Source: Cornus controversa (lineage: Eukaryota > Streptophyta > Magnoliopsida > Cornales > Cornaceae). From it: DNA of 64,000 bases. Positions 1 through 64,000 of this stretch are shown piece by piece. The stretch's first letter is position 1, and every line of letters starts with the position of its first letter. The notes beneath the pieces were generated by a model that saw nothing but the letters and a program-made list of their open reading frames with translations, was not told the origin of the DNA and made no database searches. The stretch is taken from NCBI GenBank assembly GCA_026545225.1, contig CM048845.1, forward strand, positions 62,769,033 through 62,833,032, read 5' to 3'. The position numbers and the translations under genes are program-made.

Positions 1-1269
1 AAATTCGAAGCTAAAAATTCAATTTGGCATGGAATGATCCGTTTATATAAAATTCAATCGGTGTACAAAAGTCCGACCCATTTTAAAAATCTGACCTGTT
101 TACAACAAACTAATTTTACCAGAAATAAAAAATAAATGTATATTATCAGGACTAATATGTAACAAAAGAGAGAAATAATAATTTATAATGTGTTTTTTTG
201 GGCCGTCTAATTTTATAGGATCCGACCCGACTCATTATGTAGAATCCGACTCATTTATTCAACTTGACCCATTTACAATGACCCAACCTGTTTACCCAAA
301 AACACTATTTTTTTAGAAATAAATATATATTATCGGGGCTAATATGTAACAAAAGAGAGAAATAATAATTTATAATGTGTTTTTCGGCCTGTCGCATTTT
401 GTTGGACATGACCTGACACATTTTATAGAATTCAACCCGACCCATTTTATAAGACATGAACCAACCCAGCTAATTTGTATATATGTGCATCTCATTTGCT
501 TTTTATTGTAAGCGACAAGTCAAAAAAATATATAGTATACTTAGTGAGTGATCCAACCACCACTATCCAAAACCTAGAAAAATGAAAGTCAAAATATTTT
601 TAAAACCAATCCATTTTACCATGGACCATGGCCTCAATTAAGACACTTGTTGGTTGTATGGATAGTCTATGTGTACTAGTAGAACTGGTTAACAATGTTT
701 ACGTCCAATTAATTACAGAAATAGAGTACAAATTCGGAATCTAACAGCTAACCGATAAAAAAACATTAAATTTAAAAGGCTTTGGTACAACGACCGATTG
801 AGAGAGAGAAAATCTTAGGGAAGAGAGTTGATGATAGAGAAAGAGATGATATATATAAAGAGAGAAATCGTGACATAGAGAGAACCTTTTAGAGAGAGAG
901 GATTGCGATATATAGTGAGAGAATCCTACTTGCCTTAATATATTATGTATATAATTTTTTTCTCCAAATAAAATCATGAGTAAATATGAGTGACACCATT
1001 TGAACTTTGATATATTGTAATTTCGTCACAAACACCTCTGTTAGTTTTTTTATTTAAAAATACTGTAAAACGTTTAGATTGTCCCTTATTATTTAATTAA
1101 TTTTTGGTAAAAAATATCATAATTGCTAAATGACCAAAAAGTCCATAGATTATAAGACACTCCTCTCCCTACAATTCTGAAATGATTTTTCTCTCTCTAA
1201 AGCCAACTAATGCAATTGATACTTGGGTTGAATGTGTTATGATTTTAGTTTGATTGAATCACTGGGTTC
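1..1269. other. AT-rich intergenic spacer with a diverged duplication
   Basis: No gene is recognisable. An ~80-bp segment at about 121-205 recurs at about 313-390; both contain the block aataatttataatgtgttt and a preceding 'ctaatatgtaacaaaagag' run. Between and around the copies lie repeated variants of 'gacccgacccatttt'. A GA-rich stretch follows at about 800-925. The short open frames here have low-complexity composition and no recognisable domain. Confidence 0.6.
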
Positions 1270-1745
1270 TGTTGGAATATTTTAAATAAATAAAATATTT
1301 TTTGTGGTTCTATGCATTATTTTTAAAATTGGATTGCAATGTAATTATTGTTACTTGATGGGTTGAGGTTATACTTGTCAATTGTGGTTTAATTGACAGT
1401 ATAATATTTACACCGTTGGATTGTGGTTTTCCAACTTTATTTGGTGGGATTAAATCGTAACCGTTGATATCTAGGTCTCCATGATAGGAAGGGAGACTTA
1501 GGTATTTTATTTGTAGAGAAGTCGTCCCCCCCTGTTGTTGTTATAAATAAGGGTTTCACAACCCTTATTCAGCCCGATCGAAGGACAACTCTCAGAAAGG
1601 GGGTAGAGCTCTCTAAGGATCTCTTGCAGAAATTCAAAGGTATTCTACAGCTTAATCTTCATTCAGGTATGTTAATTAAATCTCCTCTTTAATTAATTGC
1701 AGTATTCTTGATTCCTATAAGTTGGGTATGGATTAAATTCCAACA
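1270..1745 (+). repeat. 5' LTR of the copia element
   Basis: This 476-bp LTR has inverted ends TGTTGGAA/TTCCAACA. A TATA-like box (tataaata) lies at 1542-1549, followed by a likely leader start. It matches the 3' LTR closely except for an 81-bp segment (1489-1569) that is present only here and includes the TATA box. Confidence 0.93.
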
Positions 1746-1747
1746 AT

Positions 1748-1759
1748 TGGTATCAGAGC
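1748..1759 (+). other. Copia primer binding site (tRNA-iMet)
   Basis: The sequence TGGTATCAGAGC lies two bases after the 5' LTR end. It is the standard plant copia primer binding site, complementary to the 3' end of initiator methionine tRNA, and it fixes the orientation of the element as plus. Confidence 0.92.
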
Positions 1760-1799
1760 CATAATTAGGGCTAAAGTTTTTATTGTAAATTTCAAGAAT

Positions 1800-1831
<32 letters not shown>

Positions 1832-1991
1832 TTTTATGGCGATAGTTTTAAATCAATGAAATTGCCGATTTAGTGCCTACGGTTTCCTGTTTTCATATTC
1901 GCAAGCAGTGGGTTTTTTACTTAAGAAGCCATGTGTCGCTTGATGAGATTGTCAATGAACTTAAATTGAAAATCTTGAAAACCTAACCTTG

Positions 1992-1992
<1 letters not shown>

Positions 1993-2039
<47 letters not shown>

Positions 2040-2057
2040 ACATATATATATATATAT
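1993..2057. repeat. TA-rich microsatellite
   Basis: A run of TA dinucleotides with interspersed TATG/TACA units lies in the copia leader. Similar pure TA runs occur at 1800-1824, 2544-2590 and 2788-2812. The short open frames across them are artefacts of the repeat. Confidence 0.9.
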
Positions 2058-2541
2058 GTTGTGAGATTGAAATTTTTGCAAGTCAAATATGCTTGTCTCG
2101 ATTTTCGTGAATAATATGAAGTTTTTTCATCCAATGTGTGCATATATATTTACGTGTACATAGTAAGATGATACATAGTGATTTTTTTTTATCAGTTTTG
2201 AGTTGAGAAACAAGTGGCTGGTTTCTCGACCTTCGTGAGTGTTTTGAATAAATAACATTGTGATTTCTCTCTATCAGCATTCACATATATGATTGTTTAT
2301 GCACATCAAGTTTTGTCCTTTCTTTAAAAACAAAAGCTTTTATTAGCCTTAGGAACTTGGTGATTGTATGCATAGATGGATACATGATATATCAATTTTG
2401 TATATTGTTAGATGGGTTTTGAATTTGACTTGTGATCACCTAAGTAACCTAATTGGTTATTTTATGCCTCATTTTGTGCTCAATTTACGTGCATTAATAA
2501 AGGCATTCATGAGTACCATGATACGTACTAAGATGACAATA

Positions 2542-2593
<52 letters not shown>

Positions 2594-3590
2594 GGAGTGT
2601 TAGGAGCATGATTTAGTTACATGAAACAAGCAAAATATCTGAGAGATTTTATTAGTTCTCAATTAAATTTGATGAGATTGTATACAGTGGTAGTGGGGAA
2701 TTCCATTGAAATTAATTAATTAATATAATTATTTCAATGGTAGATTTTAAATATTTTGATACTCACTGTTCTAGTTAAAAGTTTGATATATATATATATA
2801 TATATATATATAAGTTTTGTCTTTTTCTTTATAAAAGGGGAACAATTAATTTAATTTAATTGTTCAATAAATTGTGAATAGTGGATTTTATATGCATGGA
2901 TAAATATAAATATATTTCTTTTATTTATATTTAAGTTTGTTGGATCCATGTTTATATTTTGTTCCATAAATTTTGGGTTTATTTTATGTGCATAATAAAT
3001 AAGTTTGTGAACCTAAATAAAATGGAAATTTAAAGTTTAGGTCTTTCCTTGGAATTTAGGAGGACCGGTAAAGTGGCCGTTTCAAGATAGTATCCAAAGT
3101 AAGTGATGTCTGCGCAAAGGTGACATTCACTCATGTAGGTTATTATTTTTGAAAATTTTAAAGACATATATTGGTCTTATTAAGGTCTTACAGTGCACTT
3201 ACCTATATTGGGGCATTAGTTCTGCCCAACGGTGATCAGTGTCTTATTGTAGAATAAATGAGTAGAATAGTTGAGAGTGTTTAGGTTAGAACTAAATAAC
3301 CTTCTTGCCCAAAGGTAGTGGAATTGTTTAGTAATAATTCAAGCATAATCAACTAGGTCTATGTGCGATTTAATCGCAAATTTGGGAGGTAAATGTATTT
3401 AAAATTCTGCCCAAAGGTGATTTTTAAATGACATCTTACCCGTTCCCGCAGGGTGGAAGGTTTTGCACATAGTAAAACAACCTGATAAATTCGGCTTAAA
3501 ACTCCAAGTACGAATTAAAGTAATAATCCCTAAAGCTGTGACATATTATTTTATATGTTGTTTATGTGGTGTTATTTAATATAACATGTA

Positions 3591-4170
3591 TTGAGGTTCT
3601 TAACGCTTCCGCAATTCAGATATAGCTTACAGGGATTGAACCACTGGATGATTCAAATTATTCTTACCCAGGGGACATGTTTTGATATTATATTGGGTTT
3701 CTTAGACTATGAGTCTGTACCTTTTAAGGATAAACTCTCTATGGTGGTTGCAGAGTCTTCTGAGGTAGTAAAGTTGTTACATTTTAAGTGGACTAAAGGT
3801 AATTCAATTGCCATAAGGTTGATTTGTGCTTCTATTGGTGTGACTTGTGGGGTGGTATTCTAGTATTTAATACTGCTAAGAAGCTTTTTGATTTGATCAG
3901 GAAGTAGTTCATGGCACCAAAAAGCAGTTACAGTATTATTATCTGACACAACTTGTGTCAGCTAGATATGATGGCAATGGTTCAGTGAGGGAGCACATTT
4001 ATACGATGTGCAAACTGGTTAATGCTTTAAGGGAGCAGAGAATCACATTTGATGATGAGTTATTAGTCCACATAGTGATATATTAATTCTCTGTTTAGGT
4101 CTTTTTTGAGAAATTCAAGGTGAATTATAATTCACATGAGACAAAATAAAATATTAACCAGCTATTAGCA
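3591..4170 (+). pseudogene. Copia gag remnant
   Basis: Pieces resembling the copia gag (UBN2-type) domain are visible. The first piece contains NSIAIRLICASIGV at about 3800-3840. A second frame at about 3925-4085 reads through SVREHIYTMCKLVNAL and ITFDDELLVHIV, typical of the alpha-helical capsid region. Frames are interrupted by frameshifts and stops. No zinc knuckle is evident. The position, downstream of the primer binding site and upstream of integrase pieces, is as expected for gag. Confidence 0.6.
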
Positions 4171-4734
4171 CTTTGTGTGATTGAGGAAGAGCGACTCAAG
4201 GGAATTAAAATTGAGTCAGACCATCTTGTCGTAAATGATAGCAGTAAGAATATTTTTTACAAGAAAATAAGCGGCAGGAAAGGAAATTAGGCAGAATAGA
4301 AAAGTTAAAGGAAAAAAAAACATGAATAAAAAAATTGTGGTAATTTTTGAGCCCAATTAGGTAAACGTGCCTGAATATATATGATGATTGATTCAAGAGA
4401 GATCATATATGCCTCTTGTTTATCTATGGGCTCGATACTTTCTCGATAAAATTGTGCTTTTGTTGGAGAGGATTCGTCTATGCTATGACATATGAGATTG
4501 GGGTATATCTCTTGAAAAAGACATGAACGTTTGGTTAAGGATAAGATTATTGGACTACTATTTTTCAGATTATAATTTATGTGTTGATTGTGTCAAGGGG
4601 AATATGCAGAAGAAATGCAATTTTGAGGTTATAGATATGGAGGGTGTGAATCGTGGTGTTTTAGTACATATCTCAATATTTTAAATGGGTCATAGACCCA
4701 GTCTCAGACATTTACATGTGTGAAGATGCCTTGT

Positions 4735-4925
4735 AGAGGTGAAATTGTATAATCTAGATATTAAGAAACTTGATCCGTACACTGTCACTTGTCATTTTAT
4801 TGAGTATCTTGAGAGATCTTTTGGTTATTGTTTTTATTATTCCTCTAAATCTATGAAAAAATTGTTGAAACTTGTCATTGCAAAATTTATTGAGGATATG
4901 TGAATTTAGTGGGAGTCTAGAACTT
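4735..4925 (+). pseudogene. Copia integrase C-terminal remnant
   Basis: Translation gives a frame with VKLYNLDIKKLDPYTV and FIEYLERSFGYCFYY, followed by a VIAKFIED-like stretch. This corresponds to the segment downstream of the plant copia integrase core, where the usual pattern is KLDPRT...YFIGYPE.SKGYRFYCP. The rest of integrase is too decayed to delimit. The frame is short and flanked by stops. Confidence 0.6.
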
Positions 4926-5014
4926 TGTGGTTTCTTTTATACTTAATGATGTTGAGTTGTATTAGATAGATGTCTAGACAATGTTACTCAATTGAGACAT
5001 TAAGGAAGTGATTT

Positions 5015-5130
5015 ACATGTTTCAACCTGAAGAGTATCGTGATCTAATGCATATACCTCAAGTTCAGTGGGAGTTAATTTATTATTTTTGTCTTATATGT
5101 TGATGATATTTTGGTAGTTAGTTATGACAT
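5015..5130 (+). pseudogene. Copia reverse transcriptase remnant
   Basis: Two recognisable RT fragments are close together. One reads MFQPEEYRD, resembling the conserved MDQPEGF segment, at about 5018. The other is the catalytic core YVDDILV at 5096-5116. Much of the palm and fingers between and around them is missing, so internal deletions have occurred. Confidence 0.68.
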
Positions 5131-5343
5131 TCATGTAATACATGCACTATAGAAAAATTTGGACTTTCTCAAAAGGCATGTATTGACAAAATATTGAAAA
5201 CTTTTGAGATGAAGATATTGTGTACCAAGTGAGGTTCAAGGTGTTAAAGGAAATATGTTGTCAGAATAAAAATGTCTCGATAATGATTTTGTGAGAAGTT
5301 AAGTTGATTTTAGCAAAATCTGCACATTATTTATTCGAAGGTA

Positions 5344-5690
5344 GTGAAGAAAGTTTTGAGGTATCTCCAAAGAACTAAAGAGTTCATGTTGATCTGCAGG
5401 AAATCAGATTGCTTTGAGGTAGTTGGTTATTCTGATGCTGACTTTGCAGGTTACTCGAGTAGTAGAAAATCCACTTCTGGATTTATTGTTTATGCTAGCT
5501 CAAGGAGCTGTTTCATGGGAAAAACTCTAAGCGTAATAGGCACATTGATATAAAATATCTTATCGTGTGTGAAAAGGTTAAGGAAAGTGCGATTGAGATT
5601 CCCCATATAGTAACAGAAAAAATGATTGTAGATTCTCTCACTAAAGGTCTTCAGCCGAAATTATTTAAGGAGCACGTGATCTAGATGGGT
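5344..5690 (+). pseudogene. Copia RNase H remnant and pol C-terminus
   Basis: The frame from 5344 reads KVLRYLQRTKE, then YSDADFAG and RKSTSGFIVY, which are signature motifs of the copia RT/RNase H junction. A frameshift near 5525-5535 moves the continuation to another frame, which reads HIDIKYLIV and then an LTKGLQPKLFKEH-like stretch, the normal copia pol C-terminus. The stop near 5685 is followed by about 750 bp of non-coding 3' region before the 3' LTR. Confidence 0.82.
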
Positions 5691-6439
5691 GTTCTAGAGT
5701 CTTTGTGTAATAATGTCTTTTTTTTCTTTGCATTATATTACATTGCAGTTAGCTTTCAGGTTATTTACACCTTATGGTGATAGTTATTTTTCTTCAGTTT
5801 ATTTACGCCTTTTAGTGACAGTTATTTACATGCAAAATAAAGTTATGATGCATCATTATTATTTATATATAATTTATGCACGTGCTATTATGTTTGCCTA
5901 GAGATGTTACACTTATGAGGGTGTTTGGATTGGATGTGGGATTGACACCACATTGGTAAATCCAAACATAATTATTAAAGTGCCTGTGGGAGTGATTTAC
6001 ATTCCATGAGGATAGCTTGGGCTAGATATGAGATTGGCTCCATATCGGTAAACCCTCACACTGGACAGAAGGTTGGCGGTTTGCTGTAATATGTTCAGGT
6101 GACATACCGTGATGGTATGAAGCAGGACGGATAGTGAGGTGTGCGTTTAGACCACATGCAGTTTGCGCATCTCATGAAATGCAGTAAAAACTACTATATT
6201 TGCTCAAATCCTAGATGGAATCAATTTTGAGACCATGGAACTGTTTAGACTAATATATTACTTGTCTACTCATCCATGATCCACTATTGAGGAAGTATAT
6301 GCAAGAGAGTGTTTTAAAGTTTCAACCTATCTGTTTCGATAATTGTATTTTTCTAAAAAATAAAATGAGTGGCCACTCGACTTTTCTAAAGTGTTGCGAT
6401 CCACCGTGTCGTTTTTTCAAAACATAAAGTGCATGAACC

Positions 6440-6450
6440 AAGTGGGAGAT
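6440..6450 (+). other. Copia polypurine tract
   Basis: AAGTGGGAGAT directly abuts the TG of the 3' LTR. It is the expected site of second-strand priming. Confidence 0.75.
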
Positions 6451-6845
6451 TGTTGGAATATTTTAAATAAATAAAATATTTTTTGTGGTTCTATGCATTA
6501 TTTCTAAAATTGGATTGCAATGTAATTATTGTTACTTGATGGGTTGGGGTTATACTTGTCAATTGTGGTTTAATTGATAGTATAATATTTACACCGTTGG
6601 ATTGTGGTTTTCCAACTTTATTTGGTGGGATTAAATCCTAACCGTTGATATTTAGGTCTCCATGATAGGCAGCCCGATCGAAGGACAATTCTCAGAAAGG
6701 GGGTAGAGCTCTCTAAGGATCTCTTGCAGAAATTCAAAGGTATTCTACAGCTTAATCTTCATTCAGGTATGTCAATTAAATCTCCTCTTTAATTAATTGC
6801 AGTATTCTTGATTTCTATAAGTTGGGTATGGATTAAATTCCAACA
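6451..6845 (+). repeat. 3' LTR of the copia element, 81 bp shorter
   Basis: This 395-bp LTR starts at TGTTGGAATA and ends TTCCAACA, followed directly by the GGTTC target duplication. It lacks the 81-bp promoter-proximal segment found at 1489-1569 in the 5' LTR; elsewhere the two differ only by scattered substitutions. Confidence 0.93.
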
Positions 6846-7537
6846 GGTTCATCACACAAGTGCTCTCACTGCAGACTGAATGACGAAACTCCATTAGTTG
6901 ATGAGAGATGGATTCTTCTTGGTTCACTAAACCATCACCGAAGCATCGCCACCTCTTGAAAACTCCACCTGAATTTCCATCGCGGCAAGTAACTATTGAG
7001 CCAAAGCCACCTTCAAATTGATTCTCTTCCAAAAATAATAATAAAAAAAAATTGGATGGCAATCACAAGCCCAACCAACCAATGATGTAACAAGAAATTA
7101 TACATGAAAGGCAAACCCATTTGTGAATCTCACTGTACAATCAGATTAAAATAACCAAAAACAGAATATGAAAATCAAACCCGTTTGTGAATTCTTATAA
7201 TAACAATAATATTAAACAATCACTCACAGAACAGAGTGAATCAAAAATAAAAATCCATCAAAACCAAATCGATAAAACACAGTTTTTCATTTCATTTACT
7301 TATAATTGATAAATGACTCATGTTATAGGTAAATAGGTAGATGACCAAGTGATACTTCTTTTTTTTTTTTATAAAGACCATTCAGAGCATATAACACAGA
7401 AGGACAAAACCAAAGTGGCCTAAAAAAGGTGAATACCCTTCCTCAACAGAGAAAACAGGGCAAGCACAACAAGCTGCACAATGAGGATAAGCAACAGAGC
7501 AGAATTAAAACAGATCTAGAAAAAGAGAATGGGAAAC
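6846..7537. other. Intergenic spacer
   Basis: No gene is recognised. The region is AT-rich and holds a few short open frames without domain signals. Confidence 0.5.
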
Positions 7538-8115
7538 TCAGGAATCGAAGAACATATTAGAAGCATCAAACTCATAAAGGAAGAGCCCATTCAGTAGCAA
7601 TGGACAGTGCAAAGGGGCATTTACAGAACCTGACAGGCATGAGCCTGTTTCGAATGGAGTTAAAAGGATTTTTTGAATGATCACAGTATGAGTAGAGCTA
7701 GAGTTTTCACAAATTCTTGCATTCCTTTCTCTCCAAATATGGTAAGCACAGCTAGCTAACATCAATTTGTACAAAATGTGTTTGTTAGTTTTAGATTTCC
7801 AGTTGGAAGAGGCCTGAAACAAGAAGTCTTGCCAGGAAGAAGAAGAAGAAGGGTCTTGAAAGCCACACTTGTTTTGGAAGAAGTTCCAAATTAAACATGT
7901 AAACGAGCACCTGAAAAACAAATGGTCAAGGTTTTCCTCATTTTCATAACATACAACACAAACATTTGGTTGTTCCATATATTGAAGGGAAGGGCAATCC
8001 TTGGTATAAAGTTTGGCATAAGCAGCAAGCCAAGTAACAAAACAGCCATTTGGAATTTCCTTTTCGAACCAAACTAAGGAGTTCCAACAAACAGGAAATG
8101 TGCTATGAGCAAAAG
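7538..8115 (-). pseudogene. LINE (L1-type) ORF2 C-terminal fragment, zf-RVT
   Basis: A minus-strand frame of up to 211 codons carries the zinc-binding domain found downstream of reverse transcriptase in plant L1 LINEs. Visible marks are the W..LVWFEKEIP start, FVTWLAAYAKLYTKD, then C-V-V-C followed by ENLDHLFFRCSFTCLIW, and later AYHIWRERNARIC. The methionine at 8173 lies in AT-rich non-LINE sequence; homology begins near 8115. No RT or endonuclease is adjacent on this strand, so this is a fragment. A distinct LINE RT fragment lies on the opposite strand from 10.8 kb. Confidence 0.8.
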
Positions 8116-8124
8116 AGAAGTCCA

Positions 8125-9103
8125 TTAGGATTTTAAATGATTTTGAATGACACAAAATGATTTTGAATGACACGTTTTTAAGTGACAGATTTATGTGAAT
8201 TCATGGATTTTTATAGATTTTTATTGATTTGTATAGACTTCTATTAAAGACTTTGATGAATTTTTATAAGCTTTTATTGATTTTTTCAACATATTTTTAT
8301 TTGTATCATTGAATTCTATTTTTGTGTACAAGTAAACCAATAGCTCAAGTGGTAGTTATAATGCAAAATAGATAATCTATCATCTAATATATTGTCTAAA
8401 AATTATTGTGTGGTGCAAATATTCCAAAAAAAAGTGAGGATAATAAAGTAACTTATTTGATGAACACAAATTGCATATCAACTCTTTCTCAAATTTCAAT
8501 CGCACATTATGAAAAAAAAGAAAAAAAGTACAGATTTACTTATTGGGTTAGGTTAAATCTTAGATAGATAATTAAAAAACCTTAAACCTAGGTTATATTG
8601 AATTATTAATTGGACTTCATGATCAATTCTTATGGCTTAAAGATTGATTTCTAACAAACAGTGTAGATGGATTAATAATCCCATAGTGCGAGAAATTGAT
8701 CAACTTGACTGAAAATTCGAGTTTTACAAGTTTTCCTAATAAAATAGGAAAAGAGAGAATATGAGGAGAGAGAGAGAAAAAGGAGTGTACCTTGAGATGG
8801 AGAAAGGTTGTTCGTATTCTGCAAGAAAGAAAAAGTCTACTAAAATTTATGAAGAAAATGCTGAATTTGTTATGGGCTTCGGTATTTATAACTTTCACCC
8901 TCAAATCTATCAAAATCTACTACTTAATAAAATCCTTCAAAAATTTATGACTTTTCGAATACACCTAAACTTTTGTAGATTTTTTAAAAATTCTAATTGA
9001 ATACCGTCAGATTTGTATGTACTCTTTAAAAGTCTGAATTGAATATGCCGAGACTTTTAAAGTCTTTTAAAATCTTAAAAAATCTTAACTGAATACACCC
9101 TCA
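8125..9103. mobile_element. Possible AT-rich DNA-transposon remnant
   Basis: The right side ends with a block that, read on the minus strand, starts GGGTGTATTCAGTTAAGATT and continues with repeated 'tttaaaagac/tctga' words. The left side starts with diverged 'ggattttaaatgattttgaatgac' words, also tandemly duplicated. This arrangement resembles long AT-rich non-autonomous hAT or MULE elements of plants. No target duplication could be matched, so the boundaries are uncertain. Confidence 0.3.
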
Positions 9104-10824
9104 GAATTAGGAGAAATATTCCCTACAACAATGTCTTCGGAGCAAATCAGAATTTAGAATTAGGGAAAATATTCCATACAACAATGCCTTCTTTGTAGGG
9201 ACATGGAAGAGGAAAGGCAGTAAGGTCAATCACTCACATGAGAAATTAAAGAACTGGAAACGGGAGGAGAGCCAAGGAAGACTTAGCACAACCGCTTAGC
9301 AAAAGGAATATTCTGAAAACATACAAGGCATGCAAGAGTCGAACAAAATAGAGGTTTTTCTTTCATTGGTTGAAAAGTGCTTCTAAGTTGTAGAATATTC
9401 CATTTTTCACTTGGCTTTTATCTCTAACCAAGTGTCTCTTGGTCTCTTGGTAACAGATTATAATTATATGGAACCGATTAATATAGTAATACATAATTCT
9501 CTGGTGATTTTTCGATAGCCACTAGTTTTGGTATACGTGAAGACGATTGATGTAAATATTCATAAACAAAGTGAAAGACAGCCAACCATGCACATGCAAT
9601 ATTGGTTTCATAATCTTCCTTCATAAATGGAAAAGAAACTTTCAAAATTAAGGTACAAATTAGACAACATGAACAATCAAGTCAACAACTTCTATATATG
9701 AAGCATATAACTCCCCAAATTCACAAGCAACACAGACAACTCCACATATTACAGAACTCTTGAGATTTTGGTTGAGTGCAAGCCTCATTACCAATCTCCT
9801 GACAAGTAAACAATAAACTCTAAATAAAAGATTAATTATAACAAAAAAGCAACAATAACTATAATCTCTCCTTTTTTGAACTTATTTGGAAAAGCATCAT
9901 AACAAATAAAATTTATATGCTTCTTGGAAAGATAAAACATGAAATATTTTCTTATTATGTCAAGGCATCGCAAGAAAGTCAACAAGACTACTTCTTGATA
10001 ATCTCTTGCAAAATGAACTCAACAATGATGTCTAACTTCAACTTGGTTAGGGGTGGATGGACCTTGGTTAGGGTTGAATTGAAACACTAGGTTATCCAGA
10101 CCAATTATTAACACATTAGATAAGAGAAATATATAGAAGCTTGGAAAACAAGGTTTACTTTATTAGCTCTACCATGAAAAACAGAATTGATAGTGTCATT
10201 TTTAGGTTATTAACCATTAGGAAATTCAAAGGATAATCTCATAAATTAGAAAACGATCGTTTTCTTTTTCAGATCCATTGTGATTCTCAATCTCAATCCC
10301 TCCACTAGTCAAATTTGTGAATTTTAGTGGAAGCTCTTCAATCAATCCAAGTCAATAGCCTATTAGGGGTATCATTAGAAGTTGTAATTGTAATACCATT
10401 TTTTAACCTCTTCAAACATGTCGACCACAAGATTCAACATAGCAAAGATGTTACTACCTTTTTAGATCATGGAGAATGGAACATCAGGCCTTTCTAATTA
10501 TTAGGAAGGAAGACTTAATTAAGGAAATCAAATCACATAGCAAAGAAGCTTAAGGGGCATGAAGATACAATAGTTTTGTTGAAATGAGGTTTGACAATTA
10601 TCAAACTTAAGATACTAGAATGGCTTCAATGCGAGGTCCAATAAATCTAGAAATATATAGGTTAATTTGTTGGCAAATTTATCATTAAAAACATAACTTC
10701 AAGGTTATCCTCACCAAATTGTGTGAAAGAGGAATTTGCTCAGTTTGTTTTCTTTTTATGCATAACCAGCTTCTAACGCTTAATGATTTATGAGATAGGT
10801 CAGTGCTCGTGTGATACACTGTTA
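9104..10824. other. Intergenic spacer
   Basis: No gene is recognised. A local duplication occurs at its left edge: a 'cagaattagg(a/g)(g/a)aaatattcc' block with 'acaacaatg' appears at about 9102-9132 and again at about 9155-9187. The rest is AT-rich without repeats or domains that I can identify. Confidence 0.45.
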
Positions 10825-11276
10825 CTTGATAGAGAAGATGGAAATTGGGCTGCTGACATAGATCAAGTCAGAAGTTGGCTGGTGGATTACTACCAAAAGC
10901 TCTTCAGAAAACCTGAGGATGATTCCCTGTAAGTGAGAAAAGTTATCTCTACAGAGGATGCTAAAATGCTTGAAGAACCTGCGACAACAGAGGAAATTAA
11001 AGGCGGTGGTCTTCCTTCTTGGGAGCATATAAGAGCCCTGCCCAGATGGTTTTCCACCTAGATTCTATCAACAATTCTGGTCAGTGGTTGGCACTCAAGT
11101 GGTTAATGCAGTCAGGTATTTTTTTTATCATTCTAAGATCTCTCAAGCCATCAACTCCTCCTTTATTTGCCTTATTGCAGCAAAGCTATGGATTTTAGGC
11201 CAATCTCCTTATGTTTTACAGTCTCTAAAATCATAACAAAACTCATGACTACTAGATTAAGTTTAATTCTGGGGAT
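10825..11276 (+). pseudogene. LINE reverse transcriptase, N-terminal part
   Basis: Translation shows EDGNWAADIDQVRSWLVDYY followed by QKLFRKPED, the segment linking endonuclease and RT in plant L1 elements. A stop occurs near 10930 and frames shift, but fingers-domain remnants continue, ending with FRPISLC, SKIITKLMTTRL and ILGIV. Coding sequence stops abruptly at 11276 where a large LTR-like insertion begins, and it resumes at 14712. No endonuclease domain is seen upstream, so the LINE copy was 5' truncated. Confidence 0.75.
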
Positions 11277-12177
11277 TGTAGTGGGTAAATGAAATACCCC
11301 CAGAAAATTTCGCGTATGAGGTGGCCAGTCTCATACACAAAACCTGGAAGATACATACAACTGGTAGCAACAAGCATAGAATACAAAAGATATAATGAAC
11401 AATTTTCTAAAAGTAGAAAAGAAAGTTCCTCTGAATTAAAATAATCGCTAACTAAACAAGTATATGTCCGGTAATACAATTTGGAAGTCCTGTAACCCAA
11501 GGACCCTTTAACCAGAATGAACAAAAGTTTTTAAATTCTAAAATTAATACCAACAGTCAAAGTCTCAAAAGTTCATAGTATGACTCTTGAAGAAGACAAG
11601 TTCCTCTCCTGTAACTGATGAGATGAGACGTCTGCTACAACCAAACCCTAAAACTCTATCCTTGCGATAGAACCTGTCTGAAACCTGAAATATCAACAAA
11701 GTGGGTTAAACCCACGAGCAAGTTCTATCTACTACATCCCAATCAGAGAACCAATATACATACCCTCAATATAAGGGACACAAAATAAGTTCATAGATTT
11801 AATATACAAGTTATTCTTTTATCTAGTTTCATGTTTCCAAAACAACAGTCAACATTTATAATATTCCACCCAAACCCTTATTATGCAAACGTGAACACAT
11901 TCCTTACGTTCAGCAGAAATAAACATAACATACAATGCTATCAAGTTTAAGCAATCCTAACCTGTCACCATTTTATCCTTTGATACCTTAATAGGTATAG
12001 GTATATACATACTGGTCATTCCCTACCTAGTTCATGTTTTCAGAAATCAAAATCATCTTATACGTTATCCCAACGAACCCTTATCATTCAACAATGAACA
12101 CCTTCTTTAAGTTCAAAGTAAAGAAAAATATGCATGCATTTTATTAAATCTCGACAATCATGACAAAACAAATATAA

Positions 12178-12375
12178 TGTATAGATACCTGATTAGGTAT
12201 GGACGATCCTGACACGCCGGGCAATCCTGACATGCCAAATAAAATATATAGATACCTTATTAGGTATGGGTGATCCTGACACGCCGGGCAATCCTTACAT
12301 GCCAAAATAAAATGTATAGATACCTTATTAGGTATGGGCGATCCTGACACGCCAGGCAATCCTTACAAGCCAATT
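12178..12375. repeat. ~63-bp tandem repeat, three copies
   Basis: Three consecutive units each contain 'tatagatacct', 'attaggtatgg', 'gatcctgacacgcc' and 'ggcaatcct'. A more diverged copy may lie near 11960-12030. The 71-codon minus frame over the array is a repeat artefact. Confidence 0.88.
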
Positions 12376-12739
12376 AAAAACGTATAGATGCATTCCAATA
12401 TGAAACGTAAAATAAACAAGGTGCATCATGATTTAAATTTGCACAAACCATTATTTCACTTTATCCCCATGAAATTATTACCATAAGACAAATCATTTAC
12501 AAGTAAACTATAATCACGTATTTGATGGGCATTTATATCCTTAAAGGAAAATATATTCAAATAAACCAAATAACTCAAGCATCCATTATAGAAGCAATTT
12601 CCCAACTCAACCTCCAATGCACTCAATTCTACGGGGGAGTCTAAGCCTAACTTTTATCTAGGTTTCTGGGCCTATTCCACTTCTCAGAACCCTATTAAAT
12701 TATTCTGGAATTTTCTAGAAATTTTGAAATATTTTCAAC

Positions 12740-13400
12740 AAATAAAAGAAGGTGAAAATTCAACTTTTAGACACTTTAAAAATTAATTGAATATCAAGGG
12801 AAGCTCATTTTGAGATGAAAATTTAAACCCAAGTTTATCTAACCTCCAGAAAGTTACAGAAAAAATTTGGGAATTTTTGGAATTATAAAAGTATTTTCTA
12901 AAATTACAGAAAGTGAAAAATCCAACTTTTAGACACTTTAAAAATCAATTGAACACCAAGGGAAGCTCATTTTGAGTTTAAACTTTAAACACAAGTGTAT
13001 TTAACCTCCAAAGAGTTACAGTAAAAATTTGGGAATTTTTGGAGTTGTAAAAGTATTTTCTAAAATTACAAAAAATGAAAAATCCTACTTTTAGACATTT
13101 TAAAAATCAATTGAACAACAAGGAAAGATTAGTTTGAGTTGAAAATTTAAACCCAAGTGTATTTAGCCTCCAGAGAGTTACAGTAAAAATTTAGGAATTT
13201 TTGGAAATTTCTAACCATTTTCTAAAATTAAAGAGACTAAAAAAAACAGTTTTTAGACATTTTAAAAATTTATTTAAAGAGAATGGTAAATTATTTCGAC
13301 ATGAAATTTAAACCCCAAACTCCTCAAGCTCCCAGGAAGTTGACATTAAATTTTCGGAATTATAAAAGTATTTTTAAAAAATAATTTTTCCAGATTTTCA
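12740..13400. repeat. 162-bp tandem repeat, four copies
   Basis: The word 'cttttagaca(c/t)tttaaaaat' recurs with a constant 162-bp spacing (about 12763, 12925, 13087 and 13249). Each unit also carries 'gggaatttttgga' and 'aagtattttctaaaatta'. Divergence increases toward the right end. The array lies inside the probable solo LTR. Confidence 0.9.
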
Positions 13401-13469
13401 AGTTTTCCCAAAAGTTTCAAAAATACAAAATAAATATCAAAACAATTCGGAATGGGCCTATATTGGACC

Positions 13470-13665
13470 CAGAGGTAGGGCCCCGCGAGTGGGGCCCAAA
13501 AATAATTTTCCGGCCACCGGCCGGAGCCGGCGCCGGCCGGACGCGCCCACACTCGCCGGCGGAGCGCGTGGGGGTCACGCGCCAGCTGGGTTGTGTTCCC
13601 CAGCGCGCAGGCAGCGCGCTCGGGGATTTTCCGGCACTGATTCCGGCTTCGTCCGACCTCCGTTC
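13470..13665. other. GC-rich, CpG-rich block
   Basis: About 200 bp of strongly GC-rich sequence is embedded in AT-rich surroundings, with runs such as ggccggagccggcgccggcc. It contains many CpG sites. Several overlapping open frames cross it on both strands, with Pro/Ala/Gly/Arg-rich composition typical of GC-rich non-coding DNA. Its position in the solo LTR suggests promoter-proximal or leader sequence of the parent retrotransposon. Confidence 0.7.
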
Positions 13666-14711
13666 AGCCTGATTTTTGTACCATTCTTCTCCTCTTGATC
13701 CCCTCTACCCATTGGTACAAAAAGCTCCATAAAAAATTGTCCGAATCAAAAATCCCTAATTCACAAGTTCTAGGGTTCTTCGCAAAATTTAAAAATTTAA
13801 AACCCAATTATTCACGATCTGTTTTCCTAAGGATTCAGAGTTGTTTACAATATAATCCCAACACAGTAGGTTCACAATTTAACATTTATTTACTTACAAA
13901 TTGCATACATGAATAATTTCTTTCTTAACACAATATATATATATACATGTGCATATAACCTTACATGATCAAAATAAATCTAGTCTATATATAATCATCA
14001 CAGTTAAATCTCACGAAATTTATCAATAACAGAAAATATAAACATACAATTAACTACAAATTTTTAGTATAAATAAATTCTCAAACCTAGACTATGCATA
14101 CGGATTCAAAGGGGAAGAGAATAATCAAACTTGCCTCTTTGACGAATCAACTTGTTCACCCGATCGTCACTCCCTTCTCTCTTTCGTTTACTACCTCAGT
14201 TCTGTGCGTAAAGCAACGGCAAAAACCCTAATTTCTTCTTTTTCCTTTTTTTTGTCTTAATTATTATTCTATTATTGATTTTCTTAAAACTAAATAGAAT
14301 CAAAATAATAATAATAATAGAAATAATAATATAAATATAACCCTAGGCCCATCATTTTTAAACATAACCTTAGCCCACTCATTCTAGCCCAAATTCCTTC
14401 CACTCATTCTAGCCCAAATTCCTCCCCAGCCCAAACCAAAACATTTAAATAAAATAACACACAATTAATAACAATTCACATAAAATGATAAAAATATAAA
14501 CAGAGACATTTAAATGAAATGAATTGAATCTATAAAACCTAAGCAATCCACATAAAATGATAAGATGCATATATAAAAGACAAGCAACTCACCTACCATG
14601 ATAATTTATATAAAAGAAAACATTTCACATGAATTAATAGAATGAAGTAATAATATAAAGAGATTAAATTTCTTTAAAATAATTGACACCTAAATTTTTC
14701 GGGGTATTACA

Positions 14712-15357
14712 GTAAAGAGCAGAATGCATTTATAAAAGGAAGGAGTCTTGATGACAATGTCATCATGATTAATGAATTGGTTGGGGGATCAACAAAACTC
14801 AAACCATCCATGGATGTTAAAATTGACTTAAAGAAGGCCTATGATTCAGTCTCGTGGCCTTTTCTCTATCAACTTCTTCACAGTTATGGTTTTGGAATCA
14901 AATGGATCAATTGGGTAAAAGAATATCCATCCTCTGCATGGTTTTCTATTCTGGTTAATGGCTCCTCTGCAAGTTTTATGCAGCCACAGAAAGGCCTCAG
15001 ATAAGGTTGCCTTTTATCCCCATTATTATTCATTCTTGTTACTGAGTTTTTCTCTTCTTCCTTGCAAATGGAGGTGGAACAAGGAAGATTTGAGCTTCGT
15101 AATTCTGTGCAAAGGACTGGTATTGGTTTCTCTCACTGTTTTTTTTGCAGATGACCTGATTATAGTGGATAAAGCTGGAATCAGAACTGCCAAATGCATT
15201 GATAAATTGTTGAAAGATCTCCAATCAGACTCTGGGCTAGTTGTGAGTTATGAAAAAAGTCAGCTTTTGCTTTCAAGATCTGTCAGAAGACAAAGGGGGC
15301 TGAAGAATATATTAAATAAAAAAACTGTCATCAGTTGTTCAAGCTTTAAAGGCCAAT
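14712..15357 (+). pseudogene. LINE reverse transcriptase, palm region
   Basis: This is the continuation of the interrupted LINE. The frame reads KEQNAFIKGRSLDDNVIMIN, then VKIDLKKAYDSVSW (motif A with catalytic Asp), QPQKGLR and, after a stop at about 15001, GCLLSPLLF (motif B). After a frame change it reaches FADDLIIV at 15144-15167 (catalytic motif C, both Asp retained) and a GLVVSYEKSQ segment. The stop in the QKGLRQGC motif can be explained by CAA to TAA. The protein ends near 15357 without thumb or zinc-binding regions, so the copy is also 3' truncated. Confidence 0.85.
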
Positions 15358-15665
15358 AATCCATCAGTATGGACCATTGTTTCTTATTTACACAACCCTA
15401 AGCCAATACGCGAAAATCCTCAATTCCCATTTTTTCACCAATCTCACTCTCGGACCAAATAGATATCTCATTTTAGATTACAAAATAAAATGATAAGGAT
15501 TTTGTTAACATCAACAGATTGGTTTTTTTTGCATGAATCAGTTGTACAAATAACAAACGCAATTTATTGGGATTATCTCATATATCAAAAGAAGTTATAT
15601 ATCATGCAACCTTCAAAACATGAAAACTAGTGGGGGACAATTATAATTGTGATGAATAAAAAATA
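15358..15665. other. Intergenic spacer
   Basis: About 300 bp separate the LINE fragment from the MULE-like element. No gene or repeat is seen. Confidence 0.4.
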
Positions 15666-16829
15666 GGGAGTTGATATTCGCGTTCCAAAATTGTATCAAG
15701 GCGCTCCACTTCTATTTATTCATAAATTGATGGACAAAAATAACCTTGAATTGTCCCTTCTCATTTTTCTCTTTCCTCTCTTATTCGGTCTCTTTTCTCT
15801 CTCTTTTATTTCATTCTTAAATAGAACTTCAAACGGACACATCTCTTTTTTATTTTCTCCTCCTTATTTCACTCTTTTCTCTCTCTACTATGTGCTCCAT
15901 CTCACGCCTCTCTCTCCCTACCATCTTCCATCTCTTACTAGAATCTATATTGCCCTCAAACACTATCAACTTGAAATTAAGTGAAGTATAGAGATTAATT
16001 AGAACAGTGCCTCTGATTGATAAGGCACTCATTAATTAGAGTGTTTTATTGTTATTATTATTATTTTTAAATTTTTATGTGAGTAAGGAAGAAGACCCAT
16101 TAAGTTGAGATGCTCCCTCATGATATATTTTAGACTCTTTATCACACTCTTGTCTAGTACATATATCTTGCTTGGGATTGGTCAAAAAAATTGTGTTTGT
16201 CTTGAACTTGGGATACATGAGATGTACAACTTCTGTCTATTACTACTTTACGCCTCTTTAACATGAGTGTGGTGCGAAATGCAAGAAATATGCATGGTGG
16301 ATCAAAGTGTAATACATGAAGCAGACGAATGTCAATTGGACATAAAAAAAGAAAAAAAAAAGTGACTCCTCAATGTTCTTAAATATTTTGCACCGAAACC
16401 TAAAATTTGGGCATGGGTTTTCTAGAATTATACAATAATAATTAAGAAAAAAAAAATTGAGAGACAAATCTACGAGAATGATATATTCGTACATTTTACT
16501 GATCCTTAAATAATAATTGCTAAATAGGTATTTGTAAATGAAATGATGAAAATTAGTGTGAATGTGTTAATCGATAGATGTTGTGACTAGTGGAGAGATG
16601 ATTCTATTGGAGTAAAAAAGAAAGCATATAGAGCAAACAAGAAAAGAGAGAGGGAAAAAGAAAAGAGATGGAAAAGATAGTGAGTTGAGAGAATTGTACG
16701 TTGGTAAGAGAGGAGAGAAAAAATAGGAGAATGTTAGGATAATTCAGAGTTACTTTTGTCAATTTTGTTTTATGAATAAATAGAAGTGGAACGCCTTGGT
16801 ATATTTTTGGAGTGCTAATATCAACTTTC
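15666..16829. mobile_element. Non-autonomous Mutator-like element with TIRs
   Basis: The left end (GGGAGTTGATATTCG...) is mirrored by the reverse complement of the right end (GAAAGTTGATATTAG...). The match continues for about 60 bp through CAAGGCG(C/T)TCCACTTCTA and TTTATTCATAAA, then decays into CT/GA-rich sequence. The flanks TAAAAAATA (15657-15665) and TAAAAATAT (16830-16838) are similar enough to be a decayed ~9-bp target duplication with a one-base slip. There is no transposase coding capacity. Long TIRs and ~9-bp duplications are typical of MULE-derived elements. Confidence 0.78.
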
Positions 16830-18991
16830 TAAAAATATTATCATTGAATATGTTTTTGTATTAATTATTTTGGTAAAGAATATCTTGACATTGTTCAATG
16901 TCGCCCCCACTGGATTAAATTCTTCCCCACTGTAATAAAGAACGATGAACTTGCATCAGTGCGTCAGCGGTGGCAAATGAAGAATGTTTGCACTAGCGTT
17001 CAGATTAAATACAAGGATGATCTGTCTTGATTAAATACAGGCATCACATATTGATAGTACAGCAAAATGATTTAAATGGTGATATCAAGTCTTCAGGTAT
17101 ATTGCTATTTATTTCCTAAGGCTAGCATGGGAAAACATGGGACATCATAGATTTTACTGATTGATTATAAAATAAAAAATATAAATATAAATAAAAAAGA
17201 AATGAAGTTGTCGAGGAAGAGAATATTGAGGGTTTGAACTAAAAGTACGTACCATACCAAAGCTCATGTAATAAAGTGGAAAAAAATAAAAATAAAAAAT
17301 TTTAAGAAAATAAAAGGAGTTGATAACTATGAGGGTTGTATGAGGTCAAACTCCTTTTAATGCTAATATTTTAGCTAGAACACAAGTCATTATTGAAGTG
17401 ACAAGCCCCCTGGTCTCAATTTCAAACGGTTAATAAGTACCGGAATGGACACGGAACACGGGTATGACACGACACGAATATAGTGACACGATAAATTTTA
17501 AAAAAATAGGATACGGACACGATGAGAATACGACTATAAAATAATAATATATTAATATATATTCAACAACTTAACCAATATTCATAATACTATAAATCTA
17601 ACAATAAAAAAAATTTACTCAAATAATTGAATTTACTATCAAGTAATTAATGTATTTTCAAAAGGAGTGTTTTCATTGTATTCAAACCCACTACTAGAAC
17701 CTTACACGTTACTCATTTTTCTAATAACAAACAAATAAATTTAAATACAAAATACCAAACAAACTGACATGGCTTTATGTTAAATAAAGTTCTATTGAAT
17801 TTTTTATTTTATTTTTTCTAAATTTATTATTTAGAAATTTTTTCTAACTATTTCTTATTTTTTAAAATTTTTATTTTAGAAAACACTATATTTATAAAGA
17901 AAATGACATAATAGTCATATTAAATGGTATATATGTCATTATAGTTCTTCCAGAGGTCAAGATGTTAGCTTTTAGAATATGAGGGACTGGAGTGCTCAAA
18001 AAATAGTTCAAAATGGTCTTTTTGCAACTTTGGAAAAGTTCATGGGTTTTTTTGCACTTTTAAAAATTACAAAATGTACTCCACCGTGTCCCTCGTATGT
18101 CAAAAAAAAAAAATTAGGACACTTCACATGTCCGACGAGTGTCTGAGTGTCCGACACAGATACGACACCCTTATATGAAGTGTACGTGCTTAGTTAACAT
18201 AACAAAGACTATGGAGCATGCACTTATATTAACAAAGATTATCATAACATCACCGAAGTGACATAATTAGGGCACTTATTATTTTAGCTCTAAAAAAACA
18301 TAAGCATGTTTTTTCCGGTCCCCGATACTATTTGTTACTTTTTAAATTAATTTAGAGACTGAAATAATATTGAGCAATGAAGAAAACAAATTAAAAATAA
18401 TCCATGTGTGGTTTAATGACCTAATCAGAAATTCAAAATTAAAATACAATTAACAAATAATTAATACACCTACAACCATTAGTAGAGAAAACAGTACTAT
18501 TACAAAATGTACAAAATGGACACTTACTTTTGAGGCATCAAGAACCATCAACACAATGTCAGATGATTTGGAAACAACGATTGTGGAGGTGCTATTGTGT
18601 AACTGTTAAAGCTTTCTTTATTTCGTTTTTCATCATTTTGTTATTTGAGACCTCTGGCAACTCGTGTTCAAGATTGTGCTTGATTCTACTTTGAGAAGGG
18701 TTGGCAATTCTGTGTGCAGAGCCAAATTTGTGGAAAAAAAGGTGATTAGAATTTTTAAGATTAGAAGGGTAATAAATGTCATTTTGTATTTTTATGACAT
18801 CAGCAAAATGTAAGAAATTTTGTTTCTTAATCTTAAAATTAAGGACAACATGGTACTTTCATAAAAGATGTCAACGGTGTTAATTGCACTAACTCTGGCA
18901 GAGTTTGTCAGAGTGGTTTTTTTAAAAGTTATATCAGTGAGTAATTTGGCCATACTTTATGAAAGATCAAAGTAATTCACCATAAAATTTA
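16830..18991. other. Intergenic spacer with ACACG-rich segments
   Basis: No gene is recognised. About 17440-17545 and 18060-18185 contain dense 'gacacg', 'gtgtccg' and 'cgacac' words in opposite orientations, resembling the edges of an uncharacterised plant repeat. No target duplication was matched. The remainder is AT-rich. Confidence 0.4.
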
Positions 18992-19511
18992 TATATATAT
19001 ATAATGAAATATAAAAATTATGGGGGCATGAATGAAAATAAAAAATATTTGAGGGAGCACTTAGCCCCGCCATTGATAGTCATATATATTTTATATAGAA
19101 GTAGAGAAGGTAATAGATTAAAAGATATATATATTTGTATTAGTAAATATACTCCCAAACACATGACGTCGGGTATACTCCCAAACACATGCCATTGAGA
19201 CTTAAATCCTCACTCTCTTCTTTGGAGAAGTAATGAAGAACATAATACTCAAGCTAATCCTTTGAAAGTGAAGAAAAAATTAATATGCCTTAACTTTTGT
19301 TTCCCAGGGAAAGTTACATGCTAAAGTATTCTTTTTTCTATTTTTCCTTCTTTTTTTTTACCATAGAACAAGAAAATAGATTTTTTTTTAAAAAGAAAAG
19401 AGAAAAAAAAAGATCCACTTTCTTTCCTCCATTTTCTCTTCTTTTACAAGGAAAATGATTTATGTTCATCAATATACTAATTATGATAATGAAGCACATG
19501 TTTAAAAAAGG

Positions 19512-19569
<58 letters not shown>

Positions 19570-20631
19570 CTAAGTACACTTTGCACGTGTGGTGGTGTGG
19601 TGGTGTTGTACGGTATCACACGGATTCCAGCATTTGCACGTGTGGCTCTGCTATGATGCGGTGTTGTTATACTCAATTAGACAAATCTCAACACTTGCAC
19701 GTGACGTATTTGTATTTCTTTAAGCATAATTTGTTGGACTGAAAGAGGATTGTCTGTTTTAGTTCTTCTTATTTTGTAATATAATTGATCGTGTTGTAGT
19801 TTCAATCAATCGTGTTATTTTTTAGGTAAATTCGATCAAATGGACCTTAGAAGATTATCAGCTTTTCTTTTCTTTGTGTATTTAGAGAGATAGACAGAGA
19901 GATATATATGTATATATAAATATATATAGAGAGAGAGAGGGGTGTTTGTGTGTATGTGATGAGAAGAAATTTTTGATCTTATGAAGTCGTGAGTTCTATA
20001 TGTTTCCCTTCTTTTATGGTTTTGAAATCCAACCGAGATTCTCGCATCGAATTCCCCAGTGCACTGAAAATGATATAGATCGAATCTGATAACTTTGATC
20101 ACATAATTGGAATAGTTTTAACCGTCCAATACACCATAAAATACTAGCGCACTAAAAATAATTTTTGTTCTTTGAAATTACATAGACTATAATTTTCTAT
20201 TAAGCACATGTTTTTTTTTTTTGGATTATTTTTTGCATTTGCTAATAACTGTGAATAATCAACTTAAGTGAATCAAGTTTTAAATTACTTTTGAAGGTAA
20301 TTTAAACCCAAATTAAGTTCATAAATTGAAATCAAATTTAATTCAATTGTGTTTGTGATATTATTTTGAATTTCTTATATATGAAAGGAGTATCATTCTT
20401 TTTACATAAATGAGGGCCATAAAAAATTATCATAATATGCAATAAGACAAATTGAACCCATCTTTTCTCAAGTTTCACTTGTTTAATAAACAAGCTCATA
20501 CGAATTTTTCAAACTCAATTCATTCACTTGATGAAAATTATGATTTGTAGCCGCACATGCAGTGTAACATTTGAAGGCCATATGGGGCATAAAAAAAGGA
20601 AACTAAAACCATAATCGTGAGTTATTTTTAT
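18992..20631. other. Intergenic spacer with microsatellites
   Basis: A pure TA tract of about 55 bp lies at 19514-19568, next to three copies of 'ttgcacgtg' (about 19580, 19634 and 19695). A GA-rich region and short ATATAT runs lie around 19885-19945. No coding region is supported; the open frames here follow simple repeats. Confidence 0.55.
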
Positions 20632-20894
20632 GGGAAAATTAGATTTCAGTGACCAAAATTGAAAAAATATTGCTATTTAGTGACCTTAAACTCAATAAAA
20701 GGTAAATAGTGACCAAACTTAAAAAATAATTGCTAATAAGTGACCATTTAATCTTAAAACCCAAAATACCCTTCATTCTGTCCATAAATCCCCATCTTTT
20801 CTTCATTTTTTTCAAACCCAAATATCAAAAAATTTAAAGAATCCAATGACTTGTATACAATATATGAACATATATGCATTCTAAAGAAGATAGA

Positions 20895-20936
<42 letters not shown>

Positions 20937-21483
20937 ATATTAATATCTCATTAACAAAAAAATAAAAATAAAACCCTAATTTGGGTGCAATTAATTATTA
21001 ATAAGAAATATTGGAGGATATGAATAGACTTGGCTAATAAACATATTACCTACTGCCTTATATCTTATTCTTTTTTTTATATCAGGTATCCCATAGTTAA
21101 TTCATTTCAAGTTATAACTCTTACTGTATCTTTGGAGCCCTAAAATCTACCAAAGAAAAAAAAATCCATATATGCACATGCATTAATTATAAGATGGATA
21201 TATATGTCTATATATATATATATAGACTCTCTCTCTATATATACTTTCTTTTTTAGAATCTTTGTATATCTTTTGAAGATTTGATATTTAGAATTGGGAT
21301 TAAAGAAGACGAATAAGGGATTGAGAATTTCTAAATAAAAATGAGGGTATTTTGGACATTAAAGTTAAATGGTCACTCATTGGCAATTAATTTTCAAGAT
21401 TGGTCACTATTTACCTTTTATTAAATTTAAGGTCACTGTAAATCAATTTTTTTTAATTTTGGTCACCAAAATCTAATTTTCCC
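20632..21483. mobile_element. MULE-type MITE with perfect 9-bp target duplication
   Basis: An 852-bp element has long terminal inverted repeats. The left end GGGAAAATTAGATTTCAGTG matches the reverse complement of the right end (GGGAAAATTAGATTTTGGTG). Similarity continues for about 150 bp, through repeated 'agtgacca' words and a 'ccaaaataccct' block. The flanking 9-bp sequence TATTTTTAT is identical on both sides (20623-20631 and 21484-21492). A 9-bp duplication with long TIRs identifies a Mutator-like non-autonomous element. The interior has TA microsatellites and no coding sequence. Confidence 0.93.
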
Positions 21484-22609
21484 TATTTTTATCCTCGTAC
21501 ATAAGGCCAGATATGCACCCATAGACAAATTTCTACCATAGAATTTAATAAATTTGAGTTTCTAATAAATTTTGTTGAACTTTTAAAGATAATTTAATAC
21601 AAGTAATGACTCATGCCCAAATTTAAGTCACTCTTGACAATAAAAGCTTAATAATTTAGCCTTTTTATTAAATTAACAATATAAATAATAGTCATCACGT
21701 GAAACACATTGCTACATTATACCCCGTAAGATAGGATCTAAAAAATAGCAGATAGATCAAAAACATTATAAATTATACAAATAAAAGATTGAATGTTTAC
21801 CTATTTATTGAAAATTCAAATAAATTTGAATAATCGGGTGGATCCAAAGAAAGCTTGTAGATTTTGTGTAAATCTAGCACGAATGAATACGATTCATGCT
21901 ATATTTAGCAATTTAAGTGAAGAAACCAAAAAAAAGAGAGAAAAAATTGAAAACTCACTGATCGAAATTGTATTTGATTCAAGATCTTGTTGAAATTGGT
22001 GTTTGAAGTTCAAATCTAACTTGTTTATGAGGTTTAGAAAGAGAGAATGCTGGTAGAGAGAAAAAAGTTGACGAAATGGACTAAAAAAAAAGAGCCAAGT
22101 CTTCTTTAAATTTTCAGTTAGACTCGGCCGGCTTGGCCCGAGTCACCCCTAATTTTCTTTTGCGCTTCCTATTGATTTCATTTCGAGTCGTACCAAGTCA
22201 CCTTGGGGTGCCAAGTCGCAATACCGGCATGACTTAGGACTTGTTAGAGCACAATTAAAACTAGACCGAGTCTATGAGCCATGACTCAAATTATTCATGT
22301 ATAGCATAGTTTCATTTGTAGTTCATTATAAAGTAACCACAAAGATATTGAAACTCTTGAAATCGAATGGCTCATCCTTGTAATTTTTATCATTGATCTT
22401 ACCAGAGAAAAGCCACGGACGATGACAATGGTCTAGCCCAATGAACACTGTAGTTTGGCCCAAGCTCCAATCCATAAGTTTGTTCGGCCCATTTCATATT
22501 TGGGAGGTGCTTCTCCTTTCGAGGGTCTAATAAGAATATTGGAGTGTTTGCCACTGTTGGTTCAAGTCAATCATTTGTTATGCCCAAGCACCAATAAGAG
22601 GAATGTGAT
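21484..22609. other. Intergenic spacer left of the gypsy element
   Basis: No gene is recognised with confidence. Around 22435-22600 several 'ggcccaa' words occur, as in many plant intergenic and LTR sequences. The ORFs there run into the neighbouring LTR and are not credible. Confidence 0.45.
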
Positions 22610-22796
22610 TGTAGACATAAAAAAATTACATGATGGACCCAAAATACAATTTGGGTTTATTTTCAGTTTAGCCCACTTTGAAATGTGGCCCAATGAGTTA
22701 GATAATTTGAAGCCCAGACCCACCAGAAATAAATGAGTTATGGGTTGATCTAAATTATCTAAGAAGTCAAAGCCCACTTGAAAATGGGTCTAATGG

Positions 22797-22837
<41 letters not shown>

Positions 22838-23247
22838 AATTATCAAAATTATCATAAAGGATAATTATAGGATAATTATTAAAGGAAAAGAAAGTTACAA
22901 ATCTACCCCTCCGGTGAGCCTATAAATAAAGGTCTAGAGGTGGGAGAAGAGGACTAGAAGATTCTCAGAAAAAGTTGAAGCTCTGCAGAACTCTTTACTC
23001 AAAATCCAAAACTCCAAAGCATCTAAACCCTGAAGGAGAAGAACAACAAGCACATCATCCACGTGTCGTTCTTCACCAAAGTTTCAATCCAATTCAAGAT
23101 CAAGCTCTAGCAGCCCTTGAAGTCGGATCACCAAGGAGATCGAATCAGAGGACCTTATCTTCATATTTTCTTCTGTAAAGATTAAAAATTGTTTATTTGT
23201 CACTAATTTTCGTTCCTAGATTTTCGGACACGAAATTTGTGTATACA
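22610..23247 (+). repeat. 5' LTR of the Tat gypsy element
   Basis: This 638-bp LTR contains a TA microsatellite (22803-22832), a TATA box (tataaata) at 22921-22928 and a leader. Compared with the 3' LTR it lacks about 53 bp near the right end, around the polyadenylation-like 'aatcaataaa' repeats, and its TA tract is shorter. Confidence 0.93.
22921..22928 (+). promoter_or_regulatory. LTR TATA box
   Basis: TATAAATA in a 'gagcctataaataaagg' context is conserved in both LTRs (also at 33330-33337), as expected for the start of the retrotransposon transcript. Confidence 0.65.
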
Positions 23248-23253
23248 AATTTC

Positions 23254-23270
23254 TGGCACGCCCGGTGGGA
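23254..23270 (+). other. Gypsy primer binding site
   Basis: TGGCACGCCCGGTGGGA begins six bases after the LTR end. Sites of this form follow the 5' LTR in many Tat/Ogre-related plant elements; the exact tRNA primer was not determined. Confidence 0.75.
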
Positions 23271-23333
23271 CAATCTCTGCCTCTCATCTCTGTCTCCTAC
23301 ATCATATCTTCCAAACTCCGTTTGTTAGAATCT

Positions 23334-24798
23334 ATGGCTCCTTCCAAGGTTCCGGCTACAAATAAGAAAACTGCAAAAGACACCACTGCTACAGTGACCA
23401 ACATCAAAACTGCCGCAAGTAGTGGCAAAAGTACCAGGAACCTGTCAAGTGCTAGCAGCACCTCAGCAGGTCCAATGACGCGTAGCAAGGCCAAAACAAT
23501 TGCTTCGCTCAAGAATCAGCAAGATTCGATGAAAACCAATCCTGCTAAACCAATGGGTGTGAAAATTCAACATGTGAACACTTGTGACCCTCAGGCGCCA
23601 AAGAATTTTGTCGTTGTCCCAGAAAAATCGATGCCACCACATTCACCTCACTCCGTCTCTGACGCCAACTCTAGCGTTGGTTCACTCTCAGATTCGTTAC
23701 CTGAGATTTCAAAACATTCAGTCACTTTAAGGAATGTTGATTCTCAAGGTCTTTCTTATTCAAATATTGTCGCAGCCATGATGACTGGAACAGCCTCGGT
23801 GGAAGACCAACTGGCGAAATGGCGCGCGCAATCGAGAACCTTACGAAAACTGTTGAAGAGAAGGACATGCAGATTGCCGCGCTATTGAGTAAGCTTAAAG
23901 TCCAGAATCCTGACGAGACAACACAACTGCCCGCGAATACCTTAAATTCAGCCCTTCAAGGGGCCCAATCAAAAGATCGTCGTCACACAGCTGCGTCAGG
24001 ACACGTGGCTGACGAAACTAACTATGCCTCGCCAGTCGCTTTGCTATCTGTCCAACAATTGCAGGATATGATAACGAACACAATCCGAGCACAGTATGGC
24101 GGCGCTCCTCAAAGCACTCTATTGTACTCAAAACCCTACACAAGGAGAATTGATAGCATGAGGATGCCTGCAGGGTACCAACCTCCGAAGATCCAACAGT
24201 TTGATGGAAAGGGCAACACATCGCTCATTTCGTCGAGACTTGTAACAATGCTGGGACTGAGGGGGATTTATTGGTTAAACAGTTTGTTCGTTCCCTTAAG
24301 GGAAATGCTTTTGAGTGGTATACTGATTTGAAGTCCGAATCAATTGATAGTTGGGAACAAATGGAACGAGAATTTCTAAACAGATTCTACAGCACCCGTC
24401 GCACTGTTAGTATGATAGAGTTGACTAACACAAGACAATGGAAAGACGAGCCTGTAATTGACTATATCAATCGATGGCGAGCACTTAGTTTGGATTGCAA
24501 AGATCAGTTGACAGAATTCTCTGCTGTTGAAATGTGTATGCAAGGTATGCATTGGGACCTCCTTTATATTCTTCAAGGTATAAAGCCTCGCACCTTCGAA
24601 GAATTGGCAACACGCTCACATGATATGGAAATTAGCATTAAAACCCGTGGAGGCAAAGATTCTTTGATTTCAGAGCCACGCAAAGATAGAAAGGATGAAA
24701 AGAAGGTGGTAAAATCGTCGAAGGGTCCTGCCAAAGAATCCATGATTGTCTCTGCTGTCCCGATAAAGGTTGCTGTCAAAGATAAGAGAAAAGAAGAT
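23334..24798 (+). pseudogene. Gypsy gag, part 1 (frameshifted)
   Basis: The likely start is the ATG at 23334 (MAPSKVPATNKK), after the primer binding site; an upstream ATG at 23265 overlaps that site. The first part is a basic Ser/Thr/Lys-rich leader. A one-base loss near 23815 shifts to the frame reading MARAIENLTKTVEEKDMQIA, a coiled-coil-like stretch. A second deletion near 24215 loses a few residues after KIQQFDGKGN. The capsid then reads FVRSLKGNAFEWYTDL, WEQMEREFLNRFYST and IDYINRWRALSL, which is the retrotransposon gag (PF03732-like) domain. The frame is then cut by the TRIM LTR at 24799. Confidence 0.88.
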
Positions 24799-25046
24799 TG
24801 TAGTAACCCTTGTGGACGAGTGTGAGTGGGCGGGTGCATAGACAGACACTGGGCTGAGCTACCACACTGACAGGGTACAGGGTGCTCAATCCCACATCGC
24901 CTGGGTGTGGAAAAGGGGATGTGCTTATATGTAGTGTGTTCTCTTCAAATGGTATGAGGCCTTTTGGGGTAAACCCAAGAGCAAAACCGTGCGGGCTCAG
25001 GCCCAAAGCGGACAATATCATACCATGTGTTGGAGCGAGGTATTAC
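24799..25046 (+). mobile_element. TRIM solo LTR nested in gypsy gag
   Basis: About 248 bp start TGTAGTAACCCTTGTGGAC and end GGAGCGAGGTATTAC(A), matching the four LTR copies at 42.4-43.6 kb. The gag frame resumes directly after it: KED before, then (D)NKPRQFQEKQ after. The flanks AAGAT (24794-24798) and AAGAC (25047-25051) form a one-mismatch target duplication. No primer site or second LTR is attached, so it is a solo LTR, presumably left by LTR-LTR recombination. It inserted after the gypsy element did. Confidence 0.9.
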
Positions 25047-26434
25047 AAGACAATAAGCCACGACAGTTTCAAGAGAAGCAAAACCAACGTCCGACACTCA
25101 AAGAATTAGAGATGAAGGAATACCCATTCCCAGACTCTGATGTTCCTGACATATTGGAATGCTTACTTGAAAGTAAAGTTATTGAACTTCCAGAATGTTA
25201 GCGCCCTCAAGAAATGGGACGTGTTGATGACCCAAAATACTGCAAATATCATCGTATTATCGGTCATCCGACTGAAAAGTGTTTCATTTTCAAGGAAATA
25301 GTGATGAACTTGGCAAAGCAGGGAAAGATCTTGTTAGACACAGACGAGATAGCAACTTCAAATCATACTGTTGTCGTAGTCCCGTCTTCAAAGTTAGAAC
25401 AGACATGTGCTCATCACCAATTATTTTTAAACTCTGGTATCTGTTCCACAACTATTCAATTCGGCTCATTCGAACCAATTCAGATATACCTCCCCCAAGG
25501 TAGGATTCTTGACAATCCAACGAATGTGAAGAAACTTCTCCAACACGATGACGAAGGATGGACCTTAGTGACGAGGAGACGACGAAAGCAACATGTTCCT
25601 CTGACCAGCCACTTCGACAGGGGGCAAAAGAAAAAGAAGTCTCGATATACCCCTAAGAAATGTGTCCAGAATGGGAAAGGTGCCAATAAGACGGCATTGA
25701 CAAAACATACAAGGTTGGGTGAAGAAATTTGTAAGCCCGTTACTTTATGTGATTTCTTTCCAAAAGGATATCTCGATGATGAAGTTGTGCCAACTTACAT
25801 GGTGTCAACTGTGAGGATCGATTCGGAGATCGAAAGTGATAAAAGTCAAAGTGAAGTCCAAAGTATAGGATTGCTTGAGAAACACACGATCACCATCGAA
25901 GAATCCAATGACGAAGATGGAGTTGGAGCTACATCTGACTCATGTTGTGCAACAATCACTTTCACTGACGAAGACCTTCAACTGGGATCAAAGCCACACA
26001 ACCGTCCTCTTTTTGCCTCCGGATACATAAGGGAGCGAAAGGTAAATCGCATCCTTATTGATGGGGGCTCCGTAGTGAATCTCATGCCAAAATTTACAAT
26101 GAATAATCTTGGCATTACAGTTGACGATTTGGCTCGCAGTCGCCTCATCATTCAAGGTTTTAATCAAGGTGGGCAGAGAACTATTGGCATGATTCATGTA
26201 AACCTAACAATTGGAGGGTTGCAAGCTAAAACCTTATTCCACGTAATCGATGCAAAGACATCCTACAATTTGTTGTTAGGACGATCTTGGGTGCATGACA
26301 ATGGTGTTGTTCCATCAACTCTTTATCAGTGTTTCAAGTTCTGCAAGAATGGTGTACAGACAGTGATGGCAGATAACAAGCCATTTACTGAAGTAGAAGC
26401 CCATTTTGCAAATGCAAAGTTTTACATTGAGTAA
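25047..26434 (+). pseudogene. Gypsy gag C-terminus and aspartic protease
   Basis: The gag continues through KELEMKEYPFPDSD and VIELPEC to an in-frame TAG at 25199. It resumes as MGRVDDPKYCKYHR, GHPTEKCFIFKE, which is the CxxH...GH...C zinc-binding tail usual in Tat-like gags. A linker rich in Lys/Arg follows. Next comes a retropepsin-like domain with the active site ILIDGGSVVNLMP (DGGS codons near 26060) and the C-terminal YNLLLGRSWVH motif. The stop at 26432-26434 precedes further open frame. The upstream part is separated from capsid by the nested TRIM LTR. Confidence 0.85.
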
Positions 26435-26443
26435 GACACATCT

Positions 26444-27480
26444 TTGATCGTCTCTACAACAAACCTTCCATCTACACAAGAGGTTGAGTCTACAAAAACA
26501 AAAGAAGTGTCGTCCATCCCTTTAGATGTCTCGGTGATAGACAGTACAAAGGTAACTCAAAAGCAAGAGGTCGTGGTTAAAACACATCGTACTACACCAA
26601 TTTTTAAGTATGTTCCAAAATCTCAACGACGAGAAGGGCAATCACTGGTTGTGGAGGTACTTGAAACGGAAGAAGTGAAGTTAAAGCTGTCTCGCACAAA
26701 AGAAAAAGAAGATCTACAATGCCTGAGAGAAGAATTAACTCTTCCCCTCACAAAGATTGAAAAGTCTACTCCTACTAAACTTCCATTGAAATGATTCATC
26801 CGATCATCAAAAGCTCCAGTTGAACATGGATTCCTTCCAATACAAAGAACTGATGAAGGGTTCGATCCAAAGGCATACAAACTTTTGGCTAAGTCTGGGT
26901 ATGATTTTGCAAATCCCACAGGCCTTGGAAAGCTCAGTCCGGAACTTACGGGTAAGAAAATACACGGCCTTAATGAGACACAAAAGAAATTGAGGGAACA
27001 AGGGCATAGGGTAATTCCGCCCAAGACTGGTCTTGGTTTCGCATCAACTAAACCTATTCGCATCCAAATCACAAAGAAAGATAAAAAAGTTGAACACTTT
27101 GTACATTGGCATTGAAGAGGTTGGTGACAGCGAAGATCGACATTCTGTTTCTAACAAGTCAGTTTTTGATCGTGTAGAGGTTTCACGCACTAGAATATCT
27201 GTATTCGACAGGTTGGGCCCGTCAACTCAAAAATTGAATACTTCAAGTTCACATGTCAATAATTCACCATGTACTTCCGTCTTTAAGAGAATAAATTCTC
27301 CTACCCAAAGAAGAAGATCTTCATAGCCTCAACCTCGAAAGTCTGTCTTTTCTCGAATTAAAGCTCTGAGAGAGGTATTGGTAACGAGAAATGAGGGAAA
27401 AGAACTAGGGAGAACTGGTGCCAATATGGTGAAAGGTAGTGAAGTTCGGAGTTTGATTCCTTCGCGAATGAAACGTAGAA
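26444..27480 (+). pseudogene. Gypsy linker with G-patch-like segment
   Basis: Between protease and RT lies about 1 kb of broken frame. A stop near 26792 is followed in the same frame by FDPKAYKLLAKSGYDF, NPTGLGKLSPE and KTGLGFASTKPIRI. These glycine-centred segments resemble the G-patch-like domain described in plant Tat-type elements. After a frameshift near 27090 the sequence shows repeated SVFDR/SVFKR motifs (SVFDRVEVS, SVFDRLGP, SVFKRINS, SVFSRIK), also typical of this lineage. The function of either part is not established. Confidence 0.7.
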
Positions 27481-27675
27481 CAGAGGTGGACTATTGTATT
27501 CACTGCCCAGTCTGAGGAGTCCGACACGGATGGAAGGAAGGATGAAGTATTTTATGCCACTGCCTATCACATTATTGTCGAAGAACAATCAAATTCTGAT
27601 GATAAGATCAAAGAAGGTCCCTCAACACTTGATGACGGGGGGCAAGCGATCGTTGATCAACTCAATGAATTCAAT

Positions 27676-28600
27676 TTGGGGACGATGGACCAGCCTAAAC
27701 TAGTTTTTGTTAGTTCATTCTTAAGTGCCTCAAAAGAAAATGAATACTTTCAATTGCTGTTAGAATACGGAGACGTATTTGCTTGGACATACAACGAAAT
27801 GCCAGGTCTTGACCCTAAAATCGCAGTCCATAACCTTGCTGTCAAACATGGGACACGTCCAATTAAACAATCTCAACGTTTCTTCCATCCAGAACTTATC
27901 CCAAAGATAGAAGAAGAACTCAACAAATTGATTGACGTGGAATTTATTCGGGAGGTCAAGTATCCGACATGGATTTCGAGTATTGTGCCAGTAAAAAAAA
28001 AGAATGGGCAGATAAGAATCTGTGTGGATTTTTGTGACCTAAACGAGGCATGTCCAAAGGATGATTTTCCTCTTCCTATCCCGGAGCTCACTGTGGACGC
28101 AACAACCGGACATGAAGCTCTCTCTTTTATGGATTGTTATTCTGGGTATAATCAGATTAGGATGACTCCAAAAGACGAAGAGTTAACTGCATTTCGCACC
28201 CCAAAAGGTATTTATTGTTACAAAGTTATGCCTTTTGGACTTAAGAATGCAGGGGCAACATACCAGCGTGCCATGCAAAGGATCTTCGATGACATTCTTC
28301 ACAAAATTGTTGAGTGTTATGTCGATGACCTTGTGGTTAAGACAAAGAAAAGAGGGGGTCATTTACAAGATCTTCGTACAGTTTTCAATTGTCTTAGAAA
28401 ATACCAACTCAAAATAAATCCTCTCAAGTGTGCATTTGGTGTTACTTCCTAAAAATTTCTTGGATATGTGGTTCGCCATTGCAGTATTGAAATTGATCCG
28501 TCTAAAGTTGAGGCTATACAAAAGATGCCATAACCCAAGAATTTACGCAAGCTTTGAAGCCTGGAAGGCCAACTTGCTTTTATCCGTCGGTTTATCTCAA
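27676..28600 (+). pseudogene. Gypsy reverse transcriptase
   Basis: The frame includes YGDVFAWTYNEMPGLDP, PVKKKNGQIRICVDFCDLN, FPLPIPELTVDATTGHE, FMDCYSGYNQIRM (motif A), FRTPKGIYCYKVMPFGLKNA and YVDDLVV at 28318-28338 (catalytic motif). The core is intact to 28449. A TAA at 28450, then two stops near 28530 and 28553, break the segment leading to RNase H in the same frame; the last (KL*SLEGQL) fits CGA to TGA. The upstream boundary with the linker is uncertain. Confidence 0.94.
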
Positions 28601-28602
28601 AT

Positions 28603-29826
28603 TTGGCCGCCCGTTGTCAACCTTTCAACCGACTCATCAAAAAGGATGTCCCATTCGAGTGGGATCAAGCTTGTCAAAATGCTTTTGATAGCATTAAGCA
28701 ATACCTTTTCAATCCTCCAGTGTTGGGGGCACCTGTATCTGGAAAGCCTCTCATACTTTACATTGCCGTGCAAGAAGAATCTCTTGGCGCCCTTCTTGCA
28801 CAAAATAATGAAGAGCACAAAGAGAAGGCATTGTATTACTTAAGTCGCAGGCTCACCCCAACAGAGCTGAAGTATCCTCTGATTGAGAAAACGTGTCTCC
28901 CGTTAGTCTTTGCCTCTAAAAAATTGAGGCACTATTTTTTAGCACATACAATACATCTCATTACAAGAGTTGACCCTCTCAAGTATGTAATGTCAAAACC
29001 AGTCCTTTCTGGACGCTTGGCGAGGTGTTCATTTTCGTTCAATAAATTTGAAATTATTTATGTGCCACGTAAGGCAGTAAAAGGACAAGTCCTGGTAGAT
29101 TTTCTAGCTGATTATCCTATCCCAGCCGATTGGGAAATTTTAGAAGATTTTCCTGATGAAGAAGTCTTTCAAATTGACATTCTTCCTCCATGGATAATGT
29201 TCTTTGATGGAGCAGCGCAGTTTGATGGAGCTGGGGCAGGCGTAGTGTTTGTCTCTCCACAAAGGCAAATCCTCCCATACGCATTTGCGCTCACTGAAAA
29301 CTGCTCAAATAATGTTACTGAGTACCAAACATTGATCATTGGTCTTCAAATGGCAAAGGAGATGAACATCATGGATCTCGAAATATATGGAGATTCTAAA
29401 TTGGTGATCAATCAACACCTTAAGGATTATGAGGTCAAGAAGGAGAATCTAATACCATACTACAACTATGCTTCCCACTTGTTGACGAAATTCGACAATG
29501 TGATTCTAGAACACCTTCCTAGGAAGGAAAATCGTATGGTGGATGCTTTGGAAAATTTAGCCACAACATTGGCATTAGTTGATGACGAAATAATCAATGT
29601 TCCAGTATGCCAACAATGGGTGCTACCACGAGTCCTTGAAGATAAAATTGAGGAGAGTAATGTAATCTCTGTCTCTATTGTCGAAGGGGACGACTGGAAG
29701 CGACCTATAATTGAGTATTTGGAATATGGAAAGCTTCCTGAAGATCGACGCCACAAGACCAAGATACGTAGGCGAGCACCTCGTTTCATTTATTATAATA
29801 AACACATGGTACAGACGATCATTTGA
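28603..29826 (+). pseudogene. Gypsy RNase H plus second (archaeal-type) RNase H
   Basis: The frame reads WDQACQNAFDSIKQYL, KPLILYIAVQEESLGALLAQ and YYLSRRLTPTELKYPLIEK, which form the standard gypsy RNase H. A second RNase H follows: MFFDGAAQFDGAGAGVVF, NVTEYQTLIIGLQMA and IYGDSKLVINQ, with the D-E-D arrangement of an RVT_3-like (aRNH) domain. Two RNase H domains are diagnostic for the Tat lineage. The frame is open for 407 codons and ends at a TGA near 29824 caused by a frameshift; integrase continues in another frame. Confidence 0.93.
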
Positions 29827-30940
29827 AGGTCTCTTCCTTCGTTGTCTCGGAGAAGATGAAGCAACTCATGCAATGGAGGAAGCCCATTCTGGGGTATGTG
29901 GTGCACATCAATCTGGCCATAAGCTTCACTTTCGCGTAAAGAGAATGGGGTATTATCGGCCCACTATAGTCAAAGACTGTATGGAGTATGCAAAAAGGTG
30001 TCAAGTTTGTCAATTCTATGCTAATTACATACACCAACCACCAGAGCCATTACATCCTACAGTTGCTTCATGGCCGTTTGATGCATGGGGATTAGATGTG
30101 GTAGGACCTTTGTGCAAGTCTTCTAAAGGCCACTTATACATCCTGGCAGCTACTGACTATTTTTTCAGATGGGCTGAGGCTGCACCCCTTAAAAAAGTAA
30201 AAAAGGAGACAGTTGTTGACTTCATCAAGTGTAACATCATTTATCGGTATGGTGTCCCTCGATACATCATTACTCATAATGGGTTAAATTTTAAAAATAG
30301 CTGGGTGACTCAACTATGTGAGAAATTTGATTTCAAACAGTATAAATCCTCCATGTACAATGTTCCAACTAATGAACTTGCAGAGGAATTTAATAAAACA
30401 CTTTGTGATTTATTGAAGAAAGTGGTTTCCAAATCAAAGAAAGACTGGCATGAGCGAATGGAAGAAGCATTGTGGGCGTACCGAACTACATACCGCACAC
30501 CTACCCAAGCAACTCCTTATTCTCTCGTCTATGGTGTAGAAGCTGTTCTTCCCCTCAAACGACAAATTCCTTCGTTAAGGATAGTCATACAAGAAGGTCT
30601 CACGAATGAGGAAAATGCCATTTTACGTCTTCAAGAATTGGAAGCACTGGATGAGAAGAGGCTAGAAGCTCAACAACAGTTAGAATGTTATCAAGCTCGG
30701 CTTTCTAGAGCCTTCAACAAAAAAGTTCGACCTCGGTCATTCCGGGTTGGAGACTTGGTACTTGCTGTTCGTAGGCCCATCATCATGAATCACCGCACTG
30801 GAAATAAATTTTTGTCAAAATGGGATGGACCATATGTAGTTCGTGAAGTCTACACCAATGGAGCATATAAGACTATTGATGAAGATAGAGTGTTGGTTGG
30901 TCCCATTAATGGCAAGTTCTTGAAACGTTACTACCCATGA
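29711..30940 (+). pseudogene. Gypsy integrase with altered catalytic Asp
   Basis: After the frameshift the protein reads YRRSFEGLFLRCLGEDEA, then the H2C2 zinc-binding domain (HSGVCGAHQ...GYYRPTI...CQVCQ). The catalytic core follows: LDVVGPL (first Asp), IITHNGLNF (second position) and a NELAEEFNKTL segment (Glu region). The second Asp of the usual TDNG motif is replaced by His (codon CAT at 30275-30277), which should abolish activity. The C-terminal part includes WAYRTTYRTPTQATPYSLVY, VGDLVLAVRR and FLSKWDGPYVVREV. The ORF ends naturally at 30940 (KRYYP stop). Confidence 0.94.
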
Positions 30941-30954
30941 ATGTGTAATGCTCC

Positions 30955-31450
30955 CCGATACGAGCCTAAACTGTCGATGACACTCCTTGACACGAGTATA
31001 AACTGTTTACCAAAAAAAAAAAAAAAAAAAGATGACACTCCTTGACACGAGTATAAATTGTCTATAAAAAAAAAAAAGATGACACTCCTTGACACGAGTA
31101 TAAACTGTTTACCAAAAAAAAAAAGATGACACTCCTTGACACGAGTATAAATTGTCTACCCAAAAAAAAAAAAAAAAAAAGATGACACTCCTTGACACGA
31201 GTATAAATTGTCTACCAAAAAAAAAAAAAAATGACACTCCTTGACACGAGTATAAATTGTCTACCAAAAAAAAAAAACACTCCTTGATACGAGTATAAAC
31301 TGTCTACCAAAAAAAAAAAAACACTCCTTGATACGAGTATAAACTGTCTACCAAAAAAAAAACATTCATGACATGAGTATAAACTATCTGCATGAAAAAA
31401 ATAATAATAATAATAATCACTCTTTGATATGAGTATAAACTATCTTTAAA
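30955..31450 (+). repeat. Tandem repeat with poly-A spacers (~10 copies)
   Basis: Units of 42-58 bp share 'actccttgacacgagtataaa(c/t)tgt(c/t)ta' and are separated by poly-A tracts of varying length. They begin just after integrase. Such arrays are common in the 3' untranslated region of Tat-lineage elements. Confidence 0.9.
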
Positions 31451-31544
31451 AAAAAAAAAAAATTTAAAGCTTGCAAGAGAAGAGTTGGGTGACCTGACCT
31501 GCCGCCGAGATATTGACGGATGTCTGCTGCATCGTGGTGACTTG

Positions 31545-31735
31545 GCTTGACCCCGAAGGGACAATAAGAGTGACACCGAAGTGCACTAAGGGATCCCGAA
31601 GGGACGAGAGAGTGACACCAAAGTGCACTAAGGGACCCCGAAGGGACAATAAGAGTGACACCGAAGTGCACTAAGGGACCCCGAAGGGACGAGTGACACC
31701 GAAGTGCACTAAGGGACCCCGAAGGGACTAATGAA
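31545..31735 (+). repeat. ~50-bp tandem repeat (four copies)
   Basis: Units share 'gagtgacaccgaagtgcact' followed by 'aagggaccccgaagggac'. Minus-strand frames over this region repeat the same peptide and are artefacts of the array. Confidence 0.88.
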
Positions 31736-32144
31736 TGGCGTCTGGAACTCCATATTCTGATAAAGACGATTTGACCTGCAAGAATTAAAAATTTTTTTTT
31801 TGAAGCTTATAAGAGAAGAGTTGAATGACTCACGTAAAGTTGTCTTCTTCAGTGAGTTCAATGGATTTGTACGATCTTCCAGAGGCAATACAAAACTTGA
31901 GCAGAACCCACAAGTAGAAACTGATTTGAAAAAAAAAGAGTTGGTTAATAGTGATCATGGAAGGCAAAGTTGTAAACAAAAAAAGTGTGCTTTTCAAAGT
32001 TTAGGTGTTTGTTATATTATATTCCAAGGGTTTATAATACAAAAAAGATTGTGTAGTATAAATGGTGTGGTGTTATAATGCTTCTCATGAGATCTTGTGT
32101 TCAAATCTCTTAAGCAACAAAAAAGAAACTTTGTTTTTTTTACA

Positions 32145-32610
32145 CATCAAAGGAAAAGAGAAGAAAAGAAAAAAAAAAAGAAATTGATGCATGGAAGAGA
32201 AGAAAAAAAAATGGAAAAAAGAAATTTCCAACGCGAGAAAGAAGAAGAGAAGAAAAGAAAAGAAAAAAAAAAAATTCCACCGGCAGTAGAAGAAGAAAAA
32301 AAGGAGAGAATAAGAAGGAAGAAGAAAGAAGGAAAAAAAAAAAAGAAAAGAAAAAAATCAGCCGCCTGGAAGAGAAGAAGAAAAGAAAGAAGAAGAAAAA
32401 AAAAAAGAAAAGAAGGAAAAAAAAAAATAAGCCGCCTGGAAGAGAAGAAGAAAAGAAAGAAGAAGAAGAAAAAAAAAAAAAAAAAACAGCCGCTTGAAAA
32501 AAAAAAAGGGAAGAGAAGAAAAAAAAAAAAGAGAATAGAAAAGGAAAAAAGTGGCGTGAAGAGATGGAAGAAAGAGAAAGAAAGAAATAAAGCAGAACTT
32601 ACAGTTGCTG
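32145..32610 (+). repeat. Polypurine GA/A-rich region
   Basis: About 460 bp of almost pure A and G (gaagaagaaaagaaaaaaa and similar) is interrupted by a repeated 'cagccgcctggaagagaagaagaaaag'-like phrase at about 32360, 32430 and 32490. The 183-codon Lys/Glu-rich frame across it has no domain and is regarded as a composition artefact. Confidence 0.85.
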
Positions 32611-32669
32611 TAGTTGATGAAATTTTTTTTAATTATTCTCTGATATGAAGAGTCTGAAGTGTAGGCTAC

Positions 32670-32890
32670 ATATATATAGTGGTGAGTTAATCCTATTTGA
32701 CATAGGATTTTCAAGACTCCAATTCCGTTTGAACATGGAAAACAACAAATCCTATTTGAAATTGGATAAGGAAAAAAAATTCTATTGGCAATAGGATTCT
32801 CAAGTCTTCAATTCCACTTGGACCAGAAAAAAAAATCCTATTGGCAATAGGATCCTCAAGTCTTTGATTCAACTTGACAAAGAAGACATC
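32670..32890 (+). repeat. ~70-bp diverged tandem repeat
   Basis: Three to four copies of 'aatcctatttg.ca.taggat.(t/c)tcaag(a/t)ct' occur, with 'ttcaattcca/cttg' following each. They form the last repeat block before the polypurine tract. Confidence 0.78.
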
Positions 32891-32995
32891 CTTTTTGCAG
32901 TTGAATTTTCGCACAAAAAAAAAAAAAAGAAGCAAAATTTAGATACTTCAAGTCCTGCTTTAAATACATGACAAACTCAACATGGCGCGAGACTT

Positions 32996-33010
32996 AAAGT
33001 GGGGGCAATT
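32996..33010 (+). other. Gypsy polypurine tract
   Basis: AAAGTGGGGGCAATT directly precedes the 3' LTR start. This is the usual plus-strand priming site form in plant gypsy elements. Confidence 0.82.
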
Positions 33011-33197
33011 TGTAGACATTAAAAAATTACATGATGGACCCAAAATACAATTTGAGTTTATTTTCAGTTTAGCCCACTTTGAAATGTGGCCTAATGAGTT
33101 AGATAATTTGAAACCCAGACCCACCACAAATAAATGAGTTATGGGTTGATCTAAATTATCTAAGAAGTCAAAGCCCACTTGAAAATGGGTCTAATGG

Positions 33198-33246
<49 letters not shown>

Positions 33247-33710
33247 AATTATCAAAATTATCATAAAAAATAATTATAGGATAATTATTAAAGGAAAAGA
33301 AAGTTACAAATCTACCCCTCCGGTGAGCCTATAAATAAAGGTCTAGAGGTGGGAGAAGAGGACCAGAAGATTCTCAGAAAAAGTTGAAGCTTTGCAGAAC
33401 TCTTCACTCAAAATCCAAAACTCCAAAGCATCTAAACCCTGAAGGAGAAGAACAATAAGCACATCATCCACGTGCCGTTCTTCACCAAAGTTTCAATCCA
33501 ATTCAAGATCAAGCTCTAGCAGCTCTTGAAGCCGGATTATCAAGGAGATCGAATCAGAGGACCTTATCTTCATATTTTCTTTTGTAAAGATTTACAGAGG
33601 ATTGTACCCTTTTTCTTGAATCAATAAACCTTTTTCTTGAATCAATAAAAATTGTTTATTTGTCACTAATTTTCGTTCCTAGATTTTCGGACACGAAATT
33701 TGTGTATACA
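33011..33710 (+). repeat. 3' LTR of the Tat gypsy element
   Basis: This 700-bp LTR matches 22610-23247. It retains a ~53-bp segment absent from the 5' copy, with a duplicated 'cctttttcttgaatcaataaa' that may hold the polyadenylation region. Its TA tract (33206-33241) is longer. Confidence 0.93.
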
Positions 33711-33722
33711 GTTATAATATAA

Positions 33723-33938
33723 GAAATTAAATTTGAGTCCAAGGGACTAGTCAAAGAGACCTTCCAAGCACCTTTGGTTGTTTCAAGTGTGACACATGAT
33801 TGCTCCCACTTCACACAATTAAAGGGGTTACAGGTTATAACCCTCAGGAATTTCTTCGCTTCTTTACCACATGGAATGTTGGAGATTAAAATTAAAAAGA
33901 AGAAAATGAAATTTATGCATGGGATCGAATTTGTTTAA
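33723..33938 (+). other. 72-codon open segment, unidentified
   Basis: Directly right of the gypsy 3' LTR a frame without an initiating Met reads through KGLVKETFQAPLVVSS, FTQLKGLQVITLRNFFASLP and ends KFMHGIEFV stop. Codon use is balanced and the segment looks more gene-like than its neighbours, so it could be a terminal exon interrupted by the gypsy insertion. I do not recognise the protein, and no matching upstream half is evident left of 22610. Confidence 0.25.
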
Positions 33939-34979
33939 ACTCTTTAGGCACACCTCCAAAATTTTCCTTGTTGAGTAAGGAATTAAGCAACTGATGAATT
34001 TCTTTTAATTGAAAAATCATAAATTTACTGTTTCAAGAATTTGGCCAATTGTTAGATATCAATGGCAATCGTGTAAATCTTTGTTTTTCAATGAATTTTG
34101 AAATTAGAAGTTCCGGAAATATTTATTTATTTTTGAAAGATCATGCAATTTTATATATAAAAAAATAATTACAGGACCTTTGGGCCCAAGTAACTAAATG
34201 TTAAATAAAGAAGGCAGTCCAATGAGGAAGGCCACAAAACAAGCCCATAAAGGGCATTACCAAGCCCAAAGAATTGAGCATAACCAACAATTGCCATAGC
34301 AATGTTAAACACTAATCTCATCTTAATCCGGTGACCACACTCTGAGGAAGAGAGCTCCATGTTAGCCAGTTCCGGTAATATTTGCTTATAAAATATCATG
34401 ATCAAATGATTTTTTTTTTGTTTCAAATGATTTTATTAGGTCATTTAACTAGCAAGTTGAATTTGTAAAAAGTTTATTTTGTACTAAAACTGAAAAAATA
34501 GATTTTGATTTTCTTAGAATTTGATTTTGCAAGTATTTTTATGGACATCAAATGCAAAATATTTTATTTATTTATATTGAATAACTTAAAGTAAATTGAA
34601 ATATGGTATAAGATAAATTTAAAAGAGATTTACTTAATTGTTTTCAATGAAAATCAGGACAAAACAATCCAACAAAACACGAACAAGACGTGCTGAACGA
34701 GATTATTCTTGAAAGAGTTGAGCAAATTTATTAATTCATGTGTAGATTGAGAAGCTCTCTCCGAGCTTATGAGATTTGCAATTTCTTTACAAATAATGGA
34801 TTAGAATTTGAGCCTAATAGCTTTTTGAATGTTTTCCCGCGTTAAAGACTTTTACCATGTTAAAATCAATATTCATTCTGCTATTTTTTATTTATTTATT
34901 TGCTTGTGTTTAATGTTTACTTTCTTGTAATTTGAGCTTAATTGCTCTCTGTGAACTTATGAGATCTGTTGGAGCCTAA
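33939..34979. other. Intergenic spacer
   Basis: AT-rich sequence without recognised genes. Confidence 0.45.
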
Positions 34980-35210
34980 GAGCCTACTTGATTCAATTCT
35001 CAGTTTTCAAAAATTCATAAAACATAAAATTGTATTAGAGAACTATAAAAGACAAGTCTTTGAAAACAAGCCCCTTTTTAATTGAATTTTTAGAAAACAA
35101 AATTTTCTTTGAAAACATGCCTTTTTTAACTAATTTTTTTAGAAAACTATCAACCAAACAATTTTACAGTTTTATATTTTAGTTCTCAGAAAATTGAACC
35201 AAACAGGCCT
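34980..35210. mobile_element. Tourist-like MITE
   Basis: The right end, read in reverse, begins AGGCCTGTTTGGTTCAATTT, and the left end begins GAGCCTACTTGATTCAATTC. The imperfect match extends to 'aaaattg' about 55 bp in. The trinucleotide TAA flanks both sides (34977-34979 and 35211-35213). A TAA duplication and a GGCCTGTTTGG-type end fit PIF/Harbinger Tourist-like elements. The copy is old. Confidence 0.62.
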
Positions 35211-36230
35211 TAACCTTTCCATCATTCTTTTACTACCTTGGACAATGACCTGCTGGTTTGTAAGATCCATATTTTCCCCTCTGATTTAGACATTTTCCAT
35301 GGTTTGTATGGTACTTTAGTTTCATGGAGCCAGGGGTCGACTTAAGTGACAACCAAGGGAACCCAACCCTCCCATTTTTTTTTTTGTAAAATATCTATAA
35401 TTTAGGTTCCTATAAAATATTTAAATGGATACTTCTAATGAGCATAGCCCCCCCAAACCCCCTCCAAAAAAAAAATTAATAAAAAATTTCAATTTGCCTT
35501 CGTCTTATTTCTAGAGTCTACATTTAAAAGAATGTTAAAAAATTCCAAATATAGTTCCTATCTATATTATTTTTCTCAGTTTATGCACTTAGTGATTTAT
35601 GAAATACTCTAAATAATATAATAAATATTCTTATTTAGATCTACTTTCCAAAATTCTAATGTTAAAAAAAGTTTACTAAATATGAGATAGTTCATTGTCA
35701 TTTCTATTAATGTGATCAAAGTGGTGTTGCTCAGCTAAATCATTTTTGAATTTTCTTATTATATAAGGATAGTTTGTATGTGTTGCATATAATCCCACAC
35801 AAAAATCTCCAAAATGATTTTCTCTATCAACAAGCATGGCCCTTTACTTCATTGTGATCAGGAGATTACGGGTTCGAAATACGAAAAACAGTCTCTCCGC
35901 ATGCAGAGGCAAGGCTGCAAACATCTGACATTTCTTAGACCACGCAATGTAGGTATATATCTTGTCTTTGTTGAATTGTTTTTGTTGGTACATGGACCCT
36001 CTAAATTCTTAAACTCCTTTTCTATGTTCGATTGACAATTAAGCTAGCATTAGTTGCATTATTACATGTTAGAATTTGCATAAAATTACTGCCTTGATGC
36101 TCAAACTACAGTTATGTTAGTCTAGTACTTTGAATTCCATGGTAGATAATAAAATTGCAAGTTGAATCACTACTCGAACAGCTAGATAACCTTGGAAAGA
36201 AAATAATTTTGTTTATGAAATGTAAATATG
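35211..36230. other. Spacer with a tRNA-derived SINE remnant
   Basis: At about 35855-35945 'gagattacgggttcgaaatacg' followed by 'aacagtctctccgcatgcagaggcaaggctgc' resembles the RNA polymerase III B-box region and body of common plant SINEs. No A box, tail or target duplication could be assigned, so it is only a remnant. The rest is unremarkable. Confidence 0.42.
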
Positions 36231-36254
36231 AGACAGAGAAAAGGAGATAATAAA

Positions 36255-36620
36255 TATGGCTTATAGCGATGGTCCAAACCATCGCTAAAAGTCTCAAAAA
36301 CCGCTGCTAAAAGCTGTTGTGGCAGCCTAGTGGGGGCTTCTACATTAGCCGCAATATATGCGGCCGCTATAAGTATTTAGTTTATAGGTCAGAATCAACG
36401 ATGGTTTTTGAAAGTTACAATAGTGGCTTCTACATTAGCCGCAATATATTCGGCCGCTATAAGTATTTAGTTTATAGGTCAGAATCAACAATGGTTTTTG
36501 AAAGTTACAATGACCGTTTTGTATTTTTTAATAGAGGCGCTGAAAACTGCTTCTATAGGGTAGCCTTTAATATTGATTTTTGAAATTTATAACATCGGTT
36601 TCGACCACCGCTAAAGGTCT
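36255..36620. repeat. CACTA-like subterminal repeats with 90-bp tandem duplication
   Basis: Short inverted words such as 'agcgatgg...ccatcgcta', 'accgctgctaaaag' and 'ggtttcgaccaccgctaaag' recur, as in the subterminal regions of plant CACTA transposons. Within them a 90-bp unit ('ggcttctacattagccgc' to 'gaaagttacaat') is duplicated in tandem, about 36335-36424 and 36425-36514. No CACTA terminus (CACTA/TAGTG) could be assigned, so the element edge is unknown. Confidence 0.45.
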
Positions 36621-39600
36621 TCTTTTTTTTTTTTTTTTAAAATTTTTCAACTTAAAAGCTAAAACTCCTGTTTGTTTGTTTGTTTTTTTATTTTTTGGGA
36701 AGGTTAAAAATCTAATGGCAAACCTATATAACAAAACAAATCATATACCAGTAACCCAAGTTTCACCAAACTTTTACTTTGTTAGTACAAAGGATGGGCA
36801 TTGTAGCACAAAAAAATGTGCCTTCAGGCTTCTTGGAAGTTAGAAACAATTACAAAATTTATGTTATGTGAAATTCCTACAGATTGCTCTAGCAAGACCT
36901 ATAGTACTGAATTAACAAGTGTAGTCACCATAAAAAAAAAAAAATTAGAGCAAAAGGAAAAGAACACCAACAAACAAATGAGCAAGGCTCCCAAACAACA
37001 TTACAACAAAATAAGCCATCACAATAAACGATAACCTTAAGGCCTAGGAATTTTCAAGTCACAAGCTCTATTTTGGAGATCAACCTGTTTAAAAACCTAT
37101 GCCTAAGTCACAACCTACAAATACAAAGACAAAAAAAATTGAAGAACCTAGAGGGGGAGGGGGTGAATAGGTTCCGTCCAATTTTTTTCAATTCTTCAAG
37201 TATGACAACTAAAAATTATGGGTAAAAAACTCCAAAATGGGTAAAAAACTTACTTGGCCCTAAGGCTCAAACCAATCCACTAAAATAGAACTAAGTTACA
37301 CTTGTATAACACTCACACCATGCTCATATACAAGTCACTCCAGCTCTCACCCTAGTTTATATGAACCACTCTCACCAAACTTACCACAAGCACTCAGCTC
37401 TGGCCAACTCAATCTTCCATAAGCTTGAGCTATCTCACACCAAACTCACAGTCACTCCACCTTTCAAAGCAACCTATGCCTGGACTACAAGTAGTGAGTG
37501 TGAAGAACAATACAATGGAAGTCAACAATTCTCAAGTTATAAGATCAGCAAGTACAAAGGTTAACCTGAAATTAAACAACCACTTGAACTTGGCAGATAA
37601 TAAAGTTTGAGTGCAGCATTTATTCAATTCCTTCTACCATATGTAGCAAGCACAAGGAGAATATGGATGATGACAAGGCAGGCCTGCTCAATCCAATTAA
37701 GTACAAAGTAGTTTACTTTGTACTTGCAGCAACATAGTCCTCAATTCAGCATAATGAACAGTGCAGCGAGCTGATCTGAAACCCCTATTTATAACATGAG
37801 TTAATTCTTGTAAGACAACATCTAAAACAAGCTTAATACATGAAATGAAGCATTTTCAAATACATTTGACATTTAAAAGTAACCCAACAATGTAAACAGC
37901 CTTTGAAAAGGCCTTTTGACAGAAATTTTAGATCTAAAGTGGACTTCTAGTTAGTAAAAAACAAAAGCAACTCTAAACATAACTTTAATACAACTAAACC
38001 ATTTTTATCATGATCAAATTAATATGTATGCGGGAACATCAATAGCAACCCAATAATTTATCTAAACAAATCTGTCAACTCTTTGGACCAAATTCTGTAA
38101 TAATGGTGCAGCAAGTAACTATGAATAGTCAAAAATTGATCCTATGCTATTTCTGAGAATGTATCAGCTTAAGCAGACTTAAAATGTGAGTTGAAACATG
38201 CTCATATACAATAAAGCCTCAAATATCAACTAGTGACATGATCTGAGTTTCTAAAGGCTTTCGACAACAACTTTTAGATGGACAAGTGGAGATTCAGAAG
38301 GTCAGAAATTTGATTCAGCTTCTAGTCCAATCTCTTGCAAGCATATATAGATAATATATGAGGTATTACACATGTTTAATTCAAAAAATGCAAACCAGGA
38401 ATCATCAAGATCAGATTTGACAAAAACATGAGTTTTGACAATGATTTTGAAGATAAATGATGAGGTTCAAATATCCAAAACCTACTGCAGCTCCAATACA
38501 AGTATGAATCTAGCTGGGACATGTGACATAGTATAAAATACACATGCTAAAGTCATTTCTAAGCCTTAACCTTATCAGAAGCATACTGAAAGTAAGCTTA
38601 GAGGCAAGACAACTACAGTTTTAGCCAAAAATGAGGTTACAAATGCAAATATGCAAAACATTTACTAGATGTTTGGACCTATGCAGCCTCCAAGGGATGT
38701 GTGGTAGTTGCTTGTAGCTCCCTGCACAAAAGCACACACCCAAAAGCCAAACAAAGCTTAATGAAGGCTGTTAGTGTAAATACCTCATGTGTATATTGAG
38801 GTGGCTTGCACATAACTATGGAATGACTTCAGAAGACATGAAATACTTTAGAAATCAATATGGAATAGCCAAACATAGCCTTAAGAGTGAAATTACATAA
38901 ATTCCCCTAAATGGGTTGTTTGAGTAATTAGATGGGAGTTTAGAACATCTTTGATTTAAATCCATTTACAAGTATAATATAGATGCTTAAAAAGAATATA
39001 AAACTTAGTTAACCACTGAAATCCATCCAAAGAAAACATATAATGTGAAATGACCATTCTGCCCTTGCTATAGAAATGTGGACAATATAAGGTATGAAAT
39101 GAGCTTGTAATGCACACATTAAATCCTTTTGACATTAAACTAAGCAAACATGCTCATGGACCATCAAAAGTGCAGTCAGACATCACTTAAACCAACTTAA
39201 TCAATCCATGCCATACATATCTAAATTGATCAATTTATAGCATTGTTGAATCTTAGCAACCACAGTCTGTCTCCAAATTTGTGACTTATCTGATTGCCCA
39301 AAATGAGTCATCCATGACTTAAGTAGTGAATTTTTTTTTCCATGACTAATATTTGAACCGGAAGCTCTAAAACAGTTTCATTCTCATTTTATAAGTTCTA
39401 TGAGGTGTGTTTAAATGGTCATATAACTGTTTTCCTAGAAATTTCTTGCTTTGTGTTTTCAACCCAAATAATTAAGAATTAAGCAGTTGTCACATGTAAT
39501 TGGTGAAGAAAAATAAAGAGCATTTGAGGGTATATATACATTGACTGTTGCAACCTATCCTACTTCAATTCATGAACTTAATAGCCAAACATATATATGA

Positions 39601-40066
39601 TGCTTGATGGTGAAGAAACTTGAGGATTTAAAGTCATCACATGACAATATATTAGACTTAGATCTTTCCATCTGACTATTATGTAGAAATAACTCAAACA
39701 TGGTTTCCATCTGACTATTATGTAGAAAGTTGCTATGCTTAGATCTTTTGAACTGAAATCAAAATGGAAATTCAACCAGGTGAACTTGGGTTATGCATCA
39801 AAATCAGGATAGCAGCAGATGCATGAGTAAAAACGGTAAAGAATAGCTGCAGATGAGTTCTATATTGAGGGCCAAGATTCAACTCACAATCATCCATAAG
39901 CTACCCATTCTTTCGTCTATGGGTAATTATATACATATCTGCCCGGCTTAAATCATCACAATCAGGTCTCTTTTTAGACTATTATCAAATAACATAAAAA
40001 ACATTGAAAATCTCCTTCAAACAACATATAATACTGAAGTATGCTACATAGGAAATAAAATATTAC
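36621..40066. other. Intergenic spacer with Sirevirus LTR signature
   Basis: No coding gene is recognised. At 37135-37165 'gaacctagagggggagggggtgaatagg' resembles the Sirevirus LTR signature found at 50265-50285, so part of this region may be a decayed Sirevirus LTR, but no boundaries can be drawn. A 27-bp duplication ('ttccatctgactattatgtagaaa') occurs at about 39665 and 39703. Confidence 0.4.
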
Positions 40067-40156
40067 CTCTTCATCACTCAACCGTGCGAAACTTTTTGAT
40101 CCAGCGGAATGTGTAATGGGCTGCTTGGCGTGATTTGCCTTATTTGTAGAACTAGG
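40067..40156 (-). pseudogene. Exon resembling plant CACTA transposase (Ptta/En/Spm)
   Basis: A 30-codon minus-strand exon is flanked by an AG acceptor (after TTTTATAAAAG) and a GT donor (GAG|GTAATA). Its peptide NKANHAKQPITHSAGSKSF followed by ARLSDEE resembles the KANRAKQ...H..GSKSFARL segment of the Ptta/En/Spm (Transposase_24) family that accompanies CACTA elements. Adjacent exons were not found, and the CACTA-like repeats at 36.2-36.6 kb could belong to the same element. I infer a decayed CACTA remnant on the minus strand. Confidence 0.5.
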
Positions 40157-40716
40157 CTTTTATAAAACAACATAAAAAGATATCAATGGTGGCAAAGTAT
40201 AGATTCTCAAAAGTTATTCAACATTTTCTTCTTATAGGTCAGCGCTTTTTTTATTGACTAGAGAGTTGTTCCCACCGGATGTTTTTGAATATGTGACGTA
40301 TTAATTTTAATTTGAAAAGAATTTGGGGCAATGTTCCAATTTCCAACCTCAACTTGGCTGGTCCCAGCTTTAGCAGTATATCAATGTTTTATAATGAAGT
40401 AAGTCATGATCCAATTCTTCAAAACAGAAGGTGCCATTCACTTGAAACCCCTCACATTCTCAAATTATTTTGTTCACTAGATCCAACACCTTTTTAGAAT
40501 TTTGAAAAGCCTAATCAGAACACAAATGTAAAGTTAGAAGGTTAAAGATTATCATCCATTAAAATTCATCTTGAATCATGATGTTCAATCGTATATCTTT
40601 GACAAATTAAAATTAAAAATAACAGAGAACAAAAGAGCACGTTACGAAAACAAAATACATGTTTGACAAGAATATAATTGCCCCTCGACTGAGTTCCAAA
40701 AGTGAACTAGGAACCA

Positions 40717-41045
40717 TCATTGATCTGGAAGGACTTGATCATCCCAATCTGCTAGACGTTCTTCATCAGTGTCAGTGGCCACTGTGAGGCCAAACTGCCT
40801 GCAATTATTTGACCAATAACCTTGTATATATATCTACTTTAAACTGTGAAACAAAAAGAAAAAAAAAGAATTTCCTTCTGTTTGCACATTATAACCATAC
40901 CTTTAGGATGCCCTTTTCAACAACTAATCTCCCTGCTGCAGATTTGGCTTCGCTAGCCAAGAAGTCTAAGACTAGTTCCTTCCTTCCACAAATCACAGGC
41001 TCTTTAACCCTCTGCTCAAAACTGGTTTGGCATAATCTTAAACTG
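40717..41045 (-). CDS. Unidentified two-exon gene 3' part
   Basis: Two minus-strand exons fit together. The upstream one (about 41045 to 40901) reads FEQRVKEPVICGRKELVLDF then LASEAKSAAGRLVVEKGILK and ends at AAG|GTATGG. A 106-bp intron ends in a tandem acceptor (GCAGGCAG), and the last exon (40794-40717) reads FGLTVATDTDEERLADW then DDQVLPDQ and stop. The frame is kept exactly across the junction when the second AG is used, and the acidic C-terminus looks like real protein. I do not recognise the family. The 5' limit of the first exon and any further upstream exons are not determined. It could be a host gene fragment or part of a transposon. Confidence 0.4.
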
Positions 41046-42447
41046 CCAAATTTGAACAACTAGTTAATTTCAGGCAGTATTATTGAAAATTCACATTACT
41101 TTCTTTTCAAATGTTTAACAAATTTCATACTTTCCAGCACAAACATTGAATAATACATCCACTGAATTACTAAACTATACTAAAATTTAAGTGTGTTTAG
41201 TTTCACATTTTTATACATTTTTTTCTTTTCTCGATAAATAGCTTAGTGGTTCATTGTAGCGATTATAAGAGAAATATATATAAGAAGCTGTGAGCTCTAA
41301 GATAAAAACGGAACTTTAAAAAATTGAATAAGAGAGTGGAAGAAGATTTCAAGGCAAAAACTGAATCAACACAACTATAATAACAAATTTCAGAAAAAAA
41401 TAGATCTAAAATTCTAATTGTTAATAAATAATTGACCATTGAAATATGTAGGATAACATAATTAACTTTTATCAATTGTTTGAACAGTGCGTAGATATGT
41501 AATTGAGTTGAGAGAGAGGCCTGTGCACATTTCATGAGAGGCGATAGAGAAATGAAAGGGGCTACATGATGCCACTAAAATTTTGCTACTGCATCACTAT
41601 GAAAGGAAAACCAAAGTTACTTGAGACTAATGGATTTGTGCCTGAACACCTTGTTAGCTTTATATTTAATAAAGTATATATGTATATGTATGTAGATATA
41701 CTGTAAATATAATATTTGTTGCTTCAATTGAAGTTTTCATTTCAATAGTTCCAAACTCCTAATGCTTCAAATACTATACAAGATACAAACAACCATATAC
41801 ACTTGTATAATGTAACTTGTGTCAAACATCTATGTAACTTACTGACTATACAAGAAAATGAAGACAGAAAGAATAGAAGATCAAGAAAGCTCAAATTGAG
41901 GTACTAATATATGCAACATGGCTACTTGGGAATTCTTCCCTGAATTGCGAGTGCAATGTCAATAATTGCGAGTGCAATGTCAATGATTCCAATCAGCACA
42001 ATGCAATAGCATACAATGGACATTGTTAGTTCTTGATATTGTGTGAAATGCTAGAAAAGGTTTAGAGAATTCTCATTTCTGGAGCCAGAAAGGAATGGGG
42101 CTCATAAAGGTTTATAAGAGGTTAGTTTAGGTGCTTATTAGAGGTTGACAAAGATTCTTAAGATTTCAAGGATTCAGTATTTTGGGTTCCCCTGCCTTTT
42201 TCCAAGGATTGTCTCATTTACAAGCATATATGGGCGACTATGTTCATGGCATCGAAACAAAATAGCAAGTTAAGAATGTCGCCAACCAAATCTATATAAA
42301 TATTATAGTTACAGAACGAACAATGGAAATTGTGTTCCTCCCAAGGAGGCTGAATAACTCATGGGGCGACATGTTCCACCCAAGGAAGCTGAATAAATAT
42401 TATAATTATAGAAAGGATTGTCTCATTTACAAGTATGAGGAGACATG
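41046..42447. other. Intergenic spacer left of the double TRIM
   Basis: AT-rich, no gene seen. At 42330-42400 a short unit 'ttcc(t/a)cccaaggaggctgaataa' occurs twice and a third copy lies right of the TRIM insertion at 43613. 'aaggattgtctcatttacaag' also appears twice (about 42196 and 42413). Confidence 0.5.
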
Positions 42448-43021
42448 TGTAATACCCCGCTCCAACACATGGTATGATATTGTCCGCTTTGGGCCTGAGC
42501 CCGCACGGTTTTGCTCTTGGGTTTTACCCCAAAAGGCCTCATACCATTTGAAGAGAACATACTACATATAAGCACATCCCCTTTTCTACACCCAGGCGAT
42601 GTGGGATTGAGCACCTTGTACCCTGTCAGTGTGGTAGCTCAGCCTAGTGTCTGTCTATGCACCCGCCCACTCACACCCGTCCACAAGGGTTATTACAATC
42701 CACCCCCCTACGAGGCCCGACGCCCTCGTCGGCACACTTACTTCCGGTTGGGTTCAGGCTCTGATACCAACTGTAATACCCCGCTCCAACAGATGGTATG
42801 ATATTGTCCGCTTTGGGCCTGAGCCCGCACGATTTTGCTCTTGGGTTTTACCCCAAAAGGCCTCATACCATTTGAAGAGAACATACTACATATAAGCACA
42901 TCCCCTTTTCTACACCTAAGCGATGTGGGATTGAGCACCTTGTACCCTGTCAGTGTGGTAGCTCAGCCCAGTGTCTGTCTATGCACCCGCCCACTCACAC
43001 CCATCCACAAGGGTTACTACA
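42448..43021 (-). mobile_element. TRIM copy 1 (minus)
   Basis: LTRs are at 42448-42697 and 42772-43021, with a 74-bp internal region. On the minus strand the primer binding site TGGTATCAGAGC (42758-42769) lies two bases from the LTR at 42772-43021, and 'cctcgtaggggggtggat' precedes the other LTR. The right-hand LTR ends ACTACA, the left-hand one ATTACA. No coding capacity. Confidence 0.9.
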
Positions 43022-43039
43022 ATCCACCCCCTACGATAT

Positions 43040-43607
43040 TGTAGTAACCCTTGTGGACGGGTGTGAGTGGGCGGGTGCATAGACAAACACTGGGCTGAGC
43101 TACCACACTGACAGGGTACAAGGTGCTCAATCCCACATCGGTTGGGTGTGAAAAAGGGGATGTGCTTATATGTAGTATGTTCTCTTCAAATGGTATGAGG
43201 CCTTTTGGGGTAAACCCAATAGCAAAACCGTGCGGGCTCAGGCCCAAAGCGGACAATATCATACCCTGTGTTGGAGTGGGGTATTATAGTTGGTATCAGA
43301 GCCTGAACCCAGCCAGAAGTGTGCCGACGAGGACGTCGGGCCTCGTAGGGGGGTGGATTGTAGTAACCCTTGGGGACGGGTGTGAGTGGCCGGGTGCATA
43401 GACAGACACTGGGCTGAGCTACCACACTGACAGGGTACAAGGTGCTCAATCCCACATCGCCTGGGTGTGAAAAAGGGGATGTGCTTATATGTAGTATGTT
43501 CTCTTCAAATGGTATGAGGCCTTTTGGGGTAAACCCAATAGCAAAATCGTGCGGGCTCAGGCCTAAAACGGACAATATCATACCATGTGTTGGAGCGGGG
43601 TATTACA
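43040..43607 (+). mobile_element. TRIM copy 2 (plus)
   Basis: LTRs are at 43040-43288 and 43359-43607, with a 70-bp internal region. The primer binding site TGGTATCAGAGC is at 43291-43302 and the polypurine tract ends just before 43359. The first LTR ends TATTATA instead of TATTACA. Compare the solo LTR of the same family at 24799-25046. Confidence 0.9.
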
Positions 43608-43798
43608 ACATGTTCCTCCCAAGGAGGACGAATAGTGCTAAGAAGCTAAAACAATATCACACCTACGAATAGGCAAAGTGTACAACATTGCAAGAAATCA
43701 AAGAGCTTGTTTTCAAGAAAATATTTGCAAAATATAGAAGTGTTCTTTCATTTGATGGAACAAAGATATTATCTTGACATCACAAACAAGAAGTAAAG

Positions 43799-44155
43799 CT
43801 ACCCAGAATCAAGTTGATTCACATCAACAACCTTTATAGCATCAAAATTCTCCTTCGTGGTCGCATATTCCCCTTGTAGACGTGTAGACAACTCCTCAAC
43901 CTCAGCTATATCCTTCTGAATCCTCTCCATTCTAACAGGAAGTTGTTCCTTCGCCAACTTCATCTCGGCCAAATGCAACTGGTCATTAAGCCACGCGATC
44001 TCAATATTTGCTTCATTCAAGTCATCCATAGTAGATTTAATAAACTGAATTTCAGATGCTGAAACAGCTCCATGACGGAATTGACGTAGAATGAGAAGTA
44101 TTTTACCCAGAGACTCAAAAACAAATTTCTTGCAGAAAAGAAACTTCTTCTCCAA
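43799..44155 (-). CDS. Coiled-coil ORF, unidentified
   Basis: A 118-codon minus frame starts MEKKFLFCKKF and is mostly heptad-like: MDDLNEANIEIAWLNDQL, AEMKLAKEQLPVRMERIQ, VEELSTRLQGEYATTKENF. It ends with NQLDSG and stop. The composition is that of a coiled coil, and it may be an exon of a larger plant protein rather than a complete gene. A 24-bp segment 'tagaatgagaagtattttaccc' is duplicated at 44087 and 44167, suggesting rearrangement at its 5' end. I do not recognise a family. Confidence 0.35.
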   Translation of the reverse strand: MEKKFLFCKKFVFESLGKILLILRQFRHGAVSASEIQFIKSTMDDLNEANIEIAWLNDQLHLAEMKLAKEQLPVRMERIQKDIAEVEELSTRLQGEYATTKENFDAIKVVDVNQLDSG

Positions 44156-44245
44156 ACACTGAAACGTAGAATGAGAAGTATTTTACCCAGCTCCATGACG
44201 GATGCAAAAGGATGACTTCCTCAAGAATGGTTGCAAGTTCATTAA

Positions 44246-44545
44246 TCATGGGTATTTATCGCCATATAACTGAATGGTTTTGAGTTGTTGTGTACTTGCT
44301 CCCTCGCCTTGACTTCGAGATGTTTCTTCATCAACTGCCTCTTGTGATCCCAGAGGACAAGTGTTGGTGTTTTCTTCTACAATTTGAAATTGACCACTTC
44401 TAACATTTCCGTCATGGGCCACTTGCTCATCTACAAGTTGGTCTCGAGTTAGTTCCTCAGCAGCAACCTCCTTGTTGAGGATTAACAGGCTCCTCGAGGG
44501 CCTCACCATAAATTCTAGGTTCTGACACTTGGATGTTTCGTCCAT
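44246..44545 (-). CDS. Acidic ORF upstream of the coiled-coil ORF, unidentified
   Basis: A 99-codon minus frame begins MDETSKCQNLEF and is rich in Glu, Gln, Ser and Thr (EVAAEELTRDQLVDEQVA; EAVDEETSRSQGEGAS). It lies 90 bp upstream of the coiled-coil frame on the same strand and could be an exon of the same gene. There is no recognised domain and no independent support for the start codon. Confidence 0.28.
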   Translation of the reverse strand: MDETSKCQNLEFMVRPSRSLLILNKEVAAEELTRDQLVDEQVAHDGNVRSGQFQIVEENTNTCPLGSQEAVDEETSRSQGEGASTQQLKTIQLYGDKYP

Positions 44546-44671
44546 CAGTTCTAATGAAACAAACGAAGAAAAAACATGAAAAGATTAATCTTATTCTTGC
44601 AGTTTAAATTTACTGCAATATCACTAAAACTAATGGGTTCAATAGAATAAACACTAATTAAACTACAATAA

Positions 44672-44768
44672 GGCTGTGTTCGGCTACACGGAATTGGAGC
44701 CTTGGAATTAACAAAATTTTCTCTCATTCCAATTCCAAGGCTCCGATTCCGTGCAGCCAAACACACCC
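44672..44768. mobile_element. Small foldback MITE, Tourist type
   Basis: A 97-bp near-palindrome starts GGCTGTGTTCGGCTACACGG and ends with its complement (CCGTGCAGCCAAACACACCC), with inner arms 'ggaattggagccttggaatt' paired with 'aattccaaggctccgattcc'. TAA flanks both sides (44669-44671 and 44769-44771), as for PIF/Harbinger Tourist MITEs. The transcript would form a strong hairpin. Confidence 0.88.
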
Positions 44769-45066
44769 TAAGTATTCATATAATTCTAGGATCCTAGCTA
44801 CTGGGTTCAATGCTAATTGCCATCTGTTAGACAAACTGACAAAATATATTCAGAGCTCCTCTCTAGTGTAGAAAGGTCACATAGTTGATCACATAAACAA
44901 TTGAAAGTTACCAATCCAATAAAAATTGAAGTATAATACAAGGGGAATTATAGTGAATATGAACAATAGCACCTACTTTACAAACAATGTAACTAAATCA
45001 AACACTCCACAAACAATTTAACAAACGAAACACAAACCAGATAAAAAAAGAGAGAACTAAAAATTA

Positions 45067-45420
45067 TTACTCGAGTGCATTCTGCTGGAGCTGAGGAACT
45101 GGCATAGGCCACCATGGGAACACAAAGGGAAAGACCATTGAATGCCAAAGTGTATTATCAGAGCCAACATAACATGCTTTTTTCAAAGTTCTGCTCTTCA
45201 TGTTGCAGAGTATAAGTTGATCAAGAATATGTAGATATATAATATTTCCATCAATTGGATGAAGAGAGAGTCTTGATGAATCGTCCACCCAAGCGGCCAT
45301 CCAGCAATCATCCGATTCCATCCTATTTAGATGAACCTTGTGCACCAAGGACCATTCAAGCCCATTACAGTCCTTGAGTTCCCAAATGCTAAGAGTGGGA
45401 ACACTATATTGAATGAACCT
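45067..45420 (-). pseudogene. F-box-associated domain fragment
   Basis: On the minus strand a frame open from about 45420 reads IQYSVPTLSIWELKDC, SLVHKVHLNRMES, LSLHPIDGNIIYLHILDQL, ILCNMKSRTLKKAC and VFPWWPMPVPQL before a stop. It resembles the C-terminal F-box-associated (At5g07610/At3g26010-like) region: a W-E-L-K start, HP.DGNI.YL and a terminal WP.PVP motif. The Met at 45348 is internal to the homology. The N-terminal F-box is missing. A SINE-like sequence begins exactly where the homology ends, so the gene was probably interrupted or truncated there. Confidence 0.68.
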
Positions 45421-45655
45421 GAGGTGTTCTCATCGCTCTCCTAAGCGATGTCCAAAGGCCTTCGGGAAGCATCAGGTTTGAGGTTCGACTCCCCTTAAGT
45501 GCAAACAATTCCTTGGGGCCAGCCTCCGCGGGTATACTCCGCGACTTACCCGGTCTGGGGTGGGGAGGTGCCCTTCCTAGGTCCTAGGGATTAGTCGAGG
45601 CAAAGCCTCGGGCACCCTAGTTATCAAAAAAAGAAAAAGAAAGTATGATGTAAAT
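45421..45655 (+). mobile_element. tRNA-derived SINE
   Basis: The segment contains a near-perfect RNA polymerase III B box (GAGGTTCGACTCC at about 45479-45491), a GC-rich body ('gggtatactccgcgacttacccgg', 'ggtgcccttcctaggtc') and an A-rich tail (aaaaaaagaaaaagaaag). This layout is that of plant tRNA-derived SINEs. The A box is less clear ('ctctcctaagcgatgtcc' region), and no target duplication could be matched, so the ends are approximate. Confidence 0.6.
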
Positions 45656-45893
45656 GTGTAACCAAAAAAAAAAATGATCAAATTTCTCCTATCAAATTTG
45701 CGTTTTCTAGAGAATAAAAATTATCTATTATCAAAGCAACCAACTATCTTGAAAAATTGTCTATCAATTAGCTTAATCACAACTAATATAAATCAAGAAC
45801 ATAGCATATGCTTCCATGAATTAACGTTATATTCTGTCAAATATATAAAAAGCACGCACATGCAAAAGAGCTGATCCTGTTGGATGCATGTCT
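45656..45893. other. Intergenic spacer
   Basis: No feature is recognised. Confidence 0.4.
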
Positions 45894-48282
45894 TTATGTA
45901 GTGATACTGAGATGTCGAAGAGATGTCGAGGGGGGGAAATGAAAATTTCCTTGAGGAAAGGACGTCTCAAGACATGGACAGTGACTTATAGATATTGTAT
46001 GAAGGCTTTGAAGAATCTGAGCATCAAAAAATGGAAACCACCTCAGATTTGAGCAATTGCTGATTCGAAGCCATCTGAGGCTGGGGGTGGAGAAGCAGAA
46101 GCAGCCTCCTCTTTCCGGGATGGACAACAAGGACTCCAGACTTTCACAATCTTCTATCGAAAGGCTTTGAAGAAGAATCTGGTTGGTCATAGCGGCCAAG
46201 GTTCGGAGATTCACGCAACTCATGATATCAAGTGATCTGAGATTGGGTAAGTAGCCTCCTCTTTCTGGGAAGGACAAGGACTCCACAACATCGCAATTAA
46301 ATATCCCTAGGTAACGGAGACCAGCGAAATTATTATTATTATTTTTTACGCACCCCCAACCCCAAGTGGTAATAACATCCCAATCTTTGACCAATTGCTG
46401 ATGCTTAACAGCTCAAGTGATGACATATTAATATTGTTAAACTCCTCCTCCTCCTCCTTTGAGAAGTACTCCAAATTCATGCAATTCCAAATACGAAGCC
46501 TCTCAAGGGCGGTGTGTAGGTGGGCCAGGACCTCAAAGATGAACATCCTTCAATATTTAAATGTTTAAGACTAGAGATGCCCTCTGGCAAGGACTTGAGC
46601 GCATCGCAATCCTCTATCCGAAGCTTTCTAAGCCTGGGTGGAACACCTCTCCTCCAAAACTTCTCAAGCTTCACACAGTTTTTTATTTTCAATTTCTGAA
46701 GATTAATGCAATCCACTTCTTCATCATCTAATTCATTTTCTCCAAAGGAAACAAGTTGGGGGCACCCTGAAACACTCAGTCTCCCTAGACAGATAAGATT
46801 CTTTTTCTTTACCACTTCCCCACCATTCTGCCACAAAGTCACTAGTTGGTTGCATTTCTTAATGACAAGACTTTCAAGTGCTCCCAGAGACGACTGCACC
46901 AATACTTCATCCAGTTGAGATAGTCCTATAATATTCTCAACTCTCAAGCTGGTTAGTGAGGTCAAATCAACCATATTTTTTAGCACCACATCTTGACACT
47001 CTTTCAAGTCTAATTTTTGAAGAGAAGGAAGCCTCAAAAGTGAAAACCTAACAAACTTTGGACAACCACTTATTATGAGCTCACGGAGGCAAGAAAATTG
47101 TCCTCCAGCATCTCCAACACCAATACAACAAGACCATTCTTTCCATGCCGGCATGTCTCGAATGCATAGCTCTTTGAGCATGATAAGCTGCCCAAGTGGT
47201 GGTAAAGATGTGCAATTTTTACACCCTTCTAGAGTCAGGTTCACCATTTTAGAGAACAATGGATCACCTATCTAACTTGAAAATTGCGTGCCCCCGTAGA
47301 ACTTAATTGTAAGCTTTTTCAACTCTCCGTGAGGTTGTAGCTTGTCCAACACATCCAATTCAAGGTTTTCTTTTCGAAAATCATTGAATTCACTACACCA
47401 TGCCAACTCTAATTCTTCAATGTCCTGCTTGGCCTTTAAATTTGCCTCATTTGTATCTCAAACATCTGTTACATTTTGCAACTCGGTAATAGAAATACTT
47501 CCTCGTAAAAGGCTTAGATTCCTCAACTCTTTTACTCTTAGCCCATTATTTTCGTCCACAATGAATTTTGACAATGTTTGCAAATTCGTCAGTCTACCGA
47601 TTCCCGAAGACATCTCTCGTAATTCATTAGTATCGGTAATGTCAAGATGGCGCAAGTTAATTAAATTCCTAATGTTAGGAGACAACATACAAAGTTTTTT
47701 GCAACTGCGCAATAAAAGTGTTTGTAAATTTTAGAGAGTACTTACTGATTCTGGCAACTGGCTGATTGAAGTGCCAGATAAATTAAGATACCGCAAATGT
47801 TTCAAACCACCAGTTGAGTCTGGCAGCTTAGTTATTGCATAATCAGACAATGACAACACCCTTAAACATTGTAACTTTGGAAATAAATCAACCAAAACCT
47901 TGTTTGCCAAATACCCTTGTCTATTCCAGCCGGACAATATTGGTAGAAAAGTTCTCAAATGTTGCACTTTATAAAGAAGCCTAAACTTTTGAATGACTTC
48001 AAATTCTTGACAAATATATGAAAAGTGTTGAACTCGTTTAGGAATTTCAAATTGCTTATCACCTTCCAACTTATCCAGCCTAAAGCATATATCCCCAACG
48101 ACATGTAGAGCTAGATCATTTAAAAGATCATGCATCACAAATCGTGATTTACTACCACTTGATTGTTGGAAAAATGACCTTGATAATAGATCCCTAAAAC
48201 ATTCATCGCCAAAATCTTCCATCCGCTTCTTTTCTTTTGATAGCTGCAAAAGACCTACCCCCATCCATAACAAAACTAGCTC
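45894..48282 (-). pseudogene. NBS-LRR (CNL, RPP13-like) resistance pseudogene, 5' truncated
   Basis: The minus frame opens with ELVLLWMGVGLLQ, GDECFRDLLSRSFFQQSSG and RFVMHDLLNDLALHV, the region just after the NB-ARC in CNL proteins, then runs through leucine-rich repeats (LRVLSLSDYAITKLPDS, HLRYLNLSGTSISQLPES). The coiled coil and nucleotide-binding domain are missing: at 48283 the homology stops and Sirevirus gag begins. Stops at 47731 (TAA), 47458 (TGA in TDV*DTNEAN) and about 47274 (TAG in FSS*IGDPLF) stay in one frame. Frameshifts near 46510 and 46370 then disrupt the distal repeats. LRR continues to 45894 (SLRHLSITT stop). Confidence 0.92.
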
Positions 48283-50129
48283 ATTTTAGCATGAACCCTA
48301 TTCTTAGCAAAAGAATTATGCATATGAAAATCAGAATTAGAATGTCTCCTCCTTTTACAGCAATAGTGTTGACTATATCCATTCTTACCATAAAATGTAC
48401 AATAAAGCACATTGGACACAACATTAGCATGCAAGGACTTAACATGAGGCTTAGGTTTGGGTTCTGACACATTCAAGTTCTTGGGCTTAACAAAAACAAT
48501 TTTTCCCTTAGATGATGACCCAACAAAACCTAATCCAGTTTTATCTCCTACAGGCTTACCAACACTAATCATGTTATCAAGCTTAATCTGTCCAGACGTA
48601 AAAGCATTTAATTTCTCTTGTGATTTTCTCAATTCAAGTTCAAGAGAATAAATTCTAGCAATAAGAGAATCTAGCAGAAATAGCTTGACTTACCTCGCTT
48701 TCGAGAAACTTGACTTTGTCTTGAAAATTTAGAATTTCTGTTTTACTTTCTTCAGTCAACTTCACTTGATCTTCATTCTTTTTCTTCAAAGTCTATTTCT
48801 CAAATTTTTCTTGCTTCAGCTTCTCAGATTTTTTATTATAAGCTTCTAGCAATTTCTCAAAAAGTTCTGGCAGCTTATTTTCACATGGTTCTATGTCAGA
48901 CTGATCAACTTCTGAATCATTAGACCCTACTTGACTGAGAGTAGTGTACACTTCTGTTTCACTTACATCAGAAACAGAATCATTAGCAGTATCATCATTC
49001 AATAAAGCAACAAAAGCAAAAGAATCATTCTCAACAGATGAATCACTATCAGAGTTAGAAGATTCAGACTCAGAAATAATAGCTTTCATGACTTTCTTGT
49101 TTGAACTTTTCTTTGCACTAAAACTATTTTCTTAGGACTTAGACATTGATTAGATGTATGACCTTTACCACCACATGTCCAACAAGTAAGTTCAGTCTCC
49201 CTAGAATCATCTTCTTTCTCTTTTTTTTCCTTATCTTTGGATGATGAGCTTTGATTCCAGAATTTAGAAGGATTTCCTTTTCTCGAATTTCTAACCTTTT
49301 CATATTCAAGAATCTTTCTAAATTTTCTAGTAAGGAGTGCAACATCATTATCTGAATCATATTCAAAACTTTCAATTTTTTCAACTTTAGATTTTGAAGA
49401 ATTTGAAACATTTGACAAACTTGAAGACTTGGAAGTCTTTGAGGTTTCTAAAGCCAAATTTTTTGATTTCTGAAGTTTTGGATATTTCATCTCAAAATTT
49501 TGAATTGATCCAACTAACTCAGCTACCTCCATTGAATCTACATCTCTGCTCTCATCTAAGGCTTCCAACTTAGCTTGGAACCTATCAAGTAATGATTTCA
49601 TGATTTTTCTAATAATCTGAAAAAATAAAATTTTCTCACCAAGGTTAGCACTACTTTGAACAATATCATTAAGTCTAGAATAAAAATCAGAAAACATCTC
49701 ATCTTCATCCATTCTAATTATTTTAAATTTAGTGGCAAACATTTGTAACTTTGATGTCCTTACCTTTGTGGTACCCTCATGAGTTACTAGTAAAATATCC
49801 CATGCTTCTTTCAAAGTGGAACAAGGAGAAATTCTAGCAAATTCAGAAGGAACAACATAATTAAATATTGTATATAAACCCTTGTTGTTATTATTAGCAT
49901 CTTCATGCTCAACATTAGACCATGTTATTTTATCCTTCTCTACAGTCACAGCATCACCATCACTAGTGGTAGTGGTAGGAATTTTATAACCATTCTCTAC
50001 AGCCATCTAAACTCTATCTTCTTGAGATTTCAAAAAGGCTTTCATGCGAGACTTCTAGAAAGTATAATTTGAACCATCAAACAAAGGAGTTCGCTAAATC
50101 GATCCACCCTCTTTCATACTAAATTCCAT
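48283..50129 (-). pseudogene. Sirevirus element 2 gag
   Basis: The likely start is the minus ATG at 50129: MEFSMKEGGSI then stop, RTPLFDGSNYTF stop, KSRMKAFLKSQEDRV stop, then a long frame from 50006 (MAVENGYKIPTTTT). The capsid region includes ISPCSTLKEAWDILLVTHEG. A zinc knuckle CWTCGGKGHTSNQC lies near 49160, and a second CX2C-like YGKNGYSQHYC near 48360. Coiled-coil Ser/Glu-rich sequence lies between. Premature stops and frame changes mark it as dead. It is cut at 48283, where the resistance pseudogene begins; pol is absent. Confidence 0.85.
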
Positions 50130-50206
50130 GATAATTTTTGAAAACAAAAATAAAATTTGATTTTAAAAATACTTCGCAAGGAACTACTCACAAATTAGAG
50201 AACATT

Positions 50207-50220
50207 GCTCTGATACCAAT
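50207..50220 (-). other. Sirevirus element 2 primer binding site
   Basis: On the minus strand ATTGGTATCAGAGC lies immediately inside the LTR edge at 50221, complementary to tRNA-iMet. It shows that the LTR at 50221 onward is the 5' LTR of element 2. Confidence 0.85.
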
Positions 50221-51390
50221 TGTGAGTTGCGCGGTGCGGAAGCGGTTGCGAAATGTATTTTAGAACCTAGAGGGGGGTGAATAGGATCACTTGCTCGTTT
50301 ACTTAATTTTTAATTAATTCAATTTTAAGTCCAATTAAAATTCTAAGCAATCCCACAAAGCAAGTAAATAAATAAAGTGCAAGAAAAGAAATAAATGCAC
50401 CGAATATACGTGGAAACCCAAGGCAGAAAAAACCACGGAGGGAGGTGAAACGCCTCAGGAAACCAATCCACTATGATGAAGCAAAGTACAACAAACTCTG
50501 TCTCAGACTCACACCCCTCTTCACTCTGTCAAGAATCTGATGCAGAACACCTCAGACTTATGATTGCGACAACATGTCCAACTGCTGTAGACTTTCGGCT
50601 AACATCACGATCCTTACAGAAAGGTTACTGGAAGAACAAAAATACTCAGCAAGTATTCCGTTTCCTTCGTAGTGCGATCTAGTCACCTTTCTTCCTTAGC
50701 AAGCAAGCAAGTGAAGAACCATCAATCCAATGATCTGATCAGCAAATAGATTTGATGCAATCTCTGAGCAACTAATCAGAAGTAGAACACCATCCTAAAT
50801 ATCACTCGTGAAGTATGGATGTGTGTTCGTAAAAATAGATAGCCCTAATTATATTGTATATACTTTGTCTCTCTAAAAATATTTATTCTTCAAGCTTCTT
50901 TTTTAGGGAAAATATGGATACATATATGTAGGCAAGGAAGTTCTAATTCTATTTGGAAAAGAAGTTGAAAACCAAAATAGAACTCTCCTAGAAGTTTCAA
51001 ACCCAATATGAATCAGAATTTCTATCAAAATCTATTTCCTATTTGGAACAGGCTAAGTAGGACCGGTGCAAAATAAATAGGACCGATGGGAGTTTGTAAA
51101 AACCTGCAGAAACTAAACTACCAAGAAAAGTTGGACTGATCCTAAATATTGGGGACCGGTCCTACTTTGAAAAACTCTTAATTTTTCATTAAAACCTAGT
51201 TTTCAAAATATGCTCGAAAATAAAAAGTGCAGAGTGTCCTCACCATACTTACCTGTATTATATGGTGTTCTAACTGATTTATCTGCATCCATACACTTGA
51301 ATATCAGTTCTGTTGACCAAAAGGTTTTAACCTAAGGGCAATCCAGTAATTTTGATGATAACAAATCATTAATGATGTGAAACACTAACA
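50221..51390 (-). repeat. Sirevirus LTR shared between elements 1 and 2
   Basis: The inner edge at 50221 is certain from the adjoining primer site (plus-strand TGTGAGTTGCG). The other edge is inferred at about 51363-51390, where minus-strand TGTTATC and TGTTAG starts are candidates. The LTR carries 'cctagaggggggtgaatagg' at 50267, a common Sirevirus motif. About 270 bp beyond the outer edge is the polypurine-type tract of element 1. The same LTR therefore sits between the 3' end of element 1 and the 5' end of element 2. Confidence 0.65.
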
Positions 51391-51656
51391 TCTAAATTGA
51401 GTGATGACTTAGGATAATTGTCACAATCAAAGAAAGCATTCACATTGCGGAATAATCATGAAAGGAGACAATGACATGAGAGAAGCATTCTTTGATGAAG
51501 AAGGAAGTACCTCAAAGCATCAAAACATTAAAACATGGATGTTCAAAACATATTCATGATAAATGGCATAAGTTCATTCAAGAGTCAAAAAAGTCAAAAT
51601 GGCATACAATAAATCATAAAGGCTAACCCCATAAACTCAAACTAACACATCATCAT

Positions 51657-51675
51657 GCTTTTCTCCCCCTTTGGC
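51657..51675 (-). other. Sirevirus polypurine tract
   Basis: On the minus strand GCCAAAGGGGGAGAAAAGC follows 'tgatgtt'. The 'TTGCCAAAGGGGGAGA' form is a recurrent Sirevirus polypurine signature upstream of the 3' LTR. Confidence 0.72.
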
Positions 51676-51704
51676 AACATCAAAAAGAAGGGGTCGAACC
51701 AATG

Positions 51705-52946
51705 TCATGGGGCCAAAGAGCGAGGAGGAATGGACAAGAAATGTTGAATATCAGCTAGCTTGGCAGTGATGTCATGAAGTTGTTTCCTAGTGGCCTCCAA
51801 ATCCTCTTGGTACTCAGTCCTGAATTGCACAAGATCATTGCTTAAGGTCTCCACTTTTTCTTCGGTCCTATGAGAAATGACAACCTGGTCATCCATCCGG
51901 GATATAAGTTGGCTCATCATTGAGGAGTGAGCATCCATAAGAAGTGGAGCATCCGTAGGCATAGACACAGAGTGCTCAGCCTCTTCCTGTTCTTCCTTAT
52001 TTTCATCGGTTTCTTCTTCATCTTCACCAAGGACAAGAGCTTCACCTCTAGGACAATGCCAGTATCCATTGGCATCTTGCTCTATTTTTATGAGATGGAG
52101 GGTTGTGTGATTTAGAAATTCTCTCTGTCTAACAGTCCAAGATTCCTCCTCAGCAAGATCCACTTGGTGTGCCTCAAAGATTCGGGTAAGTGGCAAGGCA
52201 TAGTAGCACTGAGTTGCCTTGGTTTTGCTCTCTATCATGTGGTGATAAATGATATGGGCAAGATCCAATTTTTTCCCATTGAGCAAGCACCAGATAATGA
52301 AGACTTCCATGCAAGTGATATCTAAACGACCACCAGACTTAGGCAAAATAGTGTATGTTATTATATTGTGCAGAAGTCTAGCCTCAAATGTCAATCTATT
52401 CGCATACAATCTCCCAATATTTGTGATAGACTGATCATTGCAAATTTTTCAGACAGCAGTGAGTGGATCAAAACCATTAACATATGCCCAGTTGTGTGTT
52501 TAAAAAAATTGAAAGTCTCCTTTGGAAATTCCTAGGTAAGTTCTTAGTTCAGATTTTGAAAAGGAGATTTTCTTCCCTTTGGCAAATGAGACTAACTCTG
52601 TAGAGTCTCTGTCTTCCTCCAAGTGAGCATAAAATATTCTAGCAAGCTTTGGGTAAGCAGGTTTGTGAAGAGAAACAAATATTCCCCACCCGATGGCATT
52701 GAACAAAGCATAGGTATTCAAATGATGTTTAGCACAAGTGGTAGGATTAACAATCTTACCTCTGGCCACATGCTTGTTGGTGAAATCCTTTTCGTATATT
52801 GCTTTGATTTTAGGGGATGTAAATAGCCTGAGATTAGGTGCCACAAGAGGAGTCGAGCTCTCGCCGGGATCATGTCTTCCTTTGGTGCGTCTCTCTTCTA
52901 TTAGTCACACAGTTGAACGTTTTCTTGTGAATGAGCGTGGAGGCAT
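51705..52946 (-). pseudogene. Sirevirus third ORF (env-like/plant transposon protein)
   Basis: A 414-codon frame starts with the minus ATG at 52946 (MPPRSFTRKRSTV) just downstream of pol. It is interrupted by three in-frame stops: after RKRSTV, TAA at 52500 and TGA shortly after. The N-terminal half resembles the putative plant transposon protein domain: LFTSPKIKAIYEKDF, NAIGWGIFVSLHKPAYP and ARIFYAHLEED. The second part contains ARLLHNIITYTILPKSGG and LAHIIYHHMIE. The C-terminus is acidic, then coiled coil (VETLSNDLVQFRTEYQEDL). Sireviruses often carry such an ORF between pol and LTR; its function is unknown. No convincing membrane or envelope feature is seen. Confidence 0.8.
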
Positions 52947-53005
52947 GGTGAGATATAGGAGTGGAAAGGAGTGGGGAATGGAAGAATAAGGTTAAATGGA
53001 GGAGA

Positions 53006-56000
53006 TCAAGTATGGATTACCTCATTCTCTTTTGCCATTCCAATTTCTCTCCTAATTTTACAGAAATGATCTTCTTGAAGAGGTTTCGTAAGAATATCGG
53101 CCAACTGGTTTTCAGTATTTATAAAAATGAGCTCAATATCACCCTTAGACACATGATCTCTCAAAAAGTGGTGTCTAATCTCAATGTGTTTGGTCTTAGA
53201 GTGCTGAATGGAATTTTTGGAAATACATATCGCACTTGTATTGTCACACCTGATAGGTATGTGATCAAGTATAAGTCCAAAGTCCTCAAGTTGTTGTTTA
53301 ATGTAGAGCGTTTGTGCACAACAACTACCGGCGGCCACATATTCGGCTTCCGCCGTTGATAATGCCACGGAATTTTGTTTCTTACTAGACCATGATATAA
53401 GAGAGTGTCCTAGGAAGTGACAAGTACCACTAGTGCTTTTTCTATCGATTGTGCATCCGACAAAATCAGCATCCGAATAACTTATGAGGTTAAAGGATGT
53501 AAACCTAGGAAACCAAAGTCCCAAATCAATTGTGCCACTCAAATATTTGAAGATTCATTTTACGGCACTTAGATGAGATTCTTTAGGACATGATTGAAAT
53601 CTTGCACATAAGCAAACACTAAACATGATGTCCGGTCTACTTGCCATCAAGTAAAGAAGACTTCCAATCATTCCTCTATACTTCTTGATATCAACATCTT
53701 TTCTCTTTTCATCCTTATCAAGTTTAGAGGTGTTACTCATAGGTGTTTTTGCATATTTGGCATCCTCCAAGCCAAATTTCTTTAGCAAATCCTTAACATA
53801 TTTGGATTGGCAAATAAATATACCATCCAATGATTGTTTGATTTGCAATCCTAAGAAGAAGTTAAGTTCACCCATCATGCTCACCTCAAACTCATTTTGC
53901 ATTTTAGAGGCAAACTCTTTGCATAACTTCTCATTTGTTGATCCAAAAATTATATCATCAACATAAATTTGAATAATCAACAAATTTTCATCAATGGTTT
54001 TTGTATAAAGTGTATTGTCAATTTTTCCTCTAACAAAACCATTTTTTAGTAGAAAACCACTAAGTCTTTCATACCAAGGTCTAGGAGTTTGCTTCAATCC
54101 ATACAAGGCTTTTGATAATTTGAAAACATGGCTCAGAAGATCATGACTTTCAAATCCCGGAGGTTGTTCTACATAGACCTCTTCTTCTATGAAGCCATTC
54201 AAGAATGCACTTTTCACATCCATTTGAAATAACTTAAAGTTCTTATGTGAGGCATAGGCAAGGAGCATTCTAATTGCTTCTAATCTAGCTACCAGTGCAA
54301 AGGTTTCCTCATAATCAATTCCTTCTTCTTGGTTAAAACCTTGGGCAACAAGTCTAGCTTTATTTCTCACAATAATGTCCGATTCATCTTTCTTATTTCT
54401 GTACACCCACTTAGTGCCTATGATGGTTTGGTCCTTAGGTCTAGGAACTAACTTCCAAACTTGATTTCTTTCAAATTGACTAAGTTCTTCTTGCATAGCT
54501 ATGATCCAAGACTCATCATTTTTGGCCTCAAGAAAATTCTTTGGCTCTATTTGAGACACAAAAGCCAAATGATTACACACATCTCTAAGTTGAGATCTTG
54601 TACCTACACCCATGGATGGATCACCTATAACTTGATCAAGAGGATGATTATGGATAATTCTCCAACTTCTAGGGAAGGCATCATTAGGATCACTTTGGGT
54701 GATCTCATCATTGACTTCCTTACTTAGAGGACTTTGTGAAGGCTCACATGTTTTGTCACTAATCTCTAGTTCATCAACACTTTTCTCAACATCAACAATT
54801 TCATCATCCACATTAATCTTAGGAGCACATGGAAGAGATTCATCAAATACTACATGAATAGATTCCTCAACTACTAGAGTCCTTTTGTTGAAAACCCTAA
54901 ATGCCTTACTTCTTGTCAAATATCCTAGGAAAACACCCTCATCGGATTTAGCATCAAATTTTTCTAGGTTATCCTTGCCATTTAGCACAAAGCATTTACA
55001 CCCAAACACTTTAAAATACCTAATATTGGGTTTCTTACCATTCCATAGCTCATAGGGTGTCTTATCAAACTTCTTTCAAATAATAACTCTATTTATGACA
55101 TAGGAAGAAGTACTTACGGCTTTAGCCCAAAAATATCTAGGTAAATTGTGCTCATTGAGCATGGTCCTAGCCATTTCTTGAAGAGATCTATTCTTTCTTT
55201 CAACAACACCATTTTGTTGAGGAGTCCTAGGTGCCGAAAGATTGTGATCAAATCCATTTTCATCACAAAATCTTTCTAAGTCTTGGTTTTCAAATTCTCT
55301 ACCTCTATCACTTCTAATGGTCTTAATTTTGTAGTCCTTTTCGTTTTGAACTTTTCTACAAAATTTGGCAAAGATTGCATGTGTCTCATTCTTGTGAGTA
55401 AGAAAGAAAACCTAACAAAGTCTAGTAAAATCATCAACAATCACAAATGCATAAAGCTTTCCACCTAGACTAGCAACTCTTTCCGGACCAAATAAATTCA
55501 TGTGGAGTAGTTCTAAAGGTCTAGAGGTTGTGATGTCCTTTTTACTTTTAAAGGAGGATTTGACTTGCTTCCCTAATTGGCAAGCACTACAAGTCTTGTC
55601 TTTTATGAACTTAGCCTTTGGAAGGCCTTTGACTAAGTTTTTCTTGGACAATTTTGAAATCAAATCCATGCTAGCATGACCTAATCTTCTATGCCACAAC
55701 CAACTATTATCACTAGAGGAAATAAAGCAAGTAACATTTTGATCAAACAATTCACAAAGAAGGATAATGTACAAGTTACCATGTCTACGAGCAATGAAAA
55801 TTTGTAAACCATCTTTTTCAACAATGCAACTTCCCGATTTAAAGATAACATCAAAACCTTTATCACACAATTGACTAATGCTAAACAAGTTATGCTTTAA
55901 TCCTTCTACAAGAAAAACATCATCAATAGAGGAAGAGGAAGAGGAAGATATACCTATAGTGCCAGCGCCCACAATTTTACCTTTTGAATTGTCTCCAAAA

Positions 56001-56100
56001 GAGACATTGCCTCCATCATAGGGTTTGAGGGAGATGAATTTAGAACGATCTCCTGTCATATGCTTTGAACATCCGCTATCAAGAAATCACTTGTCTTTGG
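53006..56100 (-). pseudogene. Sirevirus pol (protease, integrase, RT, RNase H)
   Basis: One minus-strand frame carries all pol domains, interrupted only by stops. The protease site is LDSGCSKHMTGD (about 56090-56055). gag_pre-integrase reads WLWHRRLGHASMDLI. The integrase core shows IRSDRGREFENQD and TPQQNGVVERKNRS. The RT has [22 protein letters not shown] and the catalytic [10 protein letters not shown]. The RNase H has YSDADFVG, RKSTSGTCH and STAEAEYVA, and it ends ADILTKPL. Stops are at about 56092, 55411, 55076 and 53555. At least three fit G:C to A:T transitions (Trp or Arg codons to stop). Pol is in a different frame from gag, as is common in Sireviruses. Confidence 0.93.
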
Positions 56101-56138
56101 AGATTGAAGAGGATTTCAAGCAAACCTACAAGACAAAC

Positions 56139-57887
56139 TTAGATGATTTCTTTTGGTACCCAAATCATTTTAGGTCCTATTGGGTTAGCAATCATAGGAA
56201 ATGTTTCTTTTGGAACCCAAATCATCTTAGTCAATTTTCTTCTTCTCAATGGACAAGCAAAGATCTTATCTCCCATTTTCCTACAAAGATTGCATACAAA
56301 GCTATTAAAGCTAAATTCAGATCTTTTGACAAAGAAGTGATTCAATGGTTTGAACTTGTCATTCTTGGAATAAGGCCTTTTGATCAAGGATTTTTGTTTG
56401 TCTTAAGAATTGTAGCCAATTCCTTCTTTGTCATAAACATCTCTTTGTCTACCAAGAAGAATAGTTAAATTCTTTCTTCCTTTGATAAATTTTGCAAGAA
56501 CATCCACTTGATCCTCAATAATTTTCTTCAAGTTATCAATTTCGGATTAAGAATCATTTGAAGAAAATATGTTTGAAGAAAAATTTTCTCTTTCACTTTT
56601 TAACAAAACATTTTCACTTTGGATTTTTGAAATAGATGAAGACAAGCATTCATTTTCTTTTCTCAAAGAATCATTTTCATTTTGAGCATTATAATTTTTT
56701 TGAGAAAAAGATAAGTTTTTTTCTTTAAGAGTGGAGTTCTTCAAAATTACTTTTTCTAGCTCACTATGCAAATCCTCAAAAGCACATTGCAATTCATCAT
56801 ATGAAATCAATGGAGAAGTTTCAAGGTTAGAATTTACCTCATCATCAATTGCCATAAGGCAAAGATTTGCAACCTCATTGCTTGTGTCGCATTCCGAATC
56901 GCTTGAGTCGGAATCATCCCATGTGGCTTTCATAGCAACTTTCTTACTTTTATCTTTTCTTGGCTTGCGACAATCTTTTAGAAAGTGTCTCAATTTGCCA
57001 CAATTGTAGCAAGTAGGAGGTTCTTTTTTACTTGAATCTCCTTTTGGCTCATCTCTCTTGAAGGTTCTTCTCTTGGGGAAAGGTTCCCTTCTTAAAAACT
57101 TCTTGAATTTGTGAGCAATGAATGCCATGTCATCCTCATCATCACTAGACCCACTTTTATCAATTTCTTTCGAATCTTGGAGAGATGATTTCAATGCTAA
57201 GGTCTTCTTTGGATTAGCTATTTCTTGATGACTACCAACTTGAATCTCATGAGTCATAAGCGATCCCATAAGGTCTTCAAGACTCAAGGTGTCAAGATCC
57301 TTAGCTTCTTGAATAGTCATTGCCTTTGCATCCCAACTTATAGGAAGACACCATAGCACCTTTCTAACATTGTCGGAGTTAGAATAAGTTCTACCAAGAT
57401 GAGACAAGCTATTAACAATATTAGTAAATCTAGTAAACATTTCATTAATAGATTCACTTGGAAGCATGCTAAAAAGCTCATATTCACGAATCAACATACT
57501 AATTTTGGTTGCTCTAACTTGCTTAGTGCCCTCATAGGTCACTTCTAATTTGTTCCAAATTTCTTTGGCCGTTTTACAAGCCGAAATTCTATTGAATTCG
57601 GATTTTCTTAAGGCACAAAACAAATTAGTAATAGCTTTAGCATTAATTTGGATTAGCTTTCTATCACCATCGGTCCATTCTTCTTCATTCTTGGGAAGTT
57701 TTCCATTTTCAACATTTTTCATAGGAACTAAAGGCCCTTGACAAACAACTTCCCAAACTTGATAATCAATGGATTGGAGAAAGAATATCATTCTAGGTTT
57801 CCAATAATTATAGTCGGTGCCATCAAACGAAGGTGGCCTATTGTTTGATTGTCCTTCCATATGAGATGCACGTTGCATGTTTTCCAT
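56139..57887 (-). pseudogene. Sirevirus element 1 gag
   Basis: The minus ATG at 57887 opens a 446-codon frame (MENMQRASHMEGQ). It shows RPPSFDGTDYNYWKPRM (copia gag N-terminus), ACKTAKEIWNKLEVTYEG and FTNIVNSLSHLG in the UBN2-type capsid, and a zinc knuckle CYNCGKLRHFLKDC (one glycine replaced by Arg). A coiled-coil region follows. A TAA at 56547 is premature: the same frame continues with EIDNLKKIIEDQV, a VKRSEFSFNSF segment and paired MIWVPKE repeats to the natural stop at 56139. A second stop is near 56405. Confidence 0.92.
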
Positions 57888-60162
57888 GATTGTGTTTGAA
57901 TCTCTCTATCCCTAACCTTTTATATTGTGTTTGTTTAATTCCTTCATTATCTCATTATTCATTGCATATCTTTTTTAATTCTGGGATTTGATTTTATTGT
58001 TTGTCAAAGACCCTATTCACCCCCCCTCTAGGGTCATTTCTTGAGTAACAAGCTCGAAGTTGTCGACGATCGATACAAAGAATAATATGAAAATTACAAC
58101 TCGATCAATCAGGTTTGATCACCGAAATATGCCAATTACAAATATATATGTCACACATCTACCTTACATAGCCTCGTTTTATATATATATATAACAGTTA
58201 TAGTTTGGTAGGTAGTAGTTGTAAGAGTTAATGAGAACCATTTAAGGAAAACAATCCATTGAAACAGAAGAGAAGACCAATAGTCCAAACATTAGAAATC
58301 AAGTTTCAATACGTTCATACGTTAACTTCAAACCTACGTAATATCTCAAATTTATACAACAGATGGATCGTCTTCCATAAGAGCTTGTCGGTGAGTTGGC
58401 AAAACTTTTAGCTTCCTTATCTTTCAGAGACCTCTACCGATTTCACTTAAGGTTATTAATATTATACCATTCCTTTGTTTCGTTATTTTATATGCATGAT
58501 ATATACCCTTCCTTTCTCTGTGATCACTCGTGCTCCTAATAGCGTTCGTCGACTTTCATTCGAGTCGGTACACAATTTAAGTAACACATCCCCCACTTGG
58601 TTTCCCTTAGAAGCACAACTCAAGCGTGACTAGTTTAAATCGTGCCTTGGAGCACATAACTTAAAGGCTATGTTTATCATAGGGGTGGTACGCATAAGTT
58701 TCTTAATATGCTCATGTTTTGTGCATATATAGGATGTTTTTTTTCTCTATAATGATAGAAAACCATATCTGTTATCATCGTAGGAATTGTATTTCTGCCA
58801 AGGGTTACTCAATCTAGCTCTGCAACAACTGTATGCTACGTTGCCACACCATCCCCCTTCTTTATTTGCTACTGCAGTTTGTTTTATATTCAAAAATGCA
58901 GAGGAGAAGGAGATAGGAATATGACTGTTGGGATGCATAAGGAGAGAGATACTACTCTGCCCAGTTATAAAGACAAGCATCTCTCGCATGTTGGTGATTT
59001 TGAGTCATCGTTGGATAAATAACCAACGATTTCTTATCCATGTTCCCAACTGTTGTCCCCAAGGAAGCCATTTCACAATTTCTTAGGGTTGTGTCGATTT
59101 AGAATCAGTACATTGTGATGGTTGTGCTTGTGATTTAATAGTGACTGTATTGCAACGCTGGAACACAACCTTTACATTGATTTAGTATTTAGTTGTAAGT
59201 ACATACACATTTTTGGTATATTGCTTTTGATATGTATTCTGTCCACTTTTAGTCTTATGAATGATTGGGATGTTTAATTTTATAATATGGGATGCAGTTT
59301 TAATATTACACTACTTTCTCACACTTTGAACACTGACAAATATTAACTGTGAAAGGAATATTCTGATCAAGATCGTAGGAATATTGTGAAAGCAGACATT
59401 TCAAAAATAATTATTCTTAAATTTCTCCAAACCTGCGTAAATCAGTACAATACAAGAAATGGTTTAGATGCTATGAAGTACCACACGATGATACCACAAA
59501 TTGCCAAAAAATATAATATATAGATTTGTTTAGAATATAATAGTCAAAATATTTATTATTTTTGTTAATTCAATCCACGTTATTAATTTAATTACTAATT
59601 TAGATATTACAGTTATATGTATATTGTTGGAAATATTCTGAGTTTGCTTTATATTGGTTAACTAATGATTGAAAATAGTATTTATAAATAAATGAAAATT
59701 ATAGTTTACTTGTGAATTAAGAAGTGGTCATTTTGAATTTTTGTTGAAATATTAGTGATTTCCCGTTATAATTCATTATTTCATTGGGATAATATTTTAA
59801 CAAATGACCACAATCAGTGACACCTACAGATAACTACAGATATACACAAGGCATGCGAGGACAATAAAGATCAGATATACAAGGCATACGAGGACAGTAA
59901 AGACTGACATTTTTGAAGTCATTAATTGAAACCTATTATTCATATATATAAATGTTATTCAATACATTTGTACAAGTGTGGTTGTATTTCATTTATGGTG
60001 AAAGTAGTTGTAGGACCTTTAATGCTATATATTAAAGATAGAAACAGATATATATTTGGTTACAATCCAATAGTCCCACCATTACAAATCAATTGTCAAT
60101 CCCTCAGATTGTCTTCCCTTTGCCTTTTTCCTTCAACCAAACTCCCTCTTCAGGTTAGCTGA
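57888..60162. other. Intergenic spacer
   Basis: No gene is recognised. At 58010-58035 'ccctattcaccccccctctaggg' is the inverse of the Sirevirus 'cctagaggggggtgaatagg' motif and is nearly palindromic, but no LTR could be built around it. The 80-codon minus frame at 58747-58989 has no recognised domain. Confidence 0.45.
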
Positions 60163-62557
60163 ATGCCAAACATTGTATGCAATGGTGAAGGGTCACACAC
60201 AGCGAGTGTGATAGAAGGGCTAAACATTGTATGTAATGGTGAAGCGTCACCACCACTTTTACAACCTACAACAATGTCACAGACCCAATGTCAACTCTGT
60301 ACAAGGTATAAGGAGTTAACACAGGCGAGGAGTAATATAGTTGCGCAGTGTAGAAGACTTGGTATAGCAATTCCCAGATCACATCAACTTATAATGCTCC
60401 ACTCAAAATCTGCTAAAATGGATTCGGTTATTCTTCAATTGCAACGCGAGATTCATCAATTACATGTGAGATGGAGGAAGACTGATAAAATTGCAAAGGC
60501 AACTCAAATATACGAAGATCCTAGTGAACATATTGCATCCATTTTGAGTGATCCGATTCTAAAATTAGATTCTGACTTGTCTAATTTTACAGACTCGGGA
60601 GATGATGACTTTGTAATCCCACCTCCGAGCTCTCATACGAGGAAAAAACTGAAATCCATGGTACATTCGACTTAATTTGTATGTTATTTGTAAATATTTT
60701 TGCCAAATTTTATATATATGACACTTGAACGTCCAAGTTTGATTTATATAGTTTGTAACTTAATTTATCATCATATATTCGTTATGATGCAAATGAGATG
60801 TTATTTATAATACAGTTTGTTACATGGTAAAACCAATTGGGATATTTACTATTATAAGATGGGATGCAAGTTGTTAATGCTCAATATAAGTTTAAAGCCT
60901 AAACAAAAGAAAGATATAAGAGCTTGTAGTTGATATTAAAGCAAGTAATGGTCAAATCAGTTTATGAGGTAATCTGCAAAAAAAATCTATCAGAATATTT
61001 AAATGAGATGTTCTCTTGAATTCAGTTTGACACGTATTCATTAAAATTGGGATGCTTAGAATATTCAAATGGGATGGCAGTTGTCAATACTCAATATAGG
61101 TTTAAACCCTAAACAAAAGAAATATATAAGAGTTAGTAGTTGAATCTCAGTGATATTAAAGCAACTAATGGTCAAATCAGTTTATGAGGTAATTTGTAAA
61201 AAAATCTATCAGAATATTTAAATGGGATGTTCTCTTGAATTCAGTTTGACACGTATTCATTAAAATTGGGATGTTTAGATTATTCAAATGGGATGGCAGT
61301 TGTCAATGCTCAATTTAATGCTCAATATAGGTTTAAACCCTAAACAAAAGAAAGATATAAGAATTAGTAGTTGATTCTCAATGATATTAAAGTAACTAAT
61401 GGTCAAATCAGTTTATGAGGTAATCTACAAAAAAATCTATTAAAATATTTAAATGGGATGTTTTCTTTAATTCAATTTGACACTTATTCATTAAAATTGG
61501 AATGTTTAGAATATTCAAATGGGATGACAGTTGTCAATGCTCAATTTAATGATCAATATAGGTTTATACCCTAAACAAAATAAAGATATAAGAGTTGGTA
61601 GTTGAATCTCAGTGATATTAAAGTAACTAATGATCAAATCAGTTTATGAGGTAATTTACAAAAAAATCTATCATAATATTCAAATAGGATGTTCTCTTTA
61701 ATTCAGTTTGACATGTGATCATAAACATTGGGATGTTTACTATTAGATGATGTGATGTAAGTTATTGAGACAATTTAATGCTTAATATAGGTTTCTGTTT
61801 AACCAACTAAATATATAAGAGTTACAGTACAAAAAGAGTTCATCTTATCCTACGATTACTATATTATTCTACTTCAACAAGGACCGTCTCCCCCAGGATC
61901 TGGTGACTCAAATTGTCTGTGGAGTAGCAGCAAATAGCTTGGAAGACCTAATGAGAATGAAACAATGGTTTGTATATTCATGATCAATTTTGTTACTTTC
62001 TTAACATGGATTTGGCTATTAATAGTATCTGTTCTACTGTCTGAGTTTGTTTATTTTTTATATTCTATTGAAAAGTCTAATATCAAATGATATTTTACAA
62101 CAGTTGTAGGTCAATGTATTTACTAGGTTCAGAAGCTGAGACAATGAAAGAAATAAATTACCAGGACTTGTATGAGTTACACTATAGAAGAACTTGGGAA
62201 ACAAGCGACAACCGATGGTACTTTTTCAATAGATGTATTGACTATCAAAATGTAGAGGCAATGTTTATTTATGGGATAGTACATTGAGCTAAATTCGAGT
62301 ATGTATTTAGACAACTTTCTCTCAATTTTTATTAAATTTTTAATGCTCAATTGTAGGAGCTTATTTTTGCTGCTGACAACTACGCCTATAGTCTGGGAAT
62401 CCTCCAACGAGGATATGAGGTGAATAATGTTAGTTGTGAATTCTCACTTGCCCTTGGTAAGCTATATGAGGATGATGCTTTCAAGGAAAATAGAATTCAA
62501 GGTCTTATCAACATTAAGAACAATCTTTCAAAGAATCAGTTTATCAAAAATATTTAG
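60163..62557 (+). CDS. Probable four-exon F-box protein gene (At1g67623-like)
   Basis: Exon 1 (60163-60660) starts MPNIVCNGEG and ends SHTRKKLKSM|GT. Exon 2 (61882-61967) encodes DRLPQDLVTQIVCGVAANSL and EDLMRMKQ, a good F-box (LP.DL...I...VA..SL.DL). Exon 3 (62104-62278) reads SMYLLGSEAETMKEINYQDL, then WYFFNRCIDYQNVEAMFIYG. Exon 4 (62357-62557) reads ELIFAADNYAYSLGIL and SLALGKLYEDDAFKE, then TAG. All three junctions have GT...AG and keep the frame, and the exon sequence fits plant F-box proteins of the At1g67623 type (SCF substrate adaptors). Exon 1 before KSM is unlike known members and has a duplicated NIVCNGE. Downstream, 62637-62735 resembles the family's Cys-rich C-terminus but contains stops, so the gene may be decaying. 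Confidence 0.6.
60838..61825 (+). repeat. ~230-bp tandem repeat inside the F-box intron
   Basis: About four copies carry 'tcaaatcagtttatgaggtaat' at 60951, 61172, 61403 and 61634, giving periods of 221, 231 and 231 bp. Each unit also has 'aaattgggatgttta', 'aatatagg(t)ttaaaccctaaac' and 'atataagagtt'. Edges are partial copies. The array lies in the predicted first intron. Confidence 0.9.
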
Positions 62558-62584
62558 AAGAAAATTATTCAAATCATAAACGCT

Positions 62585-62597
62585 GGGGGGGGGGGGG
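62585..62597 (+). repeat. G13 homopolymer
   Basis: An uninterrupted run of 13 G is unusual in this AT-rich region. It lies 27 bp after the predicted F-box stop. It could form a G-quadruplex or be a length-variable or misassembled homopolymer. Confidence 0.9.
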
Positions 62598-62636
62598 GCG
62601 CTATCACTGACAACTTTATGCATAAATTCATGAATG

Positions 62637-62735
62637 CTACCCTATAGGAGGCCACATTGAGGAATTATAAACTATTCTTGTTGACGAGGACACTGTTGAG
62701 TGCGAGCTATGCCAATGTGATATCCATCTGTAGGT
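62637..62735 (+). pseudogene. Cys-rich remnant of the F-box gene 3' end
   Basis: A frame reads CYPIGGHIEEL stop TILVDEDTVECELCQCDIHL stop. The H and ECELC..C pattern fits the C-terminal Cys/His motif (C..C.W) of At1g67623-like F-box proteins. It lies after the predicted gene's stop, so it is probably a lost exon or the gene's former end. Confidence 0.45.
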
Positions 62736-62739
62736 GGTG

Positions 62740-63640
62740 ACTGGTAAATTATCAAAACAATGACTCATATAACAAATCGTATGATCGTGTAAGGTTTTAT
62801 TCAAAGCGAAGTGGGGTATTAATGATTGTTTTACATTAAAACTTTGTTTAGGTGAGTTTGCTTATTTTATGTAAGCTTGTATAATATAATGTAAGTAATC
62901 TGCCTCTTCAGTTTACCATGATAAAACAAGTTTTTATTTGATGAAAATCGTACACTTCATCATACTTAATATTCAAACTCAATTCACTGCTCCAAATTAA
63001 AAGAGTCATAATCGAGTGTCATGCAAATTAGTCAAAAATTGTAACTTTCACAAAAGGACTATATAAGGTCAAAATGATTACTTTGGTAAGGTTTAAACCC
63101 TAAATCAAATAACATCACACTAGAGGACTCTATTTTTACATCATGTTAATTAGTACCACACAGATCAAGTTGTTAAATAATGACTCAATTTTCGAAGAGT
63201 CATTGATGAAATGGATGATTAACCTGGGACAATGGCATTTTGGACACTGGCGTGACAGTATTTTTTTTGACGTTGAGATCAAGTGTCTTTGATTATGAAC
63301 ATAGGAAAAATAATGTGTTGCCTGCTAATATGATATTTCACACTAAAAATAGTCAAACATTTAATAGAGTATGATGAAAATGAAATGTAAATTATTCACT
63401 TGTCAAATCAGGCGAGCGTGAACCTTCATGGGAAGAAGTATTTAAGAGTCTGACTGAAAACATGCTTAAATTGCCAATATTAGACTGCAATTGATTAAAG
63501 TGATCATTATACACCAATATAGTAATAGGCATAATAAATGTTCCATCAAGCAAATGCAATGGTATAACTTACGTCGTTCCTCAATGGAGTAATGTGTTCA
63601 CCAAATAAGGGACTGAACGGTGAATCCCAATCCGTATTTG
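62740..63640. other. Intergenic or internal gypsy 3' sequence
   Basis: No coding frame is recognised. If the LTR at 63659 is a 3' LTR, this could be a decayed internal 3' region of that element, but I see no gypsy domain here. Confidence 0.35.
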
Positions 63641-63658
63641 CAAAAGTGGGGGATGTCG
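63641..63658 (+). other. Polypurine tract
   Basis: CAAAAGTGGGGGATGTCG directly precedes the TGTGAGATCC LTR start. The purine-rich form is typical of plant gypsy elements. Confidence 0.6.
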
Positions 63659-64000
63659 TGTGAGATCCTGAATTTTTGTTTTTTTAATTAAATGTTTTAT
63701 TATTTTTTTTATTATTTTATTTTATTAAAATGTTTTATTTTTATTATTTCATTTATGTGTTTAGGATATGTTAGGATGTTCGGGTTTCCAATTTCAAGTA
63801 TTGGTTTGATCCCGAGCATTTTCAAAGTTAAAGAATAGTTCTACGGGATGGTGGGACATGAGGATATGTTAGTCTTTTCCAAAAAGATTTGGGACGATTT
63901 CGGCATTTCTTTTAAAGTGAAGGGTATTTTAGTAATTTCGTATTAAGGATGGCACCATCAAAAATTCTTTGAAAAAGAATGGCATTGTGGTAGTTTTAGA
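63659..64000 (+). repeat. Start of a gypsy LTR, cut by the window end
   Basis: TGTGAGATCCTGAATTTTTG follows the purine tract. The opening 'TGTGAGATCC' and the later 'aagggtattttagtaatttcg' are typical of Ty3/gypsy chromovirus LTRs. The remainder lies beyond 64000, so length and partner LTR are unknown. The strand follows from the purine tract on the left. Confidence 0.62.

Follow-up and report, generated by a model that had tools for sequence, protein, structure and literature searches.

The window analysed here, a stretch of 64,000 nucleotides, contains at positions 42448–43607 two complete TRIMs in opposite orientation and pointing apart, as seen both by direct reading and by comparison of this stretch with itself. 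The composite carries four LTRs of 249–250 bp each, with internal domains of 74 bp (left) and 70 bp (right), and the units measure 574 and 568 bp. The inner ends of both TRIMs are their 5' (U3) LTR ends, which are separated by an 18-bp spacer, and the outer ends of the composite are the 3' (U5) LTR ends, with ACATG on either side. Aligned over 574 columns, the left and right units show 25 mismatches and 6 gap positions, an identity of 94.6%. The initial annotation had described two TRIMs fused head to head; that description holds, its coordinates are correct, and the full anatomy can be given as follows.

42443–42447, no strand: left copy of the 5-bp target site duplication, ACATG
42448–42697, minus strand: L3, the 3' LTR of the left unit, 250 bp, in element sense TGTAATAACC...GTATTACA
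42698–42771, minus strand: left internal domain, 74 bp
42700–42709, minus strand: PPT of the left unit, AGGGGGGTGG, placed by eye
42758–42769, minus strand: primer-binding site (PBS) of the left unit, TGGTATCAGAGC, placed by eye
42772–43021, minus strand: L5, the 5' LTR of the left unit, 250 bp, with its U3 end toward the junction
43022–43039: spacer, 18 bp, ATCCACCCCCTACGATAT
43022–43036, minus strand: first part of the spacer, a 15-nt extension of the left U3 end that equals the last 16 bases of the internal domain minus one G of a G-run
43037–43039, plus strand: second part of the spacer, a single T (43037) followed by AT (43038–43039)
43040–43288, plus strand: R5, the 5' LTR of the right unit, 249 bp
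43289–43358, plus strand: right internal domain, 70 bp (4 bp less than on the left)
43291–43302, plus strand: PBS of the right unit, TGGTATCAGAGC, placed by eye
43347–43356, plus strand: PPT of the right unit, AGGGGGGTGG, placed by eye
43359–43607, plus strand: R3, the 3' LTR of the right unit, 249 bp
43608–43612, no strand: right copy of the target site duplication, ACATG

In both units, TGGTATCAGAGC lies two bases after the LTR, which places the start of the primer-binding site two bases inside the LTR boundary, and AGGGGGGTGG lies two bases before the LTR. The PBS is presumably of the initiator-Met type. The final four bases of R5 are TATA as compared to TACA in the other LTRs, so that R5 ends in TA through one substitution. 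Units of less than 600 bp leave no room for gag-pol, and the listing of ORFs (minimum 110 aa) has a single stop-to-stop entry within the composite, of 138 aa. The 5S rRNA-like sequence that marks Cassandra was absent from the 7 Rfam hits obtained up to E=5 for positions 42000–44000. With regard to the tRNA-like sequence that marks Helenus, ARAGORN found no tRNA in the whole window and none was among the same 7 Rfam hits, a result that a very degenerate tRNA-like stretch could escape. Rfam hairpin matches at the junction (MIR5062, mir-3149, and mir-253) were rejected as miRNA genes because their scores fall under the curated cut-offs, with 60.3 bits against 140 for MIR5062; the MIR5062 and mir-3149 alignments look like the LTR palindrome fitted to a hairpin and less like sequence held in common. 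A 23-base LTR pattern had 0 matches in viral contigs and 0 in bacterial and archaeal genome contigs, as is expected for plant DNA, and four sequence words from the LTRs had no match in literature text.

The neighborhood of the composite within the window contains the following features.

22609–23247 and 33010–33710: long direct repeats that align over 583 bp at 95.7% identity and share a further exact piece of 65 bp
24799–25047, plus strand: lone LTR of the same TRIM family, found by self-comparison of the window and used for outside comparison
44671–44769: imperfect palindrome of 99 bp, some 1 kb to the right of the composite; aligned with its reverse complement, it is 75% identical over 106 columns
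45894–48285, minus strand: disease-resistance gene fragments with winged-helix and LRR domains
53555–57905, minus strand: copia-type element with reverse transcriptase (53555–55075) and gag (56547–57905) in separate ORFs

The lone LTR is one further copy of the family in the window. It sits just after a Ty3/gypsy gag domain and cuts the gypsy ORF, and its flanks do not match (AAGAT / AGACA), so it is not the simple solo LTR of one insertion. The long direct repeats bracket ORFs for gypsy gag, reverse transcriptase, and integrase and are probably the LTRs of that gypsy element. The domain scan covered 10 of the 41 listed ORFs of the window and found disease-resistance-type and copia/gypsy domains, which indicate a plant host; NB-ARC had no match among the scanned ORFs. 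We infer that the resistance gene is of the NB-LRR type, and it is apparently cut short beside a copia-type gag ORF (49086–50006).

All five TRIM-family LTRs in the window carry an exact copy of the plant snRNA upstream sequence element, ATCCCACATCG, and a TATA that starts 26 nt past its end.

24889–24929, plus strand: upstream sequence element and TATA
42567–42607, minus strand: upstream sequence element and TATA
42891–42931, minus strand: upstream sequence element and TATA
43130–43170, plus strand: upstream sequence element and TATA
43449–43489, plus strand: upstream sequence element and TATA

This pattern occurred at a mean of 0.00 in 100 shuffles and has no further match in the window. In R5, TTTT begins 36 nt after the start of the TATA. 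The spacing between the element and the TATA is presumably like that of Arabidopsis U6, and the arrangement of these motifs suggests that a Pol III promoter of the U6 type (type 3) drives this TRIM. The consensus of the upstream sequence element is given in PMC9845283, where the two boxes of U6/U3 genes are described as one helical turn closer than in Pol II snRNA genes. TRIMs of the tRNA and 5S types are named in PMC10886601, the main text of which does not contain "snRNA," "type 3," or "U6 RNA," and a TRIM with an snRNA promoter is absent from the titles among the matches listed for literature on the snRNA upstream element and LTR elements. The putative snRNA-type promoter may exceed the head-to-head arrangement in novelty.

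The initial annotation had also held that the pair was inserted as a single unit under one ACATG duplication. This is borne out, as the duplication stands at the outer ends of the composite only, where the chance of a 5-bp match is about 0.001 given the local base composition. A search for a separate duplication around each half alone found none, the left unit being flanked by ACATG / ATCCA and the right unit by GATAT / ACATG. The plus strand of the window contains ACATG 112 times, including a nearby copy at 42369. With the composite and one ACATG removed, the site reads ATGAGGAGACATGTTCCTCCCAAGGA, and one local sequence resembles it.

42361–42386, plus strand: copy of a local repeat that matches the joined, uninterrupted site at 23 of 26 bases (E 0.002)

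The stretch searched for this repeat ended at 42387, the start of the query's own flank. The copy holds a single ACATG (42369–42373, 74 bp before the left duplication), and a single ACATG was thus likely the starting state. Short scrambled repeats of 24–28 bp surround the insertion site (42204–42436 and 43611–43635). The LTR pairs have diverged by 7 and 11 substitutions, which do not differ significantly (P=0.48) and are thus compatible with one insertion date, and two substitution rates from the literature would give an insertion age of about 1.1–3.3 million years. That the composite is one integration event is well supported.

The spacer provides a record of how the two halves came together. 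It had been described as the first ~15 bases of an internal domain, from which it was proposed that the left unit had begun another internal domain before switching to an inverted copy. In element orientation, however, these are the last bases of the domain, on the PPT side, and they abut a U3 end, which does not support that proposal. The internal domains end in CTCGTAGGGGGGTGGAT, and the left U3 end is preceded by TCGTAGGGGGTGGAT, 15 bases with one G fewer, so that the order at the junction is left LTR, 15 PPT-side bases, 3 bases, and right LTR. The composite contains three copies of the PPT side, each adjoining an LTR, and the copy at the junction alone is cut off. Both internal domains have AT directly before the LTR, as at 43038–43039, but agreement over two bases is weak and is expected by chance 1 in 16 times. 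The PPT side is where second-strand synthesis is primed, and the sequence of the spacer fits a cDNA end on which the PPT primer was retained. Since the PBS and the PPT both lie two bases from the LTR, unprocessed cDNA ends may carry two extra bases, as in retroviruses. Junctions of end-to-end HIV-1 cDNA joins are described as containing PPT or primer-site sequence, which is attributed to defective RNase H, and one of them contains a dinucleotide of unspecified origin (PMC5618025). The joining of cDNA ends is attributed to host NHEJ (PMC5618025, PMC3148978).

Comparison of the four LTRs reveals 20 variable columns. Fourteen are private, four (111, 112, 173, and 182) group L5 and L3 against R5 and R3, and two (103 and 190) conflict with the grouping by unit, one for each of the other two groupings; 4 further columns vary in the lone LTR at 24799–25047 only. 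Between the two internal domains there are a 4-bp indel and three substitutions. A new insertion takes both of its LTRs from one RNA, and the unit-specific LTR variants, together with the internal indel, point to two different template RNAs rather than one self-copied cDNA.

Our current reading, to which we assign a probability of about 60%, is that the composite is a head-to-head dimer of TRIM cDNAs from two templates, joined U3 to U3 with the PPT retained on one of them, which entered the genome in a single integration via its U5 ends. Two slightly different TRIM RNAs would have been reverse-transcribed by the machinery of a partner element. On one of the cDNAs, the PPT primer would not have been cleanly removed, or plus-strand synthesis would have started upstream, leaving about 15 extra bases at a U3 end that would not be expected to be acceptable to integrase. 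A second cDNA, normal in other respects, would have been attached by its own U3 end to this extended end, probably through host end joining of the kind that yields 2-LTR circles, and integrase would then have inserted the linear dimer via its two outer U5 ends, producing one 5-bp duplication. We infer the two templates, the join before integration, the agent of joining, and the use of two U5 ends; the last is read from the anatomy of the composite. That the composite formed before or during cDNA maturation is supported. It should be noted that the base lost from the spacer and the single T at 43037 count against this reading, as they need an extra slip or mutation.

More tentatively, and at somewhat below even odds, the composite can be viewed as the fossil of a rescue route in which a cDNA spoiled by its PPT was saved by fusion to a different cDNA, and integrase took two U5 ends with no free U3 end. 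If such a route is general, plants would regularly form head-to-head dimers in small amounts, and each dimer would also be a locus with inverted LTRs from which hairpin RNA against its own family could be made.

The same dimer and single integration would also result if reverse transcriptase jumped between cDNA ends within the particle and left 1–3 untemplated bases, which we consider unlikely but worth keeping in view. Retroelement particles generally contain two RNAs, and both the two templates and the few extra bases at the junction fit a jump equally well. The sequence does not separate NHEJ from a jump between ends, a point that weighs on the end-joining step of the two-template dimer and equally gives a jump nothing to distinguish itself by. 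The documented retroviral route to LTR–LTR junctions, as described in PMC5618025 and PMC3148978, is the end joining of linear cDNA, which argues against the jump.

A strand switch on a single template, as the initial annotation had proposed, would form a palindrome from one cDNA folded back, and all four LTRs would then have been identical at birth. Each unit instead has its own variants in both LTRs, which disfavors the proposal unless later gene conversion between the LTRs within each unit created them. In simulations that started from identical LTRs and placed 26 random changes at uniform rates, at least 4 unit-specific columns arose in 0 of 20,000 runs; when C/G sites were made five-fold hotter, a fraction of 0.00035 of 20,000 runs reached this number. 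However, all 4 unit-specific columns sit in one 84-column stretch in which the two LTRs of each unit do not differ (P about 0.02 for such a gap and 0.013 for all four columns falling inside a tract of that size), and the between-unit differences (11–13 columns) barely exceed those within units (7 and 11). Because of this clustering, conversion could explain part of the signal, and the columns cannot be taken as proof of two templates. Conversion would need a tract at the same place in both units, the internal domains carry their own indel and substitutions, and a fold-back alone leaves the break at the PPT unexplained. We therefore judge the single-template route to be improbable.

Two independent adjacent insertions, the inner duplications of which were later lost by deletion or rearrangement, seem less probable still. 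The outer flanks are identical and the inner flanks are not, and a deletion would need to have stopped, by coincidence, precisely at the U3 ends and to have left matching outer 5-mers (about 0.001). Nesting of the right unit in the left unit or array was rejected, as it predicts a duplication around the right unit, where GATAT and ACATG do not match.

Rearrangement of a tandem array with all units in one direction, in which an ectopic inverted partner might, for instance, have caused one half to invert, starts from a structure that is common among TRIMs (PMC4528315, PMC11899658). The arrays described in PMC11899658 share internal LTRs, as opposed to the four full LTRs and the PPT-cut spacer found here, which makes this origin very remote. 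Equally remote is an assembly or library artefact in the form of an inverted chimera. Palindromes are a known artefact of sequencing libraries, but the arms differ by about 5% and by unit-specific indels, unlike a chimera of a single molecule, and neither the matching 5-bp flanks nor the plausible uninterrupted site would be expected from one.

If transcribed through, the RNA of the composite could fold into one long hairpin, with a computed energy of −1135 kcal/mol, whereas the two halves alone give −165 and −210. It has been proposed that inverted LTR pairs set off transposon silencing and that head-to-head or tail-to-tail LTR insertions are a source of EVD LTR hairpins in Arabidopsis; EVD read pairs with LTRs in opposite orientation are reported as not found, with a caveat on detection (PMC11624286). 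The locus is a natural inverted LTR pair with a junction sequence that hints at the way in which such pairs form. Should junctions at other loci prove to be two-template and PPT-tagged as well, the events that give rise to inverted arrays could be counted directly in long-read plant genomes.

In the literature on inverted or head-to-head LTR elements, PMC4717578 was the only TRIM title among the matches listed, which leaves room for other reports in print. Inverted multimers of Ty1 had no literature match, "inverted dimer" was absent among the Ty1 matches listed, and the combination of PPT, 2-LTR, and end joining in plants had none. The head-to-head pair in PMC12312487 was rejected as a precedent because it is a DNA transposon, VANDAL21. 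Tandemly arrayed TRIMs are reported from 35 of 43 plant genomes by Gao et al. 2016 (PMC4717578), according to whom arrays were checked by PCR and sequencing. The legend of their Fig. 2C lists a maize Zma-SMART array "with two inverted TRIMs" (AC220956:117725–118283) and one target site duplication, CTTCA. Like our composite, this array places two inverted TRIMs under one duplication, so the earlier remark that a palindromic array with one duplication is unusual was fair, but the class is already in print. The maize array belongs to a different and smaller family, and its 559 bp (legend coordinates) against 280 bp for a single element leave practically no spacer; the legend does not say whether the two are head to head or tail to tail, and the sections examined contain no mechanism for the junction.

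Cassandra, Wukong, TA-TRIMs, and tandem LTR-RTs resemble the composite in having several LTR and internal modules per array, and the Wukong module is of similar size (LTR 230 bp and internal domain 72 bp; PMC4528315). Such arrays share LTRs and usually run in one direction, and the LTRs of maize Wukong are "usually" in one orientation (PMC4528315), whereas the composite has four full LTRs in two directions. Same-orientation arrays of TRIMs are explained by recombination (PMC4528315), and the insertion of multi-module structures made during retrotransposition has also been proposed (PMC11899658). The HIV-1 2-LTR circle junctions (PMC5618025) share with the composite the end-to-end cDNA and the leftover PPT or few extra bases. 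The circles join the two ends of one molecule, whereas the composite links the U3 ends of two molecules in a linear product that was integrated. Set beside these systems, the composite is an uncommon but precedented accident and not a new kind of element.
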